Shown here: in pieces, positions 1 through 37,706 of the stretch
Layout: the number at the start of each line of letters is the position of its first letter
How positions within the stretch are numbered: position 1 is the stretch's first letter
NCBI GenBank assembly: GCA_946482165.1
Contig: CAMLQS010000008.1
Location: forward strand, 1-37,706
Direction of reading: 5' to 3'
Length of the DNA: 37,706 bases
Origin: an uncultured Verrucomicrobiota bacterium
Lineage (GTDB): Bacteria > Verrucomicrobiota > Verrucomicrobiae > Opitutales > Opitutaceae
The notes under the pieces: model-generated
What the model saw: only the letters and a program-made list of their open reading frames with translations
Databases searched by the model: none
Told to the model about the DNA's origin: nothing
Position numbers and translations under genes: made by a program

Positions 1-337
1 TCACCAGCCAATGGATGATGCTGTCGCCCGCCGCGATCGTGTAGTCGATCACCTCAGCGGCGCACTCCGCGCGAAAATCGTCCAGCGCCCGAAGTTGCGC
101 GCGAATCAGCTCCGCGAGCCGCGTGCCGGCGGGAGTGAGCTTGAGCAGCTTGCCCTTTCGCCGCGCCACCTCGCAGCCGAAGAACTCCGCCAGCTCGCGG
201 AGCTGCCGGCTGTATTGGCTCTGGCGGATCGGATCGCCCGGCGCCGCCTGCGCGATGCTGCCCGCGGCATGCACCTCGACGAGCACGCGCAGACGTTCGA
301 GGGAAAGACCGCGTTCGGAGAAGAGTTTTTCAAACAT
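1..337 (-). CDS. LysR-type transcriptional regulator, N-terminal part (runs off the left edge)
   Basis: The minus-strand frame starts with ATG at 335-337 and is still open at base 1, so 112 codons are visible. The protein opens MFEKLFSERGLSLERLRVLV and continues into a winged helix-turn-helix containing SQYSRQLRELAEFFGCEV, followed by LKLTPAGTRLAEL, which is the usual LysR DNA-binding domain pattern (about residues 10-75). A linker helix follows and the effector-binding domain lies outside the window. Family members normally activate or repress a neighbouring operon. The target cannot be named here; the nearest divergent transcription unit is the RNA array region to the right. The recognition helix reads GDPIRQSQYS, where many relatives have SQPALSRQ. 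Confidence 0.75.
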   Translation of the reverse strand, partial: MFEKLFSERGLSLERLRVLVEVHAAGSIAQAAPGDPIRQSQYSRQLRELAEFFGCEVARRKGKLLKLTPAGTRLAELIRAQLRALDDFRAECAAEVIDYTIAAGDSIIHWLV

Positions 338-852
338 GACTGATTGGTCAGGTATCCTGCGCCCTTCGGCATGGCAAGCATCCGCGGCGCCTGCTAGCTT
401 TCACCTACTTCAACTCAACCCTTCGTCCCTCTCGCCCGCCGTGAACTCCAATCGACTTACCAAAAACGCTTCCCGCCACCTAACGTGGCCGGCGTGCGAG
501 TCGCGGATTCATACGACACCGGCGACCTTGCGCGACGAAGCGACCGGCTTTCGACCCGGTTATATGAGTGTCGATCGAAGCGGTGCCTAAGCGCCGAGGC
601 CTTTTCGTAGCCTCGCCACGCTCTGGCCCGCTTTCCCTCTCGGAAGCGGGTTTTTTGTGCCCATGCCATGCACACGGGCCGCTTCTTGGAACCGAGCCTC
701 AGGCTCGTGTCGTTTTCAGATTCCTTCCGTGGCTTCAACGCTGAGCCCAGTGCCAATCAGCCAAGGTCCGCATCAAATCCCGCGGCCGCCCAAACCATCG
801 CCGGCATACCCGGCGAGAGAGGGGCGACGGTGTGTTCTTTTTTGCGATAGTT
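338..852. other. Intergenic region without a recognisable gene
   Basis: Between the LysR start and the inverted-repeat element I find only the terminator at 627-656 and a weaker hairpin at 693-707 (CGAGCC, 3-nt loop, GGCTCG) followed by a T-run at 712-715. Short open frames here have no protein-like composition. The promoter of the LysR gene must lie on the minus strand just above 337. I see no convincing -35/-10 pair. Confidence 0.5.
627..656 (+). terminator. Rho-independent terminator, probable end of a small RNA
   Basis: A 9-bp stem (627-635 with 642-650, one G-U pair) with a 6-nt loop is followed by six Ts at 651-656. No coding sequence on the + strand leads into it. The 200 bases upstream contain further self-complementary pieces (for example GAGGC/GCCTC around 596-616), so a short non-coding RNA ending here is likely. 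I could not match it to a known RNA family. Confidence 0.6.
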
Positions 853-1031
853 AGGCTGTGTCTCGTAAATAAGCCGGGGCAGCGTGAGCGAGAAAGGATG
901 CTCGGCCAAGACGACCGAGGCGGAGGCGGACCGGAGGTCCGTGCCGCCGAGGGCAACGCCGGCCCAGCGCCCTTTCTCGTTTCACTCGTAGAGCGTTAGC
1001 GATGCTCCGGTTTATTTGCGAGACACAGCCT
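853..1031. repeat. 179-bp palindromic element (MITE-like) with 25-bp inverted terminal repeats
   Basis: The left arm 853-877 (AGGCTGTGTCTCGTAAATAA...) pairs with the right arm 1007-1031 with two mismatches in 25. Inside, CGAGAAAGG (889-897) pairs with CCTTTCTCG (971-979), and the centre is GGACC-GGA-GGTCC, so the whole element could fold into one long imperfect hairpin. There is no transposase. It lies directly before the RNA array. A second element of similar size and similar centre (a GGA loop between perfect arms) is at 20483-20653, which suggests a dispersed family in this genome. Confidence 0.75.
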
Positions 1032-1046
1032 AGAATAGTTCAACCA

Positions 1047-1109
1047 CCCCGCGCGGTGCGCCTCTCCGAGAGGCGAAACGGCGATGCCGGCCGCGCGGGG
1101 TCTATTTTT
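1047..1109 (+). ncRNA. Structured RNA or terminator with a three-way junction
   Basis: A perfect 10-bp closing stem (1047-1056 with 1091-1100) encloses two hairpins: 1059-1065/1069-1075 (7 bp) and 1079-1082/1086-1089 (4 bp). A T-run (1105-1109) follows. This is the first structured unit of the array. The same plan, a long closing stem with two small hairpins and a T tail, recurs at 1476-1550. It could be a small stable RNA, or only a strong terminator for transcription coming from the left. Family unknown. Confidence 0.5.
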
Positions 1110-1115
1110 CATTTA

Positions 1116-1154
1116 GCGCCACGGACGACGTGAAGTTGTCCGCGAGGCGCTTTT
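1116..1154 (+). ncRNA. Small hairpin with T tail
   Basis: GCGCC (1116-1120) pairs with GGCGC (1146-1150), and CGGAC (1122-1126) pairs with GTCCG (1138-1142). TTTT follows at 1151-1154. It resembles a terminator or a degenerate remnant of an array unit. No function can be assigned. Confidence 0.35.
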
Positions 1155-1160
1155 CCCGAC

Positions 1161-1230
1161 CTGCGGTCATTGAGGGCGGACGCCGGAGAAGTCTTCCGGC
1201 GCCGAGCGACCTGAGCCGCAGCTTAATTTT
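1161..1230 (+). ncRNA. Structured RNA with a bulged terminal stem
   Basis: CTGCGG (1161-1166) pairs with CCGCAG (1216-1221). TCA (1167-1169) pairs with TGA (1212-1214), leaving G1215 bulged. An inner hairpin of 7 bp with a 7-nt loop lies at 1181-1187/1195-1201. Four Ts (1227-1230) precede the first tRNA-like gene. The bulged terminal stem recalls the candidate Y RNAs at 1920-2301, but the GGCAGT/TACTTC block of those is absent, so I do not place it in that family. Confidence 0.4.
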
Positions 1231-1231
1231 C

Positions 1232-1304
1232 ACGTCCGTAGTTCCAGCGAACTGCCCGGCCTCCAAATCCAAGCGGGCAGGTGCGACTCCTGCCGGACGT
1301 GCCA
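1232..1304 (+). tRNA. tRNA-like gene 1 (degenerate anticodon arm, CCA-like anticodon), altered elbow
   Basis: The acceptor stem is 7 bp (1232-1238 with 1294-1300), with G73 and encoded CCA at 1302-1304. The D arm is GTTC-CAGC-GAAC, with a loop of only four bases. The T arm is GCAGG-TGCGACT-CCTGC (1277-1293). The T loop has G at position 55 instead of U, and the D loop has CAG instead of the usual GG. The anticodon loop would be CTCCAAA (Trp-like CCA, 1261-1267), but its stem pairs poorly, so this unit may be decayed or adopt a different middle arm. A T-rich spacer follows. Confidence 0.7.
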
Positions 1305-1312
1305 TTTCCTTT

Positions 1313-1387
1313 TGCGGGTAGAACCAGTCGTTCCGCCGGGTCTCATAAGCCCAGGCGAGGTCGGTGCGACCCCGACACCCGCACCCA
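1313..1387 (+). tRNA. tRNA-like gene 2, anticodon CAT, altered elbow
   Basis: The acceptor stem is 1313-1319 with 1377-1383, C73, CCA at 1385-1387. The D arm is GAAC-CAGTC-GTTC (1321-1333), a very short loop holding CAG and lacking GG. The anticodon loop is CTCATAA (1342-1348) on a short stem with three consecutive G-C pairs, which gives anticodon CAT (Met, or Ile if C34 were modified). The T arm is GTCGG-TGCGACC-CCGAC, again with G55. Three G-C pairs below the anticodon are also an initiator-tRNA trait, but the rest does not look like an initiator. A run of seven Ts follows the CCA. Confidence 0.75.
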
Positions 1388-1393
1388 TTTTTT

Positions 1394-1470
1394 CGAAGCG
1401 TAGCCTAGCAGTTTCAGGCACTCGGCTTGGGACCGAGACGACGTGAGTGCGACTCTCACCGCTTCGACCA
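1394..1470 (+). tRNA. tRNA-like gene 3, tRNA-Pro(TGG) cloverleaf with altered elbow
   Basis: This unit is a complete cloverleaf. The acceptor is CGAAGCG/CGCTTCG (1394-1400, 1460-1466), A73, CCA 1468-1470. Bases 8-9 are TA. The D arm is GCCT-AGCAGTTTC-AGGC. The anticodon arm is CTCGG-CTTGGGA-CCGAG with anticodon TGG and the G37 typical of proline tRNAs. The T arm is GTGAG-TGCGACT-CTCAC. Apart from the CAG in the D loop and G55 in the T loop, everything is as expected for a tRNA-Pro. Confidence 0.85.
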
Positions 1471-1475
1471 TTTTT

Positions 1476-1550
1476 CCACCGTCCGCCGCGACTGACGAGG
1501 CGAACGCCGAAACCGAACCCATGGTTTCGCGGCGGGCGGTGGTTTCCTTT
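1476..1550 (+). ncRNA. Structured RNA with a 15-bp closing stem and two inner hairpins
   Basis: 1476-1490 pairs with 1528-1542 over 15 positions, one of them a G-U pair. Two hairpins sit inside: GGC-GAAC-GCC (1499-1508) and AAACC/GGTTT (1510-1514 with 1523-1527). The T-rich tail TTTCCTTTT (1543-1551) follows. The plan matches the unit at 1047-1109. It sits between tRNA-like genes 3 and 4. It may be a stable array RNA or a terminator that splits the array into two transcripts. Confidence 0.5.
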
Positions 1551-1554
1551 TCTT

Positions 1555-1631
1555 CAGGTGCGTAGCTCAACCAGGCAGAGCATCGCGTTGTGACCGCGAG
1601 GACCTCGGTGCGACTCCGGGCCACCTGACCA
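1555..1631 (+). tRNA. tRNA-like gene 4, anticodon GTG (His), altered elbow
   Basis: The acceptor is CAGGTG paired with CACCTG (one C-C mismatch at the base of the stem), A73, CCA 1629-1631. The D arm is GCTC-AACCAGGCA-GAGC. The anticodon arm is TCGCG-TTGTGAC-CGCGA with anticodon GTG. The T arm is CTCGG-TGCGACT-CCGGG. Bacterial tRNA-His normally has an extra G at -1 facing C73. Here the end pair is C1-G72 with A73, so the main histidine identity element is missing even though the anticodon is His. The D loop has CAG and the T loop has G55. Confidence 0.8.
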
Positions 1632-1641
1632 ACATTTTTCC

Positions 1642-1729
1642 GCGGACGTGGCGAAATCAGCAAACGCGCCGGCTCGAGATGCCGGTGGGCGAAAGCCCGC
1701 TGTGGGTGCAAGTCCCTCCGTCCGCACCA
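1642..1729 (+). tRNA. tRNA-like gene 5, class II tRNA-Leu(GAG) form with altered elbow
   Basis: The acceptor is GCGGACG/CGTCCGC (1642-1648, 1719-1725), A73, CCA 1727-1729. The D arm is GCG-AAATCAGCAAA-CGC. The anticodon stem CCGGC/GCCGG encloses TCGAGAT, giving anticodon GAG but with C instead of the nearly universal U at position 33. The long variable arm is GGGC-GAAA-GCCC. The T arm is GTGGG-TGCAAGT-CCCTC with one mismatch. The normal tRNA-Leu of this window (15513-15600) has AATCGGCAGA where this unit has AATCAGCAAA, which shows the G-to-A change at the elbow directly. Confidence 0.8.
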
Positions 1730-1736
1730 TTTTCTT

Positions 1737-1823
1737 CGAGGAGTAGCCAAGCAGCCAACGGCAGCGCGCTGTAAACGCGCCGGTCTCCGACCTTCGCTGG
1801 TGCGAACCCAGCCTCCTCGACCA
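1737..1823 (+). tRNA. tRNA-like gene 6, class II tRNA-Tyr(GTA) form with altered elbow
   Basis: The acceptor is CGAGGAG/CTCCTCG, A73, CCA 1821-1823. The D arm is GCC-AAGCAGCCAAC-GGC. The anticodon arm is GCGCG-CTGTAAA-CGCGC with anticodon GTA, as in tyrosine tRNAs, and U33 is present. The variable hairpin is GGTC-TCC-GACC. The T arm is GCTGG-TGCGAAC-CCAGC. All five helices are perfect, so this RNA is under selection to fold. The D loop has CAG for GG and the T loop has G55. Confidence 0.85.
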
Positions 1824-1829
1824 AGTCTT

Positions 1830-1914
1830 CGGCGAGTGGTGAAACAGCATACACGCGAGTCTCAGAAACTCGTGGGCCACGCCCGTGCGGGTGCGAATCC
1901 CGCCTCGCCGACCA
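1830..1914 (+). tRNA. tRNA-like gene 7, class II tRNA-Leu(CAG) form with altered elbow
   Basis: The acceptor is CGGCGAG/CTCGCCG (1830-1836, 1904-1910), A73, CCA 1912-1914. The D arm is GTG-AAACAGCATA-CAC. The anticodon arm is CGAGT-CTCAGAA-ACTCG with anticodon CAG. The variable arm is GGGC-CAC-GCCC. The T arm is GCGGG-TGCGAAT-CCCGC. Every stem is fully paired. The elbow again shows A18 and G55. This is the last tRNA-like unit before the three candidate Y RNAs, six bases away. Confidence 0.85.
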
Positions 1915-1919
1915 ATTTT

Positions 1920-2073
1920 CCGGGCAGTGATGGCGGAGATACTTCGCTCCAAATCGATCCCCGCGCCGCGCCTGCAAGCGTTGGCTGCAATAAACGAGCG
2001 CCGGCTCGACGCGAAAGCGTCGCGCCGGAAGGGCTCCAGGGGAGCTTCGCCTGTTTTCTCCCGGAAACATTTT
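1920..2073 (+). ncRNA. Candidate Y RNA 1 (Y-RNA-like family of three)
   Basis: CCGGG (1920-1924) pairs with CCCGG (2060-2064). C1925 is bulged, and AG (1926-1927) pairs with CT (2058-2059). The block GGCAGT (1923-1928), 11 bases, TACTTC (1940-1945) is shared with the next two RNAs at identical spacing. Inside is a GAAA-capped hairpin (2001-2028, 11 bp with one mismatch) and smaller hairpins, but no clear T or D arm. A short T-run (2070-2073) ends it. A bulged helix formed by the RNA ends is the Ro60-binding feature of known Y RNAs, and the TROVE gene lies just downstream. Confidence 0.6.
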
Positions 2074-2177
2074 CGGAGGCAGTGAGCATGCGGTTACTTC
2101 TTTGACGAACGGCCGAAAGGCCGCGGGTTCAAATCCCGACAACACCGTGCGCGGCGTTCTCTTCCGATCCCCCCTTT
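2074..2177 (+). ncRNA. Candidate Y RNA 2, contains a canonical T arm
   Basis: CGGAGG (2074-2079) pairs with CTTCCG (2161-2166, one G-U). C2080 is bulged, and AG (2081-2082) pairs with CT (2159-2160). GGCAGT (2078-2083) and TACTTC (2095-2100) are 11 bases apart, as in its neighbours. Inside are the hairpin GGCC-GAAA-GGCC (2111-2122), a canonical T arm CGGG-TTCAAAT-CCCG (2124-2138), and then a tetraloop-closed hairpin (2141-2158). The T loop keeps U55, unlike the tRNA-like genes. The pyrimidine-rich tail is ATCCCCCCTTT. It looks like a tRNA fragment at first sight but has no acceptor partner or CCA. Confidence 0.62.
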
Positions 2178-2308
2178 GGCGGGCAGTTAGCCCGTGGATA
2201 CTTCGTGTCGACGGTTCGATCCCGTTCACGCCTCACGGCGTGTAGCTCAGTGGTAGAGCAGAATCGGTTAACTCCGGCTCCGCGGACATCGTCCTCCCGC
2301 CATCTCTT
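2178..2308 (+). ncRNA. Candidate Y RNA 3 with a circularly permuted tRNA module
   Basis: GGCGGG (2178-2183) pairs with CCCGCC (2296-2301). C2184 is bulged, and AG pairs with CT (2294-2295). GGCAGT and TACTTC (2199-2204) are again 11 bases apart. The interior reads T arm GACGG-TTCGATC-CCGTT (2210-2226), acceptor-like hairpin CACGCC-TCAC-GGCGTG (2227-2242), U8-A9 (2243-2244), then D arm GCTC-AGTGGTA-GAGC (2245-2259). The D loop has GG and the T loop has U55, so a normal elbow can form. The two RNA ends take the place of the anticodon stem. The tail ATCTCTTT follows. It ends about 95 bases before the TROVE start. Bacterial YrlA Y RNAs are known to carry tRNA-like modules. Confidence 0.65.
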
Positions 2309-2401
2309 TCGCGCGCCGCGTCATCGCGGCGGCATTTCCCAACCCATCCAGCCGCGCCGCAGTCATCCTCGGCGCGCATTCAACCCAGAAAGGAGGCCGT
2401 C

Positions 2402-3844
2402 ATGGCCAAGTTCAGCATCCTCCCCTCCCTCCGCGCGCTCAGCCGCGCCCAGCCCGACACCGTCAATCTCGCCGGCGGCCGCGCCTACTCGGTGTCGCCT
2501 CGCCTCGAGCTCGTGTCGCTCCTCGTCACCACCTTCCTCGAAGACGAGTTCTACCGCACCGAGGCGCAAACCGTCGCCCGCCTGCGCGAACTCATCGTCC
2601 GCGTCGGCGATCCGCGCTTCGTCGCGCAGGCCGCGCTCTACGCCCGCCACGCCTGCGGCATGCGCTCCGTCAGCCACCTCGTGGCCGGCGAACTCGCCCG
2701 AGCCGTGAAGGGCGAGGCCTGGACCAAGCGTTTCTACGCCGAGGTCGTGCGCCGCCCCGACGACGTGCTGGAGATTCTCGGCTACTACCTCGGCGTCCAC
2801 GGCCGCCCCCTGCCCAACTCCCTCAAGAAGGGCCTCGGCGCCGCGCTCGGCCGCTTCGACGAGCACCAGCTCGCCAAGTATCGCCGCGAGCACTCCGCGT
2901 TCAAGCTGGTCGACGCCGTCAACCTCGTGCGCCCGCGCGCCACGCCCGCGCTCTCGAAGCTCGTGCGCGGCGAACTCGCCCCCGCCGACACGTGGGAAAC
3001 CGCGCTCACCCGCGCCGGCGAGGCGGACTCCGCCGAGTCCGTGGCCGAGGCCAAGGGCGCCGCGTGGAGCCGTCTCCTCGCGGAGAACAAGCTCGGCTAC
3101 CTCGCGCTCCTGCGCAACGTCCGCAACATCCTCGAGCACGCGCCCGAGGCCGTGGACCCGCTCTGCGAGCGCCTGGCCGACGAATACGCGGTCCGCCGCT
3201 CGCTCGTGTTTCCGTTTCAGTTCCTCTCCGCCGTCGACGCGCTCAAGCAGGGCAACCTGCCCGGCGCCGCCCGCGTGCTCGAGGCGCTGAACGTCGCGGT
3301 CGATCATTCGCTGGCCAACGTGCCCCGCTTCGAGGGCCGCACGCTCGTCGCGCTCGACTCCTCGGGCTCGATGGCGGGCCGCCCGCAGCGCATCGGCTCG
3401 CTCTTCGCCGCCATCCTCGTGAAGGCGTGCGAGGCCGACCTGATGGTGTTCAGCGACGACGCGCGTTACCTGACGCTCAACCGCCGCGACAGCACGCTCT
3501 CGGCCGCGGCTTCGATCCCCTTCGTCTCCGGCGGGACCAACTTCAATGCCATCTTCCAGCGCGCGAATCGCGCCTATGATCGCGTGGTGATCCTGTCCGA
3601 CATGCAGGCGTGGATCGGCGACGGCGCACCGGTGGAGTCCTTCGCGGCCTACCAACGTCGCCACCGCATCGAGCCGCGCGTGTTCAGCTGGGACCTGAAG
3701 GGCTGCGGCCCGCTCCAGTTCCCCGCCGACCGCGTCTATGCGCTCGCCGGCTGGAGCGACCGCGCGCTGGAGCTGCTCCCGCGCCTCGACCGCGACCCGC
3801 AGGCCCTCCTGCGCGAGGTCGAGGCCATCCGGCTTGGCGACTGA
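2402..3844 (+). CDS. rsr: TROVE-domain Ro60/Rsr-like RNA-binding protein
   Basis: The 480-residue protein starts at ATG 2402 behind a strong AGGAGG site (2391-2396). Residues about 15-290 match the helical-repeat TROVE module (NLAGGRAYSVSP, LELVSLLVTTFLEDEFYRTE). Residues about 310-480 form a von Willebrand A-like domain with the metal-site motif D319-x-S321-x-S323 (DSSGSM), T379 in SGGTNF and D400 in ILSDMQ. Ro60 proteins form a ring that binds Y RNAs on the outside and 3' ends of faulty RNAs in the central hole. In Deinococcus and Salmonella the rsr gene lies beside Y RNA genes, and in Salmonella also beside rtcBA. Here it sits between three candidate Y RNAs and an rtcB gene. It is slightly shorter than vertebrate Ro60 (538 residues). 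Confidence 0.92.
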   Translation: MAKFSILPSLRALSRAQPDTVNLAGGRAYSVSPRLELVSLLVTTFLEDEFYRTEAQTVARLRELIVRVGDPRFVAQAALYARHACGMRSVSHLVAGELARAVKGEAWTKRFYAEVVRRPDDVLEILGYYLGVHGRPLPNSLKKGLGAALGRFDEHQLAKYRREHSAFKLVDAVNLVRPRATPALSKLVRGELAPADTWETALTRAGEADSAESVAEAKGAAWSRLLAENKLGYLALLRNVRNILEHAPEAVDPLCERLADEYAVRRSLVFPFQFLSAVDALKQGNLPGAARVLEALNVAVDHSLANVPRFEGRTLVALDSSGSMAGRPQRIGSLFAAILVKACEADLMVFSDDARYLTLNRRDSTLSAAASIPFVSGGTNFNAIFQRANRAYDRVVILSDMQAWIGDGAPVESFAAYQRRHRIEPRVFSWDLKGCGPLQFPADRVYALAGWSDRALELLPRLDRDPQALLREVEAIRLGD

Positions 3845-3869
3845 GCGTCGTGCTCGTCGTCCGCGTTGC

Positions 3870-3913
3870 GCGGGGCCGGTTCGTCTTCGGACGGGCCGGC
3901 CCCGCATTCCTTT
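3870..3913 (+). terminator. Terminator after the TROVE gene
   Basis: A perfect 10-bp stem (3870-3879 with 3896-3905) encloses a second short stem capped by a UUCG tetraloop (CGTC-TTCG-GACG, 3882-3893). ATTCCTTTT follows. It lies 25 bases after the TROVE stop and directly before tRNA-like gene 8, so it probably ends the TROVE message. Confidence 0.7.
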
Positions 3914-3914
3914 T

Positions 3915-3989
3915 CTTCCCGTGGTGAAGCCAGAATCACGCGGCCGTGCGAAGGCCGAGCCCCAGGTGCGACTCCTGGCGGGAAGACCA
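3915..3989 (+). tRNA. tRNA-like gene 8, anticodon GCG, altered elbow
   Basis: The acceptor is CTTCCCG/CGGGAAG (3915-3921, 3979-3985), A73, CCA 3987-3989, then five Ts. The D arm is GTGA-AGCCAGAA-TCAC. The anticodon arm is CGGCC-GTGCGAA-GGCCG with anticodon GCG (arginine CGC codon; bacteria normally read this with an ACG/ICG tRNA, so GCG is unusual). The T arm is CCAGG-TGCGACT-CCTGG. All stems are perfect. It shares the CAG D loop and G55 T loop with the seven array units although it lies 2 kb away, beyond the TROVE gene, which links the whole locus together. Confidence 0.82.
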
Positions 3990-4070
3990 TTTTTCTATTC
4001 ACGCAAAAAAGAGCACGCGCGCGCTCCGTCGCGCCTTTCTCCCCGGCTCCCCGTTTTCCCATTTCCGTCC

Positions 4071-4757
4071 ATGACCTCCGCCCTACTCGACCAGCCCATC
4101 GTCCTGTCGCTCAACCGCGCCTGGCAGGTCATCGGCCATCGCTCCGTGAAGCAGGCGCTCGTCGCTCTCAACGGCGGCGAGCCCGGCCAGCCGCCCGCGC
4201 TCGGCCTCGACATCGCCTACGCGCGCGACGCCGAGGGCGCCTGGGATTTCTCCCGCCCGCTTTCCTTCCGCCCCGTGGCGTGGGACGAGTGGGTGACGCT
4301 CCCGGTGCGCGAGTTCGACCTCGTTGTCCACACGCCGCGCCAGGCGATCCGCGTGCCCACCGTCGTCATCGCCACGCGCTTCGAGCGCATGCCGGTGCGC
4401 GTGCCCCGCCTCACCCGCGCCGCGATCTTCGCGCGCGACGGCGGCGTGTGCCAATACACCGGCGAGCGCGTCGGCTGGCGCGGGGGCAACCTCGACCACG
4501 TCGTTCCCCGCGCCCGCGGCGGCCGGGACACCTTTGAGAACCTCGTCTGGGCCAAGCGCGAGGTGAACTCCCGCAAGGCCGACCGCCTCCCCCACGAGGC
4601 CGGTCTGCGGCTCCTCCGCCGCCCGCGCACGCCCGCTCCGGCGCCGGTCGTGGCCTTCGTCCGCGAGCCTCGCCACCCCGATTGGCGCCACTTCCTGCCC
4701 GGCTATACGCCGGATCACCGCAATGACCCTCCTTCGCAAACAGACTTCACGCGATAA
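4071..4757 (+). CDS. HNH endonuclease
   Basis: The 228-residue protein starts at ATG 4071; the frame is open further upstream through the tRNA-like gene, but that part is not protein-like. The C-terminal half carries a classical HNH core: CQYTGERV, then NLDHVVPRARGG with D142-H143, ENLVWAKREVN with N157, and NSRKADRLP. The first ~110 residues (LNRAWQVIG, SVKQALVALNGG) are the N-terminal extension common in this HNH subgroup. HNH nucleases cut DNA or, more rarely, RNA with a single metal ion. Its place between the tRNA-like gene and the overlapping next gene suggests a role in the RNA-repair or defence island. It overlaps the next gene by 35 bases. Confidence 0.85.
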   Translation: MTSALLDQPIVLSLNRAWQVIGHRSVKQALVALNGGEPGQPPALGLDIAYARDAEGAWDFSRPLSFRPVAWDEWVTLPVREFDLVVHTPRQAIRVPTVVIATRFERMPVRVPRLTRAAIFARDGGVCQYTGERVGWRGGNLDHVVPRARGGRDTFENLVWAKREVNSRKADRLPHEAGLRLLRRPRTPAPAPVVAFVREPRHPDWRHFLPGYTPDHRNDPPSQTDFTR

Positions 4758-5385
4758 ACGGCTTCTCGCTCTCGAGCGGGAAGCCAACCGCCTCTACCAA
4801 GCCAAGCGCGACGCGCCCGTCGTTCCCCTCGAACGCCCCTACCAGAAAGGCTGGATCAAAACCTTCGCGCTTACGCCCGAGGTGCTCCGGCGTCCCGACG
4901 CGGAGGTGTTCCGCTCCGTGCTTCTCAAGATCAACACCCGCCTCTGGGCGAGAACGCGGGAGTTCCTGAATCGTCATGGAGATCCGCTCGTGCTGCGCCC
5001 CAGAGTCATCGGTCTCCGCGAGTGGAACGGTCTTCGCTGGCCCGCCAGCCACCGGCGGCTCCTCGCCTTCGGCCACTGGGAGGCGGGCGACACGGGTCAT
5101 ATTCATCTTCGCCCCTGGTTCCGCCGGAGCCACCGTTTCACCGGCTACACCGTGCACCGCCCTTGGTGGCTGCGCGAAGATATCCAGCCCCACCTTATCA
5201 CGCATCAACGCGTCAACTTGCCCGACGTTGAAACGCGCCTCGCCGAAATCGAAGCCGAGCTGGAACACACCCAAGGCCGGCATCGCCTTTCGTGGCTGCA
5301 TGGACGACGGGTCCGCTGGCGCGAGCGAAAGAGCTTCGCCGATCAATCTCTGGAATCCGCCGCCATCGATGCGGACGATACCTGA
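4723..5385 (+). CDS. Unrecognised basic protein of the TROVE/RtcB island
   Basis: I do not recognise this 220-residue protein. It starts at ATG 4723 inside the end of the HNH gene (35-bp overlap, different frame), so the two are probably translated together. It is rich in Arg, His and Trp, has no signal peptide or membrane segment, and contains HIHLRPWFRRSH and VHRPWWLRED in the middle and a short helical, charged stretch (about 165-185: VETRLAEIEAELEH) near the end. The many aromatic and basic residues would suit nucleic-acid binding, but this is inference. The tight coupling to the HNH gene suggests a partner, inhibitor or specificity subunit of the nuclease. Confidence 0.7.
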   Translation: MTLLRKQTSRDKRLLALEREANRLYQAKRDAPVVPLERPYQKGWIKTFALTPEVLRRPDAEVFRSVLLKINTRLWARTREFLNRHGDPLVLRPRVIGLREWNGLRWPASHRRLLAFGHWEAGDTGHIHLRPWFRRSHRFTGYTVHRPWWLREDIQPHLITHQRVNLPDVETRLAEIEAELEHTQGRHRLSWLHGRRVRWRERKSFADQSLESAAIDADDT

Positions 5386-5470
5386 CTCTTTAATCAGGCA
5401 TTCATCGCACCGCGCGCTACACCGGCGCGCATATATTCATTAAGCTAACACTCAACTTACCGTATCCATC

Positions 5471-7015
5471 ATGAACATGCAGATCAAAGCCCGCGACCTC
5501 ATCTCCGCCGGTTGGCACGAGGGCCGCCGCATCGGTCCGGCCCTTCGCCGCGCCCGCGACCTCGAGGATTCCGGCCTCGGCCGCGCCGACGTGCTCGCGC
5601 GCCTCGAGCAGGAATTCCCCAAGCAACTCGCCGTCATCCTCCCGCGCCACGAGCCGGCGCCGCTCGCGCTCGCCGTCGAGGCCGAGACCTCCGAGGAGGC
5701 GATCAACGTCGCCGCCGCCCGCGCGCGCATGAACGAACTTCTCCACTCGCCCGTGATCCATCGCGGCGTCCTCATGCCCGATACCTGCCCGGCCGGCGGC
5801 GGCGCGGCCACCATCCCGGTGGGCGGCGCCATCGCGGTCGAAAACGCCATCATCCCGGGCGCGCACTCGGCGGATATCTGCTGCTCGATGTTCGCCACCT
5901 TCTTCCCGGCCAATCACCCGACGGAGGAGCTGATGGATCATCTGCAAAAGGTGACGCACTTCGGCGCCGGAGGCCGCCCGCGCGGCAACCAGTTCACCTC
6001 GCCCGTGCTCGACGAGCCGGTGTGGGACAATCCCTTCCTCAAGGGCCTGCGCTCCCGCGCCCAGGATTTCCTCGGCACGCAGGGCGACGGCAACCACTTC
6101 GCCTACATCGGTCGTATCCGTTTTACGGATGCGCAGCGCGCCGCGATCGAATCCGCCGGATACGACGATCTAGCGGAATGGATCGTGCGCCGCGACGGCG
6201 AATTCAACGTCCTCGTGACGCACCATGGTTCGCGCGGCCTCGGCGCCGATCTCTATAAGCGCGGCCAGGTCGCCGCGCGCAAGTGGTGCGACGAAAACGC
6301 CAAGGACATCCCCGACGCCGCGTGCTGGCTGCCCGCGGACTCGCCCGAGGGCGCGGACTACTGGAACGCGCTCCAATACATCTCCCGCTGGACGCGGGAA
6401 AACCATGCGCTGATCCATGAGAACGTGCTGCGCCGCATCGGCCAGCGTGCGCTCGTGCAGATCGGAAACGAGCACAACTTCGTGTGGAAGCGCGGCGACG
6501 TGTTCCTCCACGGCAAAGGCGCCACGCCCGCCTGGCGCGACGCAAAGGGCCGTCCGCTGCTCGGGCTCATCCCGCTCAACATGGCGCGCGAGATCCTGCT
6601 CGTGCTCGGCGCGGACAACCCGGACTACCTGTCGTTTTGCCCGCACGGCGCCGGCCGCAATCTTTCGCGCTCGGCGATGCTGCGCCCCTACAAGGACGCC
6701 GACGGCGAGCTCGACCCGGCGCGCGTGAAGGCGGCGCTCGAAGCCACCACGGCGGGCATCGACGTGCGCTGGTATAACGGCGCGCCCGACCTCTCGGAGT
6801 CGCCGCTCGGCTACAAGGACGCCACGAAGGTGAAGGCGCAGATCGCGCGCTTCGGCCTCGCGACCGTGGTCGGCGAGATCGAGCCGCGCGGCTGCATCAT
6901 GGCCGGCGAGGCCGAGGAGCCGCATTGGGCAAAGGCGCGTCGCGAGAAGCGCGCGGCCCACAAGGCGGCCCGTCGCGACGGCGCGGTGGATGTCGTGCAA
7001 ATCGCCGAGGAGTGA
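5471..7015 (+). CDS. rtcB: RtcB-type RNA ligase
   Basis: The 514-residue protein joins RNA ends bearing 2',3'-cyclic or 3'-phosphate to 5'-OH, using GTP and Mn. Expected metal ligands are visible: D135-x-x-C138 in DICCSM, H209 in GDGNHF, H251 in THHGSRGLG, H335 in NEHNF, and the nucleophile that takes up GMP, H392 in CPHGAGRNLSR. The first ~90 residues (AGWHEGRRIGPALRRA) are an extra helical N-terminal region not found in the short E. coli form (408 residues). Two usual glycines are changed (DIGCGM to DICCSM, GGGNHF to GDGNHF), so this is a divergent subgroup. No PrfH or RtcA gene is next to it. A second in-frame ATG lies two codons downstream; no clear ribosome site is seen. Confidence 0.9.
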   Translation: MNMQIKARDLISAGWHEGRRIGPALRRARDLEDSGLGRADVLARLEQEFPKQLAVILPRHEPAPLALAVEAETSEEAINVAAARARMNELLHSPVIHRGVLMPDTCPAGGGAATIPVGGAIAVENAIIPGAHSADICCSMFATFFPANHPTEELMDHLQKVTHFGAGGRPRGNQFTSPVLDEPVWDNPFLKGLRSRAQDFLGTQGDGNHFAYIGRIRFTDAQRAAIESAGYDDLAEWIVRRDGEFNVLVTHHGSRGLGADLYKRGQVAARKWCDENAKDIPDAACWLPADSPEGADYWNALQYISRWTRENHALIHENVLRRIGQRALVQIGNEHNFVWKRGDVFLHGKGATPAWRDAKGRPLLGLIPLNMAREILLVLGADNPDYLSFCPHGAGRNLSRSAMLRPYKDADGELDPARVKAALEATTAGIDVRWYNGAPDLSESPLGYKDATKVKAQIARFGLATVVGEIEPRGCIMAGEAEEPHWAKARREKRAAHKAARRDGAVDVVQIAEE

Positions 7016-7027
7016 GGCGTCGCGTTC

Positions 7028-7065
7028 GCGTCGGGCGCCGTGATCGAGATCGCGGCGCCCGACGC
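7028..7065. terminator. 13-bp perfect hairpin between convergent genes
   Basis: 7028-7040 pairs perfectly with 7053-7065 around a 12-nt loop. It lies between the stop of rtcB (+) and the stop of yjbQ (-). No T-run follows on either strand, so it may slow or end transcription from both sides or protect the 3' ends of the messages. Confidence 0.5.
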
Positions 7066-7068
7066 CGC

Positions 7069-7485
7069 TCACTCGCCCATTACCGTCACGACGATGCGTC
7101 GGGCGTGCGGCGCGGCGCGATGCTCCCAAAGAAACACGCCCTGCCAGGTGCCAAGCAGCAGGCGGCCCCGGCCCACCGGGATCGTTTCGCTCGTGCGAGT
7201 GAGAGCCATCTTGATGTGGCTCGGCATGTCGTCCGGCCCCTCGAGCGTATGAGTGAAATGCGGGTCGTTCTCCGGCACGAGGCGTTCAAGCCAGGCATCC
7301 AGGTCGCGCCGCGCGCTCGGATCGGCGTTTTCCATGATGACGAGCGAAGCGCTCGTGTGTTGGCAAAAGACGTGGGCGACGCCGGTTTTCACCCGCGAGC
7401 GGTCAACGACCGCGCCGAGTTTTTCAGTAAACTCGCGCAAGCCGGCGCCGTGGGCCGGGAGGGTGATCGTTTCCTGATGAACCAT
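7069..7485 (-). CDS. yjbQ: YjbQ/UPF0047 family protein
   Basis: The 138-residue protein matches the YjbQ family over its full length: GVAHVFCQHTSASLVIMEN (His-Thr-Ser core) and, near the end, GTWQGVFLWEHR. YjbQ proteins form small trimers. They are annotated as secondary thiamine-phosphate synthases, but their main cellular role is not settled. The gene is transcribed toward rtcB and ends just after the shared hairpin. Starts at ATG 7483-7485. It is a common housekeeping gene and is probably not part of the RNA island. Confidence 0.88.
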   Translation of the reverse strand: MVHQETITLPAHGAGLREFTEKLGAVVDRSRVKTGVAHVFCQHTSASLVIMENADPSARRDLDAWLERLVPENDPHFTHTLEGPDDMPSHIKMALTRTSETIPVGRGRLLLGTWQGVFLWEHRAAPHARRIVVTVMGE

Positions 7486-7550
7486 GCGCAGAAAAAACGA
7501 AGCGCCGAGCCGGCTTCAGGCAAGCGCATGCACCGCGCCCCACGCGGACG

Positions 7551-8489
7551 TTAGAAGCTCACCGAGAACCGATCTCCACCAACTCCGAGGCGGCTGGCGG
7601 AGCCGGAAAGCGAGTTTTCGCGATCCAATCCGCGCGCGACGCTATCCCGCAATGAGGTTAGGCCGCCATGCGTTTCCACCGAGGGATTGTCCGCCATGGC
7701 CAACAGGACGCGGGCGTGACGGGGGTTTCGCACCTCCATCTTGAGCGCAGGCTCGATGGCAAGGTCGTCCACATGCGCGTCGCCGTCCCGGCCCGAAGCG
7801 GGTGCGGCGGCGAGGATCATGCCGGGGTTCTCGGTCCGCACCGCGGCGAGGTTTTCGGCAATGGTGTTTTCGGAAGGGGTGGGCGCAGGAGATGCCGCAC
7901 CTAGCTCAAGCAACGAATGCACGAGAGGGATGGCTACAGGCTCGGATGCAGCCGGCGCGGCGGCGAGAACGGACGCCACGCTGCCGGATGCTTCGATCAG
8001 GGTGCTCGACGGCGCGGGCGAAGCGTCGGCGACTTCAGTCGGATTCGCTAAAGCCGCCGCGGCTGAAATGTGATCGGCCAAACGCGGATTGGCGCTTGCA
8101 ACCAAACCGGAGGACGGCGGGGCGGAGAGGGTCGCCGGGGCTTTATCCAGACGCGCGATTGCGGAGGACGAACGACCGTTCGGAACCGACGGCGTCGAAG
8201 AGAATGGCGACTGGGAGCGAACGACCATCAGGGCAAGCAACGCGGCCGCGGCGGCGGAAGCGGGAAGGCCAAGCGGCGCAAGGCGGCGCCCCCATATTGC
8301 GAGCCCCAGCCACCACGGTTTCGGCTCCACGATCGCCGCGAGCTGTTTGCGGTGCAGGCCTCGCTCGAACTCTTCCCAGAACGCCTGGTCGGGCCGCTCC
8401 GCGCGCTTCACACGCAGGAGGGCTTCAAGGGTGGGCTTGCCAGCGGCGGCGGGGGCGGCGGAACGCTTGTCGTCGTTGGAATGGCTCAT
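7551..8489 (-). CDS. Single-pass membrane protein coupled to the ECF sigma factor (putative anti-sigma factor)
   Basis: The 312-residue protein has an N-terminal cytoplasmic part (about 1-68, including LEALLRVKRAERPDQAFWEE and RGLHRKQLAA), one transmembrane helix (about 71-90, LGLPASAAAAALLALMVV) and a long Ala/Pro/Ser-rich outer part. Its ATG overlaps the TGA of the sigma gene by 4 bp (8486-8489), so the two are translated together. Size, topology and coupling fit an anti-sigma factor that holds the sigma at the membrane, but no known anti-sigma motif (for example HxxxCxxC) is present. The ending GVGGDRFSVSF suggests a short beta-structured tail. Confidence 0.65.
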   Translation of the reverse strand: MSHSNDDKRSAAPAAAGKPTLEALLRVKRAERPDQAFWEEFERGLHRKQLAAIVEPKPWWLGLAIWGRRLAPLGLPASAAAAALLALMVVRSQSPFSSTPSVPNGRSSSAIARLDKAPATLSAPPSSGLVASANPRLADHISAAAALANPTEVADASPAPSSTLIEASGSVASVLAAAPAASEPVAIPLVHSLLELGAASPAPTPSENTIAENLAAVRTENPGMILAAAPASGRDGDAHVDDLAIEPALKMEVRNPRHARVLLAMADNPSVETHGGLTSLRDSVARGLDRENSLSGSASRLGVGGDRFSVSF

Positions 8490-9211
8490 GAGCTCAGGTA
8501 GATTTGCAATTCAGCTTGGAGCAGTTGCTTGGCGTAGTGGAGACGGGAACGGACGGTGCCCACCGAGGTGCCGGTGATCTCGGCGATTTCCTCATGGGAG
8601 AGGCCATCGATCTCGAACAAAGTCACCACGGTGCGATGCTTGATAGACAGTTTCTGCATCGCCTCGTTCAATTTAAGTTGAAGCTCCCCGAGGCAGGCCG
8701 CGCGATCCGAGGAGTCGCCGGAGTCGGCAAGTTGGTCGATCAAGCCGGCGACCGGCTCTTCGTCGCGGATCTTCTCAAGGCTGAAGAATCGACGCAGTTT
8801 CGCCTTTTGCAGGTGATTCAAGGTCCCGTTTACCGCGATGCGGTAGAGCCAGGTGAAAAACGCGGCTTGGCCTTGGAACCGATTGATCGACTGGAACGCC
8901 TTGATGAAGGCATCTTGGGTGAGGTCGGCGGCGTCCTCGCGATTGGATGTGAGATGATAAACGACGCTCCAGATCCGTTCGCGATACTTCCTCACGAGAT
9001 CGTCAAAACGCGCGACCTCGCCGGCCTGCACCCGTTGCACGATCAGCCAGTCGGCTTCCGCCTCCTGCCGCCGATCTTGGGCGGCGGGAGAGGCGGCGGG
9101 CGAAAGGGCCTTGGCCGGAGCGTGCATGATCGCGAAGTCGGGAACGGTGACGGCTTTGAATCTTTTGGCAACGCGCCGCAGCGGCGCACCTCCTGAAAGA
9201 GCCCCCGGCAT
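8486..9211 (-). CDS. ECF-type RNA polymerase sigma factor (RpoE-like)
   Basis: The sigma-2 region is visible at about residues 58-125 (VARFDDLVRKYRERIWSVVY, then NREDAADLTQDAFIKAF and TWLYRIAVN), and the sigma-4 region near the end (LSHEEIAEITGTSVGTVRSR). ECF sigma factors direct RNA polymerase to stress or envelope promoters. The frame is open to ATG 9211, but the first ~28 residues look poorly conserved; ATG at 9127 (MHAPAKAL) is an alternative start. Neither has a well-spaced ribosome site. Its partner overlaps the stop by 4 bp. Confidence 0.88.
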   Translation of the reverse strand: MPGALSGGAPLRRVAKRFKAVTVPDFAIMHAPAKALSPAASPAAQDRRQEAEADWLIVQRVQAGEVARFDDLVRKYRERIWSVVYHLTSNREDAADLTQDAFIKAFQSINRFQGQAAFFTWLYRIAVNGTLNHLQKAKLRRFFSLEKIRDEEPVAGLIDQLADSGDSSDRAACLGELQLKLNEAMQKLSIKHRTVVTLFEIDGLSHEEIAEITGTSVGTVRSRLHYAKQLLQAELQIYLSS

Positions 9212-9238
9212 ATTCCGGAAGCCTCGCCCTGCCCGCCA

Positions 9239-10261
9239 CTACCGCAAGGCCATTACTTGAGCACGAAGCACGAGAGGGAGCGCGGCGAGATGTTCGATCG
9301 GCGGCAAGGCCGCGTGGCGTGCAAGCGCGGCTTCGGCCGGGGCGAGTTCGCGCTCGATCTCGGCGATCACGGCATCGAAGACGGCAAATTCGCGCATTTG
9401 CGCCAAGCGCAGATCCAAGCGGGGTTCCGCCTGGCCGAGCAATTCGGCCTCCAATCCGGCGCGTTCGGCCGCGGGAAGCCGATCTCGGAGAATAAAGAGC
9501 GGCAGGGTGAGTTTGCCGCTCGCCAGGTCGGTGCCGAGGGTCTTGCCGATGCGTAGTTCACGACCGAAGAAGTCGGCGAGATCGTCGTAAATTTGGTAAG
9601 CGATGCCGAGGTGGCGCCCGAAGCGGGCGGCATCTTCGACAAACGCGTCGGGATGACCGCCCAGCCGGGCGCCAAGGGCGCAGGAAACGCGGAAGAGTTC
9701 GGCCGTCTTGAGGTCGATGACGCGCTCGTAGTCGGCGCGCGTAACGGTGACGCTGCGGCGACGGAGCGTCTGCATGATCTCGCCGGCGCATACGCGGCGC
9801 GTCGATTCGCTCACCGCCCGGCAAACCTCGGGCGTCGGGAAAAGCGCGGCCAGATGCAGGGCATGGGCGAAAAGCGCATCCCCAAGCAGAACGGCGGCGG
9901 CGGAACCGTATTGGCGGGACGCCGTGGGCCGGGCGCGCCGAACATCGGCCCCGTCCATGATGTCGTCATGCACGAGCGTGGCGAGGTGCACGAGCTCGAC
10001 GACGGCCGCAACCTGCACGAGGTCCGGCGAGGGAGCGCGGTCCGCTCCTTGCCAGCCGCTAAAAAACACCAGCGCCGGACGGATGCGCTTGCCGGAAGTA
10101 TCGATGCAATAGTCCGCCATCTCGCGGATCTCCGGCTCGAACGCCGCGAGTTGTTCGCGCAGAAACGCGTCAAGCGCGGCCATGTGCGGCGCCACACGGG
10201 AAAAAACCCCGGCGAAATCGCGGGCGGGAACAGGTGGCTGGGCGACAGCGGAAGCAGTCAT
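9239..10261 (-). CDS. ispB: Polyprenyl (octaprenyl-type) diphosphate synthase
   Basis: The 340-residue enzyme adds isopentenyl diphosphate units to an allylic diphosphate to give the long side chain of quinones. Typical marks are GKRIRP (57-62), the first Asp-rich motif D99-D-I-M-D103, GDALFAHA, the second Asp-rich motif D226-D-L-A-D230 (QIYDDLAD), and GKTLGTDLASGKLTLPL. Length and motifs fit trans-type long-chain synthases such as IspB/HepT. The chain length cannot be told from sequence. The ECF sigma gene follows 27 bp downstream. Confidence 0.88.
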   Translation of the reverse strand: MTASAVAQPPVPARDFAGVFSRVAPHMAALDAFLREQLAAFEPEIREMADYCIDTSGKRIRPALVFFSGWQGADRAPSPDLVQVAAVVELVHLATLVHDDIMDGADVRRARPTASRQYGSAAAVLLGDALFAHALHLAALFPTPEVCRAVSESTRRVCAGEIMQTLRRRSVTVTRADYERVIDLKTAELFRVSCALGARLGGHPDAFVEDAARFGRHLGIAYQIYDDLADFFGRELRIGKTLGTDLASGKLTLPLFILRDRLPAAERAGLEAELLGQAEPRLDLRLAQMREFAVFDAVIAEIERELAPAEAALARHAALPPIEHLAALPLVLRAQVMALR

Positions 10262-10593
10262 AAGACGACGTTGTGTTGACGGTTAACCACCGTAACGGGC
10301 GGCGCAATCCCGGCGCGATGGAAACTGTTCAAGACTGGGCGCCGTCTTCGAAAGAACCGGCGCTTTGCCAACCCCCTGCGCGGGGCTCGTTGAAATACCT
10401 TGAGGAAGACGTGTCTCGCACCGCTGCCCGACCTGCACCCAAGCCGCCGAGAACCGCCAAGGCCCCAGACTTGGACGCGAAGACGCGAGGGACACGGAAG
10501 ATTACTTAACACCTATAAAAACAGTCACTTGCCATTCCTCCACAATGAATTTCCGAACGGATGCCGACAGACTGAAAGCGGCGCTGCGCGGAC
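10262..10593. other. Intergenic region, no gene seen
   Basis: About 330 bases between the polyprenyl synthase start and the terminator of the giant surface protein gene. The short frames here have no protein-like sequence, and I found no tRNA or riboswitch. The synthase promoter should lie here on the minus strand. Confidence 0.5.
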
Positions 10594-10626
10594 AAAAAAG
10601 CCCCGTCGCTTGGAACGCGACGGGGC
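10594..10626 (-). terminator. Terminator of the giant surface protein gene
   Basis: On the minus strand, a perfect 10-bp stem (10617-10626 with 10600-10609, 7-nt loop) is followed by six Ts (10599-10594). It lies 35 bases beyond the stop of the large gene. Confidence 0.85.
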
Positions 10627-10660
10627 GGTTGGGGGGGGACTGTTTCGAGCTCGGACGCGA

Positions 10661-13600
10661 TCAGTAGCTGACCTTGAGGCGCAGGAACCGGCGTGCGGTG
10701 AGGGAAACGGTGTCGGTGACCGTCACAGGGCCGGCGGTGTTCTGGACCCCGGTGCTGGGGTTGTTCGCCGTGGCTACCGTGGACCACGTCGCGAGGTCGT
10801 TGGAACCTTCCACGGCGTAGGTGAGCGTGCCGTCCGCGATGCGGGTGTAGGTCAGGGTAAGGAAGTTGCCGGATCGCGCGACCGTGAGCGGCGAAGTGCC
10901 GGCGACCATCGGGTTGCCGTTGGTGGCGTATTCGAGGAGATTGCTCAGCCCGTCGCCGTCCGGATCGGCGCTGTCGGCGCCGTTGCCGGAATTGGACGTC
11001 GAGCCGAAGTTTGTCTGGCGCCACGACTCGAGAGCGGTGGTCGTCTGCACCCCGATGGTGACGGAGAGCACGCCGCCGGAAGCGCTGAGCGTGCCGCCGA
11101 AGCCGGAGGGGACCGAGCCGATGACGAAGTTGCTCGTGCTGACCGGCGAGGTGCTGGAGAGGAGCGTGTAGGTGCCGATTCCGAAGCCCGTCAGGCCATC
11201 GAGGTTAATCGTGGTGGTGCCGGCGACGCTGAGGGAGCCGTTCAACTGAATGAGATCCGAGGTGCCGGGAGCGCCGAGCTCCATGTTCAGGGCGGCCCCG
11301 CTGCTCAGCGTGAGCTGACCGGCAATGGTGAAGGTGCCGATGCCGCCATTGCCGGGCGCGAGCGCGCCTCCGGAGGCGACGACGACGTCGCTCGAGAGCG
11401 AACCGACGCCGCCGAGCGAGCCCGCGGAAACCTGGGTGACTCCGGTAAAGGCGCTCGCGCCGTCGAGGGCGAGCGTGCCGGCGCCGTTCTTCACCAGCGT
11501 GTTGCCGCCGGTGTTGCCCGCCGAGGCGATGGCGCCGGCGTAGGTGAGCTTGATGCCCGAATCGACCCAGAGCGTGCCGGTGCCGCCGGTGGAACCCGAG
11601 ATCGGGCCGAGACCGATGCCGCGCTTGGGGTTGAGCACGAAGTCGGGCGTGGTGGTCGTCTGGAGCGTGCCGCCGTTGAGGATGATTTGATTCGGGAACG
11701 CCGAGATCGGCGCCGCGGGAGCCCCGACGGTTCCGGCGGCGCCCGTGCCGGCGAAGGGGCCGATCAAGCCGAGCTTGGCATCGGACGAAACGCGAAGGAT
11801 GCCGCCCTCGATGATGGTTCCGCCGGTGTAGTTGGTGACATCGCCAGTCGCCTCGAAGGAGCCCGCTCCCTTTTTGCGAAGGGCAAACAGGTTTTGATTC
11901 GCGCCGACTTGCTGCTGCGCGGCGGTTCCCACGATCCCGAGGTGGCCGGCGAAGGTGTTATCCACGCCCGTCGGAACATTGAGCGTCAACTCGCTGACGT
12001 TGGTGTTGTTGTTTTGGACCGATCCCGTGCCGGTGTAGTCGGAGCTCAGATACAGACCGGCGATCTCCTGGCGAATGGTGAGGTTGGGCGGGGTCGATGA
12101 GTCGCCCAAAAGCAGCGTGCTGTTGTGGCTGCTTCCGCTGGCGCCCAGGGTGACCACCGTGGTCGCCGGCAGCCGGCCATAACGCGTGAGGTTCAGGGTG
12201 CCGGAACGAATGTTGGTCGCCCCGGTATAGGTGTTCGCCCCGGCCAGCGTCTGGCTGCCATACGTGATCGTGGAGTTGCCGGTGTTAAAGACCGACTTGT
12301 CGACCACCAGATTGAGATTTCCGCCGATCGTGCCGAAGAAGGGCGAATTCGCCGCGCCATCGCCGGTTCCGGCCAGGATGAAATCCACGGGCGCGCCCCC
12401 GGCGCTGTTGGTCACCTCGCCGCCGGACGGATTGAAGGTCAGGGTGCTGATCGTGAAGGCGCCGGCGACATCCGAAAAGCGGTTCTCCGTCGCGGTCCCG
12501 CCGACGCCGTTGAAGTCGAACTTCGCCTCCGGGGCCAGCATGAGCCGCGGCCGGTTGGCCCACGAGGCACCTGTATCAAGTTTAAGGATACCCCGGTTGA
12601 CTCCGAAGATGGTGGTGTTGGAGGAACTGGAAACCGTCGCGGCGAGCGTGGTGTTGCCCGTGCCGTTAAACGCGATGCCCGCGATCGTGGACGATCCGGA
12701 CGCGCCGTTGCCCACGGTTTGCGCGCCCTCGATGCGGATGTCGCCGGGACCGTTGTAGGTTATCCAGCCTTGGTTGGTCCCGGCGGCGCCGGGATTGCTG
12801 ATCGGCGTCCGGATGGTCACTCCGGCGGTATTGAGCGAGTGGACGACGACGTCCTCCGCGTTGGAGTCGGCGGTGCCGGTGATTTGGTCTCCGGCCAGAA
12901 CGATGGGGGACGAGCCGCTGAACAACAGGCCGTTGCTCGGGTTCAGCGAAGTGCCGGCGTTCGTCACCGTCCTGGCCGCGCCGCTGGTGTTCCGAAGCTC
13001 GAGCGTGTTGGTTTGATGCCCGGTGATAGGTTCGTCGGCGGAGAGATTGAGCAGGACGTTGTCCGTCGTCGGCGCCGTGTCGTAATCCGGGCCCGAAGCC
13101 ACGGAGAGCTGCTCGGAAGCCGACAGCAGGCGAACGCCCTTTCCCGCTTCATAGGTGGCGAAACCGGCGCCCGTGCCGGTGTCCGAAGTATCCGCCAAAG
13201 CCCCTCGGATAACGGGGGCCTGGGTCGTGCCCAAGGCGGCGCCGCCCCCCGCGACCGCGTGCAGGAAACCACCTCCGGCGGTGGGCGCCGTGGCGATGTT
13301 GATCGACGCCACGCCGGCTCCCGGCGCGGAGCCGAGACCCGTGCCGCGAAACAGGCTCGTGGATCCGTTTAGGTTGCTGCTTCCGAAGTTACGGGACTTG
13401 ACGGAGCCGAAGTTCAGCGTCGCGGGCTGCGCGGGGTCGGCGACCACCGTCACGATATTCAAACCGCCGCTCTGCGACGCGTGGTTCGCGTCGGCGGATC
13501 CGCTCGCCGGTCCCATCGCGCCAAAAATCGCCGATCCCTCGAAGGTCTGGCTGCGGGGAGCCGCCACGCCGACGCCCGAAAGCTCGAATTCACCGTTCCT

Positions 13601-14971
13601 AAGCTGAATGTGGCCGTTGGCGTTCATCGTGCCTTGGCCCCCCGTGACGACGCCCAGAGCGCCCGTGGTCCCGAGCGAGAGCTTGCCGCCGTTGACCGCG
13701 AGCATGGCTTGGTTCGCCGAGAGCGCGTTGATGTTGTTAACGCCGGAAAGGATCTGCGTGCCGGGGCCCACTTTCACCAGACGGACGGCAGACGCGCTGG
13801 GCAGGCCGCTGGAGGTGTCGCCGATGTTGCCCGCATAGGTGAACGTATCGGAGATCGATCCGCCGGAGCCGACTTGGAACGTCAGGCTGCCTGCGGTGGC
13901 CGGGCCGGAGGTGTTGATGATGGAGCTGTTGCCGCTCGTGCTTTCAAGGCCCCGCACGGAGGATTGGGCGTTCGATTGGGCGAGTTCGAGCCGAGCGGTG
14001 TTGGAGCCGGTGCCGAGGACCAGTTTGCTGTTCATGGGCAGGGCGCTGATGCCCGTGCTCGCCCCGCCGCCGGCAAGCGTTTGAAAAACGCCGCGGGCGA
14101 AGGTGAGGTCGCCGCTGAAACCGGTCCAGTTGAGCCCTATCCCGAAACGGACCGCGCCGACGGCATAGCTGCCGGCCGGGACCGAGTTGAGCGCCACAGG
14201 GGCGAGAACCGTGTTTTGGTTGTCGATCACCAAGCCCTGGTTGCCCACCACGAACAGCTTCCCGTTCGCGTTCGCCGGAGTCGTGGAGCTCGTCTTCGAC
14301 TCGGACAGAGAGAGGCTGTTGCCGCCTGTCACCGTAATGGTGGGCGTGCCGGCTGAAGTGGCCAAGGCGAGGGTCGACACCGTGCCGCCGTTTCGCGCCG
14401 TCGCGAGGAGACTCACGCCGCCGGCCGTGGTGTCCACGGCGAGAGAACCCAGCGTGGTGTCGCGATCAAACACGATGGCTGGCGTGCCCGCGCTCGTGGC
14501 CACGACGGCCTGGGCGTCGATTCCGTCGGGCACGATGCCGCCGACCCAATTTCCCGCGGTATACCAGCTGGAAATTTTGGGGACCAAAACCTCTCCGGAG
14601 GAACCGGTGATGTTTCCGACGCCACCCGGATGCTGAGCGAAGCGCACGCTGGTGCTCGGCGTGGCGCCTACGCCGACGACATAATAGTAGGTATCCGTGC
14701 TGGTGAGACCGGCTCCTGACGTCGTGCCGACGCGCACCGCATCGCCCTCGATCAGGGCGGACGAAGCGGTCCAGAGGTTGCCGTCGTTGGTAAGCGTCAC
14801 GGTCACGCCCTGATCGGCCGGGTTGGCCTGCCAAGTCCCGTTTGCCGCCCTCAAGTCAGGCAGCGAACCAAGGGCCAGCATGGCGGCGGCCAGCGCGGTG
14901 GTGGCGGCCGAGAGGGATTTACGGGAGGCGATGCCGGAGCGGGAATGCCGATGAATAGGGGCGTTATTCAT
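10661..14971 (-). CDS. Giant secreted protein with autotransporter-associated beta-strand repeats
   Basis: The start is placed at ATG 14971 because the following residues form a signal peptide: a basic segment (HRHSRSGIASRKS), a hydrophobic core (TTALAAAMLALGSLPDL) and a likely cut after LRA. That gives 1436 residues. The long body is Gly/Ala/Ser/Thr/Asn-rich with repeated patterns such as GAGTLALDGASAFTG, GGTIIEGGILRVSSD and TYTGATNIRSGTLNL. These are autotransporter-associated beta-strand repeats that fold into a parallel beta-helix. Near the end come DPDGDGLSNLLEYA (calcium-type loop) and a beta-sandwich-like tail (LTYAVEGSNDLATWSTV). No outer-membrane barrel is present, so it is not a self-exporting autotransporter. 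Such proteins are abundant in Verrucomicrobiota and are probably displayed on the surface. Four in-frame upstream codons groups to 15043 look non-coding. Confidence 0.85.
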   Translation of the reverse strand: MNNAPIHRHSRSGIASRKSLSAATTALAAAMLALGSLPDLRAANGTWQANPADQGVTVTLTNDGNLWTASSALIEGDAVRVGTTSGAGLTSTDTYYYVVGVGATPSTSVRFAQHPGGVGNITGSSGEVLVPKISSWYTAGNWVGGIVPDGIDAQAVVATSAGTPAIVFDRDTTLGSLAVDTTAGGVSLLATARNGGTVSTLALATSAGTPTITVTGGNSLSLSESKTSSTTPANANGKLFVVGNQGLVIDNQNTVLAPVALNSVPAGSYAVGAVRFGIGLNWTGFSGDLTFARGVFQTLAGGGASTGISALPMNSKLVLGTGSNTARLELAQSNAQSSVRGLESTSGNSSIINTSGPATAGSLTFQVGSGGSISDTFTYAGNIGDTSSGLPSASAVRLVKVGPGTQILSGVNNINALSANQAMLAVNGGKLSLGTTGALGVVTGGQGTMNANGHIQLRNGEFELSGVGVAAPRSQTFEGSAIFGAMGPASGSADANHASQSGGLNIVTVVADPAQPATLNFGSVKSRNFGSSNLNGSTSLFRGTGLGSAPGAGVASINIATAPTAGGGFLHAVAGGGAALGTTQAPVIRGALADTSDTGTGAGFATYEAGKGVRLLSASEQLSVASGPDYDTAPTTDNVLLNLSADEPITGHQTNTLELRNTSGAARTVTNAGTSLNPSNGLLFSGSSPIVLAGDQITGTADSNAEDVVVHSLNTAGVTIRTPISNPGAAGTNQGWITYNGPGDIRIEGAQTVGNGASGSSTIAGIAFNGTGNTTLAATVSSSSNTTIFGVNRGILKLDTGASWANRPRLMLAPEAKFDFNGVGGTATENRFSDVAGAFTISTLTFNPSGGEVTNSAGGAPVDFILAGTGDGAANSPFFGTIGGNLNLVVDKSVFNTGNSTITYGSQTLAGANTYTGATNIRSGTLNLTRYGRLPATTVVTLGASGSSHNSTLLLGDSSTPPNLTIRQEIAGLYLSSDYTGTGSVQNNNTNVSELTLNVPTGVDNTFAGHLGIVGTAAQQQVGANQNLFALRKKGAGSFEATGDVTNYTGGTIIEGGILRVSSDAKLGLIGPFAGTGAAGTVGAPAAPISAFPNQIILNGGTLQTTTTPDFVLNPKRGIGLGPISGSTGGTGTLWVDSGIKLTYAGAIASAGNTGGNTLVKNGAGTLALDGASAFTGVTQVSAGSLGGVGSLSSDVVVASGGALAPGNGGIGTFTIAGQLTLSSGAALNMELGAPGTSDLIQLNGSLSVAGTTTINLDGLTGFGIGTYTLLSSTSPVSTSNFVIGSVPSGFGGTLSASGGVLSVTIGVQTTTALESWRQTNFGSTSNSGNGADSADPDGDGLSNLLEYATNGNPMVAGTSPLTVARSGNFLTLTYTRIADGTLTYAVEGSNDLATWSTVATANNPSTGVQNTAGPVTVTDTVSLTARRFLRLKVSY

Positions 14972-15512
14972 AATTTTAAAAAAAGGATGTGGAGACCGGA
15001 TGCTTCGAAGCGCGAAGTTCGCCCGGCGACTGGCTGCCGGCATGGCAAAGCCAAGAACACCCGGCGCGGAATTGGCGGGTATCGGCCAAGGAGGCTTCGT
15101 CTATCGGGCAAAACGCCGGTCGCTGCGGAGCGGCGGGGAAAATCTCGTCGGAGAGGAAAAGAGGATGAAAGATGAAGCCTGAACCACGGCGGACCGGGGA
15201 GGCTCAACTGGGGAAAGATTAAAACCGTTGAGGGAGCAATTACAGCCGAGACGGAGGGGGGACGGCTGTGTTTTCAGAGCTAAATTAGTTCGCCGTATGG
15301 TCAATAGCGTTGCCACTGCTTGCGACGGGCGTTGGCCGCCGGCTCATAGGAGAGGAGCTTAGAATCCAGAACAAAGTTTCGATAAAGTCGGAAGGCTGGT
15401 GGAAATGCTAATCAGAGCTCCGCCGCCAAGCCCCCTTTCCCGCTCTATAACCTGACCCGCCTCGGATAAACTTCCAGGGTGGTCGTGGATTAAACCCGTG
15501 CTTTCTAAGTAT
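14972..15512. other. Upstream region of the surface protein gene, no gene seen
   Basis: About 540 bases. It probably holds the promoter and leader of the surface protein gene on the minus strand. The part 15230-15320 is more AT-rich than the rest and contains TTGACC on the minus strand (15303-15298), but no good -10 at the right distance. No ribosome site is visible before ATG 14971. Confidence 0.45.
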
Positions 15513-15600
15513 TGGTGCCCGGGGTGGGGGTCGAACCCACACGCCTTTAGAGGGCGACGGATTTTGAGTCCGTTGCGTCTGCCGATTCCGCCACCCGGGC
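15513..15600 (-). tRNA. tRNA-Leu(CAA), normal
   Basis: On the minus strand the acceptor is GCCCGGG/CCCGGGC, A73 and encoded CCA (15515-15513). The D loop contains GG (AATCGGCAGA). The anticodon arm is ACGGA-CTCAAAA-TCCGT with anticodon CAA. A long variable arm follows, and the T arm has GGGTTCGACCC with normal U54-U55-C56. This is an ordinary class II leucine tRNA and serves as an internal control for the altered tRNA-like genes at 1232-1914 and 3915-3989. Confidence 0.97.
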
Positions 15601-15806
15601 ATGGGTGCAAGACCGCGCCTAGGCAATGCAGTTGATGCCCGGTGTAAATCCCAAAGCCGTCCGTTTTTCGCCAACGCCGCTTCGGCCCGAAAAAGGAGGG
15701 CGATATTCCTCATGCCATTTTTTTCCGCGAAATTTTGAATGTTTCTCCGGCCCCCCGGTCTATCTCTGCGTCATCAGTTGTTTGCTTGGTTGCTTGGTTT
15801 GTTGGC

Positions 15807-15854
15807 AGAGGCGGCCCCCGGGGTGGTTCCCGGGAGGCCGCCTCTCCTCTTTTT
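15807..15854 (+). terminator. Strong rho-independent terminator upstream of rsmE
   Basis: AGAGGCGGCC (15807-15816) pairs with GGCCGCCTCT (15836-15845). CCCGGG pairs with CCCGGG inside, with one bulged A, and CTTTTT ends at 15854. It is about 50 bases before the rsmE start. No protein gene on the + strand leads into it, so it either ends a small RNA beginning near 15610-15780 (the stretch has repeated GCTTGGTT units at 15784-15799) or acts as an attenuator in the rsmE leader. Confidence 0.65.
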
Positions 15855-15903
15855 GGGGATTGGCGATGAGGCGCGGGGGCCTTTCGTCGGAGCCTAAGCC
15901 GCC

Positions 15904-16671
15904 ATGCCCGATTTTCGCGCCTACCTCGCCCACGCGCCCGCCTACGAGGCGGTCGAACTCTCGCTGCCTCCGGCGGAAACCCATCACCTCGTCACGGTCA
16001 ATCGCGCCCGCCCCGGCGATCCGGTGACCGCCTTCGACGGCCAAGGCGCCGAATGGATCTGCCGACTCGACCGCGTCGACGGCAAGAAAACCGCCGTCCT
16101 GCGCGTGGTGTCCTCGACCCGTCGCCCGCCACTTCCGTGCTCGCTCATCCTCGGCCAAGGCCTGCCCAAGGGCGGAACCATGGACGAAATCGTCCGCCAA
16201 GCCACCGAACTCGGCGCCGCGCTCATCGCGCCCCTCGCCACCACCCGAAGCGAAGTCCACCTCGACGCCGACCGCGCCGACAAAAAACTGGAAAAATGGC
16301 GCACCGCGTCGGTCGAAGCCGCCAAACAGTGCGGCAACCCCTTCCTCCCGCGCATCGATCCGGTGCAGAGCCTCGCGACCTTCCTTTCCGGTTCGCCCAC
16401 CCGCGACGCCGAACTGCGCCTCGTCGCCAGCCTGCGCCCCGGTGCGCGGCCGCTCCGCGCGGTGCTGACCGATTTTCGATCCACGCACGAAGGCCGCGCG
16501 CCGCGTTCGGCCGCCTGGCTCATCGGCCCCGAAGGCGATCTCACCCCCGGGGAAGTCGACGCCGCCCTCGCCGCCGGCTGGACCCCCGTCACGCTCGGAC
16601 CGCTCGTGCTGCGCTGCGACACCGCCGCCGCCTACGCCCTGGCCGCGCTCCGCTGCGAGACCGAGACATAA
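15904..16671 (+). CDS. rsmE: RsmE, 16S rRNA (uracil-1498-N3) methyltransferase
   Basis: The 255-residue enzyme methylates U1498 of 16S rRNA with S-adenosylmethionine. It has the N-terminal PUA-like part (HHLVTVNRARPGDPV) and the C-terminal knotted SPOUT domain with LILGQGLPKGGTMDEIVRQA, TELGAALIAP, EAAKQCGN, LIGPEGDLTPGEV and LGPLVLRCDTAAAYAL. These match the RsmE signature in order and spacing. The usual GPEGG is GPEGD here. The gene stands alone and faces the peroxiredoxin gene, with a terminator between them. Confidence 0.93.
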   Translation: MPDFRAYLAHAPAYEAVELSLPPAETHHLVTVNRARPGDPVTAFDGQGAEWICRLDRVDGKKTAVLRVVSSTRRPPLPCSLILGQGLPKGGTMDEIVRQATELGAALIAPLATTRSEVHLDADRADKKLEKWRTASVEAAKQCGNPFLPRIDPVQSLATFLSGSPTRDAELRLVASLRPGARPLRAVLTDFRSTHEGRAPRSAAWLIGPEGDLTPGEVDAALAAGWTPVTLGPLVLRCDTAAAYALAALRCETET

Positions 16672-16696
16672 AAAAGCCCCGGCGCACGGCCGGGGC
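16670..16696 (-). terminator. Terminator of the peroxiredoxin gene
   Basis: On the minus strand GCCCCGGC (16696-16689) pairs with GCCGGGGC (16683-16676), followed by six Ts (16675-16670). It lies just after the peroxiredoxin stop and may also slow rsmE transcription from the other side. Confidence 0.8.
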
Positions 16697-16710
16697 GAAA
16701 CGCTCTCCGC

Positions 16711-17235
16711 TCACTCCTTGGTGGCGGGTCGCTTGCCATCCAGGAATTGCAGCACGTCGGACGCCTGCTCCTTGGTCGTTCCCTTGTGGTCCGCGTAGAC
16801 GATCTTTCCCTCGTGGATCAGATAGGCCTGACGCGCGGAAAACCCAAACAGGCTGCCCACGCCGAAGGCCTTGATCACCGCCTTTTCGGTGTCGGCGAGA
16901 AGCGTGAACGGAAACCGCTGCTCCTCCTTGAACTCGCGCTGGAGCTGCACGCTGTCGGCGCTCACGCCGATCACCGCCACGCCCGCCTCGGCAAGCTTCG
17001 CATAGGAATCGCGCAACGCGCAGCCCTGGGCCGTGCAGCCGCCCGTCTTCGCCTTGGGATAGAAATAGACGAGGGTGTATTTGTTCTTCGCATACACCTC
17101 GGCCAGATCGACCTTTTCCCCGGCGTCGGAAAGGGCGGAGGCCAAGGGCGCGGGATCGCCGACTTTGACGGCGTTGGCGGAAGCGAAGGAGAACATGGCG
17201 AGAAAGAGGCCGGCGAAAGCGAGGAGTCGTTTCAT
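16711..17235 (-). CDS. Secreted BCP/AhpC-type peroxiredoxin
   Basis: The start is set at ATG 17235 because it gives a signal peptide ([20 protein letters not shown], 1-20). The 174-residue protein has the thioredoxin-like fold of peroxiredoxins. The peroxidatic Cys is C67 in PKAKTGGC and the probable resolving Cys is C72, five residues later, which is the BCP pattern. It reduces peroxides using thiols, here outside the inner membrane. Two more upstream ATGs in frame exist but give no signal peptide. Confidence 0.88.
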
Positions 17236-17350
17236 GGTGTTTGCGAACAACCCGCGGAACGAAGGCAACCTGCGCAAGCTCGCAAGCATCTCCGGCACAA
17301 ATCATGGTATGCCGCCTCCCATCGGCCGCCGACTCCGCCCATTCTTCCGC

Positions 17351-18169
17351 ATGCGCCTCATCCGCCACCTCGCCCCCGCCGGTCCCGCCTACGCCGCCCT
17401 CCAGCCCGACGGCTCCGCGCTGCCTCTCTCCGGCGATCCCTTCTCCCCCGGCAGCGACCCGCTCGTCCCTTCCGGTCCGGCTATCTCCCCCGGCAAACTT
17501 CTCTGCCCGATCGTCTCGCCCAACATATTCGGCATCGGCCTCAACTACCGCAGCCACGCCGAGGAAGTCGGCCGGCCCCTGCCGCAGTTCCCCATGATTT
17601 TCGTGAAAACCACGAACACGCAGCAAAATCCGGGGGATCCGATTCTCCTCCCGCGGTCCCAAAACGCCTCCGCCGAAGTCGATTACGAGGGCGAACTTGC
17701 CATCGTCATCGGCCGCGCCGCCAAAAACGTATCCCGCGAACGCGCCCTCGATCACGTCTTCGGCTACACCATCGCCAACGACGTCTCCGCCCGCGATTGG
17801 CAGTTCAAGTGGGGCGGAGGCCAGTTCTGCCAAGGCAAGGGCTTCGACACCTTTTGCCCGCTCGGCCCCGTGCTCGTCACGGCCGATGAAATCCCCGACC
17901 CCGGCCGCCTCGCCATCCGCACCCGCGTCAACGGCGAGATCCGGCAACAATCCACCACCGCCGACCTCATCTTCGACGTGCCCGCCCTGATCGCCTTCCT
18001 CAGCGCGAGCAAAACGCTTCTCCCCGGCACCGTCATCCTCACCGGCACCCCCTCGGGTGTCGGCGCCGGCTTCACCCCTCCCCGCTTCCTCCAACCCGGC
18101 GACACCGTCTCCATCGAAATCGAAGCCATCGGCACGCTCGCCAACCCGGTCGTCGCCGAACCGGTGTAA
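17351..18169 (+). CDS. Fumarylacetoacetate hydrolase (FAH) family protein
   Basis: The 272-residue protein has the typical FAH C-terminal fold: [13 protein letters not shown], metal-binding acidic residues in [40 protein letters not shown], and [16 protein letters not shown]. Members split C-C bonds or isomerise/decarboxylate ring-opened dicarboxylic acids with Mg or Mn. The substrate is unknown. It opens a row of hydrolases on the + strand (17351-23727), so it may handle the end product of that pathway. Start ATG 17351 was chosen because the residues above it do not match the family. Confidence 0.88.
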
Positions 18170-18256
18170 GCTTGGAGGGACGCCATCCCCGGCGTCCCTC
18201 CCACTGGCACCGCCTCCGCCAAAGCTCCAGCCGCTCCCCCGCCCTCCTCTGCCATC

Positions 18257-18290
18257 TTCAGGTCTCAGCTCTCAGGTTTCAGCCCTCAGA
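18257..18290. repeat. Short dispersed repeat, copy 1
   Basis: The stretch contains CAGGTCTCAGCTCTCAGG followed by TTTCAGCCCTCA. Related copies built from CAGGTTTCAGG and CAGGTCTC lie at 19141-19160, 23121-23155 and 37178-37199. It sits 15 bases before the DUF3891 start. Confidence 0.6.
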
Positions 18291-18304
18291 TTTGTTTCTC
18301 CACC

Positions 18305-19129
18305 ATGATCCGCATCGCCACCCCGACCGGTTTTGCCCTCGTCGCCCACCAGGAACACGCCCGCCTCGCCGGACGTTTCGCCGAACACTGGGGCAACACC
18401 ACCTTCCCCGCGCCAGCCCCCGCCGACATCATGCCGGAAGTGCTCGTCGCCGTTGCGCGCCACGACGACGCCTGGGCCGCCCGCGACGCCACGCCCTTTC
18501 TCACCCACGAGCACCGCCCCTCCGCCTTCACCCGGGAACTCGTCGGCGCCTACTCCGCCTTCGAGGAGATCGATCTCGCCGACTACCTTGCCGTCCGCGG
18601 CGCCGCCACCGAGGCCGTCGCCGGCGACCACCCCTACGCCGCCATCCTCGTCTCGATGCACACGGTCAACCTCCTGACCGAGCAGGCCGACCTCGCCACC
18701 ATCAAGCCCGCCGACCGCCCCCTCCACACCGCCTTCATCGAGGGCCAGCTCGAGCGCCAGCGCGACCTCGCCGCCTCCCTCCCGCCCGCGCTCGCCACCT
18801 ACGCGACACCCGCCCTGCTCCGGCGCGCCTTCGAGTTTCTCCAGTTCTGCGACAACCTCTCCCTCCTCGCCTGCGTTCGCTACGACCAGCCGCGTCCGGT
18901 CCGCCACACCCATCCCGACGTCTCGGGCACGCCGCGCATCATCACCTGCACCCCCGTCGACGCCGCCACCTACCGCGTCGCCCCCTGGCCCTTCGATCAG
19001 CCATCGCTCTCCTTCACCGTCCCCGCCCGCCAGGTCCCCTCCGCCGCCTGCGCAGACCTCGCCACCTTTCGCGCCGCCTACGCCGCCGCGCCGGTGGGCC
19101 AGCTCCCCATCCATCTCGTCTCCGCCTGA
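18305..19129 (+). CDS. DUF3891 family protein
   Basis: The 274-residue protein matches the DUF3891 pattern: N-terminal ALVAHQEHARLAGRFAEHW, then VAVARHDDAW, VSMHTVNLL and a middle region ending LQFCDNLSLLACV. The repeated His and Asp residues in helices suggest a metal-dependent HD-like hydrolase, but the family has no proven activity. It is the second gene of the + strand hydrolase cluster. Confidence 0.8.
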   Translation: MIRIATPTGFALVAHQEHARLAGRFAEHWGNTTFPAPAPADIMPEVLVAVARHDDAWAARDATPFLTHEHRPSAFTRELVGAYSAFEEIDLADYLAVRGAATEAVAGDHPYAAILVSMHTVNLLTEQADLATIKPADRPLHTAFIEGQLERQRDLAASLPPALATYATPALLRRAFEFLQFCDNLSLLACVRYDQPRPVRHTHPDVSGTPRIITCTPVDAATYRVAPWPFDQPSLSFTVPARQVPSAACADLATFRAAYAAAPVGQLPIHLVSA

Positions 19130-19140
19130 CCCTTCCGACT

Positions 19141-19160
19141 TTCAAGTCTCAGGTTTCAGG
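19141..19160. repeat. Short dispersed repeat, copy 2
   Basis: TTCAAGTCTCAGGTTTCAGG lies just after the DUF3891 stop and before the amidohydrolase start. It is the same repeat unit as at 18257-18290. Confidence 0.6.
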
Positions 19161-19174
19161 CCTTTGCCTTCTTC

Positions 19175-20410
19175 ATGTCCACCTCCGGCCAACTCACCGA
19201 CTGCGTCGTCCTCCTCGGCCCCGAGCTGGCGCCCTTCCTCTGCTCCCGCTTCGCCTGGTCGGGCGACACGATCAACGTCATCGACCGTATCAAGCCGGCC
19301 ACTACTCTCGACTCCGGCGCCCGCGTCGTCATCCCCGGCCTCTACAACGGGCACACGCACATGGGCGACTCCGCCCTCCCCGACGGCGCCACCGGCCTCA
19401 CCCTTGAGCAGGCTTTTTTCCGTCCCGCCGGCTACAAATACCGGGAACTCGCCAAGCTCACCCGCGAGACGCACCTGCCCCACCTGGAGGCCCACCTGCG
19501 CTACATGGCGAGCACCGGCACCGTGTGCCATCTCGACTTTCGGGAGCAAGGCCCCGCCGGAGCCGAGCTTCTCCGCGCCGCATCGCGGTCCACCGGGGTC
19601 GAATCGCTGATCCTCAACCAGTTCAACGAATCCCCTTTCGCCGAATCCACCCTGCGCGCCAACCAGCCCGACGCCACGCTCCCGCCCGCGCACCGCGCCG
19701 AGCTCGAACGCATGCTCTCCGTCGCCGACGGCTTCTCCGAGAGCACGATGAACGACCTCACCGACGCCGCCTGGGCCGAGATCCGCTCCCTCACCGCGTC
19801 GAAAGGAAAACTCCGCGCCATCCACTGCCTCGAAAACACAGGCTACCGCGAGCTCTCCCTCGCCACCACCGGCCGCGGCGATTTGGTCCGCGCCGTCGAA
19901 CTCTACGACCCGCACCTCGTCATCCACATGACGGCCGCCAACGCCGAAGAAATCGCCCTGCTCGTGCGCGCGAAAAAAACCGCCGTCCTCAACCCTCGAG
20001 CCAACGCCAATCTCGGCCTTCCCCTTCCGCCCGTCGCCGCCCTTCTCCGAGCCGGCGCCAATCTCCTGCTCGGCACGGACAACGGCATGCTCAATTCGCC
20101 CAACCTCCTCGCCGAACTCGATTTCACCTACAAGCTCGCCAAGTCCCAGTTCGCCGACGCCCTCTCGCCCGACCCGGCGGAGATCCTCAAGATGGCCACG
20201 AGCAACATCCGCCCCGTCCTCGGCGGCGACCACCACGGCGCGCTCGAGGTCGGTCTCCCCGCGAGCTTCGTCGTCCTTGATTTCACAAAGGGCCACCTCC
20301 GCCACACCCGCCACATCGTCGCCAGCGTCGTCACCCGCGTCACCCCCGACGATGTCCTTGCCACCTACCGTCACGGCAAACCGCTCTTCCAATCGCCCGA
20401 ACTTTTTTAG
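19175..20410 (+). CDS. Amidohydrolase-superfamily enzyme
   Basis: The 411-residue protein has the metal-dependent amidohydrolase marks: H60-x-H62 in NGHTHMGDS, a His in AIHCLEN, a His in VIHMTAAN, and the Asp of GTDNGML near residue 300. The end GGDHHGALEVGLPASFVVLD is also typical. The layout resembles cytosine-deaminase and s-triazine hydrolase relatives that remove amino groups from heterocycles. No exact substrate can be given. With the formamidase, RidA and amidase genes that follow, it may start the breakdown of a nitrogen ring. Confidence 0.85.
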   Translation: MSTSGQLTDCVVLLGPELAPFLCSRFAWSGDTINVIDRIKPATTLDSGARVVIPGLYNGHTHMGDSALPDGATGLTLEQAFFRPAGYKYRELAKLTRETHLPHLEAHLRYMASTGTVCHLDFREQGPAGAELLRAASRSTGVESLILNQFNESPFAESTLRANQPDATLPPAHRAELERMLSVADGFSESTMNDLTDAAWAEIRSLTASKGKLRAIHCLENTGYRELSLATTGRGDLVRAVELYDPHLVIHMTAANAEEIALLVRAKKTAVLNPRANANLGLPLPPVAALLRAGANLLLGTDNGMLNSPNLLAELDFTYKLAKSQFADALSPDPAEILKMATSNIRPVLGGDHHGALEVGLPASFVVLDFTKGHLRHTRHIVASVVTRVTPDDVLATYRHGKPLFQSPELF

Positions 20411-20726
20411 CCACGGAGAACACGAAGCCCAGACACAGAGTTCACAGAGCCAATCCCTTCAAGAAGCCAGCCCACGCCATGCCTTAGCCGTAGAGATTCA
20501 GTCGAAGGCGGAGTAGCGAGGTAAGGTGGCGAGCAGATTTCAGAGGCGAACGACCAAGGAATACCCGGAGGGTATTTCGCCGGAAGAGAGCCACTGAAAG
20601 GTGCCGCCAGATTGCCTCGATACGACCCTCTCGACTGAATTTCTACGGCTTAGCCGGCACCAAAGTCACCGCCCACCTCCCCGAAACTTCGTGTCCGAGC
20701 TCCGTGCTCTCCGTGTCTTCCGTGGT
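20411..20726. repeat. Intergenic palindrome of the CCACGGAG family, interrupted by another element
   Basis: CCACGGAG at 20411-20418 faces a CTTCCGTGG-type arm at 20718-20726. The related palindromes at 21716-21813 and 22300-22401 are about 100 bp long; this one is 316 bp because the 171-bp element 20483-20653 lies inside it. Confidence 0.6.
20483..20653. repeat. 171-bp palindromic element (MITE-like), nested
   Basis: The left arm 20483-20505 and right arm 20631-20653 (beginning TCGACTGAATTTCTACGG) pair at 21 of 23 positions. The centre is AATACCC-GGA-GGGTATT. CTTAG occurs at both outer ends (20483-20487 and 20649-20653) and could be a target duplication. No protein is encoded. It resembles the element 853-1031 in size and centre. 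Confidence 0.7.
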
Positions 20727-20764
20727 TTAAAACCCCGTCTCCATCCACGCTTCGCCCGCTTTTC

Positions 20765-21709
20765 ATGCCGCAACACCACACGCTCTCCCCCGAGCCCTTC
20801 TGCGACCGCTGGAACAACGCCACGCCCCCGCGCCTGACCGTCGCGCCCGGCGACACCGTCACCTTCCAATGCGCCGATTCCTCGGGTCACCAGGTGAACC
20901 CCGACTGGACCGCCGCCGACTTCGCCGCGCGTTTCGACCCGCTTAAGATCCACTCCCTCACCGGTCCCGTGGCCATCGACGGCGCCGCCCCCGGCGACAC
21001 CCTCGAAATCGTCATCGATTCGTATTCGCATCACGGATATGCTTGGACCAGCCTCATCCCCGGCCTCGGCCTCCTCGCCGGCGAATTCCCCGAGCATCAC
21101 CTCTTCCACTGGAAACTCGAGGGCGCCGTCACACGCAGCTTCCCCGGCGTCACCCTGGATCTCCATCCCTTCGCCGGCATCATCGGCGTGCAACGCGCCG
21201 AGCCCGGCGAGTTTCGCACCCGCGCCCCCGGAGCCTTCGGCGGCAACCTCGACGTCCGCCACCTCACCGCCGGCACGCGGCTCTTTCTCCCTGTCTTTAC
21301 GCCCGGCGCCGGCGTGCTCACCGGAGACTGCCACGCCGCCCAGGGCGACGGCGAAGTTTGCATCAACGGCATGGAGGCGCCGATGGACGCCACCTACACC
21401 TTCCGCCTCCACAAGTCTCCCGCCCGTCCCCTCGCCGGCCCCTACGCCATCTATCCCGCGCAGAGCTTCACGCCCCCGCGCTATGCCACAAAGTCCTCGC
21501 ACCTCTTCATCGAGTCCGACGCCGACGCCCGCGAAGCCTGCAAACGCGCCGTCCGCCGCGCGATGGAGTTTATCGTCGACCGCCTCGGCGTGTCTCCACA
21601 AATGGCCTACACCCTCTGCAGCGTCGTGCTCGACCTGAAAGTCAGCCAACTCGTCAACGTTCCCACCACCACGATCACCGCCTGCCTCCCCGAGGCCATC
21701 TTCGACTAG
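20765..21709 (+). CDS. Acetamidase/formamidase family protein (FmdA/AmdA)
   Basis: The 314-residue protein matches this family along its length: NNATPPRLTVAPGDTVTFQC, HSLTGPVAIDGAAPGDTLEI, a central GAFGGNLDVRHLTAGTRLFL, and TGDCHAAQGDGEVCINGMEA. These enzymes cut short amides such as formamide or acetamide to ammonia and the acid. The Asp/His residues in the GNLD and GDCHAAQGDGE motifs bind the metal. It probably releases ammonia in the cluster's pathway. Confidence 0.9.
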   Translation: MPQHHTLSPEPFCDRWNNATPPRLTVAPGDTVTFQCADSSGHQVNPDWTAADFAARFDPLKIHSLTGPVAIDGAAPGDTLEIVIDSYSHHGYAWTSLIPGLGLLAGEFPEHHLFHWKLEGAVTRSFPGVTLDLHPFAGIIGVQRAEPGEFRTRAPGAFGGNLDVRHLTAGTRLFLPVFTPGAGVLTGDCHAAQGDGEVCINGMEAPMDATYTFRLHKSPARPLAGPYAIYPAQSFTPPRYATKSSHLFIESDADAREACKRAVRRAMEFIVDRLGVSPQMAYTLCSVVLDLKVSQLVNVPTTTITACLPEAIFD

Positions 21710-21715
21710 ATCCCT

Positions 21716-21813
21716 TTTAACCACGGAGGTCGCGGAGGGCCACGGAGAAGAGACCGCCAACCGCGCCCCCTTCTTTGCCTCTCTCCGTGCCCTCGGTGTC
21801 CTCCGTGGTTAAA
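21716..21813. repeat. 98-bp intergenic palindrome of the CCACGGAG family
   Basis: TTTAACCACGGAG (21716-21728) pairs perfectly with CTCCGTGGTTAAA (21801-21813), and further CCACGGAG/CTCTCCGTG units lie inside. It fills the gap between the formamidase stop and the RidA start. Confidence 0.8.
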
Positions 21814-21833
21814 TAATTCCGTCCTCTTCCACC

Positions 21834-22298
21834 ATGTCGCTCATCGCCGCCAAGCTCTCCGCCCTCGGTCTCACGCTCCCCGCCGCGCCCGTGCCCGGCG
21901 GCAGCTACGTGCCGCACCGTATCCATCGGAACACCCTCATCGTCGCCGGCGTCATCTCCAGCTTCAACGGCCGGATGACGCACGTCGGCCAGGTCGGCCG
22001 CGAGCAGACCATCGAGACCGCCCGCGAAGCCGCCCGCGTCTGCGCGCTCAACGTCCTCGCCGCCATCCAAGGCGCGCTCGGCTCCCTCGACCGGGTCGAC
22101 GCCTTCCTCTACGTCGGCGGCTACGTGAACGCGATCTCCGCCTTCCCCGACGCCCCCGCCGTGATCAACGGCGCGAGCGACTTATTCGTCGATCTTTACG
22201 GCGACGCCGGCCGCCACGCCCGCGCCGCCATCGCCGTCGCCGGCCTCCCCAAAAACGCCACCGTCGAGATCCAGGTCACCGTCGCGATCAAAGACTAG
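21834..22298 (+). CDS. RidA/YjgF family protein
   Basis: The 154-residue protein has the RidA fold marks: NTLIVAGVISSFNG, ETAREAARVCALNVLAAI, VDAFLYVGGYVN and, near the end, HARAAIAVAGLPKNATVEI with the Arg that holds the substrate carboxylate in active members. RidA proteins hydrolyse reactive enamine/imine intermediates released during breakdown of amino compounds. RidA relatives often occur in catabolic clusters. The loop around the active site differs from classical RidA, so the substrate may also differ. Confidence 0.88.
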   Translation: MSLIAAKLSALGLTLPAAPVPGGSYVPHRIHRNTLIVAGVISSFNGRMTHVGQVGREQTIETAREAARVCALNVLAAIQGALGSLDRVDAFLYVGGYVNAISAFPDAPAVINGASDLFVDLYGDAGRHARAAIAVAGLPKNATVEIQVTVAIKD

Positions 22299-22299
22299 G

Positions 22300-22401
22300 T
22301 TTAACCACGGAGACCACGGAAAAGCCACGGAACGCAAACCGTCGGCTGCGACTTCTTTTGCTTTCCTCCTCTCCGTGTCCTCCGTGCTCTCCGTGGTTAA
22401 A
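22300..22401. repeat. 102-bp intergenic palindrome of the CCACGGAG family
   Basis: TTTAACCACGGAG (22300-22312) pairs perfectly with CTCCGTGGTTAAA (22389-22401). Inner units CCACGGAA/CTCCGTG extend the hairpin. It ends 12 bases before the amidase start. Confidence 0.8.
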
Positions 22402-22413
22402 AATTCCGAGCCC

Positions 22414-23727
22414 ATGACCTTCGCCGACTGGCAATCCCTCGCACCCGAAGCCGCCGCCCGCCTCGTTCACCAACGCGTCGGCGCCCTTCCTCCCGCGCAA
22501 CAACGCGCCGCCCTCGCTTGGCTCGCCCCCGAGGCCCGCCTCGCCGCAGAACTCTCCACCGCGCCCGCCTCCTCCCCCCTCCGCGGCCTCCCCTTCGCCG
22601 CCAAGGACCTCTTCGACGCCGCCGGCCTGCCCACCTTCGCCGGCTCGAACTTCCTTCCCGAAGTCCGCGAGGGCCACATCCCCTCTCCCGATTTTTCCGT
22701 CCCCGTGTCCCCCGCCGACGGCGCCTTCATCCGCGACGTCCGCTCCGCCGGCGCCGCCCTCTCCGCCAAGGCGCACATGCACGAGTTCGCCTACGGCATC
22801 ACCGGCGAAAATCCGCACTACGGCGATTGCGAGGTCCCCGGACACCCCGGCCGCACCACCGGCGGCTCCTCCTCCGGCTCCGCTCTCCTCGTGAAAGCCG
22901 GCGTCGTCCCCTTCGCGCTCGGCACCGACACCGGCGGAAGCATCCGCGTGCCCGCCGCCTTCTGCGGTCTCTACGGTTTCCGCATGACGCCCCGCCACCC
23001 GTGGATCTCCGATGGCGTCCTGCTCGCCGAATCGCTCGACACCCCCGGCTTCTTCACGACCAACGCCTCCGACCTGCGCGCACTCCTCGACGCGATGGTG
23101 CCGGAAGCGCCCCCGTCCGACTTTCAGGTTTCAGGTCTCCGCTCTCAAGTTTCCGAGCCACGCGGCGCGTGGCTCGCCCTCCCCGGCCTCGACCCCGCCG
23201 TCGAAACCGCCTTCCGCGCCGCCGCCTCGCGCCTCGCCGAGCCCCTCCCCGCCTCGACCGCGGCCGAGTTGCTCCCCCTCTTCGCCCCCGCCGCCGAACT
23301 CTACGCCCTCCTCGGCGGCGCGGAGACCTGGCGCATCCACGCTCCGTTCTACGACCGCTACCGCGACCGCTACGACCCCAACGTCCGCGCGCGCATCGAC
23401 CGCGCGCGGACCTTGCAACCCGCCGACCTCGTTCGCGCCCAGGCCAACCGCGACGCCATCACCGCCGCGTGGGCGTCCTTGTTCCGCGAATACGACTATC
23501 TCGTCCTCCCCGCCTCGCCCCGCCCGGCGATCACGAAAGCCGAATGCACCGTCGAGATGCGCTCTCGCATCCTGAGCCTCACCGTCCCCGCCAGCATGGG
23601 CAGTCTCCCCGTCCTCGCCCTGCCCGTCCCGCTTCCCGACACCGGCGGCCTCGCCACCGGCCTTCAGATCGTGGTCCCCACGATCCACAGCCCCGCCATC
23701 CGCCACGCGTTGGCGCTGCACGGCTGA
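22414..23727 (+). CDS. Amidase-signature enzyme
   Basis: The 437-residue enzyme has the Ser-cisSer-Lys triad region: K64 in PFAAKDLFDAAG, S152/S153 in TTGGSSSGSA, and the nucleophile S176 in GTDTGGSIRVPA, followed by FCGLYGFR. It hydrolyses a C-N amide bond; substrates of the family vary widely. It closes the + strand hydrolase cluster. About residues 236-248 (DFQVSGLRSQVSE) are encoded by a copy of a dispersed DNA repeat (23121-23155), which lengthens a loop after the catalytic core. Start ATG 22414; an upstream in-frame ATG at 22375 lies inside the palindrome. Confidence 0.9.
   Translation: MTFADWQSLAPEAAARLVHQRVGALPPAQQRAALAWLAPEARLAAELSTAPASSPLRGLPFAAKDLFDAAGLPTFAGSNFLPEVREGHIPSPDFSVPVSPADGAFIRDVRSAGAALSAKAHMHEFAYGITGENPHYGDCEVPGHPGRTTGGSSSGSALLVKAGVVPFALGTDTGGSIRVPAAFCGLYGFRMTPRHPWISDGVLLAESLDTPGFFTTNASDLRALLDAMVPEAPPSDFQVSGLRSQVSEPRGAWLALPGLDPAVETAFRAAASRLAEPLPASTAAELLPLFAPAAELYALLGGAETWRIHAPFYDRYRDRYDPNVRARIDRARTLQPADLVRAQANRDAITAAWASLFREYDYLVLPASPRPAITKAECTVEMRSRILSLTVPASMGSLPVLALPVPLPDTGGLATGLQIVVPTIHSPAIRHALALHG
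23121..23155. repeat. Short dispersed repeat, copy 3, inside the amidase gene
   Basis: The stretch CTTTCAGGTTTCAGGTCTCC continues to 23155 (GCTCTCAAGTTTCCG). Other copies are intergenic (18257-18290, 19141-19160, 37178-37199). Here it keeps the amidase frame open and is translated. Confidence 0.65.
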
Positions 23728-23730
23728 GGC

Positions 23731-24120
23731 TCAGCGCTCCGGAGACAGCCACTTGTCCCGGCCTTCCTGCTGGCGAAGCGCGATCGCCCTGAGCTCTTTC
23801 GCAACCAACAAGTCCTTGTCCCTCGCCAAGGCTTCTTTCCCCGCGATGAGGTCGCCGATGGACATAACCCGCACGACCCGTCCGCCCAACATCACCTCCC
23901 GTGCGTTCGCCCTCAAACGCGCGAAATCGCCCACCCCGAAAACTTCGGACAGAATATCCAAAACTCCCAGACGCGTGCGGAGGTAGATGTTTTTCAGATC
24001 CATTCCTGGAGGTGGTGTTTCCAAAAACGAGAGCTTCTGCGCCGTCATGCGATGACGCGGGTCCAAGTCCTTCAGCAGTCGCCTCAAGCGACCGATATTC
24101 TCGGTCGAACTCGCCCGCAT
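23731..24120 (-). pseudogene. Truncated nucleotidyltransferase-like remnant
   Basis: From ATG 24120 the frame encodes 129 residues: TENIGRLRRLLKDLDPRHRM, then LRTRLGVLDILSEVFGVGDF and VRVMSIGDLIAGKEALARDKDLLVAKEL. This matches the second half of small nucleotidyltransferase-like proteins (MNT/DUF6036 type), whose first half should have a GG...D-x-D active site. That half is missing: upstream in this frame lies the end of the neighbouring gene, without the motif. I therefore read it as a 5'-truncated remnant, possibly of a toxin-antitoxin pair. The frame itself is open up to 24285. Confidence 0.55.
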
Positions 24121-24143
24121 CTCGGCAAGACCGCCGCGCACCC

Positions 24144-24860
24144 TCACCCGCGAGGCGCTTTTGCCCGCTTCGTCTTGGCCATCTCCTCGCGAACGAGCCT
24201 TCGGTTCTGGTCCCGATTCGCCGCCACCGACCGCACCACGCCCTTCCACGTTCTCCTTAATTTGGTCTGCGCCGGGTCCGCCCAACGAGCGAAACCGCCC
24301 GCGACCATGGCCTCCGCCCGTCCCATCTCCATCCGCTCCAGATGCTCTAGCTCCGCCCCGTCCCGAAAGAGAACAGGCGTCTTCCCCGAAAGGTCGAGCC
24401 GTGCCTCATGACGCGCCAGCACCTCGGCCAAGGGCGCGTTGTAACACGTCTCCTTTGCGACCACGCCCGTGTAGTCCGGGATATGCGCGTTGTCGCAGGT
24501 CAGGATCGCGGTGCCGTCCTCGAAACGCGTGCTCGCCTCCACTTTTTTCATTTCCATGCCGCCGAATCTTCCGGAGATCAGCGCGACCACCGTCCGCCTG
24601 TCGTCCGCTCGTCGATACAAGAGCATCGGGCCCTTCACCACGCTGGAATGCCGCGCAGTGAAATAGGCGCCGCACCGCGCCAATCCCGCCGCCTGCGCCT
24701 CGGCGATTTTCTTATCCAGGTATTCGGACTGCCATCCCGCGGCATCCAGCTCGCGGGGTTCGAGATCGCCCCGAATGTGTTCCTTCTCGAAAAGCGCCAC
24801 CGCGTAAGGGATGAGTTTTATCAGGAGCCAAAGACCACCGGCGATGTAGAGGTAGATCAT
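24144..24860 (-). CDS. Membrane-anchored protein of unknown function
   Basis: The 238-residue protein starts at ATG 24860 with a membrane helix (MIYLYIAGGLWLLIKLIPYA), followed by a soluble part with HIRGDLEPRELDAAGW, AILTCDNAHIPDYTGVV and a very basic C-terminus. I recognise no family. It follows the RDD gene of the MoxR operon by 50 bases on the same strand, so it may be the operon's last member. A longer frame to 24980 overlaps the RDD gene and is not used. Confidence 0.65.
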   Translation of the reverse strand: MIYLYIAGGLWLLIKLIPYAVALFEKEHIRGDLEPRELDAAGWQSEYLDKKIAEAQAAGLARCGAYFTARHSSVVKGPMLLYRRADDRRTVVALISGRFGGMEMKKVEASTRFEDGTAILTCDNAHIPDYTGVVAKETCYNAPLAEVLARHEARLDLSGKTPVLFRDGAELEHLERMEMGRAEAMVAGGFARWADPAQTKLRRTWKGVVRSVAANRDQNRRLVREEMAKTKRAKAPRG

Positions 24861-24909
24861 GTTTCGATGGTGAAAAATCGTCGCGGGCTTCTTCCCTTTG
24901 GCCGGCCCC

Positions 24910-25674
24910 TCACGCCCTCTCCCGATACAGCACGTCCACCACGTTGCGCAGTTGCTGCTCGTCGGTGAGGCCGTCGACAAGATCGTCCGGCACGCGGCCG
25001 ACCTCGCGGAAATGCGCGGCGAGCTCGGCGTAAAGCGCGAGCCGCGCCGTCGGCTCGATTTGCTCGCGCCGGGCCAGCGCCTGCCAGGCCGCCCGCGCCT
25101 CCTCCGGGCTCGTCTCGCGCCGCAGTCGCGCCACCAAAGCCGCCTGCCCGCGGAGGCTGTTGTAGCGCTGCGCGCCGATCTCCGTCGCCTCCGGTATCCA
25201 CTCCAGAGGCTCGTGCACGACGAGAGTCCCGGCGACGAGATCGCCTAGGCGTTGCCCGCGCGAGTTCAGCAAAGCCGCCACTCCGCCCACCGCGTAGGCG
25301 ACGGGCAACGCGTCGATGAAACGGAGCAGATTTCGCAAAAGGCACTGCGTGAAAGTCAGCCGCAGACCTCGGGCGTCCACCACCCGAAGACGCAGCAGAC
25401 GCTTGCCCAGGGTCTGCCCGCGCCACGCCCACTCGGCGTAAATATCGTAGCCGCGGGACAGCACGAAAAACATCACGATCATGAGCCCCTGGCCCGCGTC
25501 CAAACTCACGAGGTTCAGCAGCGACAACAGCAGTCCCACCACGCTCCACGCCGTCAGGACCACCGCCCAATCGATCATGAGCGCGCCCGCGCGCAGCACC
25601 GGACTTGCCAGACGAAAGGCAAACTCCACGCCCTCGGGAGTTGTCACCCGATACTGGCCGAATCGCGCGCTCAT
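24910..25674 (-). CDS. RDD-family membrane protein
   Basis: The 254-residue protein has the RDD domain: membrane helices around residues 25-80 and 115-135, with RAGALMIDWAVVL, EWAWRGQTLGKRLLRLRV and RGQRLGDLVAGTLVV. The soluble C-terminus holds helical charged segments. Its role is unproven; RDD proteins often travel with MoxR/DUF58/SpoIIM genes. ATG 25674 follows a GGGGGAG ribosome site, and the start overlaps the SpoIIM stop by 4 bp. Confidence 0.88.
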   Translation of the reverse strand: MSARFGQYRVTTPEGVEFAFRLASPVLRAGALMIDWAVVLTAWSVVGLLLSLLNLVSLDAGQGLMIVMFFVLSRGYDIYAEWAWRGQTLGKRLLRLRVVDARGLRLTFTQCLLRNLLRFIDALPVAYAVGGVAALLNSRGQRLGDLVAGTLVVHEPLEWIPEATEIGAQRYNSLRGQAALVARLRRETSPEEARAAWQALARREQIEPTARLALYAELAAHFREVGRVPDDLVDGLTDEQQLRNVVDVLYRERA

Positions 25675-26699
25675 CGCGACTCCCCCTTCCCCGCGCCCTT
25701 CTCCGCCGCCGCGCCCGAGCGCGCCAGCCACCACACGAGCGCCGTGAGCTGCGCGACACCGAACGCGATCTTCGCCGCATACGGCACCGCCGGTTCGTGA
25801 TGTTGCGACAAAAACGATTCGATGACGCCCGCCCACACGAGCAGCATGGCCGCGCCGCCGCAGAGCGTCGCCACGTCGCCCCCGACCGCGCGCAGCCGCG
25901 CCGACAACGGCTTTCGCTCACGCCGGCCGACCAGCGCGCCCGCCAGCACAAAGCCCGCCTGGCCCCCCAGCAGCATCGCGGGGATCTCCACCGAGCCGTG
26001 CGGCAGCAACCAGCCCGCGAGAAACACGGACTGCCCCGCGGCGATGTAATCGAGCGCCACCGCGCCGAGGATGACGCCGTTGTAGAACATGACCACCAGC
26101 GTGCCCGCCCCCCAGGTCAGCCCGAGCGCCATCGCGGTCAAAGTCACCCGCGTGTTATGCACCATCAGCGATCCGGCAAAGGTCGCCCGCGCGTTTTCCC
26201 CGTGGTCTTCGCCTTCGCGCGCCCGCCGCTCCTCGTCGGCCACGCGCTCCGCCGGGTCCCCGCGCAAGTGGGAAAAAGGCATGATCACCTCCTTCGCCTC
26301 CGGATCGAATGCCATCGCCGCCGCTCCGAACCCCGCGCCGCCCAGCATCAGCGCCAACGCAAACCAGAAGGCGCCCACCCGTCTCCGGAACGCCTGCGGA
26401 AACCCGCGCGAAACCCAGAGCCAAGGCCGCAACCGAACGCGCGCCGCGCGCTCGCCGTGAATCTCCGCGTAGCCCCGCGCCACCAGGCCCTCGAGGTAGG
26501 TCCGGGCGCCCGGGTCGGCCGCGTAGGTCCGCAGTCTCGCCAGATCGGCGCACGCCCGCTGGTAAAGCCCCTCCAGCTCGCGCGCTTCGTCCATATGCAT
26601 CCGCCGCCAGGGATCGTCGGCGAGCTTGCGCAGCATCGCGTCGAGTCGCTCCCAGCGCGGCCGCTCCGCGGCGATGAAGTGGTCGAGGTTGACGATCAT
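25671..26699 (-). CDS. Stage II sporulation protein M (SpoIIM) family membrane protein
   Basis: The 342-residue protein has an N-terminal soluble part (RWERLDAMLRKLADD, LYQRACADLARLR) and several membrane helices (FWFALALMLGGAGFG, LGLTWGAGTLVVMFYNG, AGWLLPHGSVEIPAMLLGG). The LLPHGSVEIPA motif is characteristic of the SpoIIM/DUF95 family. In non-sporulating bacteria it belongs to the MoxR operon type and is thought to act at the cell envelope. It overlaps genes on both sides by 4 bp. Confidence 0.9.
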   Translation of the reverse strand: MIVNLDHFIAAERPRWERLDAMLRKLADDPWRRMHMDEARELEGLYQRACADLARLRTYAADPGARTYLEGLVARGYAEIHGERAARVRLRPWLWVSRGFPQAFRRRVGAFWFALALMLGGAGFGAAAMAFDPEAKEVIMPFSHLRGDPAERVADEERRAREGEDHGENARATFAGSLMVHNTRVTLTAMALGLTWGAGTLVVMFYNGVILGAVALDYIAAGQSVFLAGWLLPHGSVEIPAMLLGGQAGFVLAGALVGRRERKPLSARLRAVGGDVATLCGGAAMLLVWAGVIESFLSQHHEPAVPYAAKIAFGVAQLTALVWWLARSGAAAEKGAGKGESR

Positions 26700-28090
26700 A
26701 GGGCCTGCCTCTGCTTCACGCGCAGATATTGGGTGAGAAGCTCCGCGGCGAAGGTCTCGTCGCGCAGCAGCCGCACCGCCACGCCCTGCGGCCTAAGCCG
26801 CGTCGCGAGACGGGTCGCCTCCGTCCAGCGCAGGTGCCCCGCCAGCCGGCGATAGACCTCCTCCGTCGAGTCCGGCTCCGCGCCGGTGAATAGCGGCGCC
26901 ACCTCCGGCGGGCAAAGCTGGTTCACATGCACGAGATGCTGGCGCGCGAGCAACGGGAGATGCTTGGAAAAATCCTCCGCCAGCACCGAGTCGCTCAGAT
27001 CGGTGAGAATAAACACCAGCGCGCGCCGCCGCAGGCGCTGACGCAAGGCCCGCACCACCTCGGCCGCGTCCGGACTCGCCTCCCCCGGCTGGAGCGCGTG
27101 CACGGCGTCGCGGCAAGCCCCGTAGTGCCCGGCGCCGCCGCCCGCGGGCAGAAAGAGCCGCACCCGGTCGTCGAACGCCACCAGTCCGAAACGGTCGCCC
27201 TGCCGCTGCGCCGCGAGCAGAAGCATCATCGCTGCCGTGATCGACCGCTCGAGCGCCGTCACTTCCCGGCCGTCGCGCAGCAACGTGCGCGCGCTGAGAC
27301 GCGAGGCGTCGATGACCACATACACCTCCTGCGTGCGCTCCACCTGGAAGACCTTGGTCACCGGCCGCCCGCGCTTCGCCGTGGCCTTCCAGTCGATTTC
27401 ATCGAAGCCGTCGCCGGGCAGGTAGTCGCGCAGTTTTTCGAAATCGCGCCCGCGGCCCACTTGGCGCCTCGCCTGCATGCCCCAGGGCCCGCGATCGAGA
27501 AAGAGCGCCGCCAGCGCCTTTCGCTCCGAAAACAAATTGGGCATCACCCGCAGCTCGGTCGCGAGCGCCTGCCGGCGCCGCAGCTCCCAAAAGCCCCAGG
27601 GGCTGCTCCGCCCGAGGCAAACGATCAGTCCGGAAAACCGTCCGCGACGCCGCGGCGTGAGCGTCCATACGTCCCGCGCGCGCGCCGCATTCTCCGGAAA
27701 CACCACGTCGCGCTCCGCGTCCCCGACCTCCATCGCCGCAGGCGCGGCCAGCGCCACGCGCATGCGTCCCTCGCGCCCGTCCAGGCCCTCGAAAATCAGC
27801 GGCAGGTGGCTCGGCCGGTCCTTGGTCACACGGAGCAAATCAGGCGCCTGCGCGCGCGGCCAGTCGCCCCGCGAAAGCCCGCGCGCGAGATCGAGCAGCG
27901 CAGCGGCCGCCAGGCCGCCCGCCGCCACCAGGCCGATCGCGTCCACGCCGGGCAAAACCCCCGCCACCGCCGCGAGCGCCGCCACTCCGCCGGTCCAGGC
28001 CAGCAGGCGAGCTTGCGGCGCGATCAACACGCGCGGCCGCTCGCGCCCGGCCGGCGCGGAGGAAGGAGGAGTGGGGGCGTCGGCGTTCAT
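26696..28090 (-). CDS. DUF58 domain protein
   Basis: The 464-residue protein has two N-terminal membrane helices (LLAWTGGVAALAAVAGVLPG, GLVAAGGLAAAALLDL) and the DUF58 core: GRGRDFEKLRDYLPGD, FDEIDWKATAKRG and EVYVVIDASRL, the last resembling the first strand of a von Willebrand A domain. DUF58 proteins are encoded next to MoxR ATPases and are their probable clients. Ten bases separate it from the MoxR gene; it overlaps the SpoIIM gene by 4 bp. Confidence 0.92.
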   Translation of the reverse strand: MNADAPTPPSSAPAGRERPRVLIAPQARLLAWTGGVAALAAVAGVLPGVDAIGLVAAGGLAAAALLDLARGLSRGDWPRAQAPDLLRVTKDRPSHLPLIFEGLDGREGRMRVALAAPAAMEVGDAERDVVFPENAARARDVWTLTPRRRGRFSGLIVCLGRSSPWGFWELRRRQALATELRVMPNLFSERKALAALFLDRGPWGMQARRQVGRGRDFEKLRDYLPGDGFDEIDWKATAKRGRPVTKVFQVERTQEVYVVIDASRLSARTLLRDGREVTALERSITAAMMLLLAAQRQGDRFGLVAFDDRVRLFLPAGGGAGHYGACRDAVHALQPGEASPDAAEVVRALRQRLRRRALVFILTDLSDSVLAEDFSKHLPLLARQHLVHVNQLCPPEVAPLFTGAEPDSTEEVYRRLAGHLRWTEATRLATRLRPQGVAVRLLRDETFAAELLTQYLRVKQRQAL

Positions 28091-28100
28091 CGGCGCGGTC

Positions 28101-29066
28101 TCAACGCGGCACCGCCACCTGATCCAGGATGCGGGCCAGCACTTCCTCGACGGTCACGCCTTCGATCTCGAACTCGGGGCGCAACACAAGCCGGTGGCCG
28201 AGCACGGCCGCGGCCAGGCCGCGGACGTCGTCCGGCGTGACGAAATCGCGCCCGGCCACCGCGGCCCGCGCGCGCGCCCCGAGGAGGAGCGCCTGCGTGG
28301 CGCGCGGTCCGGCCCCCACCAGCACGCTTTCGTGTCCGCGCGTGGCGCGCACCAGATCGACGGCGTAGGCCGCGAGTTCGTCGCGAAGCAGCACCTGGCC
28401 GAGCGTGGCGCGCAGGCGCGCGAGTTCGCCCGGGCCGAGCACGGCCTTCACCGCGCCGTCGGCGAGGCGTTTCTCCGGGCTCTCGCCGGAGAGGATGCGA
28501 CGCGCCAGCTCCAGCTCCTCGTCGCGCGCGGGCGGCTCCATGCGGATCTTCACCATGAAGCGGTCCTTCTGCGCCTCGGGCAGCGGATAGGTGCCCTCGG
28601 AGTCGGCGGGATTCTGCGTAGCGAAAACCGTGAAGTTGTCGTCGAGCGCGTGCGTCTCGCGGTCGATGGTGACGACGCGTTCCTGCATCGCCTGGAGCAG
28701 CGCCGCCTGCGTCTTGGCGGGCGCGCGGTTGATTTCGTCAGCGAGCAGGAAGCTCGTGAAAACCGGTCCGCGCACCAGCGTGAAGCTGTTGTTCTGAAGG
28801 TTGAATACGTTCGTGCCGGTGATGTCGGCCGGCATGAGGTCGGGCGTGAACTGCACGCGGCCCGAGGGCACGCCGAGCACGTGGCCGAGCGTGCGGACGA
28901 GCAGGGTCTTGGCCACGCCGGGCACGCCCTCGATGAGCGCGTGCTGACGGGTGAGCAGGGTGATGAGCGTCAGCTCGACGACGGCGTCCTGCCCGATGAT
29001 GACCTTGGCGATCTCGGCGCGGGCGGCGGCGAGAGTCTCGGTGGCGGTGGAGAATTCCGGATTCAT
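28101..29066 (-). CDS. MoxR-family AAA+ ATPase
   Basis: The 321-residue ATPase has Walker A EGVPGVAKT (46-54), Walker B FLLADEINRAPAKTQ (from 106), sensor 1 VFATQNPADSEGTYPL and the MoxR-specific ending region with RATRGHESVLVGAGPRA and AVLGHRLVLRPEFE. MoxR ATPases act as chaperones that mature or switch vWA-type partners, here probably the DUF58 protein. It overlaps the DUF4350 gene by 4 bp. Confidence 0.95.
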   Translation of the reverse strand: MNPEFSTATETLAAARAEIAKVIIGQDAVVELTLITLLTRQHALIEGVPGVAKTLLVRTLGHVLGVPSGRVQFTPDLMPADITGTNVFNLQNNSFTLVRGPVFTSFLLADEINRAPAKTQAALLQAMQERVVTIDRETHALDDNFTVFATQNPADSEGTYPLPEAQKDRFMVKIRMEPPARDEELELARRILSGESPEKRLADGAVKAVLGPGELARLRATLGQVLLRDELAAYAVDLVRATRGHESVLVGAGPRATQALLLGARARAAVAGRDFVTPDDVRGLAAAVLGHRLVLRPEFEIEGVTVEEVLARILDQVAVPR

Positions 29067-30346
29067 GAAAGGTGTTTTTTGGAAAGGGCGCGCGTTGCGG
29101 CGCGGTGCGCGCCGACGGGGTCCGCCGCGGTGGCCGCGGGGACGTTATCCAAGCGCCGGCGGTCCGAGGCGCCGGCCGTGGCGCGCCAGGCTTCCAGGCA
29201 GGCCTCGTGCAGCTTTTCCGGCGGCACCGCACGGCGCAGCAGGGCTTCGAGCCCGGCGGTCGGAGCGATCGTCAGGCGCAGCTCCGCGTCTTCCGGGGGC
29301 ACCGGGGCCAGGGAGCTCGCCCGGCGCCACATCCAAAGCCCCGCCAGCAAAAGAAGCATCAGGGCCGCGCCGCCCAGCCCGTAGCGGCGCGCCAGCACGG
29401 CCACGCCGCTCTCCGTTTCCACGCCGAGATGCGATTCCACGAACACGATGCGGCGCGCGTCGCCCAGCAGGCCCGCGAGCAAGGCCGTGGCCCGCTCGCG
29501 TTGCGCGGCCTCGTTGCTCAAAGGGAAACTGTCGGCGAACAAGGTCACCCGCCCCGCTCCTCGCGCGCGGCTCATCATCACGATGTCGCCGCCGCGTTGA
29601 TACTGCGCGCTCCAGCCATCCTCCGCGCGAGGCAGGAAAAACAAATCCGACCGCCAGCTCGCAAGCGCCTCCGGCCACTTGTCGGGGGCTCCCGCGGCGC
29701 GCAGGGCGTCGGGCTCCTCGTCGCGGGTCAGCAACTCGCGGCGCGCCAGCCGGAATCCCCAGCGGCGCTCGTGCTCGGAAGCGTGGCGCGGAGGCGGGTC
29801 GCTGCGGATCGCGCGCGATCCGTCCGCGTCGTCGGACTCCGGCGCGTCCTTTTTCTTATCGGACTTTTTGGACGGCTTGGCCTTCCCGACCGCCTTTTCC
29901 TTTTCGGCGTCTTTCTCCACGTCCTCGGTCTCGTCCTTGGGCAAGGCCCACGGAGCCTCGCGCACCTCTCGCGCCACCACGGCGTCGCCCGGCCCGCTGT
30001 ATTCGGCGCGCCAGGCGACGACCACCGAGGCCCCCGCGATCGCCGCGCGATCAAGCGCGGTCCAATACTCCTCATCGAGCTCGCGACGAACGCCGGCCAC
30101 CAAGATCAAGTCGCCCGCACCGCCCACGAGACGCGCGGCCGGGCGCGTCCAGCGCTCGACGCGCCGGCCGGGTAGCAACCGGGCGGCGTCGTGCAAGGCG
30201 CGGGCGCCGAGCGGGTCCGCGCGCAGCGTGGAGTATTCGGGAAACAAATCGCCGCGCGCGACGCGCAGACGATACACCGAGCCGACGCCCCAGAGCAGGA
30301 GCAGCGCGAGCGCGAAGACCAAGACGAGGGGACCGCGGCGCTTCAT
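29063..30346 (-). CDS. DUF4350-type membrane protein
   Basis: The 427-residue protein starts at ATG 30346 with a membrane helix (GPLVLVFALALLLLWGVGSV). Then comes the DUF4350-like outer part (STLRADPLGARALHDAARLL, VTLFADSFPLSNEAAQ), a Lys/Asp/Glu-rich insert (about 150-185), and a second membrane helix (LGGAALMLLLLAGLWMWRR) before a soluble tail. In this operon type DUF4350 proteins accompany MoxR and DUF4129. The function is unproven. It overlaps both neighbours by 4 bp. A longer upstream frame runs antisense-like through the next gene and is rejected. Confidence 0.82.
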   Translation of the reverse strand: MKRRGPLVLVFALALLLLWGVGSVYRLRVARGDLFPEYSTLRADPLGARALHDAARLLPGRRVERWTRPAARLVGGAGDLILVAGVRRELDEEYWTALDRAAIAGASVVVAWRAEYSGPGDAVVAREVREAPWALPKDETEDVEKDAEKEKAVGKAKPSKKSDKKKDAPESDDADGSRAIRSDPPPRHASEHERRWGFRLARRELLTRDEEPDALRAAGAPDKWPEALASWRSDLFFLPRAEDGWSAQYQRGGDIVMMSRARGAGRVTLFADSFPLSNEAAQRERATALLAGLLGDARRIVFVESHLGVETESGVAVLARRYGLGGAALMLLLLAGLWMWRRASSLAPVPPEDAELRLTIAPTAGLEALLRRAVPPEKLHEACLEAWRATAGASDRRRLDNVPAATAADPVGAHRAATRALSKKHLS

Positions 30347-32058
30347 GCCCCGCCTCCCTTTCCAGGCAACGCGCGGGTCTCGAGCTCCGCCATCCAGGCG
30401 CGAACTTCCGGCTCCGCGGCGAGATCGCGGCCATACCACACCCGTTCGAAAGCGAGACGGCGCGACCGGAAACGCGAGACAAGCTCGCCCCGACCGGCCG
30501 CCCGTCGCGCGAGTTCCCGTTCGTAATCGAGATTGGTTTTTGCCCGCGCAAGAGTGACGAGCCCCTCCGACCCGAGGCCGGCCAGCGTGGCAAGGTAGAG
30601 CGCGCGGAGGGCGAGCCGCCATTCGCCGCGCGAGATCTGCTCGCGGGCGAGCGCGAGCCACTCGTCCGCGGGAAGGCGCGAGGCCTCCAATTTGTCGTCG
30701 TTGAGATCGGGGGGAAGCGCGGTGGCAGGCGTGGCGGATAGCACGCGCGGCGCGGTCCGGCGGCGCTGCTTCCATCCGGTCCACAAAATCCAGACGAGAG
30801 CGAGCAGGCAGAGACCAAGGAGGAGGTAGAGAAGAACGCGGGCGAGGGCCGCGAACGCTCCCGAGGTGCCATCGCGCGGCTTTTTCTCCGGCGTCTCCTT
30901 GTCGTTGTCGAAAAGCCCGTCGAGCCAGCGAGTGAACCGTTCAACAAGATCGATGCAGTCCCGCACGATCTGCGCGATCCATTCCAGGCCGGCGCGCACA
31001 AAGGCCTTGATCGCGCCGTCGCCCTCGCCCTCGAGGTCGGCCAGCGGCAAAGGCTCCAATCGCCAGCGAAACTCGCGTTCGCGCAACGCATCGTCGAGCG
31101 CGGCGTCGAGCTCCGCGGGCGTGACCGCGGACGAGGCCGGCGGGGCGGCCTCCTGCGCCCGAAGCCCGCCCGCCGGCGAACCGTCGCCGACGAAAAGGAG
31201 CAAGGCGAACGCCGCGAGCGGCGCCTTTGCGGCCGCGGCGCCGGCCCGCGGGGACGCGGCGCGAATCTCCAGCCGCAGATCTTCGCCGCTCAGGCGGGCC
31301 TCGCCGTAGAAAGTCCGCAGCACATGATACGCCTTCGCCAAGGGGTCGACCGTCACCCAGGTGAGCGCGGTCACCAGCGCGAGAAACGTGCTGTTAAACG
31401 CGGACCACCCATCGAGCGCGAAAAGGTTGTCCAAGCCCAGGAGCGTGCGCGCCAGCCAGGGCGCGACGTAGAAGGTGCTCGCGACGTTCACCCACGCGCA
31501 AAGCCACAGACCGGTGAAGAGGAGCAGCGCCAGATGCGCGGCGGCGGGCCAGCGCCGGGCCTCGCGCGCCGAGCGTCGCTCCAGGGTGTCGCCGGGCGCC
31601 TCCTGGGTGGCGGCGAGCGCGGTGGCGTTCTCGAAATACATCCAGGCGAAGCCGGCCGGAACGGTGAGGAGCGCGGCCACGGGCAGGATCGGCGCCGCCC
31701 AGCCTTGCACGCGCGCCTGCCGCGCCGCGATCCGCATCAAGCCGCGGACGCCGAGGCGCGGCGACGGCGTGCCGAGCCTGCGCGCCCGCAGGCTCGCGCA
31801 AAACGCGGACTGTGCGGTCTTGAGCCAAACAAACAGAACGACCAGTCCGAGCGCCCGCCAGAGAATGTCCGCAGGCCTCGGGGCAAACCAGCTGGCCGAG
31901 GCCCAGAACCACGCCAACCCGAGCAGCCAGGGCGTGACGCCCGCCAGATAGAGCGCCCATGCGGAGGCGGGCGTTCCACGCAAGAGATGCACCGACTCCT
32001 CCACGAGCTCCACCGAGCCCGGCCCCGCCTCCTTGTTCCTCGGTCGCGAGCGGCTCAT
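30343..32058 (-). CDS. Multi-pass membrane protein with C-terminal DUF4129 region
   Basis: The 571-residue protein starts at ATG 32058. It has about six N-terminal membrane helices (for example WALYLAGVTPWLLGLAWFWA and HLALLLFTGLWLCAWVNVA), a loop predicted outside, another helix (FAALARVLLYLLLGLCLLAL) and a soluble C-terminus with LALRALYLATLAGLGSEGLV and KTNLDYERELARR. The last part matches the DUF4129 pattern, which resembles protein-glutaminase/transglutaminase-linked tails. It overlaps genes on both sides by 4 bp. Confidence 0.85.
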   Translation of the reverse strand: MSRSRPRNKEAGPGSVELVEESVHLLRGTPASAWALYLAGVTPWLLGLAWFWASASWFAPRPADILWRALGLVVLFVWLKTAQSAFCASLRARRLGTPSPRLGVRGLMRIAARQARVQGWAAPILPVAALLTVPAGFAWMYFENATALAATQEAPGDTLERRSAREARRWPAAAHLALLLFTGLWLCAWVNVASTFYVAPWLARTLLGLDNLFALDGWSAFNSTFLALVTALTWVTVDPLAKAYHVLRTFYGEARLSGEDLRLEIRAASPRAGAAAAKAPLAAFALLLFVGDGSPAGGLRAQEAAPPASSAVTPAELDAALDDALREREFRWRLEPLPLADLEGEGDGAIKAFVRAGLEWIAQIVRDCIDLVERFTRWLDGLFDNDKETPEKKPRDGTSGAFAALARVLLYLLLGLCLLALVWILWTGWKQRRRTAPRVLSATPATALPPDLNDDKLEASRLPADEWLALAREQISRGEWRLALRALYLATLAGLGSEGLVTLARAKTNLDYERELARRAAGRGELVSRFRSRRLAFERVWYGRDLAAEPEVRAWMAELETRALPGKGGGA

Positions 32059-32423
32059 CGTCCGAAGGTTTCCTTCCAGATCGTTCCGTCGTGGAACTCG
32101 CTCGGTATCGCCGCCAGGACGCGTCCGAGAAGATAGAACCCCAGCACGAGGCAAAACAAAGACCCCGCCGTAAGCGCCGCTCCGCGCATCCGCGACCAAG
32201 GGATGTGACGCGCCCGCTTTTGTTCCCCCGCGACATGCTTCGCGAAGCAAGGTCCGCAGTAGATGCGGTCCTCGTGCTCCGTGACGCACTCGCGGCAAAA
32301 GCCCCCCCCGCAAGCCGTGCAACGCGCCACCGCTTCGCGCTCTTCGTGACGCGCGCAACGCCGCCGCGGCGCGGACGCCCGCGCCGGAACCGCAGGCGGC
32401 ATGAACGCGTCGGGCTGCGTCAT
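32055..32423 (-). CDS. B-box zinc-finger membrane protein
   Basis: The 122-residue protein carries a B-box-like zinc finger: C23-x2-H26, C35-x2-C38, C43-x2-C46, H50, C56-x2-C59 and H63. One membrane helix follows (about 82-104, LTAGSLFCLVLGFYLLGRVL). Such fingers mediate protein contacts. It overlaps both neighbours by 4 bp, so it is translated with them as part of the operon. Confidence 0.8.
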   Translation of the reverse strand: MTQPDAFMPPAVPARASAPRRRCARHEEREAVARCTACGGGFCRECVTEHEDRIYCGPCFAKHVAGEQKRARHIPWSRMRGAALTAGSLFCLVLGFYLLGRVLAAIPSEFHDGTIWKETFGR

Positions 32424-32953
32424 GAGGCTTCGGATACGCCGGAGCCGGGCGCCGGCGCGTCGCCGGCCGGTCCCGCGTCCGCCCCGGAGGCGGCTTCGGC
32501 CCGCTGGATTTCCCGGATAAGAGGCTCCAGCCGGGCCAGGAGCTTCCGCGCCTTGCGGCGACGCGCGACATTGGGCCACTCGGTGCGCTGCACGGCGGTG
32601 ACGACGTAGAAGCGGCAGGTGCGCGCGGAAACAAGTCCGTAGAGCAGAATCGGCGCGCTCATCGCGGCGAAAACCCAACAAAATATCGCGACGTCGGCAG
32701 GGGCCACGGTCAGGGCGGGGACCGTGAACAGCACAACCAGACCCGCGCCGACAGCCGTGACCCAGCGCGCCTCGCGGCTCGGACGCACGAGGAACCCTTG
32801 GATGTCTCGCAACCACACGCGCTGGTAGCGCTCCGTCATCATGTTGGCCTCCGCGAGGAGCACGTGCCCCTCGCCCAGCCAAAGGCTGAAACGGCTGCCG
32901 ACGCTGCCGCGCCAGCCGACGAGTTTTTGGTAGAGACGGGGAATGCGGGCCAT
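32420..32953 (-). CDS. Membrane protein of the MoxR operon, unknown function
   Basis: The 177-residue protein has a soluble start with FSLWLGEGHVLLAEANMMTE and YQRVWLRDIQGFLVRPS, then two membrane helices (WVTAVGAGLVVLFTVPALTV, FCWVFAAMSAPILLYGLV), and a charged tail. I recognise no named family. The first part looks like a PH-type or DUF-like domain that senses something near the membrane. It overlaps the B-box gene by 4 bp. Confidence 0.72.
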   Translation of the reverse strand: MARIPRLYQKLVGWRGSVGSRFSLWLGEGHVLLAEANMMTERYQRVWLRDIQGFLVRPSREARWVTAVGAGLVVLFTVPALTVAPADVAIFCWVFAAMSAPILLYGLVSARTCRFYVVTAVQRTEWPNVARRRKARKLLARLEPLIREIQRAEAASGADAGPAGDAPAPGSGVSEAS

Positions 32954-32967
32954 GGACGCGGCGGTGG

Positions 32968-33567
32968 TCAGAAGTTCAGCCAGAGCGAGACGCCAAAAGT
33001 GATCCATCCGCCGATCTGCAACAGAGCGACAAGCCCCGCCACCACGAAGCGCCAGCGCCCCGGGCGAAGAAGGCTTCGGGGCTTGCGCCAGCCGACTATC
33101 ACGAGCCCGAGCGTGAGAGGCGCGGTCAGCAGCGTGATTGGCCACATGAAAATGGGGAGCAACGCGGCGGTCATGGCCATCTGGTCGTAGACCACGATCT
33201 CGTCCGCCTTTTGCACCGTCTTCTTGCGCGCCGACGACACGCACGGCGGGCAAAGCACCCGCCCCTCCTCGGACGGCACTTCGCACACGGCGCAAACGTA
33301 GCGGCCGCAGCCGTCGCAAATCGCCGCCGCGTGGTTTACGGGGTGGAAATAGCAGGTCGCGTCGCCGTCGACGGAACGCGCGGCCCGCGCCACCCTCCGG
33401 CCCCGCCGCCTCGCCGGGAAGACAGTGTATTCCAGCGGCGTGGCACAGCGCTCGCAGGCGCCTTCGCCGGCATCACCGTTCTCGCCAAGGCCCCGCAAGG
33501 GAGCCTGGCATTTGGGACACGGCGGCGCAAAGCCCTCGGGCGGGGGCGGCGGCTCGGCGGTGGACAT
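32968..33567 (-). CDS. Zinc-ribbon plus B-box membrane protein
   Basis: The 199-residue protein starts at ATG 33567. It has a zinc ribbon (C17-x2-C20, C38-x2-C41), then a B-box-like finger (C72, H75, C84-x2-C87, C92-x2-C95, C106-x2-C109), and two membrane segments (ALLPIFMWPITLLTAPLTLG and FVVAGLVALLQIGGWITFG). It resembles the smaller B-box protein two genes downstream; the two may interact or have arisen by duplication. Confidence 0.78.
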   Translation of the reverse strand: MSTAEPPPPPEGFAPPCPKCQAPLRGLGENGDAGEGACERCATPLEYTVFPARRRGRRVARAARSVDGDATCYFHPVNHAAAICDGCGRYVCAVCEVPSEEGRVLCPPCVSSARKKTVQKADEIVVYDQMAMTAALLPIFMWPITLLTAPLTLGLVIVGWRKPRSLLRPGRWRFVVAGLVALLQIGGWITFGVSLWLNF

Positions 33568-33599
33568 GACGGGAGCGGGGGCGCGGCTTCGCTGCGACT

Positions 33600-34406
33600 T
33601 CAGGTGTTGCGCACGTCGATCACGCGGGTGTCGCACATGCGGTCATGCAGGGCGCGGCGCTGCTCTTTGTCGAATGCCACCATCAGATAGCCTATGCCCA
33701 TGATGAGGCTGCTGACGATTTCAGAGAAGTAACGGGCGACGATGCGACCATGGCTCAACTTGGAGCCGTCGGCGCGCACGAGCTTGAGGCCAAGCATGCG
33801 CTTGCCCGGCGTGGCGTCCTGCTTGCGAATGAAGTAGAGCACGTAGCCGATTCCGAGCGCGAGACCGAGCAGTTGCGCGGCGACTTGAAACATGATCATC
33901 CGCATGCCGAGTTCCTCGGGGTCCACCTGCGAGGTGTCCGGAGTGAAGAATGCGAACGAGCCCAGCAGCAACATGCCGAGCATGCCCTGCGGGATGATGC
34001 CGATAGCCCAAAGGATCACGCCATCGATGAATTTCGCGCCGAAACGCCGCCAGAAGCCCGCGTAAACGAACTCGCCGGGTTGCGACACGCCTTCGCGGAG
34101 GCGTTGGAAAAACTCCTCCTTGTGTTCGGCGCTCACCCAGCGGCCCTCGAACTCGAGCATGTCCCGCTTCGGGCGGCGTTGGCCGCTTACGGCGCAGACC
34201 GCCGTGTCGTCGCCATAACCGCCGCCGGCCGCCGGCGCGCCGGTCGGGGCGCTCGTCGTCATCGGGCCGTAGGGCCGCCAATCCGGCCAGCCCTCCCGCC
34301 ATACGAGTGTCTCCGCTCGCACCACGCCCGTTTGCACGAGCTTGGCGAATTCGTCGTCCGATACCGGACCGCGTTGCTGACGATCTACCTCGTAATACCA
34401 GGGCAT
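33600..34406 (-). CDS. GYF_2 (DUF4339) plus RDD membrane protein
   Basis: The 268-residue protein starts at ATG 34406 with a GYF_2 domain (MPWYYEVDRQQRGPVSDDEF, ETLVWREGWPDWRPYG). A linker follows, then an RDD domain (GFWRRFGAKFIDGVILWAIG, RKQDATPGKRMLGLKLV) with membrane helices and the ending DKEQRRALHDRMCDTRVI. GYF_2 domains bind other proteins. It is the first gene of the long minus-strand operon. Confidence 0.88.
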   Translation of the reverse strand: MPWYYEVDRQQRGPVSDDEFAKLVQTGVVRAETLVWREGWPDWRPYGPMTTSAPTGAPAAGGGYGDDTAVCAVSGQRRPKRDMLEFEGRWVSAEHKEEFFQRLREGVSQPGEFVYAGFWRRFGAKFIDGVILWAIGIIPQGMLGMLLLGSFAFFTPDTSQVDPEELGMRMIMFQVAAQLLGLALGIGYVLYFIRKQDATPGKRMLGLKLVRADGSKLSHGRIVARYFSEIVSSLIMGIGYLMVAFDKEQRRALHDRMCDTRVIDVRNT

Positions 34407-34511
34407 AGTATAACCACGCAGGGGAGAAGTTTCCCCATAGGCAATCCCGCAATGCCGGCCGCGCGATTTCCCGGCGGACTCGCGCAAATCGGTTTATTCC
34501 GAAGACAGCGC

Positions 34512-35798
34512 CTATTCCATCCCGAACGCCTTCCTCAGCTCCGCGAGCGCGCTGTCGGGCATCGGCACGAGCGGCCCGAGCGGGCGGCTCAACTGCAGGG
34601 CCTCCGCCGTCGCCTCCAACACCTCCAGGCGGTCAAAGGCTTCCAACAGCGTGCGCCCGACGATGAGCGCGCCTTCGTTCTCGATCAGCAGCACCGGACA
34701 CCGCTTCAGCGACATCCGCGCGGCCAGCGATTCGGCGTCGGCGACCACGTCCGCGAAAGGCGTCTTCGGGGCGTCGCCGAGTACGAGGTAACTCTCCGGA
34801 ATCGTCCGCGATGAGAAGGCCGCGTCCGTCATGCAAAACGCGCTCGCGCACATCGGCTGTGCGTTGATCACCGCGCCGATCTCCGGGTTCGCCGCATAGA
34901 TCAGCCCGTGCAGGCGGCTCGTGCGGCTAGCGCGTTTCCCCTGCTCGCAGGCCTCGCGCGACACGCGCACCAGGTTTTCCGCCGTCAGCTCCAAGCGGTC
35001 GCGTCGACGCGGCGTCGTCACGAAATGCGCCGCGTCCACGCGCGCCGAGATCGAGCCCGCCGTGCTGATCATGAGACGCTGCCGATACGCGCGGTGCGTG
35101 AACTCGCAGACCTGCGCGCGCAGCTCCTTCTCCGCGTTGCTCGCCGCCAGCGCGGGCAACACGCCGTAGTCCGGCACCGTGTGATTGTTCAACGCCTCGG
35201 CCGGCAGAGAACGCAGTTTGCCCAGCGCCGACGCGCGGATGTCGGTCTGCGCGACAAACTCGAGCGTCTCGAAGCGCTGAAAGGCCTCCGCCAGATCGCG
35301 GCCGCCGATGACGACGCCGTGGTTCTCCAGCATCACGCAGTCCGCACCGCCCGCGAAGGCGGCGGCGATTTTCTCCCCCAGCTCCTGGCTGCCCGGGCAC
35401 GCATAGGGCGCATAGGCGATCTTGCCGCAAACCTGATAGGCGTGCGTCTGCACGCGCGTTTCCGGCAAACGACGCACGATGCTGAAAGCGACCAACGCGC
35501 CGGGATGCGCGTGGACGATGGCCTTGATGTCGGGACGCGCCTTGTAGATTTCGCGGTGAAAGGGAAACTCCGAGGACGGCGGATGCAGCCCCTCGCACGA
35601 CCCGTCGGCCCGCACGCGCACGACGTCGCTCGGGCGTAGCGCGCCTTTGTCCACGCGCGAGGGCGTGATCCAGATGCCGCCGTCAGAGTCGAGGATCGAG
35701 AGATTCCCCCCCGAGGTCGTCGTCATGTGATAGCGGTAAATACGATCCATTGTCGCCACCAGCTCCTCGCGCGGATGCAACCAGTTCGGAGAGTCCAT
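34512..35798 (-). CDS. Class II aldolase/adducin-type protein with two tandem domains
   Basis: The 428-residue protein holds two aldolase II domains. The first (about 8-215) has TTSGGNLSILD, a Glu in SSEFPFH, the metal ligands in IVHAHPGALV, and ENHGVVIGG, so it can bind zinc and is probably active on a sugar phosphate (fuculose- or rhamnulose-phosphate aldolase-like). The second (about 220-428) has GSISARV and IENEGALIVG, but INAQPMC where HxH is expected, so it lacks its metal site and is probably structural or regulatory. No sugar kinase or isomerase gene is next to it. Confidence 0.85.
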   Translation of the reverse strand: MDSPNWLHPREELVATMDRIYRYHMTTTSGGNLSILDSDGGIWITPSRVDKGALRPSDVVRVRADGSCEGLHPPSSEFPFHREIYKARPDIKAIVHAHPGALVAFSIVRRLPETRVQTHAYQVCGKIAYAPYACPGSQELGEKIAAAFAGGADCVMLENHGVVIGGRDLAEAFQRFETLEFVAQTDIRASALGKLRSLPAEALNNHTVPDYGVLPALAASNAEKELRAQVCEFTHRAYRQRLMISTAGSISARVDAAHFVTTPRRRDRLELTAENLVRVSREACEQGKRASRTSRLHGLIYAANPEIGAVINAQPMCASAFCMTDAAFSSRTIPESYLVLGDAPKTPFADVVADAESLAARMSLKRCPVLLIENEGALIVGRTLLEAFDRLEVLEATAEALQLSRPLGPLVPMPDSALAELRKAFGME

Positions 35799-35976
35799 GT
35801 CCCCAGCCTGCGCAACATGGCGGAAGCGTCAAAGGCGAGTCGGCGCGACGGCGGTTTTCACCAAAAAACGCCCTGCCGCCGAAGGCCGCCGCGGCCGGCC
35901 CGGACACATCCGAACCCGCCTGTTCCCGACGCGTTTTGTTCTCCCCGCGCCGAGACGCTTCTGCTCCGCTTGCCGC

Positions 35977-36591
35977 GTGGCCCGCCTGCTTCTCCTGCTT
36001 TTTCCCGCGCACGCGCCGCGCGCCGCGTGGAACCGCGCCGCCAGCGCGCTGTTCATGCTGGGGCTCGCCGCTTTTTCGCTGCGCTATTTCACCATCGCCG
36101 TCGACGACCTCGGCTGGGCGCCCGGCCCGATGCACGGAGTGCACCTCGTGTTTCACGAGGCGGGCCACGCGATTTTCGCGATGGTCGGCGCGCCGCAACA
36201 GCTCGTCGCCTTCATGGGGAGCGGACTGCAGGTGCTCTTCCCGCTCATCCTCGCCGGGGCTTTCTATCTCAAGAATCGCGACGCCTACGGCGCGGCCGTC
36301 TGCCTGTGGTGGGCCGGCCACGCGACGCTCGATGCCGCGCCCTACATCGCCGACGCCCGCGCGCTCGAACTGCCCCTGCTCGGCGGCGGCAACGGCCGCG
36401 AGATCGAGGGCCACGACTGGGAATACCTTCTGGGCGAATGGAACGCCCTGCCGCACGACACCCGCATCGGCGCGGCCGTCGCGCTCGCCGGCCGCGTCGC
36501 CATGATCGCCGCCTTCGCCTGGGGCCTCGCGACCCTCGCCTACGAGACGTGGTTCTTTCCGACCGAGGACACGTCGCCCGAATCCGCGTAA
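35977..36591 (+). CDS. Membrane protein with an HEAGH (HExxH) zinc-protease motif
   Basis: The frame is open from 35797, but the first 60 codons are not protein-like, so I place the start at GTG 35977 (204 residues); ATG at 36055 is another option. It has membrane segments (ALFMLGLAAFSLRYFTIAV, LVAFMGSGLQVLFPLILAGA, a last one near the end) and HLVFHEAGHAIFAMVG, the HExxH motif of membrane metalloproteases such as the M50/site-2 type. A second group WWAGHATLDAAPYIADA supplies a possible third ligand (Asp). The substrate is unknown. Confidence 0.7.
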   Translation: MARLLLLLFPAHAPRAAWNRAASALFMLGLAAFSLRYFTIAVDDLGWAPGPMHGVHLVFHEAGHAIFAMVGAPQQLVAFMGSGLQVLFPLILAGAFYLKNRDAYGAAVCLWWAGHATLDAAPYIADARALELPLLGGGNGREIEGHDWEYLLGEWNALPHDTRIGAAVALAGRVAMIAAFAWGLATLAYETWFFPTEDTSPESA

Positions 36592-36675
36592 CCGCCTTTC
36601 GGATACATGTCCGGCGTCTTTCTCTCCGCGCCCATCCGCGCGATCCGCGGTTAAACGGCTCCGCCCAACGGCACC

Positions 36676-37059
36676 CTACGCCACCAGCGGCGCCGCGCGC
36701 TGGCAGATTTGCAACGCCAGCCCCCAGGGATCGCGCAACATCACCAGTCGCGAACCGTCCGGCGGCAGCACCTCGGTGACATACGTCGCCCCCGCCGCTT
36801 CCAGGCGCGCCCGATCCGCCGCAGCGTCCTTCGACACGAATGCCAGATGCACGATCAACGGATCCATCTTCGCGTAGTCCGGCACTTGGTCCGGTGGATT
36901 CCGGTAGATCTCGATGATCGAGCCCGCGCCATCATGCAAGAAATGCGTCTGCGCCGGCGCCGGGATGTGGCGCACGACGCTCATTCCGAGGTGCGTGCAA
37001 TACCAAGCCGCCACGGCGACGGGATCGGCGACATTGAGGGCGACGTGTTCGAGCTTCAT
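36676..37059 (-). CDS. VOC-family (glyoxalase/dioxygenase-like) protein
   Basis: The 127-residue protein starts at ATG 37059. It has the single VOC unit: KLEHVALNVADPVAVAAWY, HFLHDGAGSIIEIYRN (metal Glu), IVHLAFVS (metal His) and VMLRDPWGLALQI. Members include glyoxalase I and fosfomycin-resistance relatives. The metal ligands are in place, but the substrate cannot be told. Confidence 0.88.
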   Translation of the reverse strand: MKLEHVALNVADPVAVAAWYCTHLGMSVVRHIPAPAQTHFLHDGAGSIIEIYRNPPDQVPDYAKMDPLIVHLAFVSKDAAADRARLEAAGATYVTEVLPPDGSRLVMLRDPWGLALQICQRAAPLVA

Positions 37060-37177
37060 CGGCGGAAAGGAGAGTTTGGAAAGCGCGCCAGCAAGCGCGG
37101 CAGGTCGCCGACGCTCAACCCCCATCGCCTGAAACTGATTCCACCCCGCCGAAGGCCGCGCCGCGGAGCTTCCGTCG

Positions 37178-37199
37178 CCAGGTTTCAGGTCTCCGCCCT
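37178..37199. repeat. Short dispersed repeat, copy 4
   Basis: CCAGGTTTCAGGTCTCCGCC occurs 20 bases before the HIT gene start. It is the same unit as at 18257-18290, 19141-19160 and 23121-23155. Confidence 0.6.
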
Positions 37200-37218
37200 A
37201 ATCCCTCTCCTTTCTCCC

Positions 37219-37647
37219 ATGTCACCGCTCCCCGACTGTTTCTACTGCCGCGAAGACGAGCGCCTCGACGCCCTCATGATCGAGGTCGCCACTCTCGAGG
37301 TCTCCACGCTCTACCTCTTCAAGGAGCAAACCTACCACGGCCGCTGCCTCGTCGCCTACCGCGACCACGTCAACGAGCTCTACGAGCTTCCGGACGCGGA
37401 ACTCGCCCTCTTCACCCAGGACGTCGCCCGCGCCGCGCGCGCCATGAAAGCGGCCTTCGACCCCGCCAAGATCAACTACGGCGCCTACTCCGACAAGCTC
37501 CCGCATCTCCACGTCCACCTCGTGCCGAAGTATGTCGACGGCCCCTCCTGGGGCACGACCTTCACGATGATGCCCGAGCCGAAAAAACTCCTTTCCGACG
37601 CCGGCTACGCCGCCCTTGTCGCGCAGCTCCGCGACGCCCTCGCCTGA
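37219..37647 (+). CDS. HIT-family nucleotide hydrolase
   Basis: The 142-residue protein has the histidine-triad motif HLHVHLVPKY near residue 95 and the upstream NYGAYSDKLPHLH region. It begins with a Cys pair (CFYC) typical of zinc-binding HIT proteins. HIT enzymes hydrolyse nucleoside phosphate bonds such as AMP-NH2 or dinucleoside polyphosphates. Start ATG 37219. Confidence 0.9.
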   Translation: MSPLPDCFYCREDERLDALMIEVATLEVSTLYLFKEQTYHGRCLVAYRDHVNELYELPDAELALFTQDVARAARAMKAAFDPAKINYGAYSDKLPHLHVHLVPKYVDGPSWGTTFTMMPEPKKLLSDAGYAALVAQLRDALA

Positions 37648-37706
37648 TCCTCCCCGCCCCGGCCGAAGCCGAAAGAACCTCCGCTTCCCGCCACCCCGCG
37701 CCGCGC

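Follow-up and report, generated by a model that had tools for sequence, protein, structure and literature searches.

A paired A18-G55 exchange at the elbow of tRNA-like units in long tRNA arrays of Verrucomicrobiota

Long tRNA arrays ("L-arrays"), whose type case is the Anabaena PCC 7120 trn operon, are poorly understood. A departure from the normal tRNA elbow occurs in the staphylococcal non-proteinogenic glycine tRNAs that function in cell-wall synthesis; these carry GUGC (G55), have lost both G18 and G19, and serve glycine only. In tRNAs the contact of G18 with pseudouridine 55 is regarded as near-universal (excerpts of PMC7912444 and PMC4810234), the G19-C56 face is used by the ribosome, RNase P, and others (PMC4810234, excerpt), and the substrate consensus of TruB is GUUYRANYC (PMC7912444, excerpt). 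In a trcR repressor mutant of Anabaena, a 26-gene tRNA operon is up together with rtcB and an HNH gene, and translational stress relieves trcR repression (PMC10272220, excerpt). Rsr/Y RNA/RtcBA RNA-repair operons contain a TROVE protein gene near that for RtcB and an RNA with a tRNA-like domain (PMC7790460, excerpt).

The window considered here, the whole 37,706-nucleotide stretch analysed from an uncultured Opitutaceae bacterium, carries eight tRNA-like array units next to genes for TROVE, HNH, and RtcB proteins (Table 1). As the first-pass annotation had reported, every unit (8/8; 1232-3989) carries CAG in its D loop and TGC in its T loop (A18-G19 combined with G55-C56), although the His D loop can also be read as GG. 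It was also correct that the tRNA-Leu of the window is normal, with GG and TTC, and that the helices are perfect in most units; they are not so in all, the Trp unit having an oversized anticodon loop and the Trp and Met units D loops shortened to 4-5 nt. ARAGORN detects six units, a seventh, the Trp-like one, is recovered by covariance model R1, and the Met unit, called by neither ARAGORN nor model R1, was found by eye. The T-arm pattern GGTGCRANYCC(N11)CCA has seven matches in the window, all of them array units, and is absent from the rest of the window on both strands; the eighth unit, Pro, lies outside the pattern and has GAGTGC instead. The decayed pieces upstream of the TROVE gene are matched by none of ARAGORN, Rfam, and model R1. 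Arrays at other loci can be denser, with up to 25 units in about 3.5 kb (L259).

Table 1. Positions of array units and neighbouring features in the window.
Feature	Position	Strand	Evidence
Trp-like array unit, CCA anticodon, G55, anticodon arm degenerate	1232..1304	+	covariance model R1
Met (CAU) array unit, G55, D loop CAGTC (5 nt), C73	1313..1387	+	by eye (ends from acceptor stem)
Pro (UGG) array unit, A18-G19 / G55-C56	1394..1470	+	ARAGORN, model R1
His (GUG) array unit, D loop AACCAGGCA, AG or GG readable, G55	1555..1631	+	ARAGORN, model R1
Leu (GAG) array unit, G55	1642..1729	+	ARAGORN, model R1
Tyr (GUA) array unit, G55	1737..1823	+	ARAGORN, model R1
Leu (CAG) array unit, G55	1830..1914	+	ARAGORN, model R1
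Decayed tRNA-like pieces, TTC T-loop in two (~2127, ~2214)	1920..2300	+	sequence reading
TROVE/vWA protein, 480 aa	2402..3844	+	PF05731 2e-19
Arg (GCG) array unit, G55, 3' of TROVE gene	3915..3989	+	ARAGORN, model R1
HNH endonuclease, tRNA-array type	4071..4757	+	PF13395 6.8e-07
Conserved protein of unknown function, gene located between those for HNH and RtcB	4723..5385	+	relatives found
RtcB-family RNA ligase, 514 aa	5471..7015	+	PF01139 7.9e-36
Ordinary tRNA-Leu (CAA), GG + TTC, comparison only	15513..15600	-	ARAGORN

The units fit among the known long tRNA arrays typified by the trn operon of Anabaena and add a new elbow variant to them. What they share with that operon is the array of redundant tRNA genes together with rtcB and an HNH gene, which in Anabaena rise along with the operon when trcR is mutated (PMC10272220, excerpt). 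Two features set the Verrucomicrobiota arrays apart from the Anabaena/Nostoc type, A18/G55 and, at part of the loci, an RtcB gene in the locus itself; the Nostoc MS1 plasmid array, compared in place of the Anabaena array itself, has TTC in 17 of its 20 units and TGC in one. The tRNA array units of mycobacteria and of their plasmids and phages were compared by description, the source text mentioning neither "T-loop" nor "RtcB". G55 is shared with staphylococcal tRNA-Gly, but array units mostly keep G19, their A18 covaries with G55, and they cover many amino acids. The Y-RNA fold has no acceptor stem and no CCA, and the identification of the units as Y RNA or YrlA is ruled out by their acceptor stem and CCA and by the arrays that occur without TROVE. 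TROVE near RtcB and a tRNA-like RNA domain are shared with the Rsr/Y RNA/RtcBA operons; there the domain is part of a Y RNA, YrlA (PMC7790460, excerpt), whereas the array units are whole cloverleaf genes with CCA.

Across Verrucomicrobiota TROVE loci, G55 occurs in 333 of 417 units, which are thus for the most part not canonical elongator tRNAs (G18-G19 with U54-U55-C56). At least one G55 unit is found at 38 of the 45 loci (window included), and the named isolates Chthoniobacter flavus (L072) and Brevifollis gellanilyticus (L038) are among the carriers; ARAGORN makes no call at five TROVE loci (L007, L008, L011, L012, and L033), and L013 and L075 have one U55 unit each and no G55 unit. D loops were classed by the presence of AG or GG, with no forced numbering, because some unusual units escape ARAGORN and some stems are placed wrongly by it. 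AG without GG is present in 296 of 323 G55-C56 units, both dinucleotides in 10 more, and neither, within the D-loop stretch that was scored, in 17, whereas U55-C56 units have GG in 79/82 (15 of these 79 hold AG as well) and AG without GG in 0/82; the Fisher value for these counts overstates their independence, since the units are related by descent. Independent variation of positions 18 and 55 is ruled out by these counts; the 18/55 exchange is paired. Pair 19/56 is kept or mostly re-paired: among units without C56, residue 19 is re-paired in 20 of 24, against a mean of 10.8 and a maximum of 15 in 300 shuffles, and the canonical dinucleotide is also present in two of the 20 (L040 and L066). 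Normal elbows scattered at random through related loci had been named as an outcome that would speak against a separate class; normal elbows do occur, in the form of the 82 U55-C56 units among 417, but not at random, as GG accompanies U55 in nearly all of them.

The exchange is not common to all tRNAs of these genomes. In the main tRNA sets of two array-bearing genomes (G003 and G007), with one RF00005 match (L199) that lacked an ARAGORN call dropped, G55 is found in 0/88 tRNAs, and the arrays are redundant with these dispersed sets. TROVE-linked arrays of other phyla have U55-C56 in 195 of 198 units; because these are normal, the exchange is a feature of Verrucomicrobiota rather than of TROVE/RtcB loci as such, and it is limited to one phylum among those sampled. 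The expectation that A18/G55 would recur in TROVE/RtcB loci thus holds within Verrucomicrobiota, where it supports a separate RNA class, and fails outside that phylum.

Not every array is accompanied by TROVE, nor by RtcB. The whole-genome TROVE search used alignment A1, because the Pfam TROVE model is too weak for the Verrucomicrobiota clade, and no more than five candidates were scored in each genome. The partner seen most often is HNH, at 29 of the 33 fetched loci with at least three G55 units; RtcB is found at 16 and was not found at 17, including six where the flanks covered about 10 kb (L020, L021, L026, L031, L035, and L076), which rules it out as a constant partner. HNH relatives occur at 34 of 44 Verrucomicrobiota TROVE loci. 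TROVE is dispensable: six array stretches lack it, five of them with HNH. Of these stretches, L264 shows no HNH and no RtcB; in L265, which starts at a contig end, HNH is present and RtcB was not found. Arrays without TROVE or RtcB, together with the normal elbows of other phyla, also exclude the exchange as a general mark of TROVE/RtcB loci. Bearing on a possible spread of arrays by mobile elements, HNH relatives lie on plasmids and phages, and two of the six such stretches that were fetched contain tRNA arrays; the HNH-match stretches of Tsukamurella, Sinorhizobium, and Paracoccus replicons and of Rhizobium phage RHph_TM21B have 0 or 1 tRNA. In the window, the functional Cys and His motifs known from RtcB align; the protein encoded between HNH and RtcB has no family match in Pfam, NCBIfam, or PADLOC, and the PADLOC search gave no match.

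Between species, the arrays are conserved both in sequence and in the order of their genes. Stems of same-anticodon units from different loci are 70-79% identical, 4249 acceptor-stem pair comparisons include 1069 compensated and 128 broken pairs, and gene order is kept among several Opitutaceae-like arrays. The isotypes of the 333 G55 units cover nearly all amino acids, with Ser represented once. Units without a clean acceptor were dropped, leaving 268 of the 333 for a shuffle test in which acceptor pairs 1-3 agree with those of same-isotype main tRNAs better than in any of 1000 label shuffles, both in Opitutaceae-like loci and in the others (groups assigned via record titles and TROVE identity), and 313 for the scoring of identity pairs, in which G3-U70 is present in 4/4 scored Ala units (5/5 in a separate listing) and in 1/309 others. 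U1-A72 is found in 14/14 Asn, A1-U72 in 6/6 Trp, and C1-G72 in 9/10 Pro array units, and the T stem also has some isotype-specific signal. Because acceptor ends retain part of the synthetase identity, charging is likely for many array units. Several isotypes nevertheless depart from the main sets. C73 is present in only 4/21 His units; Gly units have A73 in 12/14, versus U73 in 5/6 in the main set, and residue 73 varies in Met and Thr units. The first pair is flipped to C-G in 15/18 scored Ile, 21/35 Arg, and 9/16 Glu units, where main sets mostly have G-C, and only 8/28 Gln units have U1-A72.

The anticodon loop is mostly normal, with U33 in 292/333 and purine 37 in 331/333 G55 units; C33 occurs in 41/333, versus U33 in 88/88 main tRNAs. 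Anticodon stems have no isotype signal in common with the main set, and their identity to it (0.398) is not above the between-isotype level, which rules out mimicry of host anticodon stems. A long variable arm is missing in 52/52 Leu units outside the Opitutaceae-like group. Arg units have GCG in 20/36 and ACG in 2/36; both main sets have ACG, as do 9/15 Arg units in arrays of other phyla.

The reading we favour, tentatively and as somewhat short of probable, is that the A18-G55 arrays are a charged back-up tRNA set that escapes a putative agent reading U55 or pseudouridine 55. These extra tRNA genes, in which A18-G55 stands in place of the elbow contact G18-U55, may be silent until tRNA damage or translational stress, by analogy to the Anabaena operon. 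The array tRNAs would then be charged and would serve in translation, and at loci that have RtcB the ligase might repair cut tRNAs alongside them. Such a set would probably sustain translation while normal tRNAs are attacked or marked. The most speculative step is the selective cause, which may be a nuclease, toxin, or modifying enzyme acting at the normal T loop. Several points count against the proposal: acceptor-end identity is kept only in part, some units have C33, the anticodon stems share no isotype signal with the main set, RtcB was not found at 17 of the 33 loci, the exchange is not needed for a back-up set, because similar arrays in other phyla keep normal elbows, and an agent cutting every U55 tRNA would not spare the canonical units within the arrays. 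A stronger and rather doubtful version makes the arrays a parallel tRNA set with A18-G55 as elbow code, served by ordinary synthetases and immune to the putative U55-directed agent; if so, translation would survive an attack that removes every normal tRNA.

Of the functional suggestions in the first-pass annotation, concealment from TruB stands, because without U55 the GUUYRANYC consensus cannot be satisfied (PMC7912444, excerpt). Concealment from EF-Tu or the ribosome, and a role parallel to that of the staphylococcal glycine tRNAs, gain no support from units that cover nearly all amino acids, mostly keep G19-C56, and have isotype signal in the acceptor. These properties also bear on two other explanations. 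The units may be sacrificial decoys, cut by anticodon nucleases instead of main tRNAs and resealed by RtcB, with the elbow barring translation; the normal anticodon loops, the RtcB gene at part of the loci, C33 in some units, the Leu units without a long arm, and the mostly lost residue-73 identity of His and Gly units are consistent with this. We consider it unlikely, as a decoy has no need of acceptor-end identity above chance, the anticodon stems do not mimic those of the main set, and G19-C56 is mostly retained. Charged tRNAs that give amino acids to a reaction other than translation, as in staphylococci, would account for G55, the partly kept charging identity, C33, and a ribosome-facing anticodon stem unlike that of the main set; the breadth of amino acids, the retained G19-C56, and the lack of an aminoacyl transferase among eight window genes scanned with Pfam make this very unlikely.

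An elbow independent of modification, by which new tRNAs would work at once without TruB and no attacker need be invoked, fits the loss of U55 in 333/333 G55 units. TadA edits the ACG anticodon of tRNA-Arg, and its editing is mostly unneeded here because Arg units are mainly GCG, not ACG. Unmodified U55 tRNAs already fold, however, and U55 and, for the most part, ACG persist in the arrays of other phyla, so that this explanation is distinctly unlikely. Least probable of all is a functionless historical accident spread within each array by gene conversion or duplication. It draws on the restriction of the exchange to one phylum among those sampled and on the HNH genes of the arrays, a gene type implicated in change of phage tRNA repertoires (PMC5966550, excerpt). 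T arms are not homogenised, however: identity between units that differ in isotype is about the same inside one locus as across loci, both in T stems (0.627 versus 0.619) and in T loops (0.728 versus 0.727), which rules out homogenisation inside arrays; the same G55 is carried on several T-loop types, and 19/56 is re-paired.

The G18/pseudouridine-55 contact can thus be rewritten, replaced on both sides with the rest of the elbow kept or re-paired. The arrays offer a natural experiment on whether position 55 matters for folding, modification, or recognition by enemies, and A18/G55 gives long tRNA arrays a testable signature. A pattern survey found clusters in at least 9 of 288 genomes, the G003 cluster being known from L017; it demands an encoded CCA and an exact GGTGC and therefore undercounts. 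Individual departures from the 18/55 rule were also seen: in L265 a single G55 unit carries GG alone, and L084 has one TGC unit without AG and one TTC unit (Met, 6935) with AG and without GG.

The array in the window comprises eight tRNA-like genes, seven upstream and one downstream of a TROVE/vWA gene, with genes for a tRNA-array-type HNH endonuclease and an RtcB-family RNA ligase nearby. As the first-pass annotation had described, all eight units have CAG in the D loop and TGC in the T loop, and the ordinary tRNA-Leu of the window has GG and TTC; in tRNA numbering the array elbow is A18-G19 with G55-C56. Five of the eight units score above the cut-off of the Rfam tRNA model. The decayed tRNA-like pieces within the array look as if they were canonical units on their way out of it.

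Features of the array locus and other elements of the window
Feature	Position	Strand	Remark
Imperfect inverted repeat	852-1032		33 bp, 88%, 115 nt between arms; upstream of array
tRNA-like array	1232-3989	+	eight units
Decayed tRNA-like pieces	1920-2300		TTC T-loops; between last upstream unit and TROVE
TROVE/vWA gene	2402-3844		within array span
HNH gene	4071-4757		3' of array
Conserved protein of no known family	4723-5385		mostly between HNH and RtcB; 29-53% conserved in related loci
RtcB-family ligase gene	5471-7015		after the family-less protein
1460-aa ORF	10661-15043	-	autotransporter-type PATR repeats
Ordinary tRNA-Leu	15513-15600		canonical elbow

Scans with a TROVE alignment gave further loci (best 80 of 123 from genome contigs; best 80 of 252 from viral contigs), in which units are ARAGORN calls on the TROVE strand. 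The 45 Verrucomicrobiota TROVE loci, window included, hold 417 units, 333 with G55, 82 with U55-C56 and two others, and at least one G55 unit occurs in 38/45. By our own grouping, 17 Opitutaceae-like loci (window included) have 122 G55 and 4 U55 units, and the remaining 28 have 211 and 78. U55-C56 is found in 195/198 units at TROVE loci of other phyla and in 140/162 units at viral ones. Main tRNA sets were taken as all listed RF00005 matches outside arrays in genomes G007 and G003, which carry loci L003 and L017, respectively; of 88 parsed tRNAs, 87 have U55-C56, one has U55-U56 and none has G55. The expectation that the A18/G55 pair would recur in other TROVE loci and be missing from main sets is thus borne out (38/45 loci; 0/88 main tRNAs), and a change common to the whole tRNA set is ruled out in these two genomes.

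The elbow of the array units is rebuilt and kept, not lost, because positions 18/55, 19/56 and 54/58 vary together. Among 323 G55-C56 units, the D loop has AG without GG in 296, both in 10 and neither in 17; among the 82 U55-C56 units it has GG in 79 (15 of them also with AG) and AG without GG in none (Fisher's exact test, 1.4e-71, a value to be read with caution since units share ancestry). Among parsed tRNAs with C56, 373/402 with G55, 492/512 with U55 and 9/9 with C55 have the 18-19 dinucleotide expected of them. Where C56 itself is altered (24 units), the D-loop dinucleotide re-pairs both contacts in 20, compared with 10.8 on average, and never more than 15, in 300 shuffles. In the T loop of the 333 G55 units, 54/58 covary as T-A (274), A-T (29), C-A (19) and others (11). 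Three elbow types stand side by side among the 27 array tRNAs of a viral contig (L084, 4035-7517): one with GG and TTC, a second with TGC (AG in five of its six units) and a third with TCC, whose seven units all have GG and hence G18-C55.

Several Opitutaceae-like loci share the gene order Glu-Gly-Lys ... Pro-His ... Leu-Arg, and stems of same-anticodon units from different loci are 70-79% identical, as compared over 182 units of 17 loci. Among acceptor pairs (4249 comparisons), 128 are broken and 1069 compensated; the array genes are therefore maintained. In both locus groups, acceptor pairs 1-3 match the main tRNAs amino-acid-specifically better than any of 1000 label shuffles, and no more than 4 in 1000 equal the match at residue 73; an acceptor-end match of this kind is likewise seen in arrays of other phyla. 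The alanine mark G3-U70 (PMC7566577) is found in 4/4 scored Ala units and 1/309 others, U1-A72 in 14/14 Asn units, A1-U72 in 6/6 Trp units and C1-G72 in 9/10 Pro units. Against kept identity, however, Gly units have A73 (12/14), His units lack C73 (17/21), the first pair is C-G in Ile (15/18), Arg (21/35) and Glu (9/16) units, and U1-A72 occurs in just 8/28 Gln units. Among the His units (L026, L027, L030 and other loci), three have both G at -1 and C73, and in seven Opitutaceae-like ones the acceptor stem is mismatched at 7/66.

The anticodon stem is unlike that of the main set (0.398 identity), yet conserved between arrays (0.75). C33 occurs in 41/333 Verrucomicrobiota units, 0/88 main tRNAs and 10/182 units in arrays of other phyla. 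The long variable arm of Leu, present in all 9 main Leu tRNAs, is missing from 52/52 non-Opitutaceae units and 13/15 in arrays of other phyla; 20/36 Arg units have anticodon GCG, which is missing from both main sets, where ACG is found.

A whole-genome survey for the T-arm pattern with encoded CCA counted three or more matches as a cluster. For the phylum of G003, at least 9 of 288 genomes have clusters; none was seen in the 198 genomes surveyed for the phylum of L045 (Saprospiraceae) or the 199 for that of L066 (Acidobacteria). TROVE matches at E < 1e-200 in three of the nine cluster genomes; in another, G224, a different contig gives a weak and partial match. The array stretches of the six without TROVE hold RtcB in four and HNH in five, and 54/61 of their G55-C56 units have AG without GG. 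HNH is present in 34 and RtcB in 18 of 44 fetched Verrucomicrobiota TROVE loci, and in 29 and 16 of the 33 with three or more G55 units, some contigs ending early. Six array loci with roughly 10 kb of flanking sequence show HNH but lack a match to RtcB. From these counts HNH is the most common array partner, with RtcB and TROVE also frequent.

The arrays combine a swap on both sides of the elbow with genes that are maintained, acceptor identity that is partly kept and a frequent link to HNH and RtcB. As a possible mechanism, tRNA damage would induce the arrays, whose tRNAs would be charged and serve in translation. TruB requires U55 within GUUYRANYC (passages in PMC7912444), which rules out pseudouridine 55 in the G55 array tRNAs; G19-C56, which forms the face that the ribosome and RNase P read (passages in PMC4810234), is mostly kept. 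The swap would let array tRNAs escape a putative agent reading position 55; features read in translation being kept and U55 lost fits such escape, the least certain part of the proposal. Several findings count against its simple form: 82 units are canonical, arrays of other phyla are normal, some units have C33, and identity marks have been lost.

Densely packed arrays of redundant tRNAs that include an HNH gene are already known. Passages in PMC10272220 describe the Anabaena trn operon of 26 genes as silent and switched on by translation-targeting antibiotics; its repressor is TrcR, and when TrcR is lost rtcB and HNH genes are raised as well. In mycobacteria, an array unit includes a single HNH gene, and its tRNAs typically diverge from the chromosomal ones in the D, anticodon and variable arms (passages in PMC12803027 and PMC5966550), a divergence much like that of the Verrucomicrobiota arrays. 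Because such arrays are known from Anabaena, mycobacteria and a Nostoc plasmid, those of Verrucomicrobiota may be filed as a long tRNA array of new elbow type. Among the matches listed from openly licensed PMC papers, titles and abstract openings do not describe the A18/G55 elbow in tRNA arrays. The Nostoc plasmid (L266), which carries an HNH relative, has 20 array tRNAs: TTC is found in 17, and one, a lone Glu unit (9577-9654), combines TGC with an AG in its D loop.
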